NCBI RefSeq assembly: GCF_900141985.1
Contig: NZ_FQZK01000001.1
Coordinates: 434,001 to 498,000 of the forward strand
Source of the DNA: Nocardiopsis flavescens
Lineage (GTDB): Bacteria > Actinomycetota > Actinomycetes > Streptosporangiales > Streptosporangiaceae
Direction: 5' to 3'
DNA: 64,000 nucleotides
In this document: piece by piece, positions 1-64,000 of the stretch
Layout: each line of letters opens with the position of its first letter
How positions within the stretch are numbered: the stretch's first letter is position 1
Program-made: the position numbers and the translations under genes
Notes under the pieces: generated by a model
The model's database searches: none
The model's input: the letters and a program-made list of their open reading frames with translations, nothing else
Told to the model about the DNA's origin: nothing

Positions 1-138
1 CGGGCCCGGTCCCACCCCCTCTACGAGGACGTCCACCGGCGGCTGGCGCAGTACATCAGCCCCTACGACCCGGCCTGGAGCGAGCCCAAGGACGCCATGG
101 CCGAGGTCTTCTACTCGTGGACCCCCGACGGCCGGTAG
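1..138 (+). CDS. TcmI-family polyketide cyclase, 3' end only
   Basis: The window opens inside this gene; 45 C-terminal codons are visible, ending in TAG. The visible protein has ARSHPLY near its start and AEVFYSW near its end, which match the C-terminus of TcmI-type cyclases of about 110 residues. These small ferredoxin-like-fold enzymes close a late ring of an aromatic polyketide. The gene lies 79 bp upstream of a cupin gene and the minimal PKS, as in many type II PKS clusters. The start and N-terminal half are outside the window, so an intact gene cannot be confirmed. Family assignment from the short tail is good because the tail is distinctive. Confidence 0.8.
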   Translation, partial: RARSHPLYEDVHRRLAQYISPYDPAWSEPKDAMAEVFYSWTPDGR

Positions 139-217
139 GCGGCGGGGCCCCGCGCCCCCGTCCCGGCCGCACCAGGCATTCGACGACAAGCCAGAGCACA
201 GAAACAAGGAGGTGCCC

Positions 218-649
218 ATGACCGCCGCCCCGGTGGTGAAGGTCTCCGAGAGGGACGTCCCGGCCGACCGCAGACGCGGTGGCGAGGTCCGGGTCCTGCT
301 CAGCCCCAGAACGGTCGGATCCACCTCCGGCTTCGGGGGGACCCTGGTCCTGGACCCGCAGGAGTACGTGTGCGAGCACACCCACCCCTACTCCGAGGAG
401 TTCGTGTACGTGGTGAGCGGCGCCGTGGTCCTGCGCATCGGCGACGAGGAGGTGGAGATGGCCGCCGGCGACGCGGCCGTCGTCCCCGTCGGCGAGCGCC
501 ACCGCATCCGCAACCCCGGGTCCGGCCCCGCGCGCGCCGTGTTCCACCTGGGCCCGCTGGCCCCGCGCCCCGAGCTGGGCCACGTGGACCTCGAAGAGCT
601 CCCGGCGCCCGGCACGGGCCCGGCCTCCCGGGTGGGGGGAGCCCGATGA
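218..649 (+). CDS. Cupin protein of a type II PKS cluster (TcmJ / WhiE-ORFII-like)
   Basis: This 143-aa single-domain cupin has both motifs: H54-x-H56 followed by E60/E61 and G68, then G84, P90, G92, H95 and N99. The metal ligands (two His, Glu, His) are therefore intact. Homologous cupins (TcmJ, WhiE ORFII) sit directly before the ketosynthase in type II PKS clusters and are thought to assist ring oxidation or cyclisation; their exact chemistry is not settled. I chose the ATG at 218 because AAGGAGG (206-212) lies 5 bases upstream; the in-frame GTG at 212 overlaps that ribosome site. The stop overlaps the next start (ATGA), so it is translationally coupled to KS-alpha. Confidence 0.88.
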
Positions 650-1917
650 GCGGGCGCCGCGTCGCCGTCACCGGCATCGGGGTCATCGCCCCGGGCGGGG
701 TCGGCCGCGACGCCTTCTGGGAGTGCATCACCGCGGGCCGCACCGCCACCCGCGCCATCACCTTCTTCGACACCGACGGCTTCCGCTGCCGCATCGCCGC
801 CGAGGCCGACTTCGACCCCGTGGCCGCCGGGCTCACCCCCCAGGAGGTCCGGCGCATGGACCGGGCCACCCAGTTCGGGGTGGTCACCGCCGGGGAGGCC
901 CTGCGCGACAGCGGCCTGTCCCCCGCCGACCTGCGCCCCGAGCGCACCGCCGTCACCGTCGGCAACGCCGTCGGGTGCACCATGGGCCTGGAGCGGGAGT
1001 ACACCGTGGTCAGCGACGGCGGCCGCAAGTGGCTCGTCGACCACGAGTACGCCGTCCCGCACATCTACGACTACTTCACCCCCTCCTCCATGGCCCGCGA
1101 GGTCGCCTGGGCCACCGGCGCCGAGGGCCCCGCCGCGGTCGTCTCCTCCGGCTGCACCTCGGGCATCGACGCCCTGGGCTACGCGGCCGAGCAGATCCTC
1201 GACGGGCGCGCCGACGTGGTGATGGCCGGGTCCACCGAGGCCCCCATCTCCCCCATCACCGTCGCCTGCTTCGACGCGATCCGCGCCACCTCCACCACCA
1301 ACGACGACCCGGCGCAGGCCTGCCGCCCCTTCGACAACGACCGCAACGGCCTGGTCCTGGGCGAGGGCGCGGCGATGTTCGTCCTGGAGGAGGCCTCGGC
1401 CGCCCGGCGGCGCGGCGCCCGCGTCTACTGCGAGATCGGCGGCTACGCCACCCGCGCCAACGCCTTCCACATGACCGGCCTCAAGCCCGACGGCCGCGAG
1501 ATGGCCGAGGCCATCCGGGTCGCCCTGGACCGCGCCCGCGTGGCCCCCCAGGACGTGGACTACGTCAACGCCCACGGCTCGGGCACCCGGCAGAACGACC
1601 GGCACGAGACCGCCGCCGTCAAGGCCAGCCTGGGCGAGCACGCCCGGCGCACCCCCATGAGCGGGATCAAGTCCATGGTCGGCCACTCCCTGGGCGCCAT
1701 CGGCTCCATCGAGATCGCCGCGTGCGCGCTCGCGATCGACAACGACGTCGTCCCGCCCACCGCCAACCTGCACACCCCCGACCCCGAGTGCGACCTGGAC
1801 TACGTGCCCCTGACCGCCCGCGAGCACCGCACCGACGTCGCCCTGTCGGTGGGCAGCGGGTTCGGCGGGTTCCAGAGCGCCATCGTCGTGACCGCCCCCC
1901 GGGGAGGTGCCGCGTGA
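646..1917 (+). CDS. Ketosynthase alpha (KS-alpha), type II PKS
   Basis: This 423-aa beta-ketoacyl synthase is the condensing subunit of a minimal type II PKS. The nucleophile is Cys170 in SSGCTSG, with His310 (NAHGSGT) and His347 (GHSLGA) completing the Cys-His-His active site. Length and motifs are those of actinorhodin/tetracenomycin-type KS-alpha. It would form a heterodimer with the chain-length factor encoded next and extend a poly-beta-ketone held on the ACP with malonyl units. The start is ATG at 646 overlapping the cupin stop by 4 bases, and the stop overlaps the GTG of the next gene, so the order cupin-KS-CLF-ACP is one operon. Confidence 0.97.
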
Positions 1918-3161
1918 ACGAGGCGCGCGTGACCGGCATGGGGGTCGTCGCCCCCAACGGCATCGGCACCAAGTCCTACTGGGAGGCGGTCCTGGAGGGG
2001 CGCGGCGGCATCGGCCGCATCGGCCGCTTCGACCACACCCCCTACCCCGTGACCCTGGCCGGCGAGGTCGACGGCTTCGAGCCCGCCGAGCACGTCTCCA
2101 GCCGGCTTCTGGTGGAGACCTCCACCATGAGCCACCTGGCGTTCGCCGCCGCCGCCGAGGCGCTGGCCGACGCGGGCGCCGACACGGCGGCGCTGGACGA
2201 GTACGGGCTCGGCGTCATCACCGCCAACAGCACCGGCGGCGTGGAGTTCGGCCAGCGCGAGCTGGAGAACCTCTGGAGCAACGGCCCCGAGCACATGAGC
2301 GCCTACATGTCGATCGCGTGGTTCTACGCGGCGACCAGCGGCCAGCTCTCCATCCGGCACAAGCTGCGCGGCCACTGCGGGGTGGTGGTGGCCGACCAGG
2401 CCGGCGGCCTCGACGCCATCGGCCAGGGCCGCCGCGCCCTGTCCGGGGACCAGGGCCTGGTCCTGGTCGGCGGCACCGAGTCGCCCATGTCCCCGGCCGG
2501 CCTGGTCTCCCAGATCCCCACCGGCCGCCTGAGCACCCGCAGCGACCCCGACCGGGCGTTCCTGCCCTTCGACGCCAACGCCACGGGGGCCGTCACCGGC
2601 GAGGGCGGGGCCATCCTCGTCCTGGAGAGCCCAGGACACGCCCGCGGGCGCGGCGCCGCCCAGGACCACGGCGCGGTCATCGGCCACGCCTCGACCTTCG
2701 ACCCCCGGCCCGGGAGCGGGCGCCCGCCCGCCCTCGAACAGGCACTGCGGGCGGCCCTGGACGACGCCGGGGTCGCCCCCGGCGAGGTGGGCGCGGTCTT
2801 CGCCGACGCCGCCGGGCTGCCCGGGCCCGACCTGGAGGAGGCCCGCGCCATCACCGCGGTGTTCGGCCCCCGCGGGGTCCCCGTCACCGCGCCCAAGGCC
2901 CTGGTGGGGCGGCTCTCGGCGGGCGCGGGCCCGCTGGACGCCGTCACCGCCCTGCTGGCCTGCCGCGACCGGGTCATCCCGGCCACGCCCAACGTCACCG
3001 AACTCGCCCGGGGCTGTGAGATCGACCTGGTCACGGGAGAACCGCGCGCGGCGGACCCGCGCATCGCCGTGGTGCTGGGCCGCGGCCACGGGGGCTTCAA
3101 CTCCGCCCTCGTGGTCCGCGGACCCCGGGACCCGGCCCGCAGCAGCGTCTCAGGAGGTTAA
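1914..3161 (+). CDS. Chain-length factor (KS-beta), type II PKS
   Basis: This 415-aa ketosynthase homologue has Gln162 (VVADQAGG) where the active-site Cys would be, the diagnostic change of chain-length factors. CLFs pair with KS-alpha, decarboxylate malonyl-ACP and set polyketide length. It starts with GTG at 1914, overlapping the KS-alpha stop. The C-terminal third is shorter in motifs than KS-alpha: the NAHGSGT region is degenerate (VFADAAG), as expected for a CLF. Chain length cannot be read reliably from the sequence alone. A Shine-Dalgarno for the ACP (AGGAGG, 3152-3157) lies inside its 3' end. Confidence 0.96.
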
Positions 3162-3163
3162 CG

Positions 3164-3421
3164 ATGGCACTTTTCGACGCCGACGCCTTCCGTCGGGTCA
3201 CACGGGCGTCCGTGGGGGTCGACGACGGGGTGGACCTGGACGGCGACATCCTCGACACCCCCTTCACCGACCTGGGCTACGACTCCCTGGCCGTGCTGGA
3301 GATCGCCAACAAGGTCGAGAAGGAGTTCGACGTGGGCCTGCCCGAGGACAAGGTGGGCGAGCTGGACACCCCCCGCGCCTTCATCGACTACGTCAACGGG
3401 CGGATCGGGGTGGCGCCGTGA
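3164..3421 (+). CDS. Acyl carrier protein, type II PKS
   Basis: This 85-aa acidic ACP carries the 4'-phosphopantetheine attachment site at Ser41 in DLGYDSLAVLE. It holds the growing poly-beta-ketone chain for KS/CLF. ATG at 3164 lies only 2 bases after the CLF stop and has AGGAGG upstream (3152-3157). The order KS-alpha, CLF, ACP is the classic minimal PKS arrangement. Its stop overlaps the GTG start of the aromatase/cyclase gene. Confidence 0.97.
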   Translation: MALFDADAFRRVTRASVGVDDGVDLDGDILDTPFTDLGYDSLAVLEIANKVEKEFDVGLPEDKVGELDTPRAFIDYVNGRIGVAP

Positions 3422-3885
3422 GCGCCCGCACCGAGGCCTCCGTGGTCATCGACGCGCCCCTGGACCTGGTCTGGGACATGACCAACGACGTCGGGTCCTG
3501 GACGGAGCTGTTCACCGAGTACGCCGAGGCGGAGGTCCTCGAACGCGACGGCGACACCGTCCGGTTCCGGCTGGCCCTGCACCCCGACGAGTCGGGCAAG
3601 GTCTGGAGCTGGGTCTCGGAGCGCACCCCCGACCGCGCCTCGCGCACGGTCCGGGCGCGCCGCGTCGAGACCGGGCCCTTCGAGTTCATGCACATCTTCT
3701 GGGAGTACACGCCCGTGGAGGGCGGCGTGGAGATGCGCTGGGTCCAGGAGTTCCACGTCAAGGACGAGATGCCCTTCGACGACGAGGCCATGGCCGCGCA
3801 CATCGCCAAGAACACCTCCGAGCAGATGCCCCACATCAAGGAACGGGTCGAGCAGGCCGCCCGGCGCGCGAACACGCCGTCGTGA
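3418..3885 (+). CDS. Aromatase/cyclase, SRPBCC fold (TcmN N-terminal / WhiE-ORFVI type)
   Basis: The 155-aa protein is a single START/SRPBCC domain. It begins with TEASVVIDAPLDLVWDMTND, typical of mono-domain polyketide cyclases such as the N-terminal half of TcmN and WhiE ORFVI, and continues with a Trp-rich strand (WSWVSER) and a C-terminal helix lining the pocket. These enzymes guide first-ring closure and aromatisation of the nascent chain. The GTG start overlaps the ACP stop by 4 bases. Being mono- rather than di-domain fits a product whose first ring is not reduced at C9, but a ketoreductase is also encoded downstream, so the folding pattern cannot be fixed from this alone. Confidence 0.93.
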   Translation: MSARTEASVVIDAPLDLVWDMTNDVGSWTELFTEYAEAEVLERDGDTVRFRLALHPDESGKVWSWVSERTPDRASRTVRARRVETGPFEFMHIFWEYTPVEGGVEMRWVQEFHVKDEMPFDDEAMAAHIAKNTSEQMPHIKERVEQAARRANTPS

Positions 3886-3951
3886 GCACCGTCCCGGGGC
3901 CGGGCCGACCGGCCCCGGGACGGCCTCCGCCGGCTCCGACTGGAGTTGAGC

Positions 3952-4422
3952 ATGTCCTGGATTCTTCTGCCGATCGCCCTGGCGGGCAACGGCCTGGTGG
4001 CCGGGGGCATGATGATCGCCTTCCTGGGCGGCGCCCCCCTGCTGCTGCGCCTGCCCAAGGAGCAGTACGTGCCGGTGCACCGCTTCCTGGTCTCCAGGTT
4101 CGACCCGTTCATGCCCGTCTGCCTCATCACCGCCCTGATCGCGGACCTGGCGCTGGTCGCCACCGCGCCGGAGGCGCCCGTGCGCGCCCTGGCCGGCACC
4201 GCCGCCGCCCTGCTCGTCGCCGCCATCGCCGTCTCCCTGACCAAGAACGTCCCCATCAACCGCTGGGTGGCCGCCCTGGACCCCGACGACCTGCCCCCGG
4301 ACTGGGAGTCGGTCGACCCCCGGCGCCGGTGGCGGGACTGGAACGCGGTGCGCACCGGCCTGGCCGCCGCCGCACTGCTCGTCAACTCCCTGGCCCTGTC
4401 CGCGGCCCTGGCCGCCCTGTGA
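3952..4422 (+). CDS. Anthrone-oxygenase-like membrane protein (DUF1772)
   Basis: This 156-aa protein has about four hydrophobic segments (roughly residues 1-30, 55-75, 80-100 and 138-156) and the motif KNVPINRWV near residue 100, typical of the DUF1772/anthrone oxygenase family. Members in aromatic polyketide clusters are linked to cofactor-free oxidation of anthrones or related rings to quinones. I prefer ATG at 3952 to the in-frame TTG at 3946. The gene stands 66 bp after the aromatase/cyclase and before the ketoreductase, so it is very likely a tailoring enzyme of the same pathway. Confidence 0.82.
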   Translation: MSWILLPIALAGNGLVAGGMMIAFLGGAPLLLRLPKEQYVPVHRFLVSRFDPFMPVCLITALIADLALVATAPEAPVRALAGTAAALLVAAIAVSLTKNVPINRWVAALDPDDLPPDWESVDPRRRWRDWNAVRTGLAAAALLVNSLALSAALAAL

Positions 4423-4454
4423 CCCCCCGAACCCGCGACCACGACGAGGAACCC

Positions 4455-5201
4455 ATGAACGCATCCCTGTCCGGCAAGAAGGCCCTGGTGACCGGCGGCT
4501 CCCGCGGCATCGGCCGCGCCGTCGCCCTCACCCTGGCCCGCGCCGGCGCCGACGTGACCGTCTGCCACCTGACCGAGAACGAGGCCGCCCTCACCCTGGC
4601 CCGGGAGCTCAAGGACGTCCCCGGCGACCACCGCGTCGTCCGCGTCGACGTCCGCGACCGGGACCAGGTGCGGGAGCTGGTCGAGGACTGCCGCACCCGC
4701 GGCGGCCTCGACGTCGTCGTCAACAACGCGGGCGTCATCAGCCACGTCCCCTTCGGCGACCTCGGCGAGGACGAGTGGCACCGCATCATCGACACCCACC
4801 TCACCGGGGCCTTCCTGGTCACGCAGCTCGCCCTGCCGCTGCTGGGCCCGGGCTCCTCGGTGGTCAACATCGGCTCGCGCGCCGCCATGGTCGGCATCCC
4901 CACCCGCTCCCACTACACGGCCGCCAAGGCCGGGCTGACGGGCTTCTCCCGCTCCCTGTGCAAGGAGCTGGGCGGCCGGGGCGTGCGCGTCAACGTCGTG
5001 GACCCCGGCGTCATCGAGACCGAGGCGGCCTCGGCGATGCCCCCCGAGCGCTACGCGCGGCTGCGCGAGCGCTACGAGGAGCTGACCTCGCTGGGGCGCC
5101 TGGGCGAGCCCGACGAGGTCGCCGACGTCGTCCTGTTCCTGGCGAGCGACCTCTCCCGCTACGTCACCGGGGCCTCGATCCCCGTCGACGGCGGCATCTG
5201 A
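4455..5201 (+). CDS. Short-chain dehydrogenase, polyketide ketoreductase
   Basis: This 248-aa classical SDR has the NADPH-binding TGGSRGIG (residues 13-20), NNAG (90-93), catalytic Ser141, Tyr154 and Lys158 (YTAAK), and ends in PVDGGI like FabG-type enzymes. In a type II PKS operon it most likely reduces one ketone of the polyketide (C9 or a late position such as C19). The Asn of the usual catalytic tetrad (NLTG) reads HLTG at 115, a conservative loss seen in some SDRs. The start is ATG at 4455 with GACGAGGA upstream. The next gene follows after 31 bp. Confidence 0.92.
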   Translation: MNASLSGKKALVTGGSRGIGRAVALTLARAGADVTVCHLTENEAALTLARELKDVPGDHRVVRVDVRDRDQVRELVEDCRTRGGLDVVVNNAGVISHVPFGDLGEDEWHRIIDTHLTGAFLVTQLALPLLGPGSSVVNIGSRAAMVGIPTRSHYTAAKAGLTGFSRSLCKELGGRGVRVNVVDPGVIETEAASAMPPERYARLRERYEELTSLGRLGEPDEVADVVLFLASDLSRYVTGASIPVDGGI

Positions 5202-5232
5202 CATGGCACCCCACCGAGAGAAAGGACGCGAC

Positions 5233-5538
5233 GTGTTCCGCGTACTCCTGCGTTTCGAGCTCAACCCCGGCATGGAGAAGGGGTTCGAGGACACCTGGCT
5301 GTCCATCGGGCGCGTGATCACCGACCACCCCGCCAACCTGGGCCAGTGGCTGCTGCGCGACTCCGCCGAGGAGAGCGTCTACTACGTCGTCAGCGACTGG
5401 GTGGACGAGGAGCGGTTCCGCGAGTTCGAGCACAGCGACGCCCACGTGGAGCACCGCACCAAGCTGCACCCCTTCCGCAGGGGCGGGGCGATGCACACCA
5501 TGACGGTCGTCCACGAGCTCGCCGGGACGTCCCGGTGA
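5233..5538 (+). CDS. Antibiotic biosynthesis monooxygenase (ABM) domain protein, first copy
   Basis: A roughly 101-aa single-domain protein of the ABM/dimeric alpha-beta barrel fold (VFRVLLRFELNPGMEKGFE; central SDWVDEERFREFE). ActVA-Orf6-type ABM enzymes oxidise aromatic polyketide rings with molecular oxygen and no metal or cofactor. I chose GTG at 5233 because GAGAAAGGA lies 6-12 bases upstream; an upstream ATG at 5203 would add ten residues and has no ribosome site clear of the previous stop. Its stop overlaps the start of a second ABM gene, so the pair is probably co-translated and may form a heterodimer. Confidence 0.85.
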   Translation: MFRVLLRFELNPGMEKGFEDTWLSIGRVITDHPANLGQWLLRDSAEESVYYVVSDWVDEERFREFEHSDAHVEHRTKLHPFRRGGAMHTMTVVHELAGTSR

Positions 5539-5843
5539 GCGGCCGGGCCCGGGTCCTGATCTGGCACCGGGCCCCCGCCGAGGGGCCCGGCGCGGTCGCC
5601 GAGGCCTACCGGTCCATCAGCGGGGACCTGGCGGGCACCCCCGGGCTGCTCGGCAACGAGCTGCTGGCCTCGCTCACCGACGAGGGGAGCCTGCTCGTGA
5701 TGAGCGAGTGGGAGAGCCTCGACGCCTTCCGGGCGTGGGAGGGCGGCTCCGGCCACCGCTCCGCCACCTCGCCCCTGCGGCCCTTCCAGGACCGCGGACG
5801 CGACCGCTTCTTCGAGGTCTACCGGGTCGAAGCGGCCTTCTAG
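5535..5843 (+). CDS. ABM domain protein, second copy
   Basis: A 102-aa protein with ABM-type features: an N-terminal strand, a long helix, then [14 protein letters not shown] and a C-terminal strand ending [10 protein letters not shown]. Sequence similarity to the preceding ABM protein is modest, so the two are not a recent duplication. The start is GTG overlapping the previous TGA. Likely roles are ring hydroxylation or quinone formation, or a partner subunit without its own activity. Pairs of ABM genes are common in pentangular-polyphenol clusters; that comparison is from general knowledge of the families. Confidence 0.82.
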
Positions 5844-5854
5844 GGGTGGTCGGC

Positions 5855-6055
5855 GTGAGGTCCCCCGACGCCCGCGCCCGCCGGCGGCCCGTCCCCCGGT
5901 GGGCGCGGGCGGCCCTGGACCGGCTCGGCCGGTCCCTGGCCGCCTACGGCCGGCTGTACTTCCCCGTCCCCCCGGCGGCGGGACCGGAACGGGGCCCGCG
6001 CCCGCCTGGACCGGACGTGGAACCCGACGAACAGTGCGAGGAGGAGCGGACGTGA
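5855..6055 (+). CDS. Small Arg/Pro-rich protein of unknown function in the PKS operon
   Basis: A 66-aa reading frame lies between the ABM pair and the carboxylase genes. It starts at GTG 5855 with AGGGGTGGT upstream, and its stop overlaps the GTG of the carboxyltransferase gene by 4 bases, which favours a real, translationally coupled gene. The middle ([20 protein letters not shown]) could form an amphipathic helix; the ends are Arg/Pro-rich and acidic. I do not recognise a family. It could also be only a coupling leader. Confidence 0.55.
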
Positions 6056-7719
6056 CCGTGACCGCACCCACCACCACCGACTGGCTGGCGTGCCCCGGCT
6101 GCACGGCCCTGGTGTACCGCAAGAGGTTCCGGCGCGCGCTGGGGGTCTGCCCCGAGTGCGGGCACCACTCCCGTGTGGGGGCCGCCGAGCGGACGGCCCA
6201 GCTGCTCGACGAGGGGTCGCGGGTCCCCGTCGACCTGCCCTCGCCGCCGGAGGACCCGCTGGAGTTCACCGACCTGCGCCCCTACGCCGAGCGGCTGCGG
6301 GAGGCGCGCCGCAGCACCGGCATGGAGGACGCCCTGCTGCTGTCGACCGGCACCGTCCGGGGCCGGCCCGTCGTCCTGTGCGTCCTGGACTTCTCCTTCA
6401 TGGGCGGCAGCCTGGGCACCGCGATGGGCGAGGGCATCGCCCGCGCCGCCGACCTGGCGCTGGAGACCCGCACGCCCCTGGTCCTGGTCACCGCCTCCGG
6501 GGGCGCCCGGATGCAGGAGGGCATCCTCTCCCTGCTCCAGATGGCCAAGACCGCCCAGGCCCTGGCCGCGCTGGACCGGGCCGGGGTGCTCACCGTGTCG
6601 CTGGTCACCGACCCCACCTTCGGCGGGGTGGCGGCGTCGTTCGCGACCCTGGCCGACGTCATCGTCGCCGAGCCCGGGGCCCGCATGGGCTTCGCCGGCC
6701 CCCGGGTGATCGCCCAGACCCTGGGGCGCGAGCTGCCCGAGGGCTTCCAGACCGCCGAGTTCCTGCTGTCCAAGGGGATGGTGGACGACGTGCGCCCCCG
6801 CTCGGAGCTGCGCGCGGTCCTGGCCGGGCTGCTGGGCGGCGGCGAGCCCGCGCCGCCGCCCCCGGACGGCCCCGCCCCGCTGCTGCGCGACCCGGCCGGG
6901 CTGCCCGAGCGCGACGCCTGGGAGTCGGTGGGCATCGCCCGCCACGAGGACCGCCCCACCACCCTGGACTACGTCCACCGCGTCCTCGACGGGTTCCACG
7001 AGCTGCACGGCGACCGCATCGCCGGGGACTGCCCGGCCATCGTCGGCGGCATGGGCTCGCTGGACGGGCGCACCGTCATGGTGATCGGCCACCAGAAGGG
7101 CCACACCACCCGCGAGCGCGTCGCCCGCAACTTCGGGATGCCCACCCCCGACGGCTACCGCAAGGCCGCCCGGCTGATGCGGCTCGCCGCCAAGCTGGGC
7201 ATCCCGGTCCTCACCCTCGTCGACACCCCCGGCGCCTACCCCGGCCCCGAGGCGGAGGAGCGCGGCCAGGCCGTGGCCATCGCCGAGAGCATCCGGCTGA
7301 TGTCCCAGCTGCCCGTCCCCACCGTCAGCGTCGTGACCGGCGAGGGCGGCAGCGGCGGCGCCCTGGCCCTGGGCGTCGCCGACCGGGTGCTGTGCCTGTC
7401 CTCGGCCGTCTACTCCGTGATCAGCCCCGAGGGGTGCGCCGCGATCCTGTGGCGGGACGGGGCCATGGCCCGCCAGGCCGCCTCCGCCCTGCGCCTGGAC
7501 GCCCGCGAGCTCCTGCGCATGGGCGCGGTGGACGCGGTCGTCCCCGAACCCGGCGCGGGCGCCCACACCGACCCGGCCGCCGCGGCCCGGGCCCTGCACG
7601 GCGCCCTGCGGGCGGCCCTGGCCGAACTGGCCGGGTCCACCCCGTCGGAACTCCTGGAACGCCGCAGACGGCGCTTCCGCGACATCGGACACAACCAGAT
7701 CAGGAGGTCGGCGCGATGA
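6052..7719 (+). CDS. Acetyl-CoA carboxylase carboxyltransferase, fused beta-alpha subunits
   Basis: This 555-aa protein joins an AccD-type half (about residues 10-285) to an AccA-type half (about 300-545). The N-terminus has the four-Cys zinc ribbon of bacterial AccD (C14-x2-C17, C33-x2-C36). The C-terminal half has GHQKGHTT and DTPGAYPG, typical of the alpha subunit. It transfers CO2 from biotin to acetyl-CoA to make malonyl-CoA. Primary actinobacterial carboxylases normally use a PCCB-like beta subunit instead, so this E. coli-type enzyme encoded with its own BCCP and biotin carboxylase is probably a pathway-dedicated malonyl-CoA supply. The GTG start overlaps the upstream stop; the stop overlaps the BCCP start. 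Confidence 0.93.
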
Positions 7720-8177
7720 CCGAACGCGGACACGAGGACACCGGGACCGCGGTGGCGCGCATGTGCGAGGAGGCGGCGGCCCTGCTGGGCGCCGCCGGGG
7801 GCCGGCTGGCCCGGCTGCGGGTGGTCTCCGGCGACACCGAGGTCGAGCTGGAGTGGGCCCCGCCCGCCCCGGCCGCCCCGCCCGCCCACGACGCCCCGGC
7901 CGCGGCCCCCGCCGCCCTGGAGCACCCCGGGGCCCACCACGTCGCCTCCCCCATGGTCGGCACCTTCTACCACGCGCCCGAGCCCGGGGCGGCCCCCTTC
8001 GTCGTCCCCGGCGACCTCGTGGAGAAGGGCGCCCGGATCGGGATCCTCGAAGCCATGAAGCTCATGAACCCCGTCGAGTCGGACGTGCGCGGCCGGGTCG
8101 TGGAGATCCTCGTCTCCGACGGCGAGTCCGTCGACTACGGGCGCCCCCTCGTCGCGGTCCTGCCCGAGAACCCCTGA
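7716..8177 (+). CDS. accB: Biotin carboxyl carrier protein of acetyl-CoA carboxylase
   Basis: This 153-aa protein has a helical N-terminus, an Ala/Pro-rich linker (residues 49-70) and a C-terminal biotinyl domain with Lys115 in EAMKLMN as the biotinylation site. It includes the thumb-like insert ([18 protein letters not shown]) characteristic of acetyl-CoA carboxylase BCCPs. It shuttles carboxybiotin between the biotin carboxylase and the fused carboxyltransferase. ATG at 7716 overlaps the carboxyltransferase stop; AGGAGG is at 7701-7706. Confidence 0.95.
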
Positions 8178-8193
8178 GCGGCGAGGAGAAGAC

Positions 8194-9531
8194 GTGCTCA
8201 AGAGCATCCTCATCGCCAACCGGGGCGAGATCGCCCTGCGCGTGGCCCGCACCTGCCGCGAGATGGGCATCCGCACCGTCGCCGCCTGCTCCAGCGCCGA
8301 CCGCGACTCGGCGGTGGCCCGGTTCGCCGACGAGACCGTCGTCATCGGCCCCGCCGCCCCGCGCCGCAGCTACCTCAACATCCCCGCCGTCATCGAGGCC
8401 GCCCTGATGAGCGGCGCCGAGGGGGTCCACCCCGGGTACGGGTTCCTGTCGGAGGACCCCGACTTCGCCGAGGTCTGCCAGGCCCACGGCCTGACCTTCG
8501 TCGGCCCGCCCGCCGAGGTGATGACCCGCCTGGGCGACAAGGCGGGGACCCGCACCATCATGGCCGCCGCCGGGCTGCCCACCGTCCCGGGCAGCACCGG
8601 AGCCGTCCCCGACGAGGCGACCGCCCGCGAGGTGGCCGCCGCCGTGGGGTACCCGGTGATCGTCAAGGCCGTGGCGGGCGGCGGCGGCCGGGGCATGCGG
8701 GTCGTGCACGCCCCCGAGGACCTCGCCGACGCCTTCCGCGAGTGCGTGGCCTCGGCCCGGGCGGTCTTCGGCGACGGCCGCGTCTACCTGGAGCGGTTCG
8801 TGGAGCCGGCCCGCCACGTGGAGGTGCAGGTGCTGTGCGACCGGCACGGCGGTGGCGTCCACCTGGGCGCCCGCGACTGCTCCGTGCAGCGGCGCCACCA
8901 GAAGCTCGTCGAGGAGACGCCCCCGCCCGGGCTGCCCGCGCCGCTCGTGGAGCGCATGTGCGAGGCGGCGGTGCGCGGCGCCCTGGCGGTCGGCTTCACC
9001 GGCGCCGGCACGTTCGAGTTCCTGGTCAGCGGCGACGAGTTCTTCTTCATCGAGATCAACTGCCGCATCCAGGTGGAGCACCCCGTCACCGAGATGGTCA
9101 CCGGCGTCGACCTGGTGCGCGAGCAGATCAACGTCGCCGCCGGCCTGCCCCTGGACACCGCCCCGGTGCGGATGCGGGGGGCCGCCCTGGAGTGCCGGGT
9201 CAACGCCGAGGACCCCCGCCGCGGCTTCGCCCCCACCCCCGGCACGCTCACCGAGTTCGAGCCGCCCGGCGGCCCGTTCACCCGGGTCGACACCCACGCC
9301 CGGCCGGGGTGGACCGTCACCCCCGACTACGACTCGCTGCTGGCCAAGGTCGTGGTGTGGGCGCCCGACCGGGCAGGGGCGATCGCCCGCATGGACCGGG
9401 CACTGAGCGAGTTCCGCGTCGGCGGCCCGGGCGTGCGCACCACCGTGGGCGTGCTCCGCGAGGTCCTGGCCGACCCCCGTTTCGCGTCCGCCTCGCACGA
9501 CACGTCGCTGCTGGACGGCCTGCTGCCCTGA
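8194..9531 (+). CDS. accC: Biotin carboxylase subunit of acetyl-CoA carboxylase
   Basis: This 445-aa ATP-grasp enzyme has the expected length. It begins with LIANRGEIALRV, carries the Gly-rich loop GGGGRGMR (about residue 165) and the catalytic/biotin region EINCRIQVEHPVTE. It carboxylates biotin on BCCP using ATP and bicarbonate. The start is GTG at 8194 with GAGGAGA upstream and 16 bp after accB. With the fused carboxyltransferase and accB it makes a complete E. coli-type acetyl-CoA carboxylase within the polyketide operon. Confidence 0.95.
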   Translation: MLKSILIANRGEIALRVARTCREMGIRTVAACSSADRDSAVARFADETVVIGPAAPRRSYLNIPAVIEAALMSGAEGVHPGYGFLSEDPDFAEVCQAHGLTFVGPPAEVMTRLGDKAGTRTIMAAAGLPTVPGSTGAVPDEATAREVAAAVGYPVIVKAVAGGGGRGMRVVHAPEDLADAFRECVASARAVFGDGRVYLERFVEPARHVEVQVLCDRHGGGVHLGARDCSVQRRHQKLVEETPPPGLPAPLVERMCEAAVRGALAVGFTGAGTFEFLVSGDEFFFIEINCRIQVEHPVTEMVTGVDLVREQINVAAGLPLDTAPVRMRGAALECRVNAEDPRRGFAPTPGTLTEFEPPGGPFTRVDTHARPGWTVTPDYDSLLAKVVVWAPDRAGAIARMDRALSEFRVGGPGVRTTVGVLREVLADPRFASASHDTSLLDGLLP

Positions 9532-9565
9532 CCGGGCGGCACGAAAAAGTGAAAGGAGTGCCCCC

Positions 9566-10600
9566 GTGCTCTTCACGGGACTGTTCGTGGCCGGGACCGG
9601 CCACCGGCTGGCACCGCCGCTGCGGGTCGAGGAGGCGGTGGCCCGCGGCCTGTGCGCCAGCACCGCCGTGTGGCGCACCGGCATCGAGGCGGTGCGCGTG
9701 TCCCAGGGCGCGTCGGGGCCCGAGATGGCCGCCGAGGCGGCGCGCGGGGCCCTGCGCATGGCCGGGGCCTCCCGCGCCGACCTGACCCTGCACGCGTCCA
9801 CCTACCACCAGGGCCACGACATGTGGGCCCCCGCCTCCTACGTCCAGCGGGTCGCCCTGGGCGCCGGGAGCGGCCCGGCGTTCGAGGTGCGCCAGATGTC
9901 CAACGGCGGGATGGCCGCCCTGGAGCTGGCCGCCGGCCACCTGCTGGCCGACCCCGCCCGCACGACCGCACTGGTCACCACCGGCGACCGGTTCTGCCCG
10001 CCCGGGTTCGACCGGTGGACCACCGACCCCGGGACCCTGTACGCCGACGGGGGCACCGCCCTGGTGCTCTCCACCCGGGACGGGTTCGCCCGCGTCCTGG
10101 CCGCGGCCACCGTCTCCGACCCCGGCCTGGAGGGCATGCAGCGCGGGCGCCGCCCCTTCGGCGCCGCCCCCCTGGAGCACGGCTCCCCCGTCGACGTGGA
10201 GTCGGCGCGCCGCGCGTTCGTGTCCGAGCACGGCCTGGACGGCGTCCTGGAGCGCATCGACGCCGGACAGGACCGGGTCGTGGACCTCGTGCTGGAGGAG
10301 GCCGGGCTCAAGCTCGGCGACCTGGACCGGTTCGTGCTGCCCCACCTGGGCAGGGCCCGGATGCGGGCGCACTTCTTCGACCGCTTCGGCATCGCCCCGC
10401 AGGCCTCCACCTGGGAGTGGGGGCGCGGCGTGGGCCACCTGGGCGCCGGGGACCAGTGCGCGGGGCTGCACCACCTGGTGACCACCGGCGGCCTGGCCCC
10501 CGGGCAGCGCTGCCTGCTGGTCGGGGTCGGCGCCGGGTTCACCTGGTCGGCCGCCGTGGTCGAGCTGCTGCGCACCCCCGCCGCCGGGGAGGAGCGGTGA
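9566..10600 (+). CDS. KAS III-like protein with Ser in place of the catalytic Cys (DpsC-like)
   Basis: A 344-aa thiolase-fold protein. The nucleophile position reads FEVRQMSNGGM, so the usual Cys is Ser112. His291 and Asp296 (GHLGAGD) lie where a Ser-His-Asp triad has been described for DpsC of daunorubicin biosynthesis; with my recalled DpsC numbering (118/297/302) all three are offset by exactly six. DpsC-type proteins select or load a non-acetate starter unit. The canonical FabH Asn motif is absent. GTG at 9566 has AAAGGAG upstream. The gene follows the carboxylase genes, and its stop overlaps the transporter start. The inferred role is starter-unit acyltransfer or priming. Confidence 0.85.
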   Translation: MLFTGLFVAGTGHRLAPPLRVEEAVARGLCASTAVWRTGIEAVRVSQGASGPEMAAEAARGALRMAGASRADLTLHASTYHQGHDMWAPASYVQRVALGAGSGPAFEVRQMSNGGMAALELAAGHLLADPARTTALVTTGDRFCPPGFDRWTTDPGTLYADGGTALVLSTRDGFARVLAAATVSDPGLEGMQRGRRPFGAAPLEHGSPVDVESARRAFVSEHGLDGVLERIDAGQDRVVDLVLEEAGLKLGDLDRFVLPHLGRARMRAHFFDRFGIAPQASTWEWGRGVGHLGAGDQCAGLHHLVTTGGLAPGQRCLLVGVGAGFTWSAAVVELLRTPAAGEER

Positions 10601-12075
10601 GCGCCCCCGCGAAGACGTTCTTCGGCTACCCGCGCTGGTTCGGCACCCTGTTCGTCGTCGACATGTGGGAGCGGTTCAGCTTCTACGGCCTGCTCGCCAT
10701 CCTCTACCTGTACCTGGTCGCCGCCCCCGCCGAGGGCGGCCTGGGCATGGGCGCCCAGGACGCGGCCGCCCTGCTCGGCATCTACATGGCCCTGGTGTTC
10801 ATGGCCTCCCTGCCGGGCGGCTGGGTCTCGGACCGGATCCTGGGTCCCCGCCGGGCCACCCTGTGGGGCGGCGCGGCCATCGCCTGCGGGCACACCGTGC
10901 TGGCCGTGCCCTGGGACCTGTCGCTCTACCCCGGCCTGGGCCTGGTGGTGGTCGGGACCGGCCTGGTCAAGCCCAGCATGGCCGCCATGGTGGGGCGGAT
11001 GTTCGAGGGCCGGCCCGAGCGGCGCGAGGCGGCGTTCTCGGTGTTCTACGTGAGCATCCAGGTGAGCGCCCTGTTCGCCCCGCTGGTCACCGGGTACGCC
11101 GCCGAGCGCATCGACTGGCACCTGGGGTTCGGGCTGGCGGCCGTGGGCATGGCGGTGGGCCTGGTCCACTACGTGGTGGGCCTGCGCGGCCTGGGCGATG
11201 TCGGGGCCCGCCCCGGAGACCCGCTGCCGCCCGGCCGGGGCCGCGCCGTGGCCGGGCGGGTGCTGCTGTGGGGCGGCGCGCCCCTGGCCGTGCTCGCCGC
11301 ACTGACCGCGACCGGTGTCCTGTCGGCGCGCCACGTCCTGATGCTCGTGGGCGTAGGGGTGCTGGTGGTCCCCGTGGTGTACTGCACGCGGCTGATCCGC
11401 GGACGGCGCGAGGGCGGGGAGCGCGTCCGCCTGGGCGCCTTCGTGTGGATGCTGGTGGCGTCCGCGGTCTTCTGGATGCTCTTCGCCCAGGGCCCGGCGC
11501 TGCTCAACCTGTTCGCCCTGGAGTCGGTGGACCGCTCGGTCGGCGGGTTCGAGGTCCCCGCCAGCTGGTTCCAGTCGGCCCAGCCGCTGTTCCTGCTGCT
11601 GCTGGCCCCGCTGTTCGCGGCGCTGTGGATCCGGATGGGCGCCCGGGTGGGCCCGGCCGCCAAGTTCGCCGTGGGCCTGCTGTTCGGCGGGGCGGCCTTC
11701 GCGCTGATGGCCCGGGCCGCCCTGGGCGCCGAGTCCGCCCCCGTCTCCCCGTGGTGGCTGCTGGCCGTCTACCTGCTGCTGGTCGTGGGCGAGCTGGCGG
11801 TCGCGCCGGTGGGCCTGAGCCTGGCCTCCCAGGTGGCGCCGCGCGGCCTGGACGGCCAGGTCCTGGGCGCCTTCTGGCTGTTCGCCGCGACCGGGGCGGC
11901 CCTGGGCGGGCAGTTCGCCCGCCTGTCCTCGGTCGTGGGCGAGACCTTCTACTACCTGGGGCTGGGCGCGGCCGGACTGGTCGTCGCCCTGGCCCTGGCC
12001 ATGGCCCGCCGCGGCCTGGAGACACGCCTGTCCGCCGGGAGCGCGGCGGCGGCCCCCGTCGAGAGTGCCAACTGA
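10597..12075 (+). CDS. POT/PTR2-family MFS transporter
   Basis: This 492-aa protein has about 12-14 hydrophobic segments. The first helix carries WERFSFYGLLAIL, the signature region of proton-coupled oligopeptide transporters; the family's first Glu (ExxERF) is Asp here. A second POT-like feature is GTGLVKPSMAAMVG. POT proteins normally import di/tripeptides with protons. In this operon, overlapping the KAS III-like gene by 4 bases and 12 bp ahead of the amide synthetase gene, it could export the polyketide or import a precursor. Which of these applies is not visible from the sequence. Confidence 0.85.
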   Translation: MSAPAKTFFGYPRWFGTLFVVDMWERFSFYGLLAILYLYLVAAPAEGGLGMGAQDAAALLGIYMALVFMASLPGGWVSDRILGPRRATLWGGAAIACGHTVLAVPWDLSLYPGLGLVVVGTGLVKPSMAAMVGRMFEGRPERREAAFSVFYVSIQVSALFAPLVTGYAAERIDWHLGFGLAAVGMAVGLVHYVVGLRGLGDVGARPGDPLPPGRGRAVAGRVLLWGGAPLAVLAALTATGVLSARHVLMLVGVGVLVVPVVYCTRLIRGRREGGERVRLGAFVWMLVASAVFWMLFAQGPALLNLFALESVDRSVGGFEVPASWFQSAQPLFLLLLAPLFAALWIRMGARVGPAAKFAVGLLFGGAAFALMARAALGAESAPVSPWWLLAVYLLLVVGELAVAPVGLSLASQVAPRGLDGQVLGAFWLFAATGAALGGQFARLSSVVGETFYYLGLGAAGLVVALALAMARRGLETRLSAGSAAAAPVESAN

Positions 12076-12087
12076 GAGGAGAGCATC

Positions 12088-13938
12088 ATGTCCGGGATGA
12101 CGGGTTGGGTGGACCACGGGCGGGACCTGCGGCGCCAGTGGCCGGTGGTCCGGTCGATGACCGCCGCGCTGTCGCCCTGCGGCCCCGGCCGCGAGGGGGT
12201 GTGGACCTCCGGGCGGGCCCTGCTGGGCCGGCGCGGGAACGCCCCTGCGGGCGGGCCCCCGCTCACCGTGGTCGAGCGCGAGGGGCGCCCGCGCGCGGTG
12301 GTCCTCCTCGACGGCGCGGTCCACAACGCCGCGGAGGTGGCGGCGGAGCTGCGCTCGCGCGGCCACCGCGCGCCCGGGGAGGACGACGCCGGGGTGGTCG
12401 GCTCCGCGTACCTGGAGTGGGGGGCCGGGTGCGCCGGCCGCCTGCGCGGGGGGTACGCGTTCGCCGTGTGGGACGTGGACCGCGAGGAGCTGCTGCTGGT
12501 CCGGGACCGGCTGGGCACCCGACCCCTGTTCTACCTGCCGCACGGGGACGGGGCGCTGTTCGCCTCCGAGCGCAAGGCCCTGTTCGCCCACCCGGGGACC
12601 GAGCGGGCCGTGGACGCCGACGGCCTGCGCGAGATCCTGTCCTACGCGGGCACCCCCGGGCACGGGATCCTGCGCGGGGTCGGCCAGGTGCGGCCCGGGC
12701 ACCTGGTCCGCGTCACCGGGGGCGGGGTGCGCGAGGAGTGCTACTGGGCGCTGACCGCCCGGCCGCACACCGACGACCTGGCGACCACGGTGCGGACCGT
12801 GGCGGACCTGGTGGAGGCGGCGGTCGCCGAGCAGTCCCCGTCCGGGTCCCCCGCGGCCGTGATGCTCTCGGGCGGCCTGGACTCCAGCGGGGTGACCGCG
12901 CTGGCCGCGCGGGCCGACCGCGGCGGCGCGCCGCTGCGCACCTTCTCGGTGGCGTTCGGCTCCGAGGAGGACTTCCGCGCGGACGAGGTGTGGAGCACCC
13001 CGGACGCGCCGTTCGTGCGGGCGATGGTCGAGCACACCGGCGCCGAGCACACCGACATCGTCGTGGACACCGCCGAGCTGCTCGACCCGGACCTGCGGAT
13101 CGCCGCGCTGCGGGCCAAGGACATGCCGAGCCCGCTGGGCAACATGAACACGTCGCTGTACCTGCTGTGCCGGGCGGTGCGCGAGCACACGGACACGGCG
13201 CTGCTGGGCGACGCGGCCGACGGGGTGTTCGGCGGGGTCATGTGGATGGAGCACGAGCCGCTGCTGCGGGCCCCGACGTTCCCCTGGACCGCGATGGCGC
13301 GCTGGACGGGGGCCGAGCACGGGCTGGGCACCGACCTGCTCGCCCCGGACCTGCTGGAGCGGCTGGACGTGGCCGGGTACGGGCGGGAGCGGTACCGCGA
13401 GTCCATGGACCGGGTCCCCCGCCCCGCGGACGGGGAGGAGCCGCGCGAGGCGCTCATGCGCGGGGCCTGGTACGTCAACGTCACGAACTGGCTGGAGACC
13501 CTGCTCCCGCACAGCGAGGCGATCGCCCGGTCGGTGGGCCTGTCCCTGCGGCTGCCCTACTGCGACCACCGGCTCATCCAGTACGTCTACAACGCCCCGT
13601 GGTCGATGAAGGGGTTCGACGGCCGGGAGAAGAGCCTGCTGCGCGCGGCGCTGGCGGACGTGCTGCCGCGCGAGGTGCTCGAACGCCGCAAGTCCCCCTA
13701 CCCGGTGGTGCAGGACATCGCCTACGCCGAGGCGCTGTGCGCGGACCTGCTGGCGGTGCTCGACGACCCCGGCGCGCCCGTCGCCGACCTGGTGGACCGC
13801 GAGGCGGTCGCCAAGGCCGCCGCCGACCCCGGGGCGCTGGTGTCCGGGCGCGGCGTGTGGGTGGCCCGCACCCACGCCGAGATGGTCATCCAGCTGAACT
13901 CCTGGCTGTCCGACCAGGGGGTGCGCCTGACCCTTTGA
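12088..13938 (+). CDS. Asparagine-synthetase-like amide synthetase lacking the glutaminase Cys
   Basis: This 616-aa protein has an N-terminal class II amidotransferase-like domain (1-215) and a C-terminal ATP-pyrophosphatase domain with the PP-loop SGGLDSS at 261-267. True AsnB begins MCGI; this protein begins MSGMTGWVD, so the catalytic N-terminal Cys is Ser2, and the substrate loop is also altered (LDGAVHN at 74-80). It should therefore not release ammonia from glutamine. Relatives in polyketide clusters join an amine or ammonia to a polyketide carboxylate or make malonamate starters; beta-lactam synthetase is a precedent for loss of this Cys. ATG at 12088 follows GAGAGGAG. The 3' end overlaps the convergent CGNR gene by 53 bp. 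Confidence 0.88.
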   Translation: MSGMTGWVDHGRDLRRQWPVVRSMTAALSPCGPGREGVWTSGRALLGRRGNAPAGGPPLTVVEREGRPRAVVLLDGAVHNAAEVAAELRSRGHRAPGEDDAGVVGSAYLEWGAGCAGRLRGGYAFAVWDVDREELLLVRDRLGTRPLFYLPHGDGALFASERKALFAHPGTERAVDADGLREILSYAGTPGHGILRGVGQVRPGHLVRVTGGGVREECYWALTARPHTDDLATTVRTVADLVEAAVAEQSPSGSPAAVMLSGGLDSSGVTALAARADRGGAPLRTFSVAFGSEEDFRADEVWSTPDAPFVRAMVEHTGAEHTDIVVDTAELLDPDLRIAALRAKDMPSPLGNMNTSLYLLCRAVREHTDTALLGDAADGVFGGVMWMEHEPLLRAPTFPWTAMARWTGAEHGLGTDLLAPDLLERLDVAGYGRERYRESMDRVPRPADGEEPREALMRGAWYVNVTNWLETLLPHSEAIARSVGLSLRLPYCDHRLIQYVYNAPWSMKGFDGREKSLLRAALADVLPREVLERRKSPYPVVQDIAYAEALCADLLAVLDDPGAPVADLVDREAVAKAAADPGALVSGRGVWVARTHAEMVIQLNSWLSDQGVRLTL

Positions 13939-14449
13939 CCCGGGCGCGGTGGCGGCGCACCGCGTCGCGGTTGCCGCACGGGGGCGAGCAGTAGCGCTGG
14001 CGCCCGTTGCGGGAGAAGTCGGCGTAGACGCGGGCGCAGTCGCGGGCGGCGCACCGGCCCAGCCGGTCCATGCCCCGGCCGGTCAGGTGCAGGGCCGTGC
14101 CCACCGCGACGAGCACGGCGATCTGGCGGTGGGCGGGCAGGCCGTCGGGGCGGTAGTGCAGGTGCCAGCCGTCGCCGGTGTGGTCGGTCAGGCGCGGCGC
14201 GGACGCGGACTCGGTGAGCAGCGGGTTGAGCAGGGCGGCCCGCGCGGGGGGGTCGGCGGCGTCGACGACCCCGGTCCAGCGCTCCAGGAAGGAGCGGACC
14301 CGGGCCAGGTCGTCGTCGCCGACCTCCCGGTCCAGCACGAATCCGACCGCGGCGCAGCGCCGCGCGAGGTCGGCGGCGTCGTGCGGGGGGCGGTTGACCA
14401 GGTCGACGGCCAGCCCCACCGGGTCCTGGCCGTAAGGGTTGATATGCAT
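13886..14449 (-). CDS. CGNR zinc-finger regulator (ABATE domain)
   Basis: A 187-aa protein. The N-terminal part (about 1-130) resembles the ABATE domain, and the C-terminus has the CGNR zinc finger: CAARDC ... RYCSPPCGNRDAVRRHR. Such proteins are putative stress or cofactor-responsive transcription regulators. I chose ATG at 14449, giving MHINPYGQDP as in other family members; longer frames reach across the divergent promoter. The 25-bp gap to a divergent small gene implies a shared promoter region with TATGCATAAT at 14443-14452. The last 53 bases overlap the amide synthetase gene tail to tail. Confidence 0.85.
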   Translation of the reverse strand: MHINPYGQDPVGLAVDLVNRPPHDAADLARRCAAVGFVLDREVGDDDLARVRSFLERWTGVVDAADPPARAALLNPLLTESASAPRLTDHTGDGWHLHYRPDGLPAHRQIAVLVAVGTALHLTGRGMDRLGRCAARDCARVYADFSRNGRQRYCSPPCGNRDAVRRHRARVKGSGAPPGRTARSSAG

Positions 14450-14474
14450 AATGCCATTACACCAGACTGGGCGC

Positions 14475-14621
14475 ATGCCCACCGAGCACGAACACCACTG
14501 GACCACCGAATCCGCGCACTCCACCAGCGAGGGCCTGGTCTCCTACCAGCACTGCGCCTGCGGCCGCCGGCGCGTCACCCTGGCCCCCGCCGCCACCGTG
14601 GCCGCACCCGCCCCGCGCTGA
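14475..14621 (+). CDS. Small His/Cys-containing conserved actinobacterial protein
   Basis: A 48-aa protein with HEHHW near the start and a CACGRRRV motif in the middle (C27, C29). Small proteins of this shape (HxHHW, then CxCG) are common next to transcription regulators in actinomycetes; function unknown. The His/Cys pattern suggests metal binding, but this is only a possibility. It is divergent from the CGNR gene, 25 bp away. A short conserved product and appropriate codon use support a real gene. Confidence 0.6.
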   Translation: MPTEHEHHWTTESAHSTSEGLVSYQHCACGRRRVTLAPAATVAAPAPR

Positions 14622-14870
14622 CCCGTCCCCGCAGACGCGGACGCGTGTCCCCGCACCACCAGGCCCCACCGTCACCCTGGCCACACCCGCCGCACACTGA
14701 CCCCGCCCTCACGCACCCCGCACCACCCGCCCCCGCGGACCGCCCGGCGCACCGCCGGCGGCCCGGCCGGGGCCGTGGTGCCTTGCGGGCGCCCCTCACC
14801 TCCTGAGATCCTGCCCGCACCACCGGCCCGGGCGCGTCTCCGGCGGTGGCCGCACACGAAAGGGACATCC

Positions 14871-15749
14871 GTGACCGACCAGCACGACGCGGCGGGCACC
14901 GCCGCACTCTCGGGGACGCTCGCCCTCGGCGGCGACCTGCCGGTCCACCGGCTCGGCTTCGGCGCCATGCGGATCGTCGGCGAGGGGGTGTGGGGCCCGC
15001 CGCGCGACCGCGACGGGGCGCTGGCGGTCCTGCGCCGGGCGGTGGAGCTGGGCGTCACCTTCATCGACACCGCCGACTCCTACGGTCCCCAGATCAGCGA
15101 GCAGCTCATCCGCGAGGCCCTGCACCCCTACCCCGAGGACCTGGTCATCGGCACCAAGGCGGGGTTCGTGCGCACCGGCCCGGGGCGGTGGCACCGGCTG
15201 GGCCGCCCCGAGTACCTGCGCCAGCAGGTGGAGATGAGCCTGCGCACCCTGGGCCTGGAGCGCATCGACCTGTTCCAGCTGCACCGCATCGACCCCGAGG
15301 TGCCCCTCGCCGACCAGCTGGGCGAGCTGGCGCTGCTGCGCGAGGAGGGCAAGATCCGGCACATCGGGCTGAGCGAGGTGACCGTGGACGAGCTGTCGGC
15401 GGCCCGCGCTGTCGTCCCCGTCGCCTCGGTGCAGAACCAGTACGCGCCCTCCTTCCGGCAGTCGGAGGACGTGCTGGAGCAGTGCGAGAAGGACGGGATC
15501 GCCTTCCTGCCCTGGGCCCCGGTGGACCGGGGCACGCTGGCCGGGGCGGAATCGCCGCTGGCCGCCCTGGCCGCCGAGCGCGGGGTCACCCCCGTGCAGC
15601 TGGCGCTGGCCTGGCTGCTGCACCGCTCGCCGGTGATGGTGCCCATCCCGGGCACCTCGCGGGTGGCGCACCTGGAGGAGAACGCGGCGGCGGCAGCCCT
15701 GCGGCTGTCGGAGGAGGAGGCCGAGCGGATCGGCAGCCACCTGAGCTGA
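14871..15749 (+). CDS. Aldo/keto reductase
   Basis: This 292-aa protein is a TIM-barrel aldo/keto reductase. The catalytic tetrad is visible as DTADSYG (Asp, Tyr), GTKAG (Lys) and FQLHRID (His). The C-terminal [13 protein letters not shown] loop binds the NADPH phosphate. It would reduce an aldehyde or ketone; the substrate is not predictable. GTG at 14871 is preceded by GAAAGGGA. The 249-bp gap upstream and its own terminator (15763-15793) suggest a single-gene transcript. It might serve the neighbouring polyketide pathway, but distance and orientation breaks make that uncertain. Confidence 0.9.
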
Positions 15750-15762
15750 GGCGCGCGCCCGC

Positions 15763-15793
15763 GGCCCGCCCCGGACGGCGTCCGGGGCGGGCC
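15763..15793. terminator. Bidirectional hairpin terminator between convergent genes
   Basis: A perfect 14-bp inverted repeat (GGCCCGCCCCGGAC and its complement) with a 3-base loop lies between the stops of the aldo/keto reductase (+) and the acetyltransferase (-). There is no T-run, as is usual for very GC-rich actinobacteria. It should stop transcription from both sides. Confidence 0.8.
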
Positions 15794-15804
15794 GGCGGCG
15801 CCGC

Positions 15805-16326
15805 TCAGACCGGGCGCAGGCGGAAGACCTGCAAACGCATGTCGTAGTACTTCTCGGTCTCGCCCACCCACTCCATGCCCAGCCGCCGGGCCACCCCGAC
15901 GGCGCGCCGGTTGTTGGGCCTGGCCACGGCGAACACCTCGTCGATGCCCTGCTCGAAGGCCCAGCCGATGGCGGCGCGGCTGGCCTCGGTGGCGTAGCCC
16001 TGCCCCCACACGTCCGGGCGCAGCGCCCAGGTGAGCTCGAAGTCCTCCTCGTAGGGCGGCAGCAGTTTGAGGGAGAGGCCGCCCACCAGCGCGCCGTCGT
16101 CCTTGCGGACGATGGCCCAGCGCCCGGCGGGCGGGATGAGGTTGGGGCCGGCCTCGATCCAGGCGTGCAGGACCGAGCGCATGGCACCCGCGTCGTTCAC
16201 CGGCTGCCACTCCGGTGTCAGCCAGTGCGCGACCTCGGCCGCCCCGTAGATCTCCAGGGCGGCCTCGGCGTCGTCCAGCTCCCACTCCCTGATGCGGAGT
16301 CGGTCGGTCGTCAGCTCAAGGCTCAT
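15805..16326 (-). CDS. GNAT-family N-acetyltransferase (RimJ/RimL type)
   Basis: A 173-aa acetyltransferase_3-type GNAT protein: LTTDRLRIREW at the N-terminus, the acetyl-CoA pyrophosphate-binding region DVWGQGYATEA, and ARPNNRRAVGVARRLGM near the C-terminus. Such enzymes acetylate amino groups of proteins or small molecules; the target is unknown. It starts at ATG 16326. A perfect CelR/CebR-type operator lies about 190 bp upstream, the only possible link to carbon control. Confidence 0.9.
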   Translation of the reverse strand: MSLELTTDRLRIREWELDDAEAALEIYGAAEVAHWLTPEWQPVNDAGAMRSVLHAWIEAGPNLIPPAGRWAIVRKDDGALVGGLSLKLLPPYEEDFELTWALRPDVWGQGYATEASRAAIGWAFEQGIDEVFAVARPNNRRAVGVARRLGMEWVGETEKYYDMRLQVFRLRPV

Positions 16327-16513
16327 ACCACAACGGTAGCGCCGGGGCGAGCACCGTGACAGGGGTGGCGGGACAAGAGTGGGCATCCGTTGGGGAAGGG
16401 CGTCCCGGCGGGGTCCGGGTGCCGTTGCCCCGCAGCGGACCAAGGGAGGGGAAACGGTTCGTCATCCCCCCTTTACTCAGGGTCCCCCTATAGCCTATCG
16501 TGGAACCCCGGTC

Positions 16514-16545
16514 TGGGAGCGCTCCCAGTTCTGGGAGCGCTGCGG
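16514..16545. promoter_or_regulatory. CelR/CebR-type operator: one perfect and one half copy
   Basis: TGGGAGCGCTCCCA (16514-16527) is a perfect 14-bp palindrome identical to the operator of the LacI-family cellobiose repressors CelR (Thermobifida) and CebR (Streptomyces). A second copy, TGGGAGCGCTGCGG (16532-16545), is intact in its left 10 bases. The site lies between the thioesterase 3' end and the start of the acetyltransferase (both minus strand), with no cellulose or cellobiose gene next to it. A possible minus-strand promoter (TTCCAC, then TATAGG) overlaps 16480-16507. Confidence 0.7.
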
Positions 16546-16623
16546 CCGACTCCCCCGCTCCTCCGGCCGGGACCTGCGCCCGGGCCCGCCGTGGGGGACG
16601 GGTCCGGGCGCCCCCCGGACGGC

Positions 16624-17376
16624 TCAGGCGGACGCGCCCACCGCGGCGCGCACGTCGGCGGTGATCGCCCCGGCCGCACCGGCGATGGAGCCGACGAAGT
16701 AGAAGTGCCCGCCGGGCAGGGTGTGCCGCCGCAGCGGGCCGTCCACGTGCTCGCGCCAGGCGTCCATCCGCGCGGGGGGCATCCCCGTGTCCCCGGCGCC
16801 CGACATCGCCGAGACGGGCATGGGCAGCCGCGGGGTCCCCGCGCGCGGGCGCCAGGTGTCGACGAGTTCCAGGTCGGCGCGGAGCAGCGGCTCGGCGGCC
16901 CGCCACCGCGCGGGGTCGGCCGCCGCGTCCGGCGGGGCGCCGCCCGTCCGCTCCAGCTCCGCGCGGAGCCGGTCGGCGGGCATCAGGTGGCGCGGCTCGT
17001 GCCACTCGGGGCCCGGCGCGGGGCTCCAGGCCGACACCCCCAGCCAGTCCGGCACCGGGCCGCCCGCGGCCAGGGCCAGCAGGGCGATCTCATAGGCCGC
17101 GAGCGCGCCCATGCTGTGCCCGAACAGGCCGAAGGGCCGGTCGTGGCCGGCGGCCACCCACGGGTACAGGTGCCGGGCCAGCTCCCGGGCGTCGCGCAGG
17201 GGCTCGGTCCCGGGCTCGCGGCCCGGGGCCTGGAGCAGGCACACGTCCCAGTCCGCGGGCAGGTGCCGCACCCAGGGCCGGTAGGCGCGCGCCGAACCGC
17301 CCGCGTGGTGCAGGACGAACAGCCGGAAACCCGAGACGGGCACCGGCCGGATCCGGATCAGGGCATCCCGCCGCAC
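16624..17376 (-). CDS. Type II thioesterase
   Basis: This 250-aa alpha/beta hydrolase resembles editing thioesterases of NRPS/PKS systems. It has the HHAGGSARAYRPW N-terminal motif, nucleophile Ser88 in FGHSMGA, a later Asp (SGAGDTG) and His in GGHFYF. These enzymes release stalled or wrong acyl groups from carrier proteins. The start is GTG at 17376 with GGAGGAG 7 bases upstream on the minus strand. No NRPS is in the window; the closest carrier-protein system is the type II PKS, 2.7 kb to the left. A TetR-like palindrome upstream suggests its own regulation. Confidence 0.88.
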   Translation of the reverse strand: MRRDALIRIRPVPVSGFRLFVLHHAGGSARAYRPWVRHLPADWDVCLLQAPGREPGTEPLRDARELARHLYPWVAAGHDRPFGLFGHSMGALAAYEIALLALAAGGPVPDWLGVSAWSPAPGPEWHEPRHLMPADRLRAELERTGGAPPDAAADPARWRAAEPLLRADLELVDTWRPRAGTPRLPMPVSAMSGAGDTGMPPARMDAWREHVDGPLRRHTLPGGHFYFVGSIAGAAGAITADVRAAVGASA

Positions 17377-17436
17377 CGCACTACTCCTCCGTGGTGGATC
17401 GCGGGCGCGGCGGTCCCGCCGCGCCCACGGCGAACC

Positions 17437-17461
17437 TACCAGTCGGTAGTACCCACTGGTA
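17437..17461. promoter_or_regulatory. TetR-type operator candidate upstream of the thioesterase
   Basis: An inverted repeat TACCAGT ... ACTGGTA with an 11-bp spacer (17437-17443 and 17455-17461) lies in the 123-bp gap between the divergent thioesterase and vsr genes. The overlapping TACCAGTCGGTA fits the TACCGACTGGTA style of many actinobacterial TetR operators. No TetR gene is adjacent; the nearest is at 36894. Confidence 0.5.
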
Positions 17462-17499
17462 ACAAAAGGGGACCGCGGTGGCCGGCCTAGGATTCCCCC

Positions 17500-17940
17500 A
17501 TGTCCGCTCCCCGGCCCGCCAAGGCGCTCAACGAGGGCGTGCGCAAGAGCATGCGCGCCAACAGGGGCCGCGACACCGGCCCCGAACTGGCCGTGCGGCG
17601 GCTCGTGCACGCCGCCGGCCTGCGCTACCGGGTCTCGGCCCGGCCGCTGCCGGACCTGCGCCGCACCGCCGACCTGGTCTTCACGCGCCGCCGGATCGCC
17701 GTGTTCGTCGACGGCTGCTTCTGGCACGGCTGTCCCGAGCACCACACCCGGGCGCGCACCAACGCCGACTACTGGGCCGAGAAGGTCCGGGCCAACCGCG
17801 AGCGCGACGCCGACACCGACCGGCGCCTGGCACGGGCCGGGTGGACGGTGCTGCGGATCTGGGAGCACGAGGGGGCCGACGCCGCGGCCCAGAGGATCGT
17901 CGCGGCGGTGCGGGGGGCCGGCGACACGCCCGGGGGGTGA
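17500..17940 (+). CDS. vsr: Very short patch repair endonuclease Vsr
   Basis: This 146-aa protein has the Vsr signature in order: VRKSMRANRGRDTGPELAVR at the N-terminus, DLVF (Asp58, equivalent to the catalytic Asp), VFVDGCFWHGCPEHH (residues 69-82; zinc and catalytic His region) and a C-terminal WEHE. Vsr nicks next to T:G mismatches created by deamination of 5-methylcytosine. No cytosine methyltransferase gene is adjacent, although Vsr is usually beside a dcm-like gene. The stop is 31 bp from a convergent small gene. Confidence 0.92.
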   Translation: MSAPRPAKALNEGVRKSMRANRGRDTGPELAVRRLVHAAGLRYRVSARPLPDLRRTADLVFTRRRIAVFVDGCFWHGCPEHHTRARTNADYWAEKVRANRERDADTDRRLARAGWTVLRIWEHEGADAAAQRIVAAVRGAGDTPGG

Positions 17941-17971
17941 CCGGATCCGGCCACCGCCCGGGCGGGCGCGA

Positions 17972-18289
17972 CTATTCCCGCGGGCCGCCCCCGCGCGGCA
18001 GGCGGGCCGCGGCGCGCGCGGCCAGGGCGCGCAGGCGGCCCCGGGCGCGCAGCAGCGCCGACCTCACCCGCCCCGTCCGCCCCGCCGCGGTCGCGCCGGA
18101 AACCTCCTGGTCAACGGCCCCGTCCGCCGCCACGGCGGCCTGCGAGGCCTGCTCCGTGCGGTCCCGCAGCCGGTCGCGGACCTGGTCGGGGGTGTAGGCG
18201 CGGCGCTGGCGCTCCGCGCGGGCGATCGCCACGCCCGTGGCCGCGACTCCCACGAAAGCGGCCGCTCCGAGTACTTTCCACCATCGCAT
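17972..18289 (-). CDS. Small membrane-anchored protein of unknown function
   Basis: A 105-aa protein with one N-terminal transmembrane segment (about residues 5-23, VLGAAAFVGVAATGVAIA) and a basic, Ala/Arg-rich cytoplasmic tail that could be helical. I recognise no domain. ATG at 18289 is divergent from the permuted NlpC/P60-like gene, 17 bp away, so the two share a promoter region and may be functionally linked in the envelope. Confidence 0.65.
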   Translation of the reverse strand: MRWWKVLGAAAFVGVAATGVAIARAERQRRAYTPDQVRDRLRDRTEQASQAAVAADGAVDQEVSGATAAGRTGRVRSALLRARGRLRALAARAAARLPRGGGPRE

Positions 18290-18306
18290 GTGCCTAGGCT
18301 AGCGGT

Positions 18307-18972
18307 GTGGCCGATAGCGAGATCTCTTTGGACCGGGCGCTGGAGCTGACCCGGACCGGCGACGTGTGGGTGTTCCGGGGGACGAGCGCGGCCGACCGCG
18401 CCATCCAGATCACCACCAACAGCCCCGTCAACCACGTGGGCATGTCGGTGGTCGTCGACGACCTGCCCCCGCTCATGTGGCACGCCGAGCTGGGCCGGTC
18501 CCTGCCCGACATGTGGACCGGCAGGCACCAGCGCGGCGTGCAGCTGCACGACCTGCGCGACGCCGTCCTGGTGTGGGGGCGCAAGTACGGCCAGCGCGGC
18601 TGGCTGCGCCAGATCGACCCCGAGGTGGGCCGGGAGGCCGAGGACGCCGTGCTGCGCACCATCGCGCGCCTGGACGGCACCCCCTTCCCCTCCACCGCGC
18701 AGATGGCCGGGCGGTGGGCGCGCGGGCGGCTGCCGCTGCGCCTGCCCTCGTTCCGCCGCCGCGACCGGGACCCGGAGCAGGCCGAGAGCGCCCTGGAGTC
18801 CGCCTACTGCGCCGAGGTCATCGCCCTGACCTACGAGGCGATGGGCCTGCTGCCCGGCGGGCGCCGCCCCGGGTACTACGACCCGGGGCGGTTCTGGAGC
18901 GGGGACCGCCTCAAGCTGGAGGGCGGCCACTCCCTGGGCGGGGAGATCACCGTCTCGCTGCCCGGGGAGTAG
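18307..18972 (+). CDS. Permuted papain-like (NlpC/P60, YiiX-type) hydrolase
   Basis: A 221-aa protein in which the catalytic His (PVNHVGMSVV, near residue 44) precedes the catalytic Cys (SAYCAEVIALTYEAMGLL, near residue 162). That order defines the circularly permuted NlpC/P60 (YiiX/YaeF) group of papain-like enzymes. There is no signal peptide, so it is probably cytoplasmic. Reported relatives act on lipids, amides or peptides; the substrate here is unknown. The start is GTG at 18307. It is divergent from a small membrane protein gene. Confidence 0.75.
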   Translation: MADSEISLDRALELTRTGDVWVFRGTSAADRAIQITTNSPVNHVGMSVVVDDLPPLMWHAELGRSLPDMWTGRHQRGVQLHDLRDAVLVWGRKYGQRGWLRQIDPEVGREAEDAVLRTIARLDGTPFPSTAQMAGRWARGRLPLRLPSFRRRDRDPEQAESALESAYCAEVIALTYEAMGLLPGGRRPGYYDPGRFWSGDRLKLEGGHSLGGEITVSLPGE

Positions 18973-18979
18973 CGGGCCC

Positions 18980-20026
18980 TCACCGGCGGGGCGGGGCGGC
19001 GGTGCTGCCGCGCACGACCAGGTCGGTGGCCAGGTCCAGGCGCAGGTTGGCCGGGCGCCCGCCGCGCGCCAGCACCAGCGCCATGCGGGTCGCCTCCTCG
19101 GCCATCTCGGTCAGGGGCTGGCGGACCGTGGTCAGCGGCGGCCCCACCCACCGGGCCACCGGCAGGTCGTCGTAGCCCACGACGCTGAGGTCCTCGGGGA
19201 TGCGCACCCCCAGCTCGCGCGCCGCCTCGTACAGCCCCATGGCCTGGAGGTCGCTGCCCGCGAACACCGCCGTGGGCGGGTCCTCCAGCGCCAGCAGCTC
19301 GCGGCCCCGGTCGCGCCCGCTCTCCACGTGGAAGTCCCCGTGCCGGATGAGGGCGGGGTCCACCGCGATGCCCGCCGCGTCCAGGGCCGAGGTGTAGCCG
19401 TCGATGCGCGCCTTGCTGCACAGCACCGCGCGCGGCCCGCCGATGACGGCGATGCGCCGGTGCCCCAGGTCGACGAGGTGGCGGGTGGCGGCCAGCCCGC
19501 CGCTCCAGTTGGCCGACCCCACCGCGGGCATGTCCGGTCCGGGGTCCCCCGCCGGGTCCACCACGACGAAGGGGATGCCGCGCGCCGAGAGCCGGGTGCG
19601 CTGCTCGGCGGCCAGGCCGGAGAAGACCAGGACCACCGCGGTGGGGCGGCGGGCCAGGACCGCGTCGATCCAGTCGTCGCGCGGGGTGCTCCCGCCGGAC
19701 TCGGTGAGCACGACGCTCAGCCCCTCCTCCCGGGCGATGTTCTCCACCCCGCGCACCACCTCGATGGCCCAGGCGCTGTCGAGTTCGTGGAAGACCAGGT
19801 CGATGAGGGCGGAGCGCCCGCCGCCGGGCCCGCGCCGGCGCCGGTACCCGTGGGTGCGGATCAGCTCCTCCACCCGGGCGCGGGTGTCCTCGGCGACGTC
19901 GGCGCGGCCGTTGAGGACCTTGGACACGGTGGGGACCGAGACCCCCGCGGCCTCCGCAATTTTCGCGATGGTCACCGGCCCGGTGATCGCCCCGGCGGGG
20001 GCCTCCTGGTTCGGGTGTGTACTCAC
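18980..20026 (-). CDS. LacI-family repressor of the adjacent sugar importer (BxlR/XylR-like)
   Basis: This 348-aa regulator has an N-terminal LacI helix-turn-helix (about residues 18-65: VTIAKIAEAAGVSVPTVSKV, then LNGRADVAEDTR) and a periplasmic-binding-protein-like effector domain. GTG at 20026 is divergent from the sugar-binding protein gene. Operator-like repeats with the CGAAA-N-TTTCG form lie just before that gene, matching xylose/xylobiose repressors (BxlR CGAA-N-TTCG). It probably represses the importer and is released by an imported pentose oligomer; the exact sugar is inferred. Confidence 0.88.
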   Translation of the reverse strand: MSTHPNQEAPAGAITGPVTIAKIAEAAGVSVPTVSKVLNGRADVAEDTRARVEELIRTHGYRRRRGPGGGRSALIDLVFHELDSAWAIEVVRGVENIAREEGLSVVLTESGGSTPRDDWIDAVLARRPTAVVLVFSGLAAEQRTRLSARGIPFVVVDPAGDPGPDMPAVGSANWSGGLAATRHLVDLGHRRIAVIGGPRAVLCSKARIDGYTSALDAAGIAVDPALIRHGDFHVESGRDRGRELLALEDPPTAVFAGSDLQAMGLYEAARELGVRIPEDLSVVGYDDLPVARWVGPPLTTVRQPLTEMAEEATRMALVLARGGRPANLRLDLATDLVVRGSTAAPPRR

Positions 20027-20104
20027 GCCGCCCGATACTACGCGCCTCCGGGCTGTTCAGCACCGCCGCCCGCGAATCCCCGGTGATCTGAGCCACAACG
20101 GATA

Positions 20105-20133
20105 TTGACGCGCCTCACGCCGCGTCGTACATT
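20105..20133 (+). promoter_or_regulatory. Sigma-70-type promoter for the sugar ABC operon
   Basis: TTGACG (20105-20110) and TACATT (20128-20133) are separated by exactly 17 bases, the ideal spacing for a vegetative promoter, upstream of the sugar-binding protein gene. The predicted start near 20140 places the LacI-type operators immediately downstream. Confidence 0.7.
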
Positions 20134-20146
20134 CGGGCACCACAAG

Positions 20147-20172
20147 TTTCGGAATAAAGTCCGAAAGTTTCG
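20147..20172. promoter_or_regulatory. LacI-type operators of the sugar importer
   Basis: Two overlapping palindromes lie between the promoter and the start codon. One is TTTCGGA-N6-TCCGAAA (20147-20166); the other is CGAAAGTTTCG (20162-20172), which fits the CGAA-N-TTCG operator of the xylobiose regulator BxlR. Bound repressor would block elongation. The divergent LacI gene is the obvious partner. Confidence 0.7.
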
Positions 20173-20187
20173 ACCAAGGGACACGCG

Positions 20188-21471
20188 ATGACCACCCCCC
20201 GAGTCGGCACGGCCGCCGCACTGGCCGCGCTCACCCTGCTCACCGCCACCGCCTGCTCCGGCGGCGGAGCGGCCTCCGAGGACATGCACGTGTGGATGTA
20301 CCAGGACACCCTCGTCGTCGTCCAGGAGGGAGCCGTCGAACGCTTCAACGAGGACCAGGGCGCCGACGGCACCACCGCCGTCATCGACCAGGTCCCCGGC
20401 GACAACTACGTCGAACGCCTGCGCACCGCCATGGGATCGGCCCAAAAGCCCGACGTGTTCTTCAACTGGGGCGCGGGCAGCATCGCCCCCTACGCCGAAC
20501 AGGGCCTGCTCGAACCCCTCGACGACCACCTCGCCCAGAACCCGGAGCTGGCCGAGGCCTTCCTGCCCTCCGTCCTGGAGTCGGGCAAGGTCGACGGCGT
20601 CCAGTACGGCATCCCCCTGCGCGGCACCCAGCCCGTCGTCCTCTTCTACAACCGGGCCGTCTTCGACGAGGTCGGCGCCGAGCCCCCGCAGACCTGGGAC
20701 GACCTGCTGTCCCTGGTCGACGAGTTCACCGAGGCCGACGTCACCCCCTTCGCCCTGGCCGGCGCCGACCCCTGGACCGAGCAGATGTGGCTCCAGTACC
20801 TCGTGGACCGCATCGGCGGACCCGAGGTGTTCGCCCGCATCGCCGGGGGCGACTCCGAGGGCTGGCGCGACCCGGCCATCCTCCAGGCCGCCGAGACGGT
20901 CGCCGACCTCGTCGACCGCGGCGCCTTCGGCGACTCCTACGCCTCGGTCAGCTACACCGAGGGCGGCGCCTCCACCCTGCTCTCCGAGGGCCGGGCCGCC
21001 ATGCACCTCATGGGCTCCTGGGAGTACTCCACCCACCTGGACCAGGCCCCCGAGTTCGCCGAGAACGACCTGGGCTACGTGACCTTCCCGCCGCTGCCGG
21101 ACGGCGCCGGGGACCCCGCCAACATCGTCGGCAACCCCACCAACTACTTCTCCGTCACCGCCGAGGGCCCCCACCTGGAGCACGCCCTGGAGTTCCTGGC
21201 CTACACCGCCCAGGACGAGTACGTGGCCGACATGGTCGCCAACGGCGAGGTGCCCACCACCACCGGCGCCGAGGACGTGCTCGCCGACAGCCCCGACCCC
21301 GAGTTCGCCGTCTTCCAGTACGAGCTGGTCCGCGACGCCCCCCACTTCCAGCTGTCCTGGGACCAGGCGCTGACCCCGGAGATCGCCACCCCGATGGTCA
21401 CCGAGATCGAGGCCCTCTTCAACGGCCAGAGCACCCCGGAGGAATTCGTCGACGCCGTGGCCGCCCTGTGA
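20188..21471 (+). CDS. Sugar ABC transporter substrate-binding lipoprotein (BxlE-like)
   Basis: This 427-aa family-1 solute-binding protein has a lipoprotein signal peptide ending LLTATAC (lipid Cys23). The mature part has typical features: YNRAVFDEVGAEPPQTWDDLL and EGRAAMHLMGSWE. It captures a sugar, most likely a xylo- or related oligosaccharide, outside the membrane. ATG at 20188 has only a weak ribosome site (AAGGG). Two permease genes follow with 4-base overlaps. There is no ATPase gene, as in Streptomyces and relatives where a shared MsiK serves several sugar importers. Confidence 0.92.
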   Translation: MTTPRVGTAAALAALTLLTATACSGGGAASEDMHVWMYQDTLVVVQEGAVERFNEDQGADGTTAVIDQVPGDNYVERLRTAMGSAQKPDVFFNWGAGSIAPYAEQGLLEPLDDHLAQNPELAEAFLPSVLESGKVDGVQYGIPLRGTQPVVLFYNRAVFDEVGAEPPQTWDDLLSLVDEFTEADVTPFALAGADPWTEQMWLQYLVDRIGGPEVFARIAGGDSEGWRDPAILQAAETVADLVDRGAFGDSYASVSYTEGGASTLLSEGRAAMHLMGSWEYSTHLDQAPEFAENDLGYVTFPPLPDGAGDPANIVGNPTNYFSVTAEGPHLEHALEFLAYTAQDEYVADMVANGEVPTTTGAEDVLADSPDPEFAVFQYELVRDAPHFQLSWDQALTPEIATPMVTEIEALFNGQSTPEEFVDAVAAL

Positions 21472-22376
21472 GCGCCCCCGCCCGCAGCCGGGCCGCCCCC
21501 CGCACCGGGCGGCCCGGCCCCCTCTGGGCCCTGCCCGGCGCCCTGTTCTTCGGCGTGTTCGCCGTCCTGCCCATGCTCCTGGTGGCGTACCTGTCCTTCA
21601 CCCACTGGAACGGGCTGGGCACCCCCGCCTTCGCCGGGCTCGACAACTGGACCCGCCTGGCCGGCGACCCCCTCATGCACCGCGCCGCCGGGCTGAGCCT
21701 GCTCCTCACCGTCTCCAGTTGGGCGATCCAGACACCGATCAGCCTGCTGCTGGGGGTGTGGTCGGCCGGGCGCCAGCGCGGCCGGGCCTTCCTCTCGGCG
21801 GTCTTCTTCCTACCCCTGCTGCTGTCGTCCGCGGCCGTGGCCATCGTCTGGCGCGCCCTGCTCGACCCCAACTTCGGCCCCCTGGCCTGGGCCGGGCCCG
21901 CCCTGGGCCTGGGCTCCCTGGACCCGCTGGGCAGCGGCGGCAGCGCCTTCTGGGTGATCGTGGCCGTCGCGGCCTGGCAGTTCATCCCCCTGCACATGCT
22001 GCTCTACCAGGGCGGGGCCCGCCAGATCCCGGCCACCCTCTACCAGGCGGCCCGCATCGACGGCGCCGGGCGCCTGGGCATGTTCTGGCACATCACCCTG
22101 CCCCAGCTGCGCAACACCATCACCACCTCCTCGGTGCTGATGGTCGTCGGATCGCTGACCTACTTCGACACGGTGCTCATCATGACCGACGGCGGCCCGG
22201 GCACCGACACCACCATCGTCCCCTACCTCATGTTCCGGGCCGGGTTCCGCAGCTGGGAGCTGGGCTACGCCGGCGCCATCGCGTTCACCCTGGTCGTGGT
22301 GGCCACGCTGATCGCCCTGGTGATGGTCCGCCTGACGGGGTTCGGCTCGATGCGCAGCACCAGGGAGGGCCTGTGA
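21468..22376 (+). CDS. Sugar ABC transporter permease (MalF type)
   Basis: A 302-aa inner-membrane permease with six hydrophobic segments and the EAA loop AARIDGAGRLGMFWHITLP (about residues 200-218), which contacts the ATPase. GTG at 21468 overlaps the stop of the binding-protein gene, and its own stop overlaps the next permease start. It forms the channel with the MalG-type partner. Confidence 0.94.
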   Translation: MSAPARSRAAPRTGRPGPLWALPGALFFGVFAVLPMLLVAYLSFTHWNGLGTPAFAGLDNWTRLAGDPLMHRAAGLSLLLTVSSWAIQTPISLLLGVWSAGRQRGRAFLSAVFFLPLLLSSAAVAIVWRALLDPNFGPLAWAGPALGLGSLDPLGSGGSAFWVIVAVAAWQFIPLHMLLYQGGARQIPATLYQAARIDGAGRLGMFWHITLPQLRNTITTSSVLMVVGSLTYFDTVLIMTDGGPGTDTTIVPYLMFRAGFRSWELGYAGAIAFTLVVVATLIALVMVRLTGFGSMRSTREGL

Positions 22377-23290
22377 GAAGCGTCGTGGACGAACGCACCC
22401 CCGCGAGCGGGCGGCGCACCGCCCCGCCCCCGCGCCGCCCCGGCACCGCCGGGCGCGTCCGCCACCGCGGGGTGGGCGAGCGCCCCAACCTCCTGGGCGG
22501 CCTGGGCGCCCTGGCCTGGCTCGCCGTGGTGGTACTGCCGCTGTACGCCCTGGTCATCGCCACCTTCCAGCGCGGCGAGAACTACGTCCCCGAGGGCCCG
22601 CTGGCCCCGCCCTCGGACCCCACCCTGGGCAACTACGCCACCGCCGTCGACAAGGGGCTGCTCGGCTTCATCGGCAACACCGCCCTGGTCACGGTGGGCG
22701 TGGTCGCCCTGGTCGTGGTGCTGGCCGCCACCACCTCGTTCGCCGTGGTGCGCTCGCGCACCCGGCTCACCGACACCGCGTTCCGCATGTTCCTGCTGGG
22801 CCTGGCCATCCCGGCGCAGGCCGTCATCATCCCCGTGTACGTCATCATCGTGCGCCTGGAGCTGTACGACACCCTCGCCGCGATCGTCCTGCCCACCGCC
22901 GCCTTCGCCCTGCCGGTGTGCGTGCTCATCCTCGTCGGCTCCATGCGCGACATCTCCGAGGAGCTGTACGAGGCCATGGCCCTGGACGGCGCCGGACCGG
23001 TGCGCACCTTCTGGCGCCTGGTCGTGCCCATGTCCCGCTCCGGGCTGGGCACCGTCGCCGTCTACTCCGCGCTCCAGGCCTGGAACGGCTTCCTGTTCCC
23101 GCTGATCCTCACCCAGTCCTCCGACCGGCGCGTCATCACCATGGGCCTGTACGAGTTCCAGGGCGAGTACCGGGTCGACGTCCCCGGGCTCCTCACCGCC
23201 GTCGTCCTGTCCACCGTCCCCCTCTTCCTCGTCTACCTGGTGGCCCGCCGCTCCCTCGCTGACGGCCTGATGGGCGTGGGCGGCAAATGA
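22373..23290 (+). CDS. Sugar ABC transporter permease (MalG type)
   Basis: A 305-aa permease with a basic, Pro-rich cytoplasmic N-terminus (1-40), six membrane segments and the EAA loop AMALDGAGPVRTFWRLVVP (about 200-218). GTG at 22373 overlaps the previous stop. It is the last gene of the importer operon. No glycosidase gene follows, although bxl-type operons often end with a beta-xylosidase. Confidence 0.94.
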   Translation: MRSVVDERTPASGRRTAPPPRRPGTAGRVRHRGVGERPNLLGGLGALAWLAVVVLPLYALVIATFQRGENYVPEGPLAPPSDPTLGNYATAVDKGLLGFIGNTALVTVGVVALVVVLAATTSFAVVRSRTRLTDTAFRMFLLGLAIPAQAVIIPVYVIIVRLELYDTLAAIVLPTAAFALPVCVLILVGSMRDISEELYEAMALDGAGPVRTFWRLVVPMSRSGLGTVAVYSALQAWNGFLFPLILTQSSDRRVITMGLYEFQGEYRVDVPGLLTAVVLSTVPLFLVYLVARRSLADGLMGVGGK

Positions 23291-23411
23291 GCCGCCGGGT
23301 TTCGGACCGCCGCGACCAGGGCAGGCGGCTGATGACACCGGGAGGGCCCGGGCGCGAACCGAACGGCTCCCCCGCCCGTAGTCCCCCACAGGGACGGGAC
23401 GAGGGGAACCG

Positions 23412-24035
23412 ATGGACCACGACGCACTGGACGGGGCCGCGGAGGCCGAACTGGCGACCCGCTGGGGACCTTTCCGCCTGGTGGCCTTTCGCGACCCGGC
23501 CGACCGCACCGACCACATGGCCCTGGTGCGCGGCAGCGTCCGCGACCGCGACGAGGTCCCGGTGCGCGTGCACTCCGAATGCCTCACCGGCGACGTCTTC
23601 GGGGCCCTGCGCTGCGAGTGCGGCGACCAGCTCACCGCCGCCCTGGACACCGTCGCCGCCGCCGGCCTGGGCGTGATCGTCTACCTGCGCGGCCACGAGG
23701 GGCGCGGCATCGGCCTGCTGGACAAGGTCCGCACCCTGGCGCTCCAGGACGGGGCGGGGCTGGACACCGTCGACTCGGCCACCGCCCTGGGCCTGCCCGT
23801 GGACGTGCGCGACTACGGACCCGCCGCCCGCGTCCTGCACCACCTGGGCGTGCGCTCGGTGCGCCTGCTGTCCAACAACCCCGACAAGGTCCGCGCCCTG
23901 AAGGAGCACGGGGTACGGGTGGCCGCCCGCGAACGCCTGCTCGCCCCCGTGCGCCCCGAGAACCTGCCCTACCTCAGGGCCAAGCGCGAGCGGCTGGGCC
24001 ACGACCTGCCCGCACCGGACCTGCCCGATGCCTGA
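23412..24035 (+). CDS. ribA: GTP cyclohydrolase II paralogue with Leu in place of the key Tyr
   Basis: This 207-aa stand-alone RibA-fold protein has the zinc site Cys57, Cys68, Cys70 (HSECLTGDVFGALRCECG) and YLRGHEGRGIGL. The Tyr equivalent to E. coli RibA Tyr105 (KIRAYALQD) is Leu109 (KVRTLALQD). In S. coelicolor a paralogue lacking this Tyr was reported to stop at the formylated intermediate FAPy instead of the normal triamino product. This gene is probably the same kind and not the riboflavin enzyme. ATG at 23412 has AGGGGAA upstream. The stop overlaps the next start by 8 bp, tying it to the alcohol-phosphate transferase and not to rib genes. Confidence 0.85.
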   Translation: MDHDALDGAAEAELATRWGPFRLVAFRDPADRTDHMALVRGSVRDRDEVPVRVHSECLTGDVFGALRCECGDQLTAALDTVAAAGLGVIVYLRGHEGRGIGLLDKVRTLALQDGAGLDTVDSATALGLPVDVRDYGPAARVLHHLGVRSVRLLSNNPDKVRALKEHGVRVAARERLLAPVRPENLPYLRAKRERLGHDLPAPDLPDA

Positions 24036-24765
24036 CCTCGCCGCCGCGGCGGACGCCCGGCGCTCCCCGCACCGCGCGCTCGCCGGCGCGGCAGCCGCCC
24101 AGATCGCCGTGCTCGCGGCCCTGGCCGCCACCGTCGGCCTGGGCCCGGCCGGGGCGGCGGTGGCCGCGGCCACCGCCGCCGCGGGCGCCCTGCTCACCGC
24201 CCGCGCCGCCCTCCGCGCCCGCCACCGGTTCGGCCCCGCCGACGCCGTCACCCTGGCCCGGTGCACCCTCATCGCCGCCACCGCGGGGCTGGTCGCCGAC
24301 GGCGCCCACCCCTGGGCGGTGCTGGGCACCGCCGCCCCGGCCCTGGCCCTGGACCTGGTCGACGGGCCGGTGGCCCGCCGCACCCGCACCGCCACCGACT
24401 TCGGGGCGCGTTTCGACATGGAGGCGGACGCGTTCCTGCTGCTGGTCCTGAGCGTGGCCGCCGCGCCCCTGCTCGGCCCGTGGACGCTCGCGGTCGGCGG
24501 GATGCGGTACGCGTTCGCCGCCGCCGCGTGGTGGGCCCCCTGGCTGTCGGCGCCGCTGCCGCCCGGCCGGGCCCGCAAGGTTGTGGCCGCCCTACAGGGG
24601 GTCGCGCTCCTGGCGGCCCTGGCCCCGCTCACCCCCGTGCCGGTCGCCGCCGCCGCGGTCGCGGTCGCCCTGGCGCTGCTCACCTGGTCCTTCGGCCGCG
24701 ACGTCCGGTGGCTCCACCGCACCCGGAACCCGGCCGGCACCGCCCCCGAACGCGTCCGGACCTGA
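24028..24765 (+). CDS. CDP-alcohol phosphatidyltransferase family protein
   Basis: A 245-aa, Ala/Leu-rich polytopic protein. It has the full family signature D-G-x2-A-R-x8-G-x3-D-x3-D, starting at DGPVAR near residue 111; the Asp residues bind the metal and CDP. These membrane enzymes transfer a phosphoalcohol or phosphatidyl group from a CDP-activated donor to a hydroxyl acceptor. Neither donor nor acceptor can be deduced. The ATG overlaps the RibA stop by 8 bases, so a product of the RibA branch may be joined to a phospho-alcohol or lipid; that is an inference. Confidence 0.88.
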   Translation: MPDLAAAADARRSPHRALAGAAAAQIAVLAALAATVGLGPAGAAVAAATAAAGALLTARAALRARHRFGPADAVTLARCTLIAATAGLVADGAHPWAVLGTAAPALALDLVDGPVARRTRTATDFGARFDMEADAFLLLVLSVAAAPLLGPWTLAVGGMRYAFAAAAWWAPWLSAPLPPGRARKVVAALQGVALLAALAPLTPVPVAAAAVAVALALLTWSFGRDVRWLHRTRNPAGTAPERVRT

Positions 24766-24799
24766 AAGGGTGGCGGGGACATCCACCAGGAGGAGGACC

Positions 24800-25774
24800 A
24801 TGGCACGGACCGCGCGGGCGTTCTGGACCCTCTCGCCCGGCAGGGGCGAGATCCGCGAGGAGGCACTGGCCGACCCCGGACCCGGCCGGGTCCTGGTGCG
24901 CACCCTGTACTCCGGCATCAGCCGCGGCACCGAGACCCTGGTGTTCGGCGGCGGCGTCCCGCCCGGCCAGTACCGGGTCATGCGCGCCCCCTTCCAGGAG
25001 GGCGACTTCCCCGGCCCGCTCAAGTACGGGTACCTCAACGTGGGCGTCGTCGAGGAGGGCCCCGACCGGCTGGCCGGGCGCACGGTGTTCACCCTCCACC
25101 CGCACCAGGACCTGTTCACCGTCCCGGTGGACGCCGTCTGCCCCGTGCCCGAAGGGGTGCCCGCCGAGCGGGCGGTGCTGGCCGGGACGGTCGAGACCGC
25201 CGTCAACGCCCTGTGGGACGCCTCGCCCCTGATCGGGGACCGCATCGCCGTGGTGGGCGCCGGGATGGTGGGCTGCTGCGTGGCCCGCCTGGCGGCGGGC
25301 ATCCCGGGGGCGCGCGTCCAACTGGTAGACGTGGACCCCGCCCGCGCGGACACCGCCGCCGCGCTGGGGGTGGGGTTCGCCGCGCCGGAGGACGCCGGCG
25401 CCGACTGCGACCTGGTCTTCCACACCAGCGCCACCGAGGCCGGGCTCACCCGCTCCCTGGAGCTGCTCGCGCCCGAGGGCGAGGTGGTCGAGCTGAGCTG
25501 GTACGGCGACCGGCGGGTGATCCTGCCGCTGGGCGGGGAGTTCCACTCCCAGCGGCTGGCCGTGCGCGCCAGCCAGGTGGGGATGATCTCCCCCGCCCGC
25601 CGGTCCCGCTACGAGCACGCCGAACGCCTCCAGCTGGCCCTGCGCCTGCTCGCCGACCCGGCCTTCGACGCCCTGCTGACCGGCGAGAGCGCCTTCGGGG
25701 ACCTGCCCTCGGTGCTGCCGCGGCTGGCCGACGGCTCCCTGCCCGCCCTGTGCCACCGCATCGCCTACCCCTGA
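24800..25774 (+). CDS. MDR-superfamily (zinc-type) dehydrogenase
   Basis: A 324-aa medium-chain dehydrogenase/reductase. It has the GroES-like N-terminal domain with LYSGISRGTE where zinc alcohol dehydrogenases have the Cys ligand region, so the catalytic-zinc Cys is absent. The Rossmann motif is VGAGMVGCCVARLA (about residues 151-164). The substrate is unknown. ATG at 24800 follows AGGAGGAGG, a very strong ribosome site, 34 bp after the CDP-alcohol transferase gene. It belongs to the same operon as the RibA paralogue. Confidence 0.86.
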   Translation: MARTARAFWTLSPGRGEIREEALADPGPGRVLVRTLYSGISRGTETLVFGGGVPPGQYRVMRAPFQEGDFPGPLKYGYLNVGVVEEGPDRLAGRTVFTLHPHQDLFTVPVDAVCPVPEGVPAERAVLAGTVETAVNALWDASPLIGDRIAVVGAGMVGCCVARLAAGIPGARVQLVDVDPARADTAAALGVGFAAPEDAGADCDLVFHTSATEAGLTRSLELLAPEGEVVELSWYGDRRVILPLGGEFHSQRLAVRASQVGMISPARRSRYEHAERLQLALRLLADPAFDALLTGESAFGDLPSVLPRLADGSLPALCHRIAYP

Positions 25775-26080
25775 CCGGGGAGCGGGGCGCCGCCCCGGCC
25801 GTGCCCGCAAACGGGGGCCGGGGTCCCCGGGCCCGGCACGAGCCATCCGAGCCGAGGGCCGGGTCCCGGCACGAAAGACCGCACCCGCGGCCGACGCCGA
25901 GGGCGCGGGCATGGACCGAAAAGCGGCACCCGCGGCCCGGAACCCGGAGACGGCGGGACCGGCCGTGCGACCCTGCCCGCGGCCGAGCACCGAAGGCCGC
26001 GCCGGGGACCGGACGGCCGGGCCCGGGAGCGCGATCCGCCTCCCGGGGCCCCGACGCACCGGGGCCGCCCGGCCCGGCCC
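25775..26080. other. Intergenic region without a recognisable gene
   Basis: These 306 bp separate two convergent genes, the MDR dehydrogenase and the metallo-beta-lactamase-fold protein. The stretch is GC-rich, with the short direct repeat GCACCCGCGGCC occurring twice (25875-25945). I see no credible coding frame with a ribosome site, and no clear terminator. Confidence 0.5.
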
Positions 26081-26863
26081 TCAGGGCGTGAAGACCGTGC
26101 CCGGGACGGCGACGGCGACCGGGCCGCCGAAGGACTCCCCGGCGTGCTCGCGGCCCCGGTCCCGGTCGGCCGGGTCGGCGAAGTGGGTCAGGACCAGGCG
26201 CCGGGCCCGCGCCCGGGCCGCGAGGGCCCCGGCCATGCGCGCGGTCAGGTGGCCGTGCCCGTGCAGGGCCTGCTCGTCGGCCTCCAGGTAGGTGGCCTCG
26301 CACACGAACAGGTCCGCCTCGCGGGCCGCCTCCGCCACCGGTTCGCAGTCGCCGGTGTCGGAGGAGAACGCCACCGTCCGGCCGTCCGGGCCCTCGAACC
26401 GCAGCGCCGCCGAGGGCACGCTGTGGTGGGCCGCGAAGGACCGGAACGCCGCACCGTCCACCTCGTGGACGGTCCACCCGTCCCTGGGCATCTCCACCAC
26501 CTCGAACGACTGGGCGATGGGCCGGTTCATGGCGGCCAGGGTGGGGATGCCGAAGACCGCGTCAAAGGCGGCCAGCCGGTCGGTCTCGCCCGCGGGCACG
26601 AAGAGCGGGACGCGCGGCAGCACCTCGGGGAAGGTCCACCGGTACGCCCACGCCATCAGGTCCAGGCTGTGGTCGGCGTGCAGGTGGGTCACCACGATCC
26701 CGCGCAGCCGGTCCAGCCCGTACCGGGAGCAGTAGGCCAGCAGCGACCCGGGGCCGGCGTCGACCAGGACCACCCCCGTCCGGGTGTGCAGGAGGTAGCA
26801 CGAGGCGGGCCCCTCCCGGGTGGGCGCGGTCGCGTTGGATCCGAGGATCTCCAGTTCCAGCAT
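26081..26863 (-). CDS. Metallo-beta-lactamase-fold hydrolase (RNase Z / PhnP-like branch)
   Basis: This 260-aa protein has the metal motif THLHADHSLD (His60, His62, Asp64, His65), then HHS, SSDTGD and LTHFAD, giving a two-metal phosphodiesterase-type site. Its N-terminus (LELEILGSNATAPT) resembles RNase Z/PhnP-like cyclic phosphodiesterases more than beta-lactamases. Natural substrate unknown; a small phosphodiester is plausible. ATG at 26863. It lies 136 bp downstream of, and in the same direction as, an importer operon, so it may act on the imported compound. Confidence 0.82.
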   Translation of the reverse strand: MLELEILGSNATAPTREGPASCYLLHTRTGVVLVDAGPGSLLAYCSRYGLDRLRGIVVTHLHADHSLDLMAWAYRWTFPEVLPRVPLFVPAGETDRLAAFDAVFGIPTLAAMNRPIAQSFEVVEMPRDGWTVHEVDGAAFRSFAAHHSVPSAALRFEGPDGRTVAFSSDTGDCEPVAEAAREADLFVCEATYLEADEQALHGHGHLTARMAGALAARARARRLVLTHFADPADRDRGREHAGESFGGPVAVAVPGTVFTP

Positions 26864-26999
26864 GTGTGCTCCTGACTCGTTCGCACGTGGTGGCGACCGG
26901 CCGTGTCGGACGGCCGGCGCGGGGGTGGAAGGGGTTCGGCGGGGGCCGCTCCCCCGCCGGAGGGCGGCGGCGCCCGCCCCGGGGCGCGGCCCGGTCCGT

Positions 27000-28091
27000 T
27001 CAGGCCCCCGGGGTGAGCAGCACGGCCCGGCCCGGGGCCACCGCCAGGGACACCGACCCGCCCACGCGCGCGTCCGGGGGCACCCGCACCCCCAGGACCT
27101 GCTCCCCCGCCCGGACGGTCAGCCGGACCCCGTCCCCGGTGAACTCCGAGTGGGTCACCCGCGCCTCCAGCACCGCCCGCGCGGGATCGTCGGTGACGGT
27201 GAGGCTGTCGTGGCGCAGCAGCAGGCGGGTGCTCCCGTGCGCGGTGGGGCGCACGGCCAGGTCCCGGACCGGGACCCGCCAGCGCCCGTCCAGGGCCAGC
27301 GCGTGCCCGTCGTCGACGACGGCGTCCAGCAGCACCGCACCGGCCAGGAAGTCCGCGACGAAGGCGTCGGCCGGGTCGTCCCACAGCCTGCGGGGCGTGT
27401 CGAACTGGACCAGGCGGCCCTCGCGCAGCAGCGCGATCCGCGACCCCAGGGACAGCGCCTCCTGCTGGTCGTGGGTGACGATGAGGGTGGCGCAGTCGGT
27501 CTCGGCGAGCATGGCGGCCAGCTCCCGGCGCAGCCCGCCGCGCAGCTGGGGGTCCAGCGCGGCCAGCGGCTCGTCCAGCAGCAGGGCGTCGGGCCGGATC
27601 GCCAGCGCGCGGGCCAGGGCCACCCGCTGGCGCTGGCCGCCGGAGAGCTGGTCGGGCCGGCGCTGGGCCAGGTCGGTGAGCCGGGTGACCTCCAGCATCT
27701 CCCGGACCCGCTCCCGGCGCCGGGCCGCCGCCGTGCCCCGGGCGCGCAGCCCGTAGGCGATGTTGGCGGCCACGCTCATGTGCGGGAACACCGCGTAGTT
27801 CTGCGGGACCAGCCCGATGTTGCGCCGGGACGGGTTCCACCCGGTGACGTCGCGCCCGGCCAGGGACACCGCTCCCCCGCTGACCGGGACCAGCCCGGCG
27901 ACGGCGCGCAGCGTGGTGCTCTTGCCGCAGCCCGAGGGCCCGATCACGGCGACGGTTTCGGCGGGGGCCACGTCCAGGGACACCCCCCGCACGGCGGCGG
28001 TGGAGCCGTAGTGGACGGTCAGGCCGTCCACGGCCAGCCCCTCCGCTCGTGCGGGGGCGGACCGCCGGTCGGCGGCGGCGCGGATGCTCAC
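27000..28091 (-). CDS. ABC transporter ATP-binding protein (Fe3+/AEP/putrescine type)
   Basis: A 363-aa ATPase with Walker A GPSGCGKST, Q-loop VPQNYAVFP, signature LSGGQRQRV, Walker B ALLLDEP and a C-terminal TOBE-like domain (about 280-363). This belongs to the importer ATPases of the iron/2-aminoethylphosphonate/polyamine class. GTG at 28091 overlaps the stop of the upstream permease gene. It is the last gene of a four-gene import operon on the minus strand (binding protein, permease, permease, ATPase). Confidence 0.93.
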   Translation of the reverse strand: MSIRAAADRRSAPARAEGLAVDGLTVHYGSTAAVRGVSLDVAPAETVAVIGPSGCGKSTTLRAVAGLVPVSGGAVSLAGRDVTGWNPSRRNIGLVPQNYAVFPHMSVAANIAYGLRARGTAAARRRERVREMLEVTRLTDLAQRRPDQLSGGQRQRVALARALAIRPDALLLDEPLAALDPQLRGGLRRELAAMLAETDCATLIVTHDQQEALSLGSRIALLREGRLVQFDTPRRLWDDPADAFVADFLAGAVLLDAVVDDGHALALDGRWRVPVRDLAVRPTAHGSTRLLLRHDSLTVTDDPARAVLEARVTHSEFTGDGVRLTVRAGEQVLGVRVPPDARVGGSVSLAVAPGRAVLLTPGA

Positions 28092-28849
28092 GGGTTCCTC
28101 CTCGGGGCCCGGCGCCGGGCCCAGGCGATGGCGGTCAGCACCGGCGCGACGAAGGCGATGAAGATCGCCGACTGCGCCGAGGCGAGTTCGAGGCGCTGGG
28201 TGGAGTAGGAGTCGAACAGCGCGAACGGTGCGGTGGGGGTGGCGGGCGGGTTGATGAAGAAGCTGATGTTGAACTCGCCGAAGGAGAGGGCGAAGACCAT
28301 GGTGACCGCCTGGGCGAGGGCGACCGCGCAGGACGGGACCGTGAGGGTGCCCAGCACCCGGGCGGGGCCCGCGCCGAGGCTGCGCGCGACGCTCTCGTTG
28401 GTGCGCAGCTCGTCGTCGGCCAGGGCCGGGACCAGGGCCGCCAGGGTGAACGGCAGGGTGAACACGAGGTGGCCCAGGACCAGCAGCAGGCCGCTGGGGC
28501 GCAGCATCGGGTAGGCGCCCACCAGCGCCACGCTCAGCGCGATGCCGGGCACGGCCAGGGGCACGTTCACCAGGTGGCCGGTCAGGCGGGTCAGCGGCGA
28601 GGGGTGGCGGGCCACCCACCAGGCCAGCGGGCCGCCCACCAGGAGGTTGAGCACGACCACCAGCACGGCCACGGCCAGGCTGCGGCCGATCACCGGGGCC
28701 AGCGGCGGCCAGGCGTAGGCGAACCAGTCCAGGGTCGGCCCGCCGCCCCAGGGGCCCTGCGAGAAGTCGGCGCTGGTGGCGGCCACCAGGGTCGCCAGGA
28801 TCGGGACGGCCACGAAAACGCAGGTCAGATAGGTGACGACGCGGGTCAT
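28088..28849 (-). CDS. ABC transporter permease, second subunit
   Basis: This 253-aa integral membrane protein has about six hydrophobic helices. A degenerate EAA-type loop is present (SVARSLGAGPARVLGTLTVP, near residues 155-175), followed by FGEFNISFFI, typical of COG1177/COG1178-type permeases. ATG at 28849 overlaps the upstream permease stop; its stop overlaps the ATPase GTG. Confidence 0.92.
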   Translation of the reverse strand: MTRVVTYLTCVFVAVPILATLVAATSADFSQGPWGGGPTLDWFAYAWPPLAPVIGRSLAVAVLVVVLNLLVGGPLAWWVARHPSPLTRLTGHLVNVPLAVPGIALSVALVGAYPMLRPSGLLLVLGHLVFTLPFTLAALVPALADDELRTNESVARSLGAGPARVLGTLTVPSCAVALAQAVTMVFALSFGEFNISFFINPPATPTAPFALFDSYSTQRLELASAQSAIFIAFVAPVLTAIAWARRRAPRRNP

Positions 28850-29706
28850 GCGGCCACCGCCCGTCGGACGAGGCGGGCCAGGGCCCGGCCCAGGACCAGC
28901 GCCAGCACCGCCATCGCCGCCAGGACCACGGCGAGGGTGGAGGAGGCGGCCACCCGGTAGCCGGTGGTCAGCTCGTTGGCGACGTTGAGCGGCAGCAGCC
29001 GCACCCCCTCGGACAGGGTCGCCACCGTGCCGTACCCGCCCAGGGCGACCGCCAGCGCGGTCCCGCCGGTCTCGATGGCGGCGGGCAGCAGCAGGGGCAG
29101 GGTGACGGTGCGGAACACGCGCGCCCGGGAGGCGCCCAGGGTGCGGGCGCTCTCGGCCAGGGCGGGGTCCAGGGTCGCGGCGGCGCCGCGCAGCGGGCCG
29201 AGCACGCGGGGCAGGCAGAAGTAGACGTAGGCGACGAGCAGTCCGGTGAAGGTGTAGGCCAGCCCCGAGAAGCCGTCCCAGGCCAGGCCCAGCAGCCCGG
29301 TGCGGCCGGTCAGGATGATCGCGAAGAAGCCGATGATGATGCCGGGCAGCGCGATGGGCAGGGTGAGCAGGGCGTCGGCGGCGGCTCCGCCCCGGCCGGC
29401 GCGGTCGTCCCGGGCCTGGCGCAGCACCACGGGCACGGCGACCAGGAGCGTGAACAGGACCGCTCCCCCGGCGATGAGCACGGAGTTGAGCAGCGCGTCG
29501 CGGACGGCCGCCGAGCCCAGGGCCCGGGAGTAGTGCTCCAGGGTGGGGCCGCCGTCGGCCGGGGGCCGGCCCAGGCCCAGGGAGTTGGCGGCCATCACCG
29601 CGACGGGGTAGGCGCTGAACAGGCCGACGACGGCCAGGGCCGGGAGCGCGGCGAGCCAGGCCGGCGGTGCCGCGGCGCGCCCCCGGGCGGGTGCGCGGAG
29701 GGACAC
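28846..29706 (-). CDS. ABC transporter permease, first subunit
   Basis: This 286-aa permease has six or more membrane helices and the EAA-like loop [20 protein letters not shown] (about 190-210). I chose GTG at 29706, where the frame leaves the binding-protein gene: the upstream TAG shares its last base with this GTG. Longer versions of the frame would overlap the binding-protein gene in the wrong frame. It pairs with the downstream permease. Confidence 0.9.
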
Positions 29707-30749
29707 TAGAATCCGACCTCGTCCTGGTAGAGCCCGATGAACTCCTGCTGGCGCTGCCCCTGCTCGGCGTAGTCGACGGTGCGGGCGCGCTCGTAGTCCT
29801 GGGGCGGCAGCACCTTGTCGGCGACCTCGTCGGGCATCTCCCCCACGACCGGGCGCATGTACCCGGCGGCGAACAGGCCCTGGCCCTCCTCGGAGAAGTA
29901 GAAGTCGAGGAGCCTCCTGCCGTTGTCCGCGTTGGGCGCGCCCTCGACCAGGCCGACGATGTACGGGATCTGGAGGGAGCCCTCCCGGGGGATGACCACG
30001 GAGACGTCGGCGCCCTCGTCGCGGAGCCTGTAGCCGTTGAAGTCGGTGTCGATGAGGATGGGGATCTCGCCCTGGGCGACCTTGGCGGTCGCGGTCTGGG
30101 CGGCGGTGGAGGCGCCGTTGTCCTTGAGGTCGCCCAGGTAGTCCAGGCCCGGGCCCCAGTCGTCGAGGTCGCCGCCCAGGGCGAGGTTGACGGCGGTGGC
30201 GGCGGAGTAGCCCACCGCGGCCTGGGTGGGGTCGAGGTAGCCGACCTTGCCCTCGTAGGCGGGGTCGAGCAGGTCCGCCCAGCCCTGGGGCACGGGGGCG
30301 CCGTCGAGGTGGTCCTCGTTGACGATGAAGGCGATGGTGCCGGTGTGCACGGCGGTCCAGGCGCCGTCGGGGTCGCGCAGGTCGTCGGGGACCTGCTCGG
30401 CGCCCTCGGGCACGTAGTCCTGGAGGACGCCGGCGTCCGTCAGCTGCCCGGCGAAGGCGATGCCGGTGTAGGCGACGTCGGCGACGGGTGCGCCCTTCTC
30501 GGCCTGGAGGGCGGCCAGGGCCTGGCCGGAGTTCTTGGGGTCGTTGGGGGCCTCGATACCGGTCCGCTCGGTGAAGGCGTCCAGCACCGCGCCGTAGTTG
30601 CCCCACTCGGTGGGCGAGTTGTAGGTGATGACGATGCCGTTCTCGCCCGCGGCCGCTCCCGCCGGGGGCTCCACGTTGCCGCAGGCGGCCAGGGTCAGGG
30701 CGGCGAGGGCGGCGGCGGTGCCGGCGGTCGCCGCGCGTCGGTGGGACAT
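29706..30749 (-). CDS. ABC transporter substrate-binding lipoprotein (AfuA/PhnS-like)
   Basis: A 347-aa binding protein with a lipoprotein signal ending LTLAAC (lipid Cys23). The mature part resembles the COG1840 group that binds Fe3+, 2-aminoethylphosphonate or other phosphorylated compounds ([10 protein letters not shown], then [12 protein letters not shown]). The ligand cannot be fixed. ATG at 30749 has GGAG at good distance. It heads the importer operon and is divergent from a LacI regulator, with an operator-like palindrome between them. Confidence 0.88.
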
Positions 30750-30810
30750 GGGGGCTCCGATGCTGGTGGGGCGGCCCGCGCGGGGCCGGGGAAGGAACGG
30801 GAGGACGTTG

Positions 30811-30828
30811 TGATTAAACGATTTATCA
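30811..30828. promoter_or_regulatory. LacI-type operator between importer and regulator
   Basis: TGATTAAACGATTTATCA is an AT-rich imperfect palindrome centred on CG (7 of 9 base pairs match), the usual design of LacI-family operators. It stands out from the very GC-rich surroundings. It lies 61 bp upstream of the binding-protein start and 144 bp upstream of the LacI gene, so it could control both. Confidence 0.65.
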
Positions 30829-30972
30829 TGGGGGTGACCTGCACTGTCTCCATGTGTGTCCAACGGGCCAACTCCGCTGGAACCCTCGAAGAATCCGCCC
30901 CCGCGGACCCCCGCGGCCCCCGGACGGTGCCACTCTCGGTGCCAGGCACCGACGACGCGAAGGACAGAGACC

Positions 30973-32010
30973 ATGCCCCCACCCCCCAGACGCGCCACCC
31001 TGCGCGACGTCGCGGCCCGGGCCGGGGTCTCGGCCGCCCAGGCCAGCCTGGCCCTGAACGGCCGCGGCCGGGTCGCCCCGGCCACGGCCGAGCGCATCCG
31101 CCGGGCGGCGGCCGAGCTGGACTACCAGGCCGACAGCCGCGCCCGGCAGCTGCGCACCGGCCAGCGGTCCGCCTACGGGGTGGTCATCCGCAACATGCGC
31201 AACCCGTTCTTCCTGGACGTGCTGAGCGGCATGGAGGTGCGGGCCCACCGCGAGGGCGCCCTGCTGCTCATCCTCAGCTCGGACTACGACGCCGACCGCG
31301 AGGCCGCGGCCCTGCGCCGCTTGGGCGCCGAGGGGGTCGGCGGCGTCGCCATCGCCCCCATCGGACGGGCCGGACGGCTCACCGAGTGGATACCGCGCCA
31401 CCCCGGCATCCCCGTGGTGGCGTTCAACTGCACCCCGGACCCCGCCCTGACCGGCGCCGGGGGGACCGTGACCACCGTGGGCCCCGACGACGGGGCCGCC
31501 GTCTCCCTGGCGCTGGGACACCTGCGCGAGCGCGGGCACCGGGCGGCGACCCTGGTCACCGCGCCGCTGGAGCTGGCCGCGGACTGGGGCCGGGAGGAGG
31601 AGTTCCACCGCCGCTGCGCCGAGTGGGGCCTGCGGGGCACCGTCGTGCGCTGCCCGCTGGACCACGCGAGCGTGGCGCGGATGGCGGCGGAGCGGATCGG
31701 CCGCGCGCGCGGGGGCGGCGGGCACGAGGCGCTGGTGGTCAACTCCGACCACCTGGGCACCGCGGTCTACGACGCGGCCCGCTCCCTGGGCCTGCGGGTG
31801 GGGCGCGACGCCAGCGTCGTGGGCCACGACGACCTGCCCACCTCCGCGCTGCTGGACCCGGGCCTGACCACCGTCGCGCTGGACCGCGCGCTGCTGGGCG
31901 ACCACGTGATGCGGCTGCTGCTGAGCCCCGGGGAGGGCACCGGGGCGGACGGCGTCCGGCTCCCGGTCCACCTGGTGGAACGGGACTCGGTCGCCGTCCT
32001 GGACACCTGA
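30973..32010 (+). CDS. LacI-family transcription regulator
   Basis: This 345-aa regulator has an N-terminal HTH ([20 protein letters not shown], about residues 7-26), the hinge, and a ligand-binding domain ending in [21 protein letters not shown]. It is divergent from the import operon and probably senses the imported solute. ATG at 30973 is preceded by AGGACAGAGA. It is less like the sugar-type BxlR regulator at 18980 than a typical paralogue would be. Confidence 0.9.
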
Positions 32011-32441
32011 CCGGACCCGGGGCCCGCACGCCGCGGGGCGGGGGTCGCACGCCACGGACCGGACGGACCGGGTCCCGGGAAGCGAAGGGCGGGGCGAGCG
32101 GGACTCTGCGGGGCCGGGGCGGTCGGGTACCCGACCGGGCCCGGGGCCCGCGCACCGAGGGGCGGGGGCGGGGACGGGTCACGCGGACCGTCGCCGGCGG
32201 GCACCGCCCGGACGGCCGCACCGGGGCGCGGTCCCGTCCGCCACCCGGCGGGAACCGCCCGCCGTCCCCGCGTCCCCCGGCGCGGGGCCCGGTCGGCATG
32301 AGAACATCCACCGGACACGCCCCGGCGCGGGGCCCGGCGGTCCGGCACGGCCGCGGGGCGGCCGTTGCGGCGCCCGGTCCGGCACGCCGGACCCCGGCGT
32401 CCCGCCTCCCGGGGCGAGCCGCCGACGATGGAGGAGCACCG
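32011..32441. other. Intergenic region with an 18-bp perfect palindrome
   Basis: These 431 bp lie between the LacI gene and the second half of the RibA-type gene set. They hold CGGTCGGGTACCCGACCG (32120-32137), a perfect palindrome that could be an operator or hairpin, followed by GC-rich repeats (GGGCCCGGGGCCCG). No ORF with a ribosome site is convincing. A promoter for the PTPS-GT-MT operon should be here, but I cannot point to it. Confidence 0.5.
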
Positions 32442-32825
32442 GTGTTCAGTGTGACGGTCCGCGACCACATGATGGTCGCCCACAGCTTCCGCGGCGAGGT
32501 CTTCGGCCCGGCCCGGGCCCTGCACGGCGCGACGTTCGTCGTCGACGCCACCGTGCACCGCCGGGACCTGGACCCCGACGGCGTCGTGGTGGACATCGGC
32601 GAGTTCTCCCGGGTGCTGGCCCAGATCGTGGGCGAGCTGAACCACCGCAACCTGGACGAGGTGCCCGAGTTCGCCGGGGTCAACACCACCACCGAGTTCC
32701 TGGCCCGGACGGTGGCCGACCGGTTGGCGGAGCGGCTGGACGCGGCGGCCCGCGGGCTGTGCCGCATCGCCGTGACCCTGCACGAGTCGCACGTGGCCCG
32801 GGCCTCCTACGAGAGGGAGCCGTGA
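32442..32825 (+). CDS. 6-Pyruvoyl-tetrahydropterin synthase / QueD-fold protein, non-canonical
   Basis: A 127-aa T-fold protein. MVAHSF supplies the first zinc His (His14), and LHGATF stands where PTPS/QueD have HGH, so only His28 of that pair remains. The catalytic Cys normally about six residues before it is Gly. TTTEFLA replaces PTxENLA, the substrate-anchoring Glu motif. The fold assignment is good, but a normal dihydroneopterin-triphosphate reaction is unlikely. GTG at 32442 has GGAGGAG upstream and the stop overlaps the glycosyltransferase start. It may bind a pterin or pyrimidine made by the RibA paralogue. Confidence 0.82.
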
Positions 32826-33853
32826 CGGTCTTCGCGGTGCCCGAGCCCGCCGCGCCCAGCGGCGGCCACACCTACGGCCGGCGCCTGGCCCGCGCGCTGG
32901 GCCTGGACCGGGTCGAGATGCCCGGGACCTGGCCGCGCCCCGCCGTCCGCGACCTGGCCGGCCTGGACCTGCTGCTGACCGCCCTGCCCGACGGGTCGGC
33001 CGTCCTGCTGGACGGGCTGGTGGCCTGCTCCGCCCCGGAGGTGGTCGTGCCCCACTCCGCCCGGCTGCGCGTCGTGGTGCTGGTCCACCTGCCCCTGGCG
33101 GACGAGACCGGCCCGGGCCCCGCCGAGGCGGCCGACCTGGAGGCGCGGGAGCGGGCGGTGCTGCGCGCCGCCGCGGCCGTGGTGGCCACCGGCGGGGCCG
33201 CCGCCCGCGACCTGGAGTCCCGCCACGGCCTGCCCCGCGTGGACACCGCCCCGCCCGGGGTGGACCCCGCGCCCGAGACCGTTCCCGGGGACGGGACCCG
33301 GCTGCTGTGCGCGGCCTCCCCCACCCCCCGCAAGGGCCACGACGTGCTGTTCGACGCCCTGGACCGGGTCCGCGACCTGCCCTGGACCTGCGCCTGCCCC
33401 GGGCTGGCCGACGACGGCGGCGACCCGTGGCAGGCCCGCGTCCGGGAGGCGGCCCGCGCCTTGGACGGCCGGGTGGCCCTGCCGGGCCCGCTCACGGGCG
33501 CCGACCTGGACGCCGCCTACGCCGCGGCCGACCTGCTGGTGCTGCCCACCCGCGCCGAGACCTACGGCATGGTCGTCACCGAGGCGCTGGCCCGCGCGGT
33601 CCCCGTGCTGGCCAGCGGGGTGGGCGGCGTACCCGAGGCGCTGGGCCGCGACCCCGGAGGGGACCGGCCGGGCCTGCTCGTCCCGCCCGACGATCCGGGC
33701 GCCCTGGCCGACGCGCTGCGCCGATGGCTCACCGACCCGCCCCTGCGGGAAGCGCTTCGGCGTTCGGCCCGCCGGCGCCGGCCGGCCTTGGCAGGATGGG
33801 AGGAGACGGCCCGTTCGGTGGGCGCCGTCCTCGACCGGGAGGAAACCCCGTGA
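32822..33853 (+). CDS. Glycosyltransferase family 4 protein
   Basis: This 343-aa GT-B enzyme has the C-terminal donor-binding region with a TPRKGHD motif (about 171-177) and the E-x7-E pair in [11 protein letters not shown], typical of GT4 retaining transferases using a nucleotide sugar. It lacks membrane segments. GTG at 32822 overlaps the PTPS-like stop, and its own stop overlaps the methyltransferase start, so the three products probably act in sequence. Acceptor and sugar are unknown. Confidence 0.88.
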
Positions 33854-34635
33854 GCACCGACCACGCCCAGGAGTTCGCCCCGCGCTGGCTGGACGCCCGC
33901 GAGGGCGCCGACGCCGACGCCCGCTCGCGCGGACCGCTGGCGGCCCTGGCCCCGCACGGCTCCGTGGTCGCCGACCTGGGCTGCGGCACCGGCTCCCTGG
34001 GCCGCTGGGCCGTCCCCCGCCTGCCGGGGGTGCGCCGCTGGACGCTGTTCGACCGCGACCCGGAACTGCTGGCCCTGGCGGGCGCCCGGGTCCCGGCACC
34101 GACCGTGGAGACCCGCCTGCTGGACCTGGCCCGGCTGGGCCCCGCCGACCTGGCGGGGGCCACCCTGGTCGCGGGCTCGGCCCTGCTGGACGTCCTCACA
34201 CCGCGGGAGGTCCTGCCCGTGGCCGACGCGGTCGCGGCCGTGGGCTGCCCCGCCTGGTTCACGCTGTCGGTGGCCGGGCGGGTCGTCCTGACCCCGGAGG
34301 AGCCGCTGGACGCGGCGGTGGCCGCCGCGTTCAACGCCCACCAGCGGCGCGGGGAGCGGCTGGGCCCGGACGCGGTGGAGGCCGCGATCGACGCGTTCGC
34401 CCGCCGCGGCTACCGGGCCACGACCTTTCCCAGCCCGTGGCGGCTGGGGCCGGACCCGGCCGAGGTCACCCGGCTGTGGCTGCACGGCTGGGTGGGCGCG
34501 GCGGCCGAGCAGGACCCGGACCTGCCGCTGGAGGGCTACCTCGCCCGGCGCCTGGAGCAGTGGGGGGCGGGCCGCCTCACCGCCGTCGTCCACCACGACG
34601 ACCTGCTGCTCATGCCGCCCGGGAAGCGCCCGTGA
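33850..34635 (+). CDS. SAM-dependent class I methyltransferase
   Basis: A 261-aa methyltransferase with motif I VVADLGCGTGSLGR (about residues 40-53) and an acidic residue at the end of strand 2 (LFDRDPE) for SAM binding. The C-terminal half (about 150-261) is a cap that I do not assign. It is translationally coupled on both sides (GTG/TGA overlaps). It likely methylates the product of the preceding glycosyltransferase or its precursor. Confidence 0.87.
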   Translation: MSTDHAQEFAPRWLDAREGADADARSRGPLAALAPHGSVVADLGCGTGSLGRWAVPRLPGVRRWTLFDRDPELLALAGARVPAPTVETRLLDLARLGPADLAGATLVAGSALLDVLTPREVLPVADAVAAVGCPAWFTLSVAGRVVLTPEEPLDAAVAAAFNAHQRRGERLGPDAVEAAIDAFARRGYRATTFPSPWRLGPDPAEVTRLWLHGWVGAAAEQDPDLPLEGYLARRLEQWGAGRLTAVVHHDDLLLMPPGKRP

Positions 34636-36245
34636 CCCCGCGCCCGCCGACGCCCCGCCCCGGCCGGGAGCCGCCCTTGGGCCCCGCCCGGGCCGCCGAC
34701 GGCGGCGGCACGCGGCGGTGGTGGCGCAGGGCCGCCTCCACCGGGCCGCCCGCCCCCGACCACCCCGGCGCCCACGACGGCCCCGACACCACCGGCCCGG
34801 CCCAGGCCCACGACCCGGGAGGGCCCGCCCGGCCCGACCACCGTCCCGGGCACGAGGGGCCTTCCCGGCCCCCGAACACCCGTGGCACCCCGGACGGCCC
34901 CCGCGCCGGCCGCGCACGCGGGTGGTGGCGCAGGACCACCCCTTCCGTGCCACCCGCCCCCGCACAAACCCCCGACCGCCCCCGCGCCCACGGCAGCGGC
35001 CCCGACACCGCCGGCCGCACCGGCCCGGCCGAGGGCTCCGACGGTCCGGCCCCCGGCGCACGGGAGCCGTGGCGACCCGCCGACGGGCCCGGCACGCCCC
35101 GGCCGCCGGCACCCGCCACGGGCCCCGGCCACCCCTGCGACCGCGCCGGGGAACGGCCCTCGTCCGGCCTCGGACCCGGACACCACACGTCCCCCCGGCC
35201 CCCGGACGCCCCGGGCGCCCCGCACACCCCGGACGGTCCCCGCGCCGGCCGCGCCCACGGGTGGTGGCGCCGCCGCCGCGGGGCGCTGCTGCGGGCGGGC
35301 GCGGGCGCCCTCATCCTGGGCTGGGTGCTGTGGCACCACCCCCTGGAGGCCTTCACCGCGGCCCTGGCCTCGGTCGACGCGGGCGCCGTCGCCGCGGCCC
35401 TGGCCCTGGGCGCGGTGACCACCGTGCTGAGCGCCGCCCGCTGGCTGGTGGTGGCGCGGGCGGTGGGCCTGCGCCTGTCCCCGCTTCGGGCGGTCGCCGA
35501 CTACTACCTGGCCCAGCTGCTCAACGCCGTGCTGCCCGCCGGGATCCTGGGCGACGCGCACCGGGCGGTGCGCCACGGGCGGGCCAACGGCGACCTGGGC
35601 CGCGGGGTGCGCGCCGTGGTCCTGGAGCGGCTGGCCGGACAGGCGGTGCTGGCCCTGGCCGTGGCGGCGCTGGTCCTCACCCTGCCCTCGGCCCTGTGGG
35701 GCCCGGGGTGGGCGGCGGCACTGTCCTCCCTGGGCCTGGTCGCGGCCCTGGCGGTGCCGGCCGCCGCCGCGCTGCGCGTCCCCCGCCTGCGCGCCTCCCG
35801 CGCGGGCCGGTTCCTGGCGGCGTCCGTCCGCGACGCGCGCACCGCGCTGGTGGGCCGGGCCCCCGCCGTGCTGGCGCTGTCGGCGGCGGCGCTGGCCGGC
35901 CACGTCGCCCTGTTCCTGGTGGCCGCCCACGCGGCCGGGGCCCAGGTCCCGCCGCCGCGCCTGGTGCCGCTGGCGCTGCTGGCCCTGGCGGCGATGAGCC
36001 TGCCGGTGAACGTGGGCGGGTGGGGCCCGCGCGAGGCGGCGGCCGGCGCGGCGTTCGGCGCGGCCGGGCTCGGCTCCGGCCTGGGGGTGACGGTGTCGGT
36101 GGTGTACGGGCTGCTGGCGCTGGTGGCGGCGCTACCGGGCCTGGCCGTCGCGGCCGCGCGCCTGTTCCAGCGCCGCCAGGTGCCCGGCGGCCCGGCCGGT
36201 GAGGAACTCCAGCACGGCGCGCCCCTTGGCGGCGCTCGCCCGTGA
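34632..36245 (+). CDS. Flippase-like membrane protein (UPF0104) with repetitive disordered N-terminus
   Basis: A 537-aa protein. Residues 1-215 are low-complexity Pro/Gly/Arg with three RRWWRR/GWWRR-type motifs. From about residue 218 it is an integral membrane domain of about eight helices, like the lysylphosphatidylglycerol synthase TM region/UPF0104, with NVGGWGPREAA near residue 458. Such domains flip or present lipid-linked substrates. The N-terminus arose partly by internal duplication: 34887-34931 and 35226-35270 are nearly identical. GTG at 34632 overlaps the methyltransferase stop. The last 114 bases overlap the creatininase gene on the other strand. Confidence 0.85.
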   Translation: MTPRPPTPRPGREPPLGPARAADGGGTRRWWRRAASTGPPAPDHPGAHDGPDTTGPAQAHDPGGPARPDHRPGHEGPSRPPNTRGTPDGPRAGRARGWWRRTTPSVPPAPAQTPDRPRAHGSGPDTAGRTGPAEGSDGPAPGAREPWRPADGPGTPRPPAPATGPGHPCDRAGERPSSGLGPGHHTSPRPPDAPGAPHTPDGPRAGRAHGWWRRRRGALLRAGAGALILGWVLWHHPLEAFTAALASVDAGAVAAALALGAVTTVLSAARWLVVARAVGLRLSPLRAVADYYLAQLLNAVLPAGILGDAHRAVRHGRANGDLGRGVRAVVLERLAGQAVLALAVAALVLTLPSALWGPGWAAALSSLGLVAALAVPAAAALRVPRLRASRAGRFLAASVRDARTALVGRAPAVLALSAAALAGHVALFLVAAHAAGAQVPPPRLVPLALLALAAMSLPVNVGGWGPREAAAGAAFGAAGLGSGLGVTVSVVYGLLALVAALPGLAVAAARLFQRRQVPGGPAGEELQHGAPLGGARP

Positions 36246-36857
36246 GGGCAGGCCCACCACGCCGCTGTCCGTGTACGCGGACAGTCCCAGGGTGCCCATG
36301 TGGTCGCGCTCGTCGGCGCGGTGGTCGGCCCGCGCGTGGTCGGGGCCGACCAGGTCCGGGCGGGCGTGCAGCAGCACGGAGGTCTCCAGCTCCCCGGCGT
36401 GCATGTCCTGGTCGTTGGTGGTGGTCAGGCCCGCCGCCGCGCGGGCGGCCTCCCACTCGCCGGGGCCGGGGAACAGGGCCATGCGCCCGCGCGACTGCTG
36501 GACGGTGTTGGCGAGCACGTGGTTGCCGCCGTGCCCGTTGACCAGCAGCAGCGGGAGCCCGGCCAGGGAGTCGGCGATGTCGGTGACCAGGGCGTGCAGG
36601 GTGGTCGCCGAGATGCTCACGGTGCCGGGCCAGGCGGCGTGCTCGTGCGAGCAGCCGAACGCCAGCGGGGGCAGCGCGCGCAGGCCGTGGGCGTCGGCCA
36701 CCTCCCGGGCCAGGGCGCAGGCGATGAGGGTGTCGGTGGTGAGCGGCAGGTGGGGCCCGTGCTGCTCCAGGCTGCCCACGGGCAGGACGGCGGCGGCCGG
36801 GGTGCGCGCGCCCTCCTGCGGTGCGGTGGTCTCGGGCAGGATCGCGCGTTGGTCCAT
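36132..36857 (-). CDS. Creatininase-family amidohydrolase (ArfB/MftE-like)
   Basis: This 241-aa protein has all creatininase-fold metal motifs: PVGSLEQHGPHLPLTTDT (Glu31, His33, Asp42), LLVNGHGGNH (residues 104-113) and DMHAGELETS (His153, Glu156). The family includes creatininase, the mycofactocin peptidase MftE and the archaeal FAPy deformylase ArfB. Next to a RibA paralogue expected to make FAPy, deformylase is the best guess. I use ATG at 36857; ATG at 36881 is possible. Its 3' end overlaps the flippase-like gene by 114 bp, tail to tail. Confidence 0.86.
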   Translation of the reverse strand: MDQRAILPETTAPQEGARTPAAAVLPVGSLEQHGPHLPLTTDTLIACALAREVADAHGLRALPPLAFGCSHEHAAWPGTVSISATTLHALVTDIADSLAGLPLLLVNGHGGNHVLANTVQQSRGRMALFPGPGEWEAARAAAGLTTTNDQDMHAGELETSVLLHARPDLVGPDHARADHRADERDHMGTLGLSAYTDSGVVGLPSRASAAKGRAVLEFLTGRAAGHLAALEQARGRDGQAR

Positions 36858-36893
36858 GCCCCCAGTATCGGGGAGCGGCATCGGGGAGCGGTG

Positions 36894-37499
36894 TCAGGGC
36901 GCCGGGCGGGGATCGCCGAAGGCGGCGCCGACCTCGTCCAGCACCTCCTCCACCACCTCTCCCAGGGGCCGGCCGCCCTCCCGGGTCCACTCGTGCACGC
37001 CGTGCAGCAGCGCGGACAGGAACACCGAGGCCAGCAGGCCGTGGCGGTGCATCCCGGCGGGCAGGGCGCGCCCGCCCAGCAGCGCGGTCATCTCGCGCAG
37101 GAACCCGTGCTGCCCGGCCAGGCGCCGCCCCAGCAGGGCGGGGTGCTTGAGGGCCAGGCGGGTGCTCTGCGCCCACGCGGGGTCGGGCGAGGGGTCCAGG
37201 GCGCGGTAGAGGGTGCGCGCGGTGGCGCGCAGCGCGGTCCAGGCCGACTCGTGGGCGGGCCGGGCGCGCAGGGCGGCGAGGAAGTCCTCCATGGCGGAGG
37301 TGTCGCCGTACAGGCAGGCGTCCTCCTTGCCGGCGAAGTAGTTGGAGAAGGTGCGCCGGGAGACCTCGGCCCCGGCGGCGATCTCCTCCACGGTGACCGC
37401 GTCCAGGCCGCGCTCGACGACCAGGCGCAGCGCGCTCTGGTGGATGCGGCGGCGCGTCCTCTCCTTCTTGATTTCGCGCAGGCCCGGTGAGACGTCCAT
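36894..37499 (-). CDS. TetR-family repressor
   Basis: This 201-aa regulator has an N-terminal HTH (about residues 14-60: IHQSALRLVVERGLDAVTVE, then AEVSRRTFSNYF) and a helical ligand domain. The ATG at 37499 is divergent from a multidrug exporter, the usual arrangement for drug-sensing repressors. An inverted repeat lies in the shared 112-bp promoter region. Confidence 0.92.
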   Translation of the reverse strand: MDVSPGLREIKKERTRRRIHQSALRLVVERGLDAVTVEEIAAGAEVSRRTFSNYFAGKEDACLYGDTSAMEDFLAALRARPAHESAWTALRATARTLYRALDPSPDPAWAQSTRLALKHPALLGRRLAGQHGFLREMTALLGGRALPAGMHRHGLLASVFLSALLHGVHEWTREGGRPLGEVVEEVLDEVGAAFGDPRPAP

Positions 37500-37544
37500 G
37501 GTGACATGTTACACGCGATGAAAAATTTCCCAGAAAGCATGTTT

Positions 37545-37571
37545 GCGCACCGTGCATGTATGCTGGTGCGC
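37545..37571. promoter_or_regulatory. Putative TetR operator upstream of the DHA2 exporter
   Basis: GCGCACC (37545-37551) and GGTGCGC (37565-37571) form a 7-bp inverted repeat with a 13-bp AT-richer spacer, located between the divergent TetR and exporter genes. It sits 40-67 bp before the exporter start, where a bound repressor would cover a promoter. Confidence 0.55.
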
Positions 37572-37611
37572 GCAGGTCAACTCCGTTTACTTTTTCTCCG
37601 CAGGGGTGCAT

Positions 37612-39252
37612 GTGAGCACGTCACGTCCGTTATCCGACACCAAGGCCCACTCCACGGTGCTGCGGTCCCTCACCGGACTCCTCATGGTCCTGGGCGTCAC
37701 GATGCTCAGCGGCACGATCGTCTCGGTCGCCCTCCCCCAGATCGTCGGCTCCCTCAACGGCACCCAGTCCCAGTACACCTGGGTCGTCACCGCCGCCCTC
37801 CTGGCCTCCACCGCCTCCACCCCCGTCTGGGGCAAGCTGGCCGACCTCTTCGACAAGAAGCGGCTCCTCCAGATCTCCATCGTCATCTTCATCGCGGCCT
37901 CCCTGCTGTGCGGCCTCGCCCAGACCACCGGCCAGCTCATCGCCTTCCGCGCCGTCCAGGGCCTGGGCATGGGCGCCTCCCAGGTCCTGGTCCAGGTCGT
38001 CATCGGCTCCCTGGTCAGCCCCAAGGAACGCGGCAAGTTCAACGGCTACATCGGCGCCATCATGGCCGTCGCCACCGTCGGCGGCCCCCTCATCGGCGGC
38101 GCCATCACCGACATCTCCTGGCTCGGCTGGCGCTGGTGCTTCCTCATCGGCGTGCCGTTCATGGTCATCGCCATGATCGTGCTCTCGCGCACCCTGCACC
38201 TGGAGGACGTGCGCCGCCCCGACACCAGGGTCGACTACGTCGGAGCCACCCTCATCGCCGCCGGGGTCAGCGTCCTGCTCCTGTGGATCACCTTCGTCGG
38301 CGGCGAGTTCGCCTGGATCTCCTGGCAGAGCGGCGCCATGGTCGGCGCCGCCGCCCTGCTCCTCGGCCTCGCCGTGTGGGTGGAGTCCCGCGTCTCCCAG
38401 CCGGTCATCCCCCTGCACCTGGTCACCCGCCGCGAGACCGCCGTCGCCATCGTGGCCAGCGTCGCCGTGGGCATGGCCATGTTCGGCGGCGCCGTCTTCC
38501 TGGGCCAGTACTTCCAGCTCGCCCGCGGCTACTCGCCCACCGAGGCCGGACTCCTCACCGTCCCGCTCATGCTCGGCGTGCTGGTCTCCTCCACCGTCTC
38601 CGGGCGCATGGTCTCCCGGTCCGGCCGGGTCAAGTCCTACGTCATGACCGGGCTCGTCACCCTCGCCGCCGGGTTCTTCCTGCTCTCCACCATCGACGCC
38701 GACAGCGCCCTGCCCTACGTCGGCCTGGGCATGCTCCTGGTCGGCACCGGCGTGGGCCTGTCCATGCAGAACCTGGTGCTGGTCGTCCAGAACTCCGTGC
38801 CCCTGAGCGAACTCGGGGCCGCCAGCGGCGCCATCACCTTCTTCCGCTCCCTGGGCGGCACCATCGGCGTCTCCGTCCTGGGCGCCGTCCTGGCCAACCG
38901 GGTCGCCACCAACATCACCGAGGGCCTGGGCGCCGCCGGGCTCGACGCCTCCGGCGCCGCGGCCTCCGGCACCGGCACCCTCAACCTGGACGCGATGCCG
39001 CCCTTCGTCCGCGACATCGTCGCCGACGCCTACGGCTCCGCCACCGGCGACATCTTCCTGGTCGCCACCGGCATCGCCGTGCTGGGCGTCCTGGTCGGCG
39101 TCCTGCTGCCCCGGGTCCGGCTGCGCGACAGCCTCGACCTGCCCGAGCCGGCCGCCGCGGTCATCGCCGAGGCGGAGGGCGCCGCGGAGGACACCGGCAC
39201 CGCCCGGGACCGGGCACCGGCCGCCGAGGGCCGCGGCCCCGCCGCCGGCTGA
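37612..39252 (+). CDS. DHA2-family (14-TMS) MFS drug exporter
   Basis: A 546-aa protein with about 14 hydrophobic helices. It begins with the DHA2 pattern LDGTIVSVALPQI-like (SGTIVSVALPQIVGSLNGT) and motif A GKLADLFDKKRLL. A charged 40-aa tail ends the protein. Members export dyes, antiseptics and antibiotics in exchange for protons. GTG at 37612 with AGGGG 5 bases upstream is preferred over upstream in-frame starts that would run into the operator. It is controlled most likely by the divergent TetR. Confidence 0.92.
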   Translation: MSTSRPLSDTKAHSTVLRSLTGLLMVLGVTMLSGTIVSVALPQIVGSLNGTQSQYTWVVTAALLASTASTPVWGKLADLFDKKRLLQISIVIFIAASLLCGLAQTTGQLIAFRAVQGLGMGASQVLVQVVIGSLVSPKERGKFNGYIGAIMAVATVGGPLIGGAITDISWLGWRWCFLIGVPFMVIAMIVLSRTLHLEDVRRPDTRVDYVGATLIAAGVSVLLLWITFVGGEFAWISWQSGAMVGAAALLLGLAVWVESRVSQPVIPLHLVTRRETAVAIVASVAVGMAMFGGAVFLGQYFQLARGYSPTEAGLLTVPLMLGVLVSSTVSGRMVSRSGRVKSYVMTGLVTLAAGFFLLSTIDADSALPYVGLGMLLVGTGVGLSMQNLVLVVQNSVPLSELGAASGAITFFRSLGGTIGVSVLGAVLANRVATNITEGLGAAGLDASGAAASGTGTLNLDAMPPFVRDIVADAYGSATGDIFLVATGIAVLGVLVGVLLPRVRLRDSLDLPEPAAAVIAEAEGAAEDTGTARDRAPAAEGRGPAAG

Positions 39253-39272
39253 CCCGGCCCCGACCGCCGCGC

Positions 39273-39305
39273 ACGCCCTCCCCGGGCCCGCCCCGGGGAG
39301 GGCGT
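39273..39305 (+). terminator. Hairpin terminator after the DHA2 exporter
   Basis: ACGCCCTCCCCGG and its exact complement form a 13-bp stem with a 7-base loop, 20 bp after the exporter stop. No T-run follows, which is usual at this GC content. Confidence 0.75.
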
Positions 39306-39395
39306 CGGCGTACGCGAAGCCTTACGGGACAAGGGATCAGGCCCCCGAGCGGGTAGTGTCGAAACGCGTCCCCGCCGAGATGGAAAAGGCTTCCC

Positions 39396-40199
39396 ATGAC
39401 CGACACCCCCATCGACACGACCGTCGCCCACACCGCCCGCGTCTGGAACTACTGGCTGGGCGGCAAGGACAACTACCCGGTCGACCGGGAGGTGGGCGAC
39501 CGCATCCGGAAACTCTTCCCCCAGGTCGCCGAGGCCGCCCGCGGCGACCGGCTCTTCCTGCGCAGGTCCGTCACCCACCTCGTGCGCGACGAGGGGGTCC
39601 GCCAGTTCCTCGACATCGGCACCGGCCTGCCCACCGCCGACAACACCCACGAGGTCGCCCAGCGCATCGCCCCCGAGTCCCGGGTGGTCTACGTCGACAA
39701 CGACCCGCTCGTCCTCACCCACGCGCGCGCCCTGCTGCGCGGCACCGACGAGGGCGGCACCCGGTTCATCGGCTCGGACCTGCGCGACACCGCCGCCGTC
39801 CTGGCCGCCGCCCGCGAGACCCTGGACTTCGGGCAGCCCATCGGCCTGACCCTCATGGGCACCATGGGCCACTTCGGCGACGTCGAGGAGGCCCTGGACA
39901 TCGTGCGGACCTACGTGGACGCGCTCCCCTCCGGCAGCTACCTGGCCGTGTGCGACGGCGTCGACGCACACGTCGAGCCCGTCCAGGAGGAGAACCTGGC
40001 CGAGGCCCTCGAACTGTGGCAGGAGGGTGTCGCGCAGGAGTACCACATGCGGTCCGTCGAGGACTTCACCCGCTACTTCGACGGACTCCACCTGGTCGAC
40101 CCCGGCGTGGTGTCGGTCTACCGCTGGCGCCCGGAGCCCGCCGAGATCGGCAAGGTCACCGATCTGCCGCAGTACTGCGGCCTGGCCCGCAAGCCCTGA
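39396..40199 (+). CDS. DUF574-family SAM-dependent methyltransferase
   Basis: This 267-aa protein belongs to the actinobacterial DUF574 (Methyltransf_19) family: TARVWNYWLGGKDNYPVDRE at the N-terminus is its hallmark, followed by motif I QFLDIGTGLPT and VDNDPLV. Family members are numerous in actinomycetes; the substrate is generally unknown. The ATG at 39396 has AAAAGG upstream. It is a single-gene unit with its own terminator. Confidence 0.93.
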   Translation: MTDTPIDTTVAHTARVWNYWLGGKDNYPVDREVGDRIRKLFPQVAEAARGDRLFLRRSVTHLVRDEGVRQFLDIGTGLPTADNTHEVAQRIAPESRVVYVDNDPLVLTHARALLRGTDEGGTRFIGSDLRDTAAVLAAARETLDFGQPIGLTLMGTMGHFGDVEEALDIVRTYVDALPSGSYLAVCDGVDAHVEPVQEENLAEALELWQEGVAQEYHMRSVEDFTRYFDGLHLVDPGVVSVYRWRPEPAEIGKVTDLPQYCGLARKP

Positions 40200-40207
40200 C
40201 CCCGGAG

Positions 40208-40233
40208 CCGCCCGCCCCGGCCGGGGCGGGCGG
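40208..40233. terminator. Perfect 26-bp palindrome terminator
   Basis: CCGCCCGCCCCGG followed directly by its complement lies 8 bp after the DUF574 gene stop. The GC-only hairpin is the probable terminator of that gene. Confidence 0.7.
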
Positions 40234-40409
40234 ACTCCCGTCCGGGCACCCCGGGACACCCGCACGACGGCGGAACCCGCGCGACCGGCCAGTCCGCCCC
40301 GCGGCGACGGCCGGCCGCGCGGCGGCCCGGCGACTGTCACCGGGCCGCGTTACCGTGGGCCCGCGCCCGGCCGCGAACAGGACCGGGCCCCGACCCGCGG
40401 GAGCCCTCC

Positions 40410-40961
40410 ATGGCCGAACTCGTCCACTTCGTGCACCAGTCCCTCGACGGCTTCATCGAGGGCCCGAACGGCGAGTTCGACTGGCCCGTCATGGGACCCG
40501 AGATGTCCGAGGACGCCCGGGCCCTGAGCGAGCGCGCCGACGCCTTCCTCTACGGCCGCGCGGTGTGGGACATGATGTCGGGCTTCTGGCCGCGCGCCGA
40601 GGAGCACTCCCAGGACCCCCACGACCTCGCCTTCGCCCCCCTGTGGCGGGCCAAGCCCAAGGTCGTGGTGTCGCGCACCCTGGAGCGCGCCGACTGGAAC
40701 ACCACCGTCGTCCGCGGCGTCGAGGGGGTCGCCGAGCTCAAGGCCGCCGGGCGGGAGCTGGTCCTGTTCGGCGGCTCCGCCCTGGCCGCCGACCTCACCC
40801 GCCACGGCCTCGTCGACGAGTACCGCGTGTTCGTGCACCCCGTCGTCCTGGGCGGCGGAAAGCCCGCCTTCCCCGCCTCCGTCGGACGCCTGGGGCTGAC
40901 ACTGGCCGAGTCCCGCGTGCTCGACTCCCAGGCCGTCCTGCTGCGCTACCGCCGCGCCTGA
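40410..40961 (+). CDS. Dihydrofolate-reductase-like / RibD C-terminal domain protein
   Basis: A 183-aa protein of the RibD_C/DHFR-fold family: VHFVHQSLDGFIEGPNGEFDW at the start, YGRAVWDMM, then LFGGSALAADLTRHGLVDEY typical of NADPH binding. Stand-alone members are abundant in actinobacteria and their substrates are mostly unknown, so a role in folate or riboflavin should not be assumed. ATG at 40410, about 20 bp after a weak GGGAG. Confidence 0.88.
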   Translation: MAELVHFVHQSLDGFIEGPNGEFDWPVMGPEMSEDARALSERADAFLYGRAVWDMMSGFWPRAEEHSQDPHDLAFAPLWRAKPKVVVSRTLERADWNTTVVRGVEGVAELKAAGRELVLFGGSALAADLTRHGLVDEYRVFVHPVVLGGGKPAFPASVGRLGLTLAESRVLDSQAVLLRYRRA

Positions 40962-41194
40962 ACCGCACCCCGCGCCCGGTCCGCGGGCCGTGGGCACTCC
41001 GGCCCCGCACCGCACGCGCGGCCCCCGGACACCACGGCCCGTGGGCGGGGCCCGCCACCGCGCGCCGGCCCCGGCGGCGGACGCCCCCCGACGCACGCGA
41101 CCGCGCGGTGAACCGCGTCCGGGCCCCGGCCGCACCCGCCCGGCACCGCCCCACGCGGGGCCCGCGGGCCGCGGACACCGGCCCCCGCCCCGGC

Positions 41195-41824
41195 TCAGCC
41201 GCCCAGGGCCATCCGGACCCCCAGCGCCAGCATCACCACCGCGATCACACCGTCCAGCACCCGCCACGCCCCCGGCCGCGCGAACACCGGCCGCAGCAGC
41301 CGCGCGCCGAACCCCAGCGAGAAGAACCACAGGAAGCTGGCCGTCACCGCGCCCGCCGCCCACCACCAGCGCGCCCCCTCGTACTGGTTGGCCAGCGACC
41401 CCAGGAACAGCACCGTGTCCAGGTACACGTGCGGGTTGAGCCAGGTCAACACCACCGCCGTGGCCACCGCCGCGCCCCTCCCCAACACCTCGCCCGCACC
41501 CGGGCCCGCCTCCAGCGCCTCCCCGCCCGGGCGCAGCGCCCGGCGGGCCGCCAGCGCCCCGTACACGAGCAGGAACCCCGCCCCCAGCACGCGGACCACG
41601 GTGACCAGTGCCGGGGCCGCCGCGATCACCGCGCCCACGCCCAGCACCCCCAGCACGATCAGCAGGGCGTCGGACAGGGAGCACACCAGCACCACCGGCA
41701 GCACCGTCGCGGTGCGGCCGGCGATCCCCAGGCGCAGGACGAAGGCGTTCTGGGCGCCGATGGCGATGATGAGGGCGAGCCCGGTCCCCAGACCGAGCAC
41801 CGCGGGGAGAAGAGTCGCGTTCAC
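41195..41824 (-). CDS. lysE: LysE/ArgO-family amino-acid exporter
   Basis: A 209-aa membrane protein with six hydrophobic segments. IAIGAQNAFVLRLG near the N-terminus and TWLNPHVYLDTV in the middle are signature stretches of LysE/ArgO lysine and arginine exporters. GTG at 41824 is divergent from a LysG/ArgP-type regulator, the same arrangement as lysE-lysG of Corynebacterium. It exports excess basic amino acids, probably when the regulator binds them. Confidence 0.92.
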   Translation of the reverse strand: MNATLLPAVLGLGTGLALIIAIGAQNAFVLRLGIAGRTATVLPVVLVCSLSDALLIVLGVLGVGAVIAAAPALVTVVRVLGAGFLLVYGALAARRALRPGGEALEAGPGAGEVLGRGAAVATAVVLTWLNPHVYLDTVLFLGSLANQYEGARWWWAAGAVTASFLWFFSLGFGARLLRPVFARPGAWRVLDGVIAVVMLALGVRMALGG

Positions 41825-41870
41825 CCGCGAAACGCTAGGCCAGGCGCCCTCATGCAGTAAAGCTAAACTT

Positions 41871-41887
41871 TCTTAGAACCCCTAAGA
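41871..41887. promoter_or_regulatory. LysG-type operator candidate
   Basis: TCTTAG (41871-41876) and CTAAGA (41882-41887) form an inverted repeat in the 73-bp gap between divergent lysE and its LysR-type regulator. The stretch is AT-rich compared with the surroundings and close to both starts. Confidence 0.55.
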
Positions 41888-41897
41888 GAGGCTTACG

Positions 41898-42785
41898 ATG
41901 CCCTTCCAGTTCGAGCACCTGCGCACCCTCACCGCACTCGTCGACGAGGGCACCTTCGAAGCCGCCGCCCGCGCCCTGCACGTCACCCCCTCCGCCGTCT
42001 CCCAGCGCATCCGGGCCATGGAACAGGCCGTCGGCAAAGTCCTCGTCCGCCGCACCACACCCGTCGCCACCACCCCCGCCGGCGACGTCGTCCTGCGCCA
42101 CGCCCGCCAGGTCCTGGTCCTGGACGCGGACGCGCTCGGCGAGCTGGGCACCGGCGACACCGACCCCCTGCTGCCCGTCGCCGTCAACGCCGACAGCCTC
42201 TCCACCTGGTTCCTCGACGCCCTGGCCGCCGTCACCGAGCGGCTCGGCCCCGCCTTCGAGGTCCACCGGGAGGACGAGGAGCACACCACCTCGCTGCTGC
42301 GCGCGGGCACCGTGATGGCCGCCGTCACCTCCACCCCCGAAGCCGTCCAGGGCTGCACCGTGGAACGCCTGGGCACCATGCGCTACCTGGTCGTCTGCAC
42401 GCCGGAGTTCGACGCCCGCCACCTCGGCGGCCGACGCGACACCGCCCTCCTGGCCCGCGCGCCCATGGTCACCTTCGACCGGCGCGACGACCTCCAGGAC
42501 CGCTTCCTGCGCCAGACCCTGAGCACCGGGCACCGGGGCCCCCGCCACTACATCCCCGCCTCCCAGGACTTCGCCCGGGCCGTCGAACTCGGCATGGGGT
42601 GGGGCGCCGTCCCCGAGGCGCAGTGCGCCCGGGCCCTCGAAGCCGGGGAACTGGTCCCCCTGGCCCCCGACCACCCCGTCGACGTCCACCTCTACTGGCA
42701 GCGCTGGAACCTGCGAACCCCCGCCCTGGACCTGCTCACCGACGTCGTCCGCCGCCACGCCGCCGCCGGACTGCACCCGCTGTGA
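41898..42785 (+). CDS. lysG: LysR-family regulator of the ArgP/LysG/IciA group
   Basis: This 295-aa regulator has an N-terminal winged HTH (FEAAARALHVTPSAVSQRIR, about residues 20-39, preceded by LDEHLRTL-like LTALVDEGT) and two effector subdomains. MPFQFEHLRTLTALVDEG is typical of ArgP/LysG. It is divergent from lysE and should activate it with Lys, Arg or His as co-inducer. ATG at 41898 has AAGAGAGG upstream. A 288-bp gap with no visible gene follows. Confidence 0.91.
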   Translation: MPFQFEHLRTLTALVDEGTFEAAARALHVTPSAVSQRIRAMEQAVGKVLVRRTTPVATTPAGDVVLRHARQVLVLDADALGELGTGDTDPLLPVAVNADSLSTWFLDALAAVTERLGPAFEVHREDEEHTTSLLRAGTVMAAVTSTPEAVQGCTVERLGTMRYLVVCTPEFDARHLGGRRDTALLARAPMVTFDRRDDLQDRFLRQTLSTGHRGPRHYIPASQDFARAVELGMGWGAVPEAQCARALEAGELVPLAPDHPVDVHLYWQRWNLRTPALDLLTDVVRRHAAAGLHPL

Positions 42786-43073
42786 CGTCCTGCCGCCCCC
42801 ACCCACGCGCGATCCGTGACACGGAAGTCCCGGGCCCCGGGCACACCGGAACGGCCCTGGACGTGCCCCCGGGACGGCGCGACCACCGGCCCCGCCCCGC
42901 CCACACGGGAACGGGACCGCTCCCCGGGCCGGGCGCCCCCGCCGCCCCTGCCCGCACACGACGGCACACGGGTAGAACCCCGGCGCCACCCCATCCGACC
43001 GGAACCCACGACACCGCCCGCACCCGGGCGGGAAGCCCGGCGCCCCACCGCCCCTACCGGAACACCCCCGCCC

Positions 43074-43985
43074 TCACCCCGACCGCAGACGGTCCCGCAG
43101 CGTCCGCGCCACCCGCGCCATCAGCGCCTCCGCCCCCGGCTGGTGCACCGCCGGGACCCGCGACTCCGTCAGCGCCGCCACCGCGTACACCGCCCCGTCC
43201 GCGTGCTCCACCACGCCCACCTCGTGGCGCAGGTTCAACAGGCTCCCCGTCTTGGACGACCACGTCGTCGCGTCCGAGACGAAGTCCGGCGTCAACCGGT
43301 GCCGCAGCACGTTGTGCGCCATCAGCGCCCGCACCCGGGCCGCCACCTCCGGATCCACCCGCGTGGGCGCCCACAGCTCCTGCAACAGGTCGACGAACGC
43401 CCGCGCCGTCCCCGTACTCGCCCGCGCCACGTCCAGCTGCGGGATCCGGTGCCCCCGCCCCGCCGTCCCCGCGTCGATGGCCAGGCTGTGCGCGAGGTGC
43501 CCCTCGTCCGGGTCCAGCCGGTCCACCGGCGTGTGGTGCAGCTCCACCATCGTGTGCCGCACCGTGATCCCCGCGACCCCGGCCGCCCGCAGCGAGGCCG
43601 CCACCCGCTCCGGCGACACCAGGGCCAGCAGCGCGTCCGCCGCCGCCCCGTCGCTCAGGCACGTGCTCAGGTACACCAGGTCCTCCACCGCCACCCGCGC
43701 CGGGTGCCGGAACCGCGAGATGCCGATCGGGCCGAACGTCGCCACCCTCCCCGGCTCCACCGGGATCTGCTCCGCCCCGTCGATCTCACCCGCCCGCACC
43801 CGCTCCAGCACCGCGAGCGCCAGCGGCACCTTCACCAGCGACGCCGACGGGAACTCCACCTCCGGCTCGATCCCGATCTCCTCGCCCGACCGCAGGTCCC
43901 GCACCAGGAACGACCCCCGCAGTCCCCCCTCGTCCAACTCACGGCGCAGCCCGCGCAGCAGGGCGGTGGTGGTGGCGACGTTCAC
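43074..43985 (-). CDS. Penicillin-recognising regulatory-type protein (BlaB-like), SxxK/SDG/KTG
   Basis: A 303-aa serine-hydrolase-fold protein with Ser49-x-x-Lys52 (SLVK), Ser111-Asp-Gly113 and Lys245-Thr-Gly (KTG). The second motif is SDG rather than the SDN of class A beta-lactamases, the Glu166 region is not recognisable, and there is no signal peptide. Streptomyces cacaoi BlaB has the same SxxK/SDG/KTG set and is needed for beta-lactamase expression without being a beta-lactamase. GTG at 43985 overlaps the stop of the LysR gene, as in the blaA-blaB pair. The likely role is in sensing or signalling beta-lactams; inference by synteny. Confidence 0.82.
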   Translation of the reverse strand: MNVATTTALLRGLRRELDEGGLRGSFLVRDLRSGEEIGIEPEVEFPSASLVKVPLALAVLERVRAGEIDGAEQIPVEPGRVATFGPIGISRFRHPARVAVEDLVYLSTCLSDGAAADALLALVSPERVAASLRAAGVAGITVRHTMVELHHTPVDRLDPDEGHLAHSLAIDAGTAGRGHRIPQLDVARASTGTARAFVDLLQELWAPTRVDPEVAARVRALMAHNVLRHRLTPDFVSDATTWSSKTGSLLNLRHEVGVVEHADGAVYAVAALTESRVPAVHQPGAEALMARVARTLRDRLRSG

Positions 43986-44911
43986 GGGTTCCTCCCGGGA
44001 TCAGGATCGGTGCCGGCGACGGGGGCGGGGGCGGCCCCGGGGTCGGCGTCCAGGCAGTGGGCCAGGGCCGCGGCCAGCGGAACGCGCAACCGCTCCGCTT
44101 CCTCCGGCCCCTCGGCCACCAGATCGTAGCCGCGCGCCACCACCGGCTCGCCCAGCCCGCACCAGTACAGCCCCAGCTCCTCCGCCTGCCCCGCCGGGCA
44201 CAGCAGCAGGTCACCGCGGACCAGCACCTCCGTCGCCGCGTCCGCCACCGACGAGGCCACCGCCACCTGCCCCGGGCCCAGCCCCAGGGCGTCGCGCGCC
44301 CGCAGCAGCGGGTCGCGCACGTGCGGCACGTCGTCCTCGGGCTGGATCCACAGCCGCCGCCCGCCCCCGGCCCGCTCCCCGCGCCCCACCCGCAGCGTCT
44401 CCAGGAACAGCGTCCGCACCCCGGGAGCCGTCGCCGCCCCCACCCCCAGCGGCACCGTCCACACCGCACCGCCCGGGGGAACCGCCAGCACCGCCGCCCG
44501 CACCTCCCGGTCGCGCAGCGCCGCCGACCGCGTCCCGGGCGGACCGGGACGGAAGTCCAGCCGCACCCCCGCGTCGCGCCCCGCCGCCCCCAGCGCGGCC
44601 AGGTCCCGCGTCGCACACGTCTCGGGCACCGCCAGCCGCAGCGGGCTGTGCCGCGCCCGCTCCGCGTCGTACTCCAACTCCTCCGCCAGCCGCACCAGCC
44701 GCCGCGCCGCCGGCAGCACCTCCCGGCCGAACGGCGTCAGCACCGCCCGGCGCGTCGAGCGGTCGAACAGCCGCCCGCCCAGGTGGCGCTCCAGCGCCGC
44801 CACCCGGCGGCTCGCCACGGGCTGCGGAATCCGCGCCGCGGCGGCCCCCGGCGTGAAACCGCCCCGATCACTCACATGCACGAAGGCCCGACAGGCACCC
44901 ACCAGATCCAT
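43982..44911 (-). CDS. LysR-family activator of beta-lactamase (BlaA/AmpR-like)
   Basis: A 309-aa LysR protein with N-terminal HTH (GGFTPGAAAARIPQPVASRR, about residues 17-36) and an effector domain. It is encoded with the BlaB-like gene and is divergent from two beta-lactamase genes, matching the blaA-blaB/blaL layout of S. cacaoi, where BlaA activates blaL. ATG at 44911. A short GGAA-N7-TTCC repeat (44938-44952) in the shared promoter is a candidate binding site. Confidence 0.85.
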   Translation of the reverse strand: MDLVGACRAFVHVSDRGGFTPGAAAARIPQPVASRRVAALERHLGGRLFDRSTRRAVLTPFGREVLPAARRLVRLAEELEYDAERARHSPLRLAVPETCATRDLAALGAAGRDAGVRLDFRPGPPGTRSAALRDREVRAAVLAVPPGGAVWTVPLGVGAATAPGVRTLFLETLRVGRGERAGGGRRLWIQPEDDVPHVRDPLLRARDALGLGPGQVAVASSVADAATEVLVRGDLLLCPAGQAEELGLYWCGLGEPVVARGYDLVAEGPEEAERLRVPLAAALAHCLDADPGAAPAPVAGTDPDPGRNP

Positions 44912-44927
44912 GAGCCGAGATTATGTC

Positions 44928-44952
44928 GGAAACGCATGGAAACGGCGATTCC
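44928..44952. promoter_or_regulatory. LysR binding-site candidate between regulator and beta-lactamase
   Basis: GGAAACG occurs twice 10 bp apart (44928-44934 and 44938-44944), and GGAA-N7-TTCC (44938-44952) is a 15-bp LysR-style inverted repeat. The 148-bp gap is the shared control region of blaA-like and bla genes. Confidence 0.45.
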
Positions 44953-45059
44953 CGTCTTGGACGGCATGAGGGAACGGAGTACAGACTGCTGCCGAGGCCG
45001 CCCCAGGCCTGGCGTTCCCCGGTCCCGGCACGCCCACGCGCACACGAAAGGCACCACCG

Positions 45060-45977
45060 ATGCCCACTCGCAGCACCCGCATCCGCAGCCTGCGGCCGAC
45101 GGCCGCCGCCGCACTGGCCCTGGTCGCGCTCACCGCCTGCGGCACCGCCGAGGCCGAGCCCCAGAGCACGCAGGCCGCGCCGTCGGCATCGCCCACCGCC
45201 CACCCCGGTTTCGCCGCGCTGGAGACCGAGTACGGGGCGCGCCTGGGCGTCTACGCCCTCGACACCGGGACCGGTGAGGAGGTCGAGTACCGCGCCGACG
45301 AGCGCTTCGCCTACGCCTCCACCCACAAGGCGCTGTCCGCGGGCGCGCTGCTCGCCGAGAACAGCCTGGAGGAGATGGAGGAGGTCGTCACCTACACCGA
45401 GGAGGACCTGGTCGACTACTCCCCCGTCACCGAACAGCACGTGGACACCGGCATGACCCTGATGGAGGTCATCGACGCCTCCGTCCGCTACAGCGACAAC
45501 ACCGCCGCCAACCTCACCCTGGACGCCCTCGGCGGTATCGAGGGGTTCACCGAGGACCTGCGCTCCATCGGCGACGACGTCACCGAGCCCGCCCGCTACG
45601 AGACCGAGCTGAACGAGGCGACCCCGGGCGACATCCGCGACACCAGCACCCCGCGGGCGATGGCCACCAGCCTGGAGGCCTACACCCTGGGCGACGTCCT
45701 GCCCGAGGAGAAGCAGGACGTGCTGATCGACCTGCTCATCCGCAACACCACCGGCGACGAGACCATCCGCGCGGGCGTGCCCGAGGGCTGGATCGTCGGC
45801 GACAAGACCGGCTCGGCCGGCTACGGCGGGCGCAACGACATCGCCGTGGTGTGGCCCGAGGAGGGCGCCGACCCGATCCTCATCTCCGTCTACACCGCTC
45901 AGGACGCCGAAAACGCGGAGCCGATCAACGAGATCATCGCCGACGCCACCGAGATCGTGGTCGACGAACTCGGCTGA
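45060..45977 (+). CDS. Class A beta-lactamase lipoprotein, first copy
   Basis: This 305-aa protein has a lipoprotein signal (LVALTAC, Cys27) and all class A motifs: Ser87-Thr-His-Lys90 (STHK), Ser145-Asp-Asn147 (YSDN), Glu181-x-x-Leu-Asn185 (the E166/N170 pair) and Lys249-Thr-Gly. It hydrolyses beta-lactams at the outer face of the membrane. It is divergent from the BlaA/BlaB-like regulators and 153 bp from a second copy. ATG at 45060 follows GAAAGG. Confidence 0.95.
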
Positions 45978-46130
45978 CCGGGCCGGTCCGGGCCGCGGGC
46001 TCCGGACACCCGCCCGCCCGTCCGGTGCGACCCCACCGGAACAGCAGGACACCCCCCGGGGCGCGGGGCGGCCCACGCGCCGCCCCGCGCCCCACGCCCC
46101 TCACCCTCCGGACACGAAAGAAGGCCGTAC

Positions 46131-47054
46131 GTGACCGCACGTTCCGCCCGCCATCTCGCCCCGGCCGCGCTGCTGGTCCTGCTCCCCCTGGCCGGCTGCG
46201 GGGGCGCCGACCGGGATACGGCGCAGGAGCCCGCGCCCTCGGCCTCCCCGCCGGCCCCGGCCTCCCCGGTCGACGTCTCGGCGGAGCTGGCCGCCCTGGA
46301 GGAGGAGTTCGACGCCCACCTGGGCGTGTACGCGGTCGACACCGGCACGGGGGCGGAGATCGCCCACAACGCCGACGACCGGTTCGCCTACGCCTCCACC
46401 CACAAGGCCCTGTCGGCGGGGGCGATCCTGGAGCGCAACACCCTGGAGGAGATGGAGGAGGTCGTCACCTTCACCGAGGACGACCTCGTGGGGTGGACGC
46501 CCGTCACCGAACAGCACGTGGACACGGGGATGACCCTGCTGGAGGTCATCGACGCGGCCGTCCGGCACAGCGACAACACCGCCGCCAACCTGGCGCTGGA
46601 GGAGCTGGGCGGGCCGCAGGGGTTCGAGGACGCCCTGCGCGGCATCGGCGACGAGGTGATCGAGGCCGAGCGCTGGGAGCCGGACCTGAGCGAGCACACC
46701 CCCGGGGAGGAGCGCGACACCAGTACCCCGCGGGCGATGGCCGCCAGCCTGGAGGCCTACACGCTGGGCGACGTCCTGCCCGAGGAGAAGCAGGACGTGC
46801 TGATCGACCTGCTTCTGCGCAACACCACCGGCGACGCCACGATCCGCGCGGGCGTGCCCGAGGGGTGGACCGTGGGCGACAAGACGGGGTCGGCGAACTA
46901 CGGGACGCGCAACAACATCGCGCTGCTGTGGCCGGCCGAGGGCGAGGAGCCGATCGTGCTGGCGATCATGTCCAGCCGCGACGAGGAGGACGCCGAGCGC
47001 CGCGACGAGCTGATCGCGGAGACGGCGGGGGTCGTGGCGGACGCCCTGCGCTGA
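46131..47054 (+). CDS. Class A beta-lactamase lipoprotein, second copy with Ser at position 170
   Basis: This 307-aa paralogue of the previous gene has a lipobox LPLAGC (Cys23), STHK (Ser89-Lys92), HSDN (147-149) and KTG. The omega-loop reads EPDLSEH: Glu183 is kept, but the Asn equivalent to Ambler 170 is Ser187. Long blocks ([23 protein letters not shown]) are identical to copy one, so the pair came from a tandem duplication that has since diverged. GTG at 46131 has GAAAGAAGG upstream. It may be co-transcribed with copy one or use its own promoter in the 153-bp gap. Confidence 0.94.
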   Translation: MTARSARHLAPAALLVLLPLAGCGGADRDTAQEPAPSASPPAPASPVDVSAELAALEEEFDAHLGVYAVDTGTGAEIAHNADDRFAYASTHKALSAGAILERNTLEEMEEVVTFTEDDLVGWTPVTEQHVDTGMTLLEVIDAAVRHSDNTAANLALEELGGPQGFEDALRGIGDEVIEAERWEPDLSEHTPGEERDTSTPRAMAASLEAYTLGDVLPEEKQDVLIDLLLRNTTGDATIRAGVPEGWTVGDKTGSANYGTRNNIALLWPAEGEEPIVLAIMSSRDEEDAERRDELIAETAGVVADALR

Positions 47055-47281
47055 CGGACAGGGGGCGCGTCCTGCGGGCCGGTCGGCCCGGAGGGAACGC
47101 GGGCCCTGTGCCGCGGTGGGCGGTTCCAGCCCGGGACGACGGGTGAGGACGTAACGCGGCCGCCCTGCTCCGAGGAGCGGGGCGGCCCGCGGAGCCGGGT
47201 TCCCGGCGGTGTGCGCAAGCCCCGCACCGGCGCAGACGGGGGCGCGACGAAGCGAAGGGCACATCGTGCGCCGCGTAGGGA

Positions 47282-47379
47282 CGCGGCTGCGCCGTACCGG
47301 GGTCGGTGCGGCGCAGCCGCGCGTTTTGGTGTCTGTTCTTCTTGAACAGAACCGCCACCTTTACCTCGTAGATTTTACC
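47282..47379 (+). ncRNA. Two-hairpin non-coding element, copy A
   Basis: Hairpin 1 (47282-47321) is a 17-bp stem (one G-U) with a 6-base loop, followed by TTTT (47324-47327). Hairpin 2 (47332-47350) pairs TCTGTTC with GAACAGA around a 5-base loop. One base later comes CCGCCACCTTTAC, two further bases, then CGTAGATTT. A second copy at 58059-58142 shares the architecture, the spacing after hairpin 2 and this tail, although hairpin 2 has a different sequence. Hairpin 1 alone could be the beta-lactamase terminator. RNA, DNA-transposon end and att-site explanations remain open. Confidence 0.5.
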
Positions 47380-47559
47380 TACGCGACCAGGACTGCGAGA
47401 CAGAAGAGCGGAAGGCCACAGAAGGCCGCCTCCGTCGTCATGGATCGTCATCAGTCGCGAACCGGCAGGATTCGAACAGGAATCCGGATTCCCGCCCCGC
47501 ACTCCCCACAGCAGCGCTAGGCTTCACCCCGACTCCACTGCGTGACACCCAAGTCACAC

Positions 47560-47600
47560 AAAAACGGGGCCGCCCGGTGCTACCAACACCGAACGGCCCC
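47560..47600 (-). terminator. Minus-strand intrinsic terminator without an obvious upstream gene
   Basis: GGGGCCG (47566-47572) pairs with CGGCCCC (47594-47600), with an inner CGGTG/CACCG stem. The A-run 47560-47564 gives a T-run on the minus strand, so this is a classic intrinsic terminator for leftward transcription. The next genes to the right are on the plus strand, so the gene it served is missing or has been replaced. Confidence 0.6.
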
Positions 47601-47638
47601 TGACCAACCTGCCTGCACTACCAGGAAGGCGGCTAGGG

Positions 47639-48205
47639 ATGAATCCTAGTCCTGCACCCACCCCTGCCCGAAACCGGGAACCGGCCGCGCACCCCTCCCC
47701 CACACCGCGCAAACGCCCCCTGGGCGCGATGAACGGCATCGGGTTCCTGCCCCTGCTGTGGGTCAACAGCGCCCTTGAAGCCGGGCTCTTCCCCACCACC
47801 CGCGCCCACACCGTCGCCTCGGCCATCGCCGAGGCCGCCGACCGCGACGGCCGCTGGTGCTACCTCTACCTCGACACCCTCACCCGCCGCTGCGGCGGCA
47901 CCCTGAGCCGCTCCACCGCCAAACGCGCCCTACGCGACCTCCTCCACCACCGCCTGGTCCGCAAACTCCCCCGCACCCAGTCCTCGCGACACCCCGCCCC
48001 CGGCGAACACCTCACCCACACCCCCACCACCGGCCTGCTCCAACTCACCGACCGCCCCACCCACACCCGCACCGCCGATCGCATCCTGCTCCTGCACCGC
48101 GGCCGCGTCACCGAGACCGGCACCCACCACCAGCTCCTCGTCCGCGGCGGCGCCTACGCCCGCCTGTACGCCCTACGCGGCACCCACCGCACCCCGCGCC
48201 CCTAA
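47639..48205 (+). CDS. Chimeric protein: winged-helix-like N-terminus plus tail of an ABC transporter ATPase
   Basis: A 188-aa frame. Residues about 30-115 look like a winged-helix DNA-binding protein (LSRSTAKRALRDLLHHRLVRKL). From about residue 144, TADRILLLHRGRVTETGTHH and the following GGAYARLY match the extreme C-terminus of exporter-type ABC ATPases, with no Walker or signature motif upstream. This looks like a fusion formed by deletion or insertion. ATG at 47639 follows GGCTAGGG. The product may be a usable DNA-binding protein or gene debris. Confidence 0.55.
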   Translation: MNPSPAPTPARNREPAAHPSPTPRKRPLGAMNGIGFLPLLWVNSALEAGLFPTTRAHTVASAIAEAADRDGRWCYLYLDTLTRRCGGTLSRSTAKRALRDLLHHRLVRKLPRTQSSRHPAPGEHLTHTPTTGLLQLTDRPTHTRTADRILLLHRGRVTETGTHHQLLVRGGAYARLYALRGTHRTPRP

Positions 48206-48215
48206 ACTGGACCCC

Positions 48216-48710
48216 GTGCCGCCCATCGCCAAGGAACTCACCGTGGGGCAGGTGTCCCAGCGCTCCGGCGTGGCCATCTCCGCCCTGCACTTCTACGAAC
48301 GCCAGGGACTCATCCACAGCCGCCGCACCGCCGGCAACCAGCGCCGCTACCGCCGCGACACCCTGCGCCGCGTCTCCTTCATCCGCGTCTCCCAACGCGT
48401 GGGCATCCCCCTGGCCCGCATCCGCCAGGCCCTGGACCGGCTCCCCGACAACCGCACCCCCACCCGCACCGACTGGGCGCGCGTCTCCGAACAGTGGCGC
48501 GACGAACTCGACACCCGCATCGCCCAGCTCGTACGCCTGCGCGACGACCTCACCGGCTGCATCGGCTGCGGCTGCCTGTCCCTGGACTCCTGCGTCCTGG
48601 TCAACCCCGACGACGCCCTGGCCGCCGACGGCTCCGGCCCCCGCCGCCTGCTCGTCGAACCCGACCACCCCGACACCGGCCACGGGGAGCCCGGGGCCCA
48701 CACCGCCTGA
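48216..48710 (+). CDS. soxR: Redox-sensitive MerR-family activator SoxR
   Basis: A 164-aa regulator: MerR HTH at the N-terminus (LTVGQVSQRSGVAISALHFY), a dimerisation helix, then the [2Fe-2S] ligands Cys115-x2-Cys118-x-Cys120-x5-Cys126 (CIGCGCLSLDSC). SoxR is oxidised by redox-active metabolites such as quinones and activates efflux or detoxification genes; in antibiotic producers it responds to their own polyketides. GTG at 48216 is 10 bp after the chimeric gene. No adjacent target gene is evident. Confidence 0.95.
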   Translation: MPPIAKELTVGQVSQRSGVAISALHFYERQGLIHSRRTAGNQRRYRRDTLRRVSFIRVSQRVGIPLARIRQALDRLPDNRTPTRTDWARVSEQWRDELDTRIAQLVRLRDDLTGCIGCGCLSLDSCVLVNPDDALAADGSGPRRLLVEPDHPDTGHGEPGAHTA

Positions 48711-48718
48711 GAACACGA

Positions 48719-48748
48719 CGAAGGGCACCCCCAACGGGATGCCCTTCG
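48719..48748. terminator. Bidirectional terminator between soxR and rnhA
   Basis: CGAAGGGCA (48719-48727) pairs with TGCCCTTCG (48740-48748), with extra CCC/GGG pairing inside. It lies between the convergent soxR and rnhA stops. Confidence 0.8.
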
Positions 48749-48760
48749 CCGTGCCCGGCC

Positions 48761-49216
48761 TCAGCGCACCGCGGCCGCCTCATCGCGCCCGCGACGCGCC
48801 AGCTCGTCCGCGCGCTCGTTGCCCTCGTCGCCGCTGTGCCCGCGCACCCACCGCCACTCCACCTCGTGGGCCGACGCCGCCTCCTCCAGCCGCTGCCACA
48901 GGTCCACGTTCTTGACCGGCTTCTTGTCCGCGGTGCGCCACCCGCGCCGCTTCCACCCCGCCACCCACGACGTGATCCCGTTGCGGACGTAGGAGGAGTC
49001 GGTGTACACCACCACCGGCACCGGCTTGGTCAGGCTCTCCAGGGCACGGATGGCCGCCATCAGCTCCATCCGGTTGTTGGTGGTCTGCTCCTCGCCGCCG
49101 TAGATCTCCTTCTCGTGCGCGCCGTAGCGCAGCCACACCCCCCACCCGCCCGGGCCGGGATTGCCGCTGCACGCCCCGTCGGTGTACACGATCACCTGGT
49201 GTTCCCCGTCGCTCAT
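48761..49216 (-). CDS. rnhA: Ribonuclease HI
   Basis: This 151-aa enzyme has the full RNase HI active site: [16 protein letters not shown] (Asp), [10 protein letters not shown] (Glu), VYTDSSYV (Asp) and [17 protein letters not shown] (His, Asp). It degrades the RNA strand of RNA-DNA hybrids, removing primers and R-loops. ATG at 49216. Length and motifs are normal. Confidence 0.97.
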
Positions 49217-49656
49217 GCCGGGCAATCTACCGCGCCGGAGAGTAACGAAAAGGCCACACGCCCCCCAAAGAGGGCCAATATGGGTGCCACCACCCGCAAT
49301 GGAACCCCCAAACCTCCCCTTTTGGCCCCCCAGGCCGACCAAAGGCACCCCCGCATATCCCCGGCACCAGACCACACACCCACCAACAGACACACCCGCC
49401 CCCACGGCGTCACCGCGCCCCCGACCGCACCGGCACCCCTCCCGGGCCCGCCCCCGGACCCCGGCGGCGACCACCGGCAGGCCCCTGCACGCACCCGTCT
49501 CCGAGCCCGAGACCGCCCGGAACCACCCCGCCCCGGCGCCTGCGGGCCCGCCCGCCACCCGCGACACCGCGGCCACCCGCATCCGCACCCCGGCCGCACC
49601 CTCCCGGCCGCCCCGAAGACGACGGGGCCCGCCCCGGACCACCCCCACCGCACACG
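49217..49656. other. Long intergenic region between rnhA and def
   Basis: About 440 bp of C-rich plus-strand sequence lie upstream of rnhA and downstream of def (both minus strand). An ATG-initiated frame here lacks a ribosome site and has a coding pattern unlike its neighbours. The rnhA promoter should lie at the left side (49217-49320, where AT content rises: GAGAGTAACGAAAAGG on the plus strand). I see no repeat or RNA gene. Confidence 0.45.
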
Positions 49657-49690
49657 AAAAAAGGGGCGGGGCCCCCACGGGCCCCGCCCC
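49657..49690 (-). terminator. Intrinsic terminator of def
   Basis: GGGGCGGGGCCC (49663-49674) pairs perfectly with GGGCCCCGCCCC (49679-49690) around a 4-base loop. The adjoining A-run (49657-49662) gives a T-run on the minus strand. It lies 48 bp after the def stop. Confidence 0.9.
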
Positions 49691-49738
49691 CTCGCACACC
49701 CGCCCGGACCGGCCACCGGCCCCGGCACCCGGCACGGA

Positions 49739-50398
49739 CTAGCCGGCGAACTCCCGCTCCAGCTCGGCCGCCCGCACCTCACGACGCGCGAACACGTCGT
49801 TGGCCATCTCGTTCATCTTCTTCAGCACACGCTTGCGCTCGCGCGCCGACAACCGGTCGATGTACAACCGCCCCAGCGTGTGGTCGGTCTCGTGCTGCAG
49901 GCACCGCGCGAAATACCCGCTCCCGCTCAACACCACCGGCGCACCGTCCCGGTCCACACCCCGCACCGTCGCGTGCTCCACACGCCCCAGCTCCGCGTGC
50001 GGCCCCGGCACCGACAGGCACCCCTCGTTCTCCACCACCAGCGCGTCCTGCGGCCCCCGCTCGTCCAACACCGGGTTCACCACATGGCCCACATGCCGCA
50101 CACCCTCGTCATCGGGGCAGTCGAACACGAACACCCGCAGGTCCACACCCACCTGGTTCGCCGCCAACCCCACACCCTCGGCCGCGTACATCGTCACGAA
50201 CATGTCGTCGACCAGCCCGCGCAGCTCCGCACCGCCCAGCATCTCCGCCGGCACGTCCCGGTTGCGGCGGTGCAGCACGTCCTCGCCCGTCACCGTGATC
50301 CGCCGCACCGAACCCCGCGCCGCCTCCGGCGCCAACTCCGGGAAGTCGGCCACATCGCGGCCCTGAACAACGGCCGCCACCTGCGACTCATCCGGCAT
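49739..50398 (-). CDS. def: Peptide deformylase
   Basis: A 219-aa protein with the three deformylase motifs: [16 protein letters not shown] (Cys metal ligand) and CLQHETDH (two His ligands and catalytic Glu). It removes the formyl group from nascent proteins. It is somewhat longer than average, with a roughly 40-aa N-terminal extension and a C-terminal helical tail. ATG at 50398. Confidence 0.96.
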
Positions 50399-50493
50399 AG
50401 GGGTCCCACTCTCACAACGCGCTCACCGGCGGCGCACACCGCCGCACCACCCCGCAAAATAGCACGGAACGCCAGGTGGGCGACCACACACCG

Positions 50494-50937
50494 TCAACGG
50501 AACCACGCATTGCCCTGCAACAGGCACCGCGCCAGGTAATCCCGCAACGACACCACCACCAGCCGGCGCCGGTCCGTCTCATGGTCCCACACCACGACCC
50601 CCGGCCCGTAGTCCGTGTGCACATACGCGAACTGCGGACCCATGTCCGAATCACCGAAGAAGATCATCTCGTCGAACGGCGCGTACAACTCCACATAATC
50701 CGGCTCCCCCCGCATCGCCAGATTGTCCTCCACCAAACGCTGCGCGCTCCACACCACCGCATCCCCGTACTCGTTGACCACACCGTCGGTCTCCCGCAGC
50801 AACGACGCCAACTCGAACGGCAACGGCAGCATCAAACGCTTCTCGACCTCGGCCAACGCCGTCTCATCGGCCGGATCACGCAGATCGGCCTCGGGATACA
50901 ACTCCAGAATCAGTTCACGCCACACACCCACGATCAT
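50494..50937 (-). CDS. SUKH (SMI1/KNR4)-family protein
   Basis: A 147-aa protein whose sequence fits the SUKH superfamily: an amphipathic N-terminal helix (WRELILELYPEADLR), LPLPFELASLLRETDGV, then strands with IIFFGDSDMGPQFAYV-like features and a C-terminal helix. SUKH proteins are often immunity proteins of contact or secreted toxin systems, but many single ones exist in actinobacteria. No toxin gene is visible nearby. I use ATG at 50937; GTG at 50940 is also in frame. Confidence 0.8.
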   Translation of the reverse strand: MIVGVWRELILELYPEADLRDPADETALAEVEKRLMLPLPFELASLLRETDGVVNEYGDAVVWSAQRLVEDNLAMRGEPDYVELYAPFDEMIFFGDSDMGPQFAYVHTDYGPGVVVWDHETDRRRLVVVSLRDYLARCLLQGNAWFR

Positions 50938-51154
50938 CACAGGTCATGCCAACCCACGGGAAATCGTCGGCGGCGAGTTGCGCCAAAAACCCGCACCCGC
51001 CCAGCCCACAACCCACCCACACCACCCCGAAACAGCCCACCCCCGACACCCGCACACACCCGCCACCAGGGGAGCCACCACCACCGACCACCCCACCCCC
51101 GACACGCCACAATGGAAACCACCACACCCGACCGAAGAGGAAGCCCCACCCACC

Positions 51155-52423
51155 ATGGCCACCGCACCCCACCACCGCGCAGGCCCCCTCACCACCCTGG
51201 CCTACCTCTTCCTCCTCCTCTCCCAGAACGCCGCCGCCCTCCTGCTCATCCCCCTCCTCATCGCCTCAGCCGTCCTCTCCCTCATCTGGATCGGCCTCCC
51301 CTTCATCATCCTCACCGGCCACCTCCTGCGCACCCTCGCCGACAGCCAACGCCGCACCCTCACCCACCTGCACCCCCACCGCCCCGTCCACTCCGGCTAC
51401 CGACCCATGCCGGCCACCGGCATCAACCGCCGCGCCAGCACGATCATCACCGACCCCGCCACCTGGAAAGACCTCCTCTGGCTCATCACCGGAACCCTCA
51501 ACATCCTCCTCATCGCCCTCCCCGCCGCCTTCCTCGTCCACGGCACCTACCAGACCCTGCACGCCCTCACCCTCACCCCCGACCCCGCCCTCTACGGCGC
51601 CTACACCCCCGCCACCACCACCGAACGACTCCTCCTCCTCATCCCCGCCACCCTCCTGCTCACCCTCGGCGCCACCCTCGCCGCCCCCGCCCTACGCCTC
51701 TACACCGCCTTCAACCGCCTCCTCCTCCAACCCTCCGAAAAAGCCCGACTCACCGCCCGCGTCGCCCACCTCGCCACCAGCCGCGCCAACACCATCGACA
51801 CCCAGGCCGCCGAGATCCGCCGCATCGAACGCGACCTCCACGACGGCGCCCAAGCCCGACTCGTCGCCCTGGGCATGCACCTGGGCATGGCCGAACAGAT
51901 CGTCGAGAACGACCCCGCCACCGCCCGCACCATGCTCGCCGAAGCCCGCGAGACCACCCGCACCGCACTCATCGAACTCCGCGACCTCGTCCGCGGCATC
52001 CACCCCCCCGTCCTCGTCGAACGCGGACTCCACGGCGCCGTCCACGCCCTCGCCCTCACCCACCACCTCCCCGTCACCGCCACCATCCGCCTCCCCGGCC
52101 GCCCCGCCGACCCCGTCGAATCCGCCGCCTACTTCGCCGTCGCCGAACTCCTCACCAACACCGCCAAACACGCCGACGCCACCCACGCCTGGGTCCACAT
52201 CAACCACGGCAACGACCGCCTCGTCATCACCGTCACCGACAACGGCCACGGCGGCGCCGACGCCGCCCCCGGCAGCGGACTCTCCGGCATCCGCCGACGC
52301 ATCGACGCCTTCGATGGCACGATGAACATCACCAGCCCCACCGGCGGCCCCACCATCGTCACCCTGGAGATCCCATGCGCGTTGTCATCGCCGAAGACCT
52401 CGCCCTCCTCCGCGAAGGACTGA
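51155..52423 (+). CDS. Membrane sensor histidine kinase (NarL/DesK-type, HisKA_3)
   Basis: A 422-aa kinase. The N-terminal half has membrane segments near residues 15-55, 108-130 and 157-180, forming a small sensor domain. The phosphoacceptor is His229 in ERDLHDGAQARL, followed by the ATP-binding domain (NTAKHADATHAW, DNGHGG, GSGLSGIRRR). ATG at 51155 follows AGAGGAAG. The 3' end overlaps the response regulator gene by 49 bp in another frame. The stimulus is unknown. Confidence 0.94.
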   Translation: MATAPHHRAGPLTTLAYLFLLLSQNAAALLLIPLLIASAVLSLIWIGLPFIILTGHLLRTLADSQRRTLTHLHPHRPVHSGYRPMPATGINRRASTIITDPATWKDLLWLITGTLNILLIALPAAFLVHGTYQTLHALTLTPDPALYGAYTPATTTERLLLLIPATLLLTLGATLAAPALRLYTAFNRLLLQPSEKARLTARVAHLATSRANTIDTQAAEIRRIERDLHDGAQARLVALGMHLGMAEQIVENDPATARTMLAEARETTRTALIELRDLVRGIHPPVLVERGLHGAVHALALTHHLPVTATIRLPGRPADPVESAAYFAVAELLTNTAKHADATHAWVHINHGNDRLVITVTDNGHGGADAAPGSGLSGIRRRIDAFDGTMNITSPTGGPTIVTLEIPCALSSPKTSPSSAKD

Positions 52424-53022
52424 TCAAACTCCTCCAAGCCCACCAGTTCACCGTCGTCGCCGCCGTCGACAACGGACCCGACCTCCACAAGGCCCTCACC
52501 CACCACCGACCCGACGTCGCCGTCGTCGACGTCCGCCTGCCCCCCACCTTCACCGACGAAGGACTACAAGCCGCCATCTCCGCCCGCACCCAGATCCCCG
52601 GCCTGCCCATCCTCGTCCTGTCCCAGCACGTCGAACAGCTCTACGCCCGCGAACTCCTCTCCGACGACACCGGCGGCGTCGGCTACCTCCTCAAAGACCG
52701 CGTCTTCGACATCGGCCAGTTCATCGAAGCCGTCCGCCGCGTCGCCGCCGGCGGCACCGCCATGGACCCCGCCGTCATCTCCCAGCTCCTCGCCCGCCAG
52801 GACAGCCACGGCCCCCTCGGCCAACTCACCCCCCGCGAACGCGAAGTCCTCTCCGAAATGGCCGAAGGCCGCTCCAACTCCGCCATCGCCGGACGCCTCT
52901 ACATCACCGAAAAAGCCGTCAGCAAACACATCAACAACATCTTCACCAAACTCGACCTCCCCCCCTCCTCCGACGACAGCCGCCGCGTCCTCGCCGTCCT
53001 CGCCTACCTCAACGGCCAGTAG
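52375..53022 (+). CDS. NarL/FixJ-family response regulator
   Basis: This 215-aa protein has a receiver domain with the acidic pair at residues 7-8 and phosphoacceptor Asp52 (VVDVRLPP), and a LuxR-type HTH at the C-terminus (LTPREREVLSEMAEGRSNSA, about 147-166). It is the partner of the overlapping histidine kinase. ATG at 52375 follows CTGGAGA. Confidence 0.95.
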   Translation: MRVVIAEDLALLREGLIKLLQAHQFTVVAAVDNGPDLHKALTHHRPDVAVVDVRLPPTFTDEGLQAAISARTQIPGLPILVLSQHVEQLYARELLSDDTGGVGYLLKDRVFDIGQFIEAVRRVAAGGTAMDPAVISQLLARQDSHGPLGQLTPREREVLSEMAEGRSNSAIAGRLYITEKAVSKHINNIFTKLDLPPSSDDSRRVLAVLAYLNGQ

Positions 53023-53032
53023 AAACACCGAA

Positions 53033-53063
53033 GGGCCCCGGGGGAACAACCACCCCAGGGCCC
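53033..53063. terminator. Bidirectional hairpin between response regulator and AMP-binding gene
   Basis: GGGCCCCGGGG (53033-53043) and CCCCAGGGCCC (53053-53063) pair at 10 of 11 positions with a 9-base loop, between the two convergent stops. Confidence 0.65.
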
Positions 53064-53076
53064 CGCACACCACCGC

Positions 53077-55062
53077 CTACTGCTCCCGACGCACCCGGTA
53101 CAACCCGTCGATCTCCTCCGAGAACGCCCGCAGCACCGCCTCACGCCGCAACTCCCCCGACGGATGCACCAACCCCGACTGCACCGTGAACTCCTCCGCC
53201 AGCACATGGAACGACCGCACCGCCAACGGCCGCGGCACACTCCGGTTCGCCTCGTACACCAACCCCTGCACCTCCCGCAGCAGATCCCGGTCCCCCGCGA
53301 TCTCCTCCGGCGCCATCGACAACGGCCGCCCGTTCACCAGACGCCAGTACTCCAACTGATCCCGCACCAACGTGATCAGCGCACTCGCGAAAGGCCGCCC
53401 CTCCACGATCACCAACACCTGGCTGATCAACGGATGCGAACGCAACCGCGCCTCGAACCCCGCCACCAGCTCCGCGTCCGACACCTCCGGCGGATCCACC
53501 GGCTCCTCCACCACCACCGGCAGCGCCACCGTCACATCCGGCTCCGGCACCGGACGCTCCACCTCCACCGGCTCCTCCACCAGCGGAACCCCCTCCAACA
53601 CCCCGGCCTCCTCCACCGGGCCCACACCCCCCGCCCGGAACCGCACCGGCAACTCCTCCACCGCCGCCTGCACCCGCAGACGACCCGTCACCGACACGAA
53701 CCCGTCACCGTCCACCGAACCCGCGAACCCCGTCGCCAGCCACCCCTCACGAAACGCCGACGCCGTCGACGACTCCTCACCCCAGTACCCCGAGAACACC
53801 CCGCCCCCGCGCACATGGGCCTCGCCCTCCCGCGACACCCACACCTCACGCCCCTCCAGCGCACGCCCCACCGAACCCGGCACCCGCGCCCCCACCGCGT
53901 TCGCCGCGAACAGCCCCCCGGCCTCCGCCGTACCGAACACCTGCACCACCGGGATCCCCACACCCGCGTAGAACGAGTCCAACCGCGCCGCCAGCCCCCC
54001 GCCCCAGCACACCGCCAGATGCACGCGATCCCCCAACATCTCGCGCACCTTCGCGAACTGCCAGTCGTACATCGACCGCGACAACCGCTGCCACGCCCCC
54101 TTCTTCGGCGAACGGTCGAACTGCACCGCCGCGTCCACCGCCGAATTGAACGTCCCCAGCGAATCCCACCCCGTCGACCGCGCGCTCCCCCGCTCCCCCT
54201 CGAAGACCGACTCCAGCACCCCCGCCCCGCACACCAGCACCGACGGCCGGAACGCCCGCACCCGGTCCAGGAACCGCCCACCGCCCCCCAACCCCAGCCG
54301 CACCCGGCCCGCCACACACGCCAACAGCGTCGCCAACCCCGGCACCTGCGACAACGCCGCATCCGACAGCGCCGACGCCCTACCCGGACCCAGCTCCGCC
54401 ACCCGCGGACCCAACCGGTCCACCGCGTCCGCCGCACCCGACAGCAGCGCCCCGTGCGACAGCGCCACACCCCGCACCCACCGCGACACCGTCGTCACCG
54501 GGTACAGCACCACCGCCATGTCCCCCGGCACCGTCGCATCCCGACGGAACCGCACCGACGAGGCGTCCATGTACGCACCCAGCGACACGATCTCCGCCAA
54601 CCCAGGCTCGAACCGCCACACACGGCCCAGATCCGGCAGCTCCCGCTGCAACGCACCCAGCACCCGCAGCGAACCCTCACCCTCCACCACCGCCGCCGCA
54701 GGACGCGTCTGACGCACCGCGTGCACCACACGCTCCGGAGCCGCCGACACCGGCAACGGCACCAGCACCCCCCGCACCGACCACACCGCGAACGCCAAAC
54801 GCACCCAGTCCAGGTGATCGGCGCACATCACCAGCACCCGGTCACCCTCACCCACCCCGGCCGCCACCAACCCCTTGGCCACACCCGTCACATCCGTGGC
54901 GAAAGCACCCGCACTCACGGCGGACCACCGCCCCCGGCGCCCCTCCTCCGGCACCGAGAACAGCTCCGCGTGCGCATCGTCGGTCGCCATCTCGTAGACC
55001 AGGTCGCTCAAACCCGACAACCCCCGGGCCCATCCCCCGCGACCGACACCCGCCTCGCCCAT
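53077..55062 (-). CDS. Degenerate acyl-CoA synthetase-like (AMP-binding) protein
   Basis: A 661-aa protein with the overall layout of FadD15-type long-chain acyl-CoA synthetases. The catalytic motifs have decayed: the P-loop region reads YPVTTVSRWVRGVALSH (about 187-203) instead of TSGTTGxPKG; the A5 motif reads FGTAEAGG instead of YGxTE; the hinge GRxKE region reads GRLRVQAAVEELP. An acidic Pro/Val/Glu linker of about 50 residues (about 495-545) has been inserted before the C-terminal subdomain. Adenylation activity is doubtful; a binding or regulatory role is more likely. Start uncertain: ATG 55062, or GTG 55143. Confidence 0.75.
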   Translation of the reverse strand: MGEAGVGRGGWARGLSGLSDLVYEMATDDAHAELFSVPEEGRRGRWSAVSAGAFATDVTGVAKGLVAAGVGEGDRVLVMCADHLDWVRLAFAVWSVRGVLVPLPVSAAPERVVHAVRQTRPAAAVVEGEGSLRVLGALQRELPDLGRVWRFEPGLAEIVSLGAYMDASSVRFRRDATVPGDMAVVLYPVTTVSRWVRGVALSHGALLSGAADAVDRLGPRVAELGPGRASALSDAALSQVPGLATLLACVAGRVRLGLGGGGRFLDRVRAFRPSVLVCGAGVLESVFEGERGSARSTGWDSLGTFNSAVDAAVQFDRSPKKGAWQRLSRSMYDWQFAKVREMLGDRVHLAVCWGGGLAARLDSFYAGVGIPVVQVFGTAEAGGLFAANAVGARVPGSVGRALEGREVWVSREGEAHVRGGGVFSGYWGEESSTASAFREGWLATGFAGSVDGDGFVSVTGRLRVQAAVEELPVRFRAGGVGPVEEAGVLEGVPLVEEPVEVERPVPEPDVTVALPVVVEEPVDPPEVSDAELVAGFEARLRSHPLISQVLVIVEGRPFASALITLVRDQLEYWRLVNGRPLSMAPEEIAGDRDLLREVQGLVYEANRSVPRPLAVRSFHVLAEEFTVQSGLVHPSGELRREAVLRAFSEEIDGLYRVRREQ

Positions 55063-55268
55063 GACCACAGACCACTCATCCTCAAGCCGCGTCGAAGAAC
55101 CACGGACCACACCGGCCCGCACATGAAAGACATCCCGCACCAAGGGGAAATAGTGCCCCTACAATGCCCAACCACCCCCACCCACGGCAACATGGAGAGA
55201 CCCACAAACACCGAGGCCCCACGACCCCCGCAACATGGGGTCATGGGGCCACCGGCCACCCGCACACA

Positions 55269-56543
55269 TCACACCCGCGCACGCACCGCCGCACGCACCG
55301 TCCACACGAACGCCGCACCCGACAGCACTGCGGCACCCACCATCACCGCCGACATGCTCACCAGCGACGCCTGACCCGACGGGGTCAACCCCGCCAGAGC
55401 CGCCACACCACCGCCCAGCGCGAACTGCAACGCACCCATCAGCGCCGACGCCGTCCCCGCCACCGCGGCCGGCTGACCGTCCAACGCCGTCACCGTCGCA
55501 TTGGGCATGATGAACCCCGTACTGAACATCATCAGCGCCAACAGACCCACCACCAGCCACAACGACGCGGCACCCACCAACGCCGACACCAGCAGACCCG
55601 ACACCGCCGACAGACCCACCACCAGGCCCAGACCCAGACGCCGCAACGTCTCCATCCGACCCACCAGGAACCCGTTCACCTGCGTACCCGCCAACATCCC
55701 CAGCGAGTTCACCGCGAACAGCCACGCATACGTCTGCGCCGACAGCCCCAACTCCTGCTGCGCCACGAACGAGAACGCCGACACGTACGTGAACAACATC
55801 CCGAAACTCAGACCCAGCGTCAGCACCGGACCCACGAACCTCGGCTGACGCACCAGCGAGGCCACCGTCCGCGCCAGCGCCCGCGGACCCTGCGCCCGCC
55901 GCTCACCCGCCGGCAGCGACTCCGGCAGCCACACCAGCACCAGCACGAAGCTCACCGCCGACATCGCCGCCAGCACCCAGAAGCTCAACTGCCACGGACC
56001 CACCAGCAGCAGCTGCGCACCCGCCAGCGGAGCCAGCAGCGGAGCCAGCATCATCACCAGCGCCAGACGCGAGAAGAACCGCACCGCGTCATCGCCCTTG
56101 AACAGGTCGCGCACCACCGCACGCGAGATCACCGCACCCGCGGCACCCGCCACACCCTGCACGAACCGCAGCACCACGAACAGCGTCACATCCGGCACGA
56201 ACACGCACAGCACCGACGTCACCGTGAACACCGCACCGCCCACCAGCAGCGGACCCCGCCGCCCCCAGGCGTCACTCATCGGACCGATCACCAGCTGGCC
56301 CACGGCCAGCCCCAGCATGATCGACGTCAGCGTCAGCTGGATCTGCGCCTCCGAGGCCCGCAGGTCCTCGGAGATCAGCGGAAAGGCCGGCAGATACATG
56401 TCGGTCGCCAGCGGGCCGACCGCCGCCAGCACACCCAGCACCAGGACGAGCAACACCACCGACCGCCGGGCACGCGGAACCCGCGGCGCGCCGTCGGCCG
56501 CCACCGGCCGGGTTGCCGTGTCAGGGGAGTTCGGGGACTGCAC
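55269..56543 (-). CDS. Bcr/CflA-type MFS drug exporter (DHA1)
   Basis: A 424-aa protein with about 12 membrane helices. TDMYLPAFPLISEDL and GPMSDAWGRRGPLL (motif A) are typical of Bcr/CflA exporters (bicyclomycin, chloramphenicol). I chose GTG at 56543 because GGAG lies 6 bases upstream; longer frames would add a basic, unconserved stretch. No regulator gene is directly beside it. Confidence 0.9.
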   Translation of the reverse strand: MQSPNSPDTATRPVAADGAPRVPRARRSVVLLVLVLGVLAAVGPLATDMYLPAFPLISEDLRASEAQIQLTLTSIMLGLAVGQLVIGPMSDAWGRRGPLLVGGAVFTVTSVLCVFVPDVTLFVVLRFVQGVAGAAGAVISRAVVRDLFKGDDAVRFFSRLALVMMLAPLLAPLAGAQLLLVGPWQLSFWVLAAMSAVSFVLVLVWLPESLPAGERRAQGPRALARTVASLVRQPRFVGPVLTLGLSFGMLFTYVSAFSFVAQQELGLSAQTYAWLFAVNSLGMLAGTQVNGFLVGRMETLRRLGLGLVVGLSAVSGLLVSALVGAASLWLVVGLLALMMFSTGFIMPNATVTALDGQPAAVAGTASALMGALQFALGGGVAALAGLTPSGQASLVSMSAVMVGAAVLSGAAFVWTVRAAVRARV

Positions 56544-56718
56544 AGGCCACTCCAAAGGATCTCGACGGGATCGAGGAAGAGGTTCGGACACAAGGGGGAC
56601 CCCGGTGCGTGGGAGCGCACCCGAAAGAGGGGGGCCACTCCATACCAACACCGGGGCCCCCGGAAAATCTCCTCCATTAACCCCGAAATGCCTGTGACAT
56701 CCGTTACGGCACGACTCG

Positions 56719-57153
56719 CTACCGTACGAGCCGGTCCAGCAACCGCTCCACCTCCACCGCCGGATCCTCCGTCAGACCCCCGTGGATCGGCCCCGGCTGC
56801 ACGATCGTGCTCCGCGGCGCCGTCAGCCACCGGAACCGCCGCCCCGGCCGCTCACGGCCCGCCGCACCCGCCGCCGCACCCCCCAGGCACAGCGCCTCCA
56901 CCGCGGCCAGCGCACGCCGCACCCCGGCCACGTCCACCCCCGGCGCCAGCGCCAGCAGACGCGCCTCGTCCACCTCCACCCGGGCCGCCAGGAACGCCCG
57001 TTCCTGGCAGTACAGGATCACCCCGGCGTTCACGCACTCCCCGCGCTCCACGCACGGCACCACCCGCAGCAGCGCGTACTCGAACACCGCGCGGTCCCGC
57101 TCCTCGCCGACCCGGCCCGTCGTCACCGCGTCGCTGTACCTGGGCGCGCTCAC
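56719..57153 (-). CDS. DUF3037 family protein
   Basis: A 144-aa protein with FEYALLRVVPCVERGECVNA and VNAGVILYC, the characteristic N-terminal region of DUF3037; the rest is Ala/Leu-rich and helical. Molecular function unknown. GTG at 57153 overlaps the stop of the HipA-like kinase gene by 4 bases; DUF3037 and HipA-like genes are regularly paired in actinobacteria, so the two products probably act together. Confidence 0.82.
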   Translation of the reverse strand: MSAPRYSDAVTTGRVGEERDRAVFEYALLRVVPCVERGECVNAGVILYCQERAFLAARVEVDEARLLALAPGVDVAGVRRALAAVEALCLGGAAAGAAGRERPGRRFRWLTAPRSTIVQPGPIHGGLTEDPAVEVERLLDRLVR

Positions 57154-57914
57154 CGCCCCACCTCCGGCAGCCACCCGCGGTCCGCCACCCGCGCGCACAG
57201 GTGGCGCACGTACGCCTCCCGCACCGCCGCCGGCGAGTCGAACCCCGGCTCCCCCTCCAGCCACGCGTCGGGCACCAGGCCCACCACCTCCCGCAGCAGC
57301 TCCGCGGTCACCAGCGGCGCGAACGCCGCGTCCGCGGCGGCCAGGTCCGGCGAGAACGGCAGCAGCACGTGGTCGGAGGCGTCGTAGGCGCGGCCGACGA
57401 AGCGGTCCGCGCCCGCCCACGCGTGGTGGAAGATCAGCGTCGCCCCGTGGTCGATCAGGTACGGCTCCCCGTGCCACACCACCATGTTCGGGTTGCGCCA
57501 CGACCGGTCCACGTTGCCGGTCAGCGCGTCGAACCACAGCACCCGGCCGGCGAACACGGAGTCAACCTCGAAGGCCAGCGGGTCGAACCCCAGCGAGCCC
57601 GGCAGGAAGTCCATCCCGAGGTTGGCGCCGCCGCTCGCCTTGAGCAGCTCCTGCACCTCCTCGTCGGGCTCCCCGCGCGCGATCACCGCGTCGAAGTCCA
57701 GCACGGCCAGCTCCGGGACGGGCAGCCCCAGCGCACGCCCCAGCTCTCCGGCGATGACCTCGGCGACCAGGGTCTTGCGCCCCTGGCCGGCCCCGATGAA
57801 CTTCACGACGTACATGCCGAGGTCGTCGGCCTCGACGAGTCCGGGCAGCGAACCGCCCTCGCGCAGCGGTAGGACGTACCGCGTGCCTGTCACTTCCTTC
57901 AGCGCCTTCACCAC
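57150..57914 (-). CDS. HipA-like kinase family protein
   Basis: This 254-aa protein matches the HipA-like kinase group. It has a nucleotide-binding strand YVVKFIGAGQG (about 35-45), a catalytic-loop-like stretch LTGNVDRSWRNPNMV and a DFG-like LIDHG. HipA kinases phosphorylate a tRNA synthetase in toxin-antitoxin systems, but this short, HipB-less branch is paired with DUF3037 instead and its target is unknown. The start is the GTG at 57914, one codon before another GTG; no strong ribosome site. Confidence 0.82.
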   Translation of the reverse strand: MVKALKEVTGTRYVLPLREGGSLPGLVEADDLGMYVVKFIGAGQGRKTLVAEVIAGELGRALGLPVPELAVLDFDAVIARGEPDEEVQELLKASGGANLGMDFLPGSLGFDPLAFEVDSVFAGRVLWFDALTGNVDRSWRNPNMVVWHGEPYLIDHGATLIFHHAWAGADRFVGRAYDASDHVLLPFSPDLAAADAAFAPLVTAELLREVVGLVPDAWLEGEPGFDSPAAVREAYVRHLCARVADRGWLPEVGR

Positions 57915-58058
57915 GCCGACCAGCCTAGGACCCCGGCGCCCCTTCCCCTCACCGGCAGAGCCCCCTCCCGGGCCCGCTACGGGCCCCTGGGCGCCCTCCC
58001 GCCGTCCTGCCCCGCGGGAGCGACACGCCGAAACCTTTCTGACCAGGGGCTATGTAGT

Positions 58059-58142
58059 GAGTGTGCGGCGTAGCCGCACTCCATTCTCTTTTGACGTGTG
58101 CTTTTATAGAAAAGCTCCGCCGCCTTTACGACGTAGATTTAC
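58059..58142 (+). ncRNA. Two-hairpin non-coding element, copy B
   Basis: Hairpin 1 pairs GTGCGGC (58063-58069) with GCCGCAC (58073-58079) around GTA, with extra GAG/CTC pairing outside. Hairpin 2 pairs GCTTTT (58100-58105) with AAAAGC (58110-58115). One base later comes CCGCCGCCTTTAC, two bases, then CGTAGATTT (to 58140), matching copy A at 47282-47379. Hairpin 2 differs in sequence but keeps the fold, which suggests structural constraint. It lies in the 269-bp gap before the kinase-like membrane gene, in a strikingly AT-rich patch. Confidence 0.5.
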
Positions 58143-58183
58143 TGAGGTGCACGCAGAAGGAGCGCGCGCCCGGCCGGGCCGGG

Positions 58184-58891
58184 TCAGAGGTTGTCCTGCG
58201 GGTCCTCGCTCCAGCCCTCCTCGCCCTCCCCGGGCGTGGGGACGATCGGGGTCGTGGGACTCCCCTCCCCTTCCTGCCCCTCGGTGGGCTCGCCGTCCTC
58301 ACCCGGCTCCCCCGGCGGCCCCTCCTCCGGCACCGGCTGCCCCGGCGCGGGCATCTCCGGCGGCGGGAACTGGAGCATGAACCAGTACAGCAGCGCCACC
58401 AGCGCCAGGATCAGCAGCAGGACCGCGGCCAGGCCGCCGATCAGCCACCAGTTGCCGCGCCCCTCCTCCACCGCGCTGTCGCGGCGGCCCGCCCACGGCG
58501 CCCACGGCACCGCCGGGCCCGCGCGCCGGCCCGCCCAGTGCGGCATCACCACCGGGCCCCGCGCCGCGACGCGCCCGGGGCGCCCCGCCCGCTCCAGGAA
58601 CCGCGCGGCGCCCTCTCCCCCGCCGGGGACCGCCACCCACAGCACCGAGCGCCCCTGCGTGCGCGCCGCCAGCACGCCGGTGTCGGCCCGCACGGCGTCG
58701 GCGAACCTCTCCCGGGCCTGCGGGTCGGCCACCGCGCCCGGGTTCAGCACGGCCACCTCCACCGGCGCGCCCTCGCGGTCGCTCCCCAGGTACACCACGC
58801 CCAGCGCGGACTCCCCCGTCCGGCCCCGGAGCCGGTAGGCGCCCAGCTGGCGCGGATCGCCCGCGTTCAATCCCATCACGGGAGCCGTCAC
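58184..58891 (-). CDS. Membrane protein with a truncated Ser/Thr-kinase-like N-terminus
   Basis: A 235-aa protein. Residues about 11-40 (LGAYRLRGRTGESALGVVYL) look like the beginning of a PknB-type kinase, including a damaged Gly-rich loop, but no HRD or DFG motif follows. A transmembrane helix (about residues 150-172, NWWLIGGLAAVLLLIL) precedes an acidic Pro/Glu/Gly-rich extracytoplasmic tail. I prefer GTG at 58891, preceded by a G-rich site; longer starts exist to 58996. Divergent from the MoxR operon, so possibly an envelope accessory protein. It should not be called an active kinase. Confidence 0.65.
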   Translation of the reverse strand: MTAPVMGLNAGDPRQLGAYRLRGRTGESALGVVYLGSDREGAPVEVAVLNPGAVADPQARERFADAVRADTGVLAARTQGRSVLWVAVPGGGEGAARFLERAGRPGRVAARGPVVMPHWAGRRAGPAVPWAPWAGRRDSAVEEGRGNWWLIGGLAAVLLLILALVALLYWFMLQFPPPEMPAPGQPVPEEGPPGEPGEDGEPTEGQEGEGSPTTPIVPTPGEGEEGWSEDPQDNL

Positions 58892-59042
58892 GCCCCCACC
58901 CCCCATCTCCCGCGTCCGCTCCGTCCCCTTCGGCGCGTTGTGCACCGGTCCGATGCTCCCGGAGCGGGTAGTCTCGCCCACAGGTGAGTGATCCACAACC
59001 TATCCGGCGCCCCGGCGGGGCGCCGTGCCTGGAAGGCGGAAC

Positions 59043-60107
59043 ATGGCACAGACCTCACCCGGCAATGGCGCGTCCCCCTCGGGTTCCGAGGGCGCCCCGG
59101 GCGAGCCCACCAGGCTGCTGCGCGCCGCGCTGCACGAGGTGTCCACGGTCATCGTGGGCCAGGAACGGATGGTGGAGCGCTCCCTGATCGCCCTGGTGGC
59201 CAAGGGCCACTGCCTCATCGAGGGGGTGCCCGGCATCGCCAAGACCCTGGCGGTGTCCACCCTGGCCAAGGTGACCGGGGGCTCCTTCGCCCGCGTGCAG
59301 TTCACCCCGGACCTGGTGCCCTCCGACATCGTCGGCACGCGCATCTACCACCCCTCCACCGAGCAGTTCGACGTGGAGCTGGGACCGGTGTTCGCCAACT
59401 TCGTCCTGGCCGACGAGATCAACCGGGCCCCCGCCAAGGTGCAGTCGGCCCTGCTGGAGGTCATGGCCGAGCGGCAGGTCTCCCTGGGCGGGACCACCTA
59501 CCCCCTCCCCTCCCCGTTCATCGTCATCGCCACACAGAACCCGGTGGAGTCCGAGGGCGTCTACCCGCTGCCCGAGGCCCAGCGCGACCGGTTCCTGATG
59601 AAGGTCGAGGTCGGCCACCCGCGGGCGCACGAGGAGATGGAGATCCTGCGGCGGATGTCCACCGACCCGCCCACCGCCCACCAGGTCCTGGACCCGGTGA
59701 CCCTGGGCGAGCTCCAGGCCGACGCCGAGCGGGTGCACGTCCACCAGCTCATCGCCGACTACGTGGTGCGCCTGGTGATGGCCACCCGCGAGCCCGAGGC
59801 CCACCAGATGCCCGACCTGCGCGGGGTCCTGGAGGTCGGGGCGAGCCCGCGGGCCACCCTGGGCCTGGTGGCCGCCGCGCGCGCCCTGGCGCTGCTGCGC
59901 GGGCGCGACTACGTGCTGCCCGACGACGTGCGGGTCCTGGCCCGCGACGTCATCGCGCACCGCCTGGTGCTCACCTTCGACGCCCTGGCCGACGGGGTGA
60001 CCGCCGTCCAGGTCGTGGACCGCATCCTGGCCACGGTGCCCGCGCCGCGGGTGATCTGGGACGAACCCCCCAGCGGGGAGACCGCCTCGTTCGCCGTGCA
60101 GAGGTGA
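59043..60107 (+). CDS. MoxR-family AAA+ ATPase
   Basis: A 354-aa AAA+ chaperone-like ATPase: Walker A GVPGIAKT, Walker B VLADEINRAPAK, sensor 1 VIATQNPVE, and PLPEAQRDRFL. MoxR proteins work with DUF58 and VWA proteins encoded next to them to mature or assemble other proteins. ATG at 59043 has GGAAGGCGG upstream; an ATG at 59025 would add six residues. The DUF58 gene follows after 6 bp. Confidence 0.95.
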   Translation: MAQTSPGNGASPSGSEGAPGEPTRLLRAALHEVSTVIVGQERMVERSLIALVAKGHCLIEGVPGIAKTLAVSTLAKVTGGSFARVQFTPDLVPSDIVGTRIYHPSTEQFDVELGPVFANFVLADEINRAPAKVQSALLEVMAERQVSLGGTTYPLPSPFIVIATQNPVESEGVYPLPEAQRDRFLMKVEVGHPRAHEEMEILRRMSTDPPTAHQVLDPVTLGELQADAERVHVHQLIADYVVRLVMATREPEAHQMPDLRGVLEVGASPRATLGLVAAARALALLRGRDYVLPDDVRVLARDVIAHRLVLTFDALADGVTAVQVVDRILATVPAPRVIWDEPPSGETASFAVQR

Positions 60108-60113
60108 GGCCCC

Positions 60114-61073
60114 GTGACCTCCCCGGGAACCGACCCTCGGCTGCGCTCCGCGCTGCGCCGGCTGGACCTGCGCGTCGTGCACCGGCTGGAGGGCCTGCTG
60201 CACGGTGAGCACCTGGGCCTGCGCCTGGGGCCGGGCTCGGAGGCCGCCGAGGCCCGCCTGTACCAGCCGGGCGAGGACGACGTGCGGCACATGGACTGGG
60301 CCGTGACCGCGCGCACCGACACCCCGCACGTGCGGGACGTGGTCGCCGACCGCGAGCTGGAGAGCTGGACCCTGCTGGACCTGTCGGCCAGCATGGACTT
60401 CGGCACCGACCGCCACGTCAAGCGCGACGTGGCGGTCGGTGCGATGGTCGCCGTCACCCTGCTCACCCAGCGGGTGGCCGACCGCTTCGGCGCGCACTTC
60501 CTGCACCGCGGGGTGATCCGGCGCTGGCCCGCCCGCTCGGGCAACGAGGCGCTGCTGTCGCTGCTGGCCACGGTGGCCGCGGCCCCGACCGGGGACGACC
60601 CGCGGGGCGGCGGCGGTGCGGGGCTGGGCGAGGCGCTGGAGGACCTGGGGCGCACGCGGCGGCGCCGCGGCCTGCGCGTGGTGGTCTCCGATTTCCTGGA
60701 CACCCCCGCGTTCGGCGGGGAAGTGTCCTGGGAGCGGTCGATGTCGCGGATCGCCTCCCGGCACCAGGTGCTGGTGGTGGAGGTGATCGACCCCCGGGAG
60801 CTGGACCTGCCCGAGATCGGCGACGTGACGCTGCGGGACCCCGTGAGCGGCCGGGTGCGCGACGTGCGGCTCACGCGGGGGGTGCGGGAGCGGTACCGTG
60901 ATGCGGCCCGGGCCCAGCGCGAGCAGGTGCGGCTGGCACTGCGCCGCAGCGGGGTGCAGCACCTCGTGCTGCGAACCGACCGGGACTGGGTACTGGACAT
61001 TGCACGGTTCGTGATCCACCAGAGGCGGACCGCGCACCGGCTGTCCCGGCACACGCCGGGGGTGCCGCGGTGA
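60114..61073 (+). CDS. DUF58 protein (MoxR operon)
   Basis: A 319-aa protein with the DUF58 hallmark ARLYQPGEDDVRHMDWAVTA (about residues 45-65), followed by a VWA-like region (LLDLSASMDFGT). It is the usual partner of MoxR ATPases. GTG at 60114. It has no membrane helices, unlike the VWA protein encoded next. Confidence 0.93.
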   Translation: MTSPGTDPRLRSALRRLDLRVVHRLEGLLHGEHLGLRLGPGSEAAEARLYQPGEDDVRHMDWAVTARTDTPHVRDVVADRELESWTLLDLSASMDFGTDRHVKRDVAVGAMVAVTLLTQRVADRFGAHFLHRGVIRRWPARSGNEALLSLLATVAAAPTGDDPRGGGGAGLGEALEDLGRTRRRRGLRVVVSDFLDTPAFGGEVSWERSMSRIASRHQVLVVEVIDPRELDLPEIGDVTLRDPVSGRVRDVRLTRGVRERYRDAARAQREQVRLALRRSGVQHLVLRTDRDWVLDIARFVIHQRRTAHRLSRHTPGVPR

Positions 61074-61107
61074 GGCCGCGGCGGGCCTGGAGACGGGGGA
61101 GTGGCCG

Positions 61108-62055
61108 ATGACCTTCCTGGAACCCGAGCGGTTGTGGTGGCTGCTGCTGCTCGTCCCGCTGGCGGCGGCGTACGTGTTCGCGCAGACGCAGCGGCGCGAG
61201 TACACGGTGCGGTTCACCAACCTGTCCCTGCTGGACCAGGTGGCGCCGCACCGGCCGGACGCGCGCAGGCACGTGCCCGCGGTGCTGTTCACGGTGGCGC
61301 TGGGGGTGCTGATCGCGGCGATGGCGCTGCCGGCGATGCCGGTGGAGCAGCCGCGCGAGCGGGCGACGATCATCGTGGCGGTGGACGTGTCCCTGTCCAT
61401 GGCCGCGACCGACATCGAGCCGGACCGGCTGCGGGCGGCCAAGGAGTCGGCGCAGGGGTTCGTGGAGACGCTGCCGGACCGGTTCAACGTGGGCCTGGTG
61501 GCGTTCTCGGCGCAGTCGACGGTGGTGTCCTCCCCCACCCAGGACCACCAGGCGGTGGTCGGTTCGATCGAGAACCTGCAGCTGGGGCCGGGGACGGCGA
61601 TCGGCGAGGGCGTGTTCGCGTCCCTGGAGTCGATCCGCGGGTTCGACGAGGAGTCGCAGGACGACCCTCCCCCGTCGGCGATCGTGCTGCTGTCGGACGG
61701 GGAGAACACGAGCGGCCGGGAGATCGAGCAGGCCTCGGCGGCGGCCCGCGACGAGGGCGTCCCGGTGTCGACGATCGCGTTCGGCACGGGGGCGGCGATG
61801 ATCGACATCGACGGCTACCAGGTGCCGGCCGACATCGACAAGGAGGCGCTGCAGGAGCTGGCGCAGGTCACGGAGGGGCACTTCTACGAGGCCGAGAGCG
61901 GCGGCGAGCTGGACGACGTCTACGAGGACATCGGCTCCTCGCTGGGGACCGAGACCGTGCACGAGGAGATCGTCACCCGGTTCGTGCTGGTCGCGATCCT
62001 GCTGGCGCTCGCCACGGCGGTGACCTCGCTGCTGTGGTTCCAGCGCCTGCCCTAG
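61108..62055 (+). CDS. VWA-domain membrane protein (BatA-like)
   Basis: A 315-aa protein with membrane helices near the N-terminus (about 8-20 and 52-70) and one at the C-terminus (about 290-310) enclosing a von Willebrand A domain. The MIDAS metal site is visible as VDVSLSM (about 92-98) and LSDGENT. It completes the MoxR-DUF58-VWA operon; ATG at 61108 follows GGGGGAG. Confidence 0.93.
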   Translation: MTFLEPERLWWLLLLVPLAAAYVFAQTQRREYTVRFTNLSLLDQVAPHRPDARRHVPAVLFTVALGVLIAAMALPAMPVEQPRERATIIVAVDVSLSMAATDIEPDRLRAAKESAQGFVETLPDRFNVGLVAFSAQSTVVSSPTQDHQAVVGSIENLQLGPGTAIGEGVFASLESIRGFDEESQDDPPPSAIVLLSDGENTSGREIEQASAAARDEGVPVSTIAFGTGAAMIDIDGYQVPADIDKEALQELAQVTEGHFYEAESGGELDDVYEDIGSSLGTETVHEEIVTRFVLVAILLALATAVTSLLWFQRLP

Positions 62056-62107
62056 GGGAGGCCGCAGGGCCGTGACGTGCGGCGACGGAGCGTGAGAACT
62101 ACAGGCC

Positions 62108-62123
62108 TGTGACCCTGGTCACA
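62108..62123. promoter_or_regulatory. CRP/GlxR-type binding site upstream of the HAD gene
   Basis: TGTGACCCTGGTCACA is an exact match to the TGTGA-N6-TCACA consensus of CRP-family regulators and a near-perfect palindrome. It lies 85 bp upstream of the HAD phosphatase start, suggesting cAMP-CRP control. Confidence 0.6.
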
Positions 62124-62208
62124 TCCCTTTCGGTGGGGTTTACCCCTTTTTCGTCATCTTCACGGGTTAGCGTGGGCATGTTTTGTCCTGCCCACCCCTT
62201 GAGGAACG

Positions 62209-62943
62209 ATGCCGAACTCACCCGCTGCCCCGACCGCCATCTGCTTCGATCTGGACGACACCCTGATCGACGACCTCGCCGCCTCCTCCGCCGGACTGCG
62301 CGCGATCATGGAGCGGATCGGACACCCGGACTTCGGCGCCGCCCGCACCCTGTGGGACGTGCAGACCGAGATCTCCTTCGGGGCCTACCTGCGCGGCGAC
62401 CTGTCCCTGGAGGGCCAGCGCCGCGAGCGGGTGCGCGCCCTGGCCGTCCAGGCCGGGCACGCGGGCATCGCCGACCAGCACTGCGACGAGCTGTACCGCA
62501 TGTACCTGGACGCCCACCGCTCCGCCTGGCGGGTCTTCCCCGACACCGTGCCCGTCCTCAACGCCCTGGGCTCGGCCGGGTACCGGCTGGCCGTCCTCAC
62601 CAACGGCATCGAGGCCCTCCAGCACGCCAAGCTCCAGGCCCTGGAGCTGACCCCCTACTTCCACGCCGTCGTCTGCGCCGACAGCGCCGGCGCCGGCAAG
62701 GGCAAGCCCGACCCCCGCATCTTCCACCTCACCGCCCAGCGCCTGGGCGTGGACCCCGCCTCCTGCTGGCACGTGGGCGACCAGATCCAGGCCGACGGGC
62801 TGGGCGCCATGGCCTCGCGCATGCGCCCGATCATGATCGACCGGCACCACGGCCGCCGCTACGAGGGCGTCACCAGCGTCCAGAGCCTGGACGAGCTGCT
62901 GCGCCTGGTCGGCCTGCCCTCCGCCGCCGCGGGGTCGCTGTGA
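62209..62943 (+). CDS. HAD-superfamily hydrolase
   Basis: A 244-aa subfamily-I HAD phosphatase: motif I FDLDDTLIDD (residues 14-23), motif II LTNG, motif III Lys in GKPDPRIF and motif IV HVGDQIQADG. It dephosphorylates small phosphometabolites; the substrate is unknown. ATG at 62209 has TGAGGAA upstream, and the stop overlaps the NUDIX gene start. Confidence 0.93.
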   Translation: MPNSPAAPTAICFDLDDTLIDDLAASSAGLRAIMERIGHPDFGAARTLWDVQTEISFGAYLRGDLSLEGQRRERVRALAVQAGHAGIADQHCDELYRMYLDAHRSAWRVFPDTVPVLNALGSAGYRLAVLTNGIEALQHAKLQALELTPYFHAVVCADSAGAGKGKPDPRIFHLTAQRLGVDPASCWHVGDQIQADGLGAMASRMRPIMIDRHHGRRYEGVTSVQSLDELLRLVGLPSAAAGSL

Positions 62944-63701
62944 TCCCCGTGCTCCCCCGCCGGGTCACCGCGCACCTGGTCGTCCGCGGGGCCGACGGGC
63001 CCCGCCTGCTGGGCGCCCGCGTCCTGTTCGGCCAGGACCCCGCGGCCCTGGCCCGCGCCCTGGGCGGCCTGCCCGGGGACGCCCCCCTCGTGGCGCTGGA
63101 CGTGATCACCGAGGTCGCCTCCACCCCGGGCCGCGCCCCCACCCCGCTGCACGTGGACCGGGTGGTGTTCGCCACCCCCGACGCCGCCGACGCCTGGCCC
63201 GCGGTGCTCCCCCCGCAGGGACTGGAACCCGGGACGGCCGAACTCGTGCCCGAGGAGCCCGAGCCCGGCGGCGGCCGGCCGCGGCTGCGCCGCATGGCCT
63301 CCTACGGGATCGTCACCGACCCGGGCGGGCGCATCATGCTCAGCCTCATCGCCGACGGCTTCCCCGGCGCGGGCACCTGGCACCTGCCGGGCGGCGGCGT
63401 CGACCCGGGCGAGGACGTGCGCTCGGCGCTGCGCCGCGAGGTCCGCGAGGAGACCGGCCAGGACGGCGTGGTGGGCCGCCTCATCACCGTCTCCAGCCAC
63501 CACCGCGTCCCGCCGAGCGGGCACGAGGTGTACGCGGTGTGGGTGTTCTCCCACGTCCACGTGGCCCGCCCGGTCCCGGCGCGGGTGCTGGAGGAGAGCG
63601 GCTCCACCGCCGACTGCGCCTGGTTCACCCCCGACCAACTGGGCGGCCTGCGCCTGTCGACCACCACCCGGCGCGGCCTGGAGTTCCTGGTCGGCGGCTG
63701 A
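62940..63701 (+). CDS. NUDIX hydrolase with a non-NUDIX N-terminal domain
   Basis: A 253-aa protein. Residues about 1-105 form an unassigned domain (RVTAHLVVRGADGPRLLG); residues about 115-253 form a NUDIX domain with the box [20 protein letters not shown] followed by ETG. It should cleave a nucleoside-diphosphate-linked compound. GTG at 62940 overlaps the HAD gene stop, so phosphatase and NUDIX enzyme may act on the same metabolite. Confidence 0.92.
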   Translation: MIPVLPRRVTAHLVVRGADGPRLLGARVLFGQDPAALARALGGLPGDAPLVALDVITEVASTPGRAPTPLHVDRVVFATPDAADAWPAVLPPQGLEPGTAELVPEEPEPGGGRPRLRRMASYGIVTDPGGRIMLSLIADGFPGAGTWHLPGGGVDPGEDVRSALRREVREETGQDGVVGRLITVSSHHRVPPSGHEVYAVWVFSHVHVARPVPARVLEESGSTADCAWFTPDQLGGLRLSTTTRRGLEFLVGG

Positions 63702-63952
63702 CACCGGCCGGCCCGTGTCCGGAGCCCGTCCCCGCGCCTTCGGGCGTCGGCGGTGTCGCGCGGGCCCGGGCGGGAGGCCCCGGGCGGCGACCGACGGCGG
63801 CCCGCCCCCGACGACCGTCCGGAGCCGTCGAACCGGTGAGTGCCCCGATCCGGCCGCCGCGGTCGGTGCGCCCCTTCGACCGGGCGGCCTCCCCTCACCG
63901 GTGCCGCCGCCGACACGTGGCGGCCCCGGGGCCTTTCCCCACCGGGTGTCGG

Positions 63953-64000
63953 TCACAGGTCGTACCCGCCGGTGACCTCGATGTTCTGCGCGGTGATCCA
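63953..64000 (-). CDS. Short-chain dehydrogenase, 3' end only
   Basis: The last 15 codons and the TGA of a minus-strand gene are visible. The residues WITAQNIEVTGGYDL match the C-terminus of FabG-like SDR enzymes (W-x-T-G-Q-x-x-x-V-x-GG). The rest of the gene lies beyond the window. A 251-bp gap without visible genes separates it from the NUDIX gene. Confidence 0.75.
   Translation of the reverse strand, partial: WITAQNIEVTGGYDL

Follow-up and report, generated by a model that had tools for sequence, protein, structure and literature searches.

What does a GTP cyclohydrolase II (GCH II, RibA) paralogue without its usual switch tyrosine produce when it is encoded together with a creatininase-fold hydrolase, a PTPS-like protein and a set of transferases and membrane proteins? 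The question is raised by a locus of Nocardiopsis flavescens lying in the window, i.e. the whole stretch of 64,000 nucleotides that was analysed (contig NZ_FQZK01000001.1, positions 434,001 to 498,000). We favour, with some reserve, the reading that this locus (of the SCO6648-6655 type) diverts GTP, apparently off riboflavin, via the Tyr-less GCH II and a creatininase deformylase to a decorated product, which is probably membrane-attached or exported.

The locus and its conservation

Pfam and NCBIfam profiles, applied to ORF translations, identified in the window all eight gene families listed in the first-pass annotation, as well as a block of other genes:

23412-24035, plus strand: Tyr-less GTP cyclohydrolase II paralogue (GTP_cyclohydro2, PF00925, 207.4 bits)
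24028-24765, plus strand: CDP-alcohol phosphotransferase, catalytic motif intact (CDP-OH_P_transf, 47.5 bits)
24800-25774, plus strand: MDR dehydrogenase, BchC-like (ADH_zinc_N 27.7 bits, cut-off 31.8; NCBIfam BchC 52.7 bits, cut-off 291)
26081-32010: inserted block, not part of the cluster (MBL protein, ABC ATPase at about 27000-28091, two permeases, PhnS-like binding protein, LacI)
32442-32825, plus strand: PTPS-like T-fold protein, SCO6650-like (PTPS, PF01242, 92.5 bits)
32822-33853, plus strand: GT4 glycosyltransferase (86.8 bits)
33850-34635, plus strand: SAM methyltransferase (26.6 bits, slightly below the cut-off of 27; clear match in relatives)
34632-36245, plus strand: LPG_synthase_TM (UPF0104) flippase-like membrane protein (102 bits)
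36132-36881, minus strand: creatininase-fold hydrolase, proposed FAPy deformylase (PF02633, 197.8 bits)

The RibA and CDP-alcohol transferase genes overlap by 8 bases, and the PTPS-like, GT4, methyltransferase and flippase genes by 4, 4 and 4 bases in succession. The flippase and creatininase genes are convergent, with a 114-base overlap; the start of the former is uncertain because of a Pro/Arg-rich stretch at the N-terminus of its product. The gene set, the 4-base overlaps and the convergent creatininase described at first pass were thus borne out by profiles and coordinates. The motif D..DG..AR(x8)G...D...D, which we take to be the catalytic motif of CDP-alcohol phosphotransferases, is present in the window protein and in 120 of 121 relatives (matches above 100 bits).

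The eight genes are one conserved actinobacterial locus. Around 139 PTPS-like genes we found the MDR dehydrogenase in 137 cases, GT4 in 138, the methyltransferase in 123, the flippase in 127 and the CDP-alcohol transferase in 121, in several gene orders and orientations, so that the co-occurrence across actinobacteria on which the first-pass annotation had wished its reading to be judged was seen in nearly all loci. In a limited control of nine PTPS-family loci from other classes, the MDR, GT, MT, flippase, CDP-transferase and creatininase genes were found in none, and GCH II in two. These nine belong to the 20 out-of-class genomes from which stretches were taken (48 had a PTPS match): one carried a full-type cluster (L104), ten, all from one family of another class, a reduced core (RibD_C-MDR-PTPS-GT), and nine no cluster genes save GCH II in two. 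Of 150 species in what was taken as the genus Streptomyces, 67 had the PTPS-like marker, and the product of the cluster is therefore probably a widespread metabolite, perhaps one belonging to the envelope or the spore. The gene set is shared by many soil actinobacteria, Streptomyces among them.

The block between the MDR and PTPS-like genes had been described at first pass as interposed, and interposed it is; it is no member of the cluster. In two sets of 57 and 80 loci the median distance between the MDR and PTPS-like genes is 54 and 97 bp, respectively; the 6671 bp of the window exceed every other value (the runners-up measure 2452 and 1367 bp), and the binding protein, permeases and MBL protein of the block gave no match above 80 bits at the other loci. 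The ABC/MBL/LacI block is an insertion that we saw in the window alone, and it lies outside the conserved locus.

A Tyr-less GCH II is paired with a creatininase

As noted at first pass, alignment places Leu109 of the window RibA opposite Tyr105 of E. coli GCH II (2bz0), a residue tied to the deformylated product. The translation contains the GCH II Zn-Cys segment HSECLTGDVFGALRCECG, whose Cys residues are Zn ligands. Other non-Tyr cluster RibAs bear L, M, H or Q at the switch, with Met in the Streptomyces clusters. SCO6655 of S. coelicolor (Met120) is reportedly a FAPy-forming GCH II, and SCO6650 a PTPS homologue (work of 2006 and 2008). Judged by its non-Tyr residue and its SCO6650-like cluster partner, the window RibA would match the SCO6655 type.

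A new observation was that a Tyr-less cluster RibA was always accompanied by a creatininase (33/33 and 47/47 loci in two samples; one of the 33 creatininases lies about 13 kb from its own PTPS gene, beyond the fetched stretch), while a Tyr-type RibA never was (0/36). Because of this pairing, the cluster creatininase is probably a FAPy deformylase, as had been predicted, the GCH II reaction being split between two proteins. Tyr-type GCH II alone makes DARoPP, and lineages bearing it would therefore need no creatininase. The pairing thus points to the likely second enzyme after a FAPy-forming RibA, and it suggests that one-enzyme and split two-enzyme forms of the same reaction swap within one cluster.

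Some genomes have neither a Tyr-less RibA nor a creatininase: G189, G250 and G354 retain the CDP-alcohol transferase, MDR, PTPS, GT, MT and flippase genes, their sole GCH II is of the Tyr type, and no close creatininase was found in them (36%, 43% and none). Conversely, Sciscionella marina (L183) has a creatininase in a genome without a Tyr-less RibA; that creatininase copy misses a conserved stretch.

Trees were built by quick methods, those of RibA and creatininase after manual removal of near-copies and duplicates. The same downstream genes are served by two or more GCH II lineages that arose separately (split with support of 100), and in Pseudonocardia both RibA types occur within one supported clade (99). 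The RibA tree presents the loss of Tyr as a single event (support 70). A contrast test on the core-gene tree yielded only three supported independent pairs, which is too few events, although each pair points the way the pairing predicts (p 0.25); it covered 129 loci, thinned to 83 by dropping near-copies, without ten loci that were short or cut (L055, L061, L075, L104, L193, L199, L213, L218, L219 and L237) and with L091 scored by hand as creatininase-positive. The switch residue of L192 is Tyr, which the pattern used for the RibA tree and the contrast test missed.

Proposed pathway and further partners

From the sequences and the biochemistry ascribed to SCO6655, the Tyr-less GCH II would open GTP with the formyl group kept, giving FAPy-ribose 5'-phosphate, and the creatininase-fold hydrolase, to go by the pairing, would take off the formyl group to give DARoPP. 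To judge from family names, the 2-amino-4-oxopyrimidine or pterin-like compound formed in this way may be a substrate or ligand of the MDR dehydrogenase and of the PTPS-like protein, GT4 and the methyltransferase may decorate it, and the CDP-alcohol transferase and the flippase may serve its attachment to lipid and subsequent passage across the membrane.

The first-pass annotation had the PTPS-like protein rework the FAPy-derived compound, a claim that found no support: in the alignment the PTPS catalytic Cys, the third Zn-ligand His and the Asp-His dyad are lost. Its E120 is invariant in 22 aligned rows and aligns with the Glu of QueD-like proteins, which in T-fold enzymes holds the 2-amino-4-oxopyrimidine. 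The cluster protein thus resembles QueD/PTPS in its T-fold and pyrimidine-binding Glu, and differs from them in the lost residues. The window protein matches SCO6650 (PDB 3d7j) with E = 1e-50.

The retained Glu leaves some room for a variant of our reading in which the cluster makes a pterin and bypasses GTP cyclohydrolase I: the ribityl C2' would be oxidised by the MDR enzyme (or DARoPP would undergo an Amadori rearrangement driven by the PTPS-like protein), ring closure by the 5-amino group would follow, and a dihydroneopterin-like pterin would be glycosylated and methylated. The finding of no deaminase by Pfam among the cluster proteins scanned agrees with this, as it does with the main reading, and so does the dehydrogenase beside PTPS in 137/139 loci. 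However, the chemistry is conjectural, reduction followed by re-oxidation is roundabout, and SCO6650 is said to be devoid of PTPS activity; we regard the variant as possible, though rather doubtful.

Related clusters add to the eight families a RibD_C reductase, which makes their start ArfA/B/C-like, or an LtaS-like protein, partners that were not visible to the earlier reader. RibD_C, in two unlike types, adjoins RibA; in L073 the two are fused. The one RedA reductase tested matched the DARoPP reductases 6p8c (7.5e-25) and 2azn (7.4e-17) ahead of the best RibD-named entries (1.1e-12 for Rv2671, and 2.3e-8), and its best NCBIfam model was the archaeal DARoPP reductase, below cut-off. In RibD_C-bearing clusters, of which the window's is not one, the ribosyl chain would be reduced to ribityl, probably ahead of deamination, as in archaea. 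The step is not general, because no RibD_C reductase was found near the window's cluster or near 29/33 and 39/47 non-Tyr clusters, and because, in 20 genomes searched with RedB, those without a cluster copy gave distant matches alone (best E 6e-14). A RibD_C-family gene at 40410-40961 of the window was rejected as the missing reductase, its close matches among the loci being confined to two of the same genus (70% and 67%).

The LtaS-like protein is fused to the CDP-alcohol transferase in ten loci; the predicted model of the fusion partner, a poor one, has an LtaS-like fold. It was absent in 11 of 20 genomes tested, that of the window included. In some lineages such an enzyme might transfer the compound outside. 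More speculatively, the locus could make a new class of envelope glycolipid. The CDP-alcohol transferase would link a GTP-derived 2-amino-4-oxopyrimidine or pterin from a split, archaeal-like route to a membrane lipid through a phosphodiester, the compound would also be glycosylated, methylated and flipped, and lineages with the LtaS-like partner would pass it on to a polymer of the envelope, perhaps when the mycelium sporulates; we put this forward as a tentative idea, with the odds against it.

Identity of the creatininase

Residues E39, H41, D50, H117 and E166, which presumably bind metal, are invariant in 19 aligned creatininase rows. The predicted structure of the window protein (pLDDT 86) had creatininase-family proteins as its best PDB matches. 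Its best-scoring NCBIfam model is MftE (TIGR03964, cut-off 172), with 145.6 bits; the other four cluster creatininases scanned scored 136.4, 142.7, 137.1 and 131.7 bits, so that 5/5 fell below the cut-off, and three other creatininases scanned reached 185, 285 and 322 bits. In a small quick tree the cluster proteins were split from five other creatininases (support 97, 46 versus 5 rows). An ordinary MftE, likened by family and best model, was rejected on these sub-cut-off scores and the separation from the MftE-scoring clade; the firm grouping with MftE or creatininase that had been named beforehand as counting against the proposed pathway was not seen. Scores against the ArfB model (NF033501, cut-off 180) were likewise all below cut-off (25.6 bits for the window; 38.9, 38.9, 32.8 and 32.4).

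Alternatively, the formyl group might be kept, with FAPy as the building block and the creatininase cleaving another amide or peptide late in the pathway. SCO6655 reportedly releases FAPy as its product, and MftE, the best model, is a peptidase; yet all five proteins fell below its cut-off, and Tyr-type clusters, which have the same downstream genes and are expected to form the deformylated compound, lack a creatininase in 36/36 cases. This alternative is in our view unlikely, and we retain deformylation as the probable role.

Relation to known systems

The nearest described system is SCO6655/SCO6650, which resembles the cluster in the PTPS-like match, the Met switch of Streptomyces and a gene order of Streptomyces clusters that appears to fit SCO6648-6655; the window differs in its Leu, its gene order and the inserted block. 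To our knowledge, that work did not establish the pathway, the role of the creatininase or the reductase and LtaS-like partners, and we know of no use for the FAPy made by SCO6655. In the archaeal route to riboflavin and F420, ArfA, ArfB and ArfC convert GTP to FAPy, DARoPP and the ribityl compound. The likeness lies in the separate proteins, the creatininase-family deformylase and the reductase, that of Tyr-type clusters being closest to DARoPP reductases. In contrast to the archaeal route, the first enzyme here is a GCH II paralogue and not GCH III, the purpose is probably not flavins, the scores stay below the ArfB and archaeal reductase cut-offs, and the window's cluster has no RibD_C reductase.

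The first-pass annotation called the pathway undescribed. This holds for the whole, of which no description was found in the open-licence literature searched, and less so for the parts: SCO6655 and SCO6650 are said to have been studied earlier. A creatininase-family FAPy formamidase has also been published, namely BrbF of Sinorhizobium and Brucella, which serves riboflavin synthesis in S. meliloti and whose FAPy-forming partner was reported as undiscovered; the text of that paper contains neither “Streptomyces” nor “actinobacter” (PMC9478397). BrbF, compared here by its published description, shares the family and substrate proposed for the cluster creatininase, and a Tyr-less GCH II is suggested as a candidate for its missing partner in Rhizobiales.

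Riboflavin synthesis is probably not the role of the actinobacterial locus. Despite the precedent of BrbF, a second riboflavin or flavin-secretion module akin to that Sinorhizobium branch is highly improbable, given that the scanned cluster proteins gave no Pfam match to a deaminase, to lumazine or riboflavin synthase or to RibB, that the N. flavescens genome already encodes a separate GCH II of the Tyr type (a frame of 455 codons), and that we know of no role in flavin synthesis for GT4, the CDP-alcohol transferase or the flippase.

Within the open-licence literature searched, cluster genes are named in two papers, one table row each (PMC3610822 and PMC2853524). In the former (Table 3), SCO6652, which by gene order would be the cluster methyltransferase, gains about 4 log2 units in S. 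coelicolor mycelium that is undergoing differentiation.

Gene content and conservation of the cluster

All eight gene families of the pathway proposed in the first-pass annotation were recovered by family searches in the window, whose source genome is 7.17 Mb in size:

23412-25774: genes for a RibA-like protein, a CDP-alcohol transferase (CDPT) and an MDR dehydrogenase
32442-36881: genes for a PTPS-like protein, a GT4 protein (GT), a methyltransferase (MT), a flippase-like protein (FLIP) and, convergently, a creatininase (CRE)

Alignment likewise placed Leu109 of the window RibA opposite Tyr105 of E. coli GTP cyclohydrolase II (GCH II), the switch residue, as had been claimed. A second GCH II, with Tyr at the switch, is encoded elsewhere in the same genome by a 455-codon open frame on a different contig; no further GCH II is present.

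The PTPS-like protein, used as a query against 296 genomes of the class, matched 52 of them at E 1e-3, and below 1e-22 it gave 44 rows in 43 genomes (that of the window counted). A 22-row PTPS alignment matched 57 of 394 class genomes at 1e-12 (a sample overlapping the 296) and 67 of 150 genomes of genus g32, taken here to be Streptomyces since its loci fall together with those of named Streptomyces in the core tree. We fetched up to 20 kb around each of 43 matches, then 14 more, then 20 out-of-class matches; a named set consisted of the best 80 of 588 stretches confirmed in the genome collection.

The predicted co-occurrence of these families across actinobacteria was borne out in 59 loci (the window, 57 class loci and L104) and in the best 80 of 588, respectively, for MDR (57 and 80), GT (59 and 79), MT (48 and 75), flippase (52 and 75), CDPT (50 and 71) and RibA (47 and 69). 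Contig ends cut some stretches, and some species may occur in both samples. The locus is real and conserved. Genera among the best 80 of 588 include Streptomyces, Actinacidiphila, Micromonospora, Actinoplanes, Phytohabitans, Amycolatopsis, Pseudonocardia, Sciscionella, Actinomadura, Marmoricola and Smaragdicoccus, together with Thermoleophilia MAGs. GT and MT are fused into one protein in loci L074 and L105. Nine other PTPS-family loci contained none of MDR, GT, MT, flippase or CDPT, and GCH II in two of nine; five of the nine were seen to retain Cys and HGH. A reduced RibD_C-MDR-PTPS-GT version, which may resemble an ancestral core, was found in ten loci that belong to a single family outside the class (L105-L110, L112, L116-L118); their PTPS still bears HGH, and MT is also present in two scanned loci.

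The commonest Streptomyces gene order, CDPT(-) MDR PTPS GT MT FLIP CRE(-) RibA, corresponds to SCO6648-6655, because SCO6650 is the PTPS (PDB 3d7j match) and SCO6655 is a GCH II (PMC2853524); the numbers of the remaining genes are deduced.

Switch residue and creatininase

In the proposed pathway a Tyr-less RibA would form FAPy, a formylated GTP-derived nucleotide, which the creatininase would deformylate to DARoPP. SCO6655 reportedly yields FAPy owing to Met120 (a 2006 study), and SCO6650 is said to be without Zn and without PTPS activity (a 2008 study).

Among 76 loci with a PTPS match, 33 had a RibA whose switch residue was L, M, H or Q, and a creatininase lay inside the fetched stretch in 32 of these; in the 33rd, L091, a 68% identical creatininase is located approximately 13 kb from the PTPS, beyond that stretch. 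It was present in none of 16 Tyr loci (including the unrelated L111 and L119) and in none of 27 without a visible RibA. In the best 80 of 588, it accompanied all 47 non-Tyr RibAs (40 M, 7 H), none of 22 Tyr-type RibAs (scored at the locus) and two of 11 loci without a visible RibA: L237, whose contig starts at the CDPT gene, and L183 (Sciscionella), whose creatininase (200 residues) is missing a conserved stretch and whose genome has only Tyr-type or partial GCH II matches.

A genome-wide search of 33 genomes, 13 of them with a Tyr-type cluster, revealed no match to the window creatininase in eight of the 13; the other five had creatininases of 37-45% only, on other contigs or more than 100 kb away. 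Three genomes from the window's family (G189, G250 and G354) retain CDPT-MDR-PTPS-GT-MT-FLIP and have a single Tyr-type GCH II each; their creatininase matches are 36%, 43% and none. On the simplest reading, the Tyr-type RibA alone would do the job of the Tyr-less RibA plus creatininase. The first two steps, as proposed, appear well supported by comparison.

In a quick GCH II tree of 88 domains, the non-Tyr RibAs form one side of a single branch (support 70), adjoining canonical domains. Another clade (100*) unites 24 Tyr-type rows, and long branches elsewhere in the tree carry L073, L074 and the Pseudonocardia pair. From these placements, GCH II lineages of separate origin, two at least and probably more, feed the same downstream genes. 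On the core tree (83 rows) the Tyr-less trait changes five times and creatininase four; supported independent pairs were three in the same direction and none opposite (p 0.25). By count the pairing is perfect except for Sciscionella, but the events are few.

By score the cluster creatininases are not MftE, as the earlier proposal required: those scanned lie below the MftE cut-off, and in a small quick tree the group stands apart from five other creatininases. The scanned members also fall below the ArfB cut-off. FAPy is deformylated by a creatininase-family enzyme in S. meliloti and B. abortus, and the GTP-opening partner of that enzyme is described as undiscovered (PMC9478397).

Proposed later steps

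H14, H28 and E120 are kept in all 22 aligned PTPS-like members. The fetched QueD-like proteins have Cys, HGH, Asp-His and WES; other-class PTPS-like members have lost Cys and Asp-His and retain HGH, and in class members the third His is gone as well. A pattern applied to 154 PTPS matches in the fetched loci (some overlapping) read HGA in 136, HGV in 1 and HGH in 6; it gave no reading in the other 11. PTPS catalysis thus looks as if it was lost stepwise, with the putative pyrimidine-binding Glu retained.

A reductase family comprised eleven ORFs in the first 43 loci, and both members scanned were RibD_C. Assigned by best match, type RedA occurred with 12/16 and, in the best 80 of 588, 20/22 Tyr loci; RedB occurred, in the same two sets, with 2 and 2 Tyr loci and with 4/33 and 8/47 non-Tyr loci. 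In L073, RibA and RibD_C form one protein, adjoining a HAD hydrolase. The nearest structures to RedA of L060 were 5xv5 ('Conserved protein', 1e-25), 6p8c (DARoPP reductase, 7.5e-25) and 2azn (7.4e-17), with RibD-named entries behind (1.1e-12, 2.3e-8 and weaker); its closest model is an archaeal reductase (117 bits versus a cut-off of 186). The reductase is missing from the window cluster and most non-Tyr clusters, which is a gap in the pathway model. No deaminase was found among the cluster proteins scanned, for which reason the 2-amino group should be retained.

Of 121 CDPT proteins, 120 have an intact motif. CDPT is fused to a membrane protein in ten loci (L057, L060, L061, L064-L070; 755-844 aa), and a membrane protein lies nearby in four more. 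This partner had no Pfam match in two proteins scanned; a modest model (pLDDT 65), with LtaP/LtaS as best match (E 6.5e-5, TM about 0.3) followed by sulfatases, suggests an LtaS-like, sulfatase-superfamily membrane protein. An LtaS-like protein was not found in 11 of 20 genomes tested. Eight loci (L057, L061, L064-L069) have a second SAM methyltransferase beside the fused CDPT. On the boldest reading, the product would be an envelope lipid carrying a GTP-derived head group.

At its N-terminus the window flippase carries some 200 residues rich in Pro and Arg (34632-35250); the Pfam match begins only at residue 220, and two weak short tandem repeats lie near 35200.

Expression and neighbouring genes

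SCO6652 belongs to the 53 conserved genes of unknown function with the largest differences in expression, its log2 values (second versus first mycelium) being 0.8, 4.3 and 4.1 at 24, 48 and 72 h (PMC3610822); SCO6655 is on a list of genes mostly up in stationary phase (PMC2853524).

The block inserted between MDR and PTPS (26081-32010) encodes a LacI regulator, an MBL phosphodiesterase-like protein and an ABC importer whose binding protein is PhnS-like (139 bits versus a cut-off of 310). Of 137 MDR-PTPS gaps, none is as long as the window's (6671 bp), the medians being 54 and 97 bp in two locus sets. The binding protein, permeases and MBL protein had no match above 80 bits among the other cluster loci examined; the ATPase and LacI had generic matches there.

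Two further genes lie close to an MFS gene: a PF04672 S-adenosyl methyltransferase (39396-40199) and a RibD_C-family (DHFR-like) protein (40410-40961) with 67-70% relatives in two same-genus loci.
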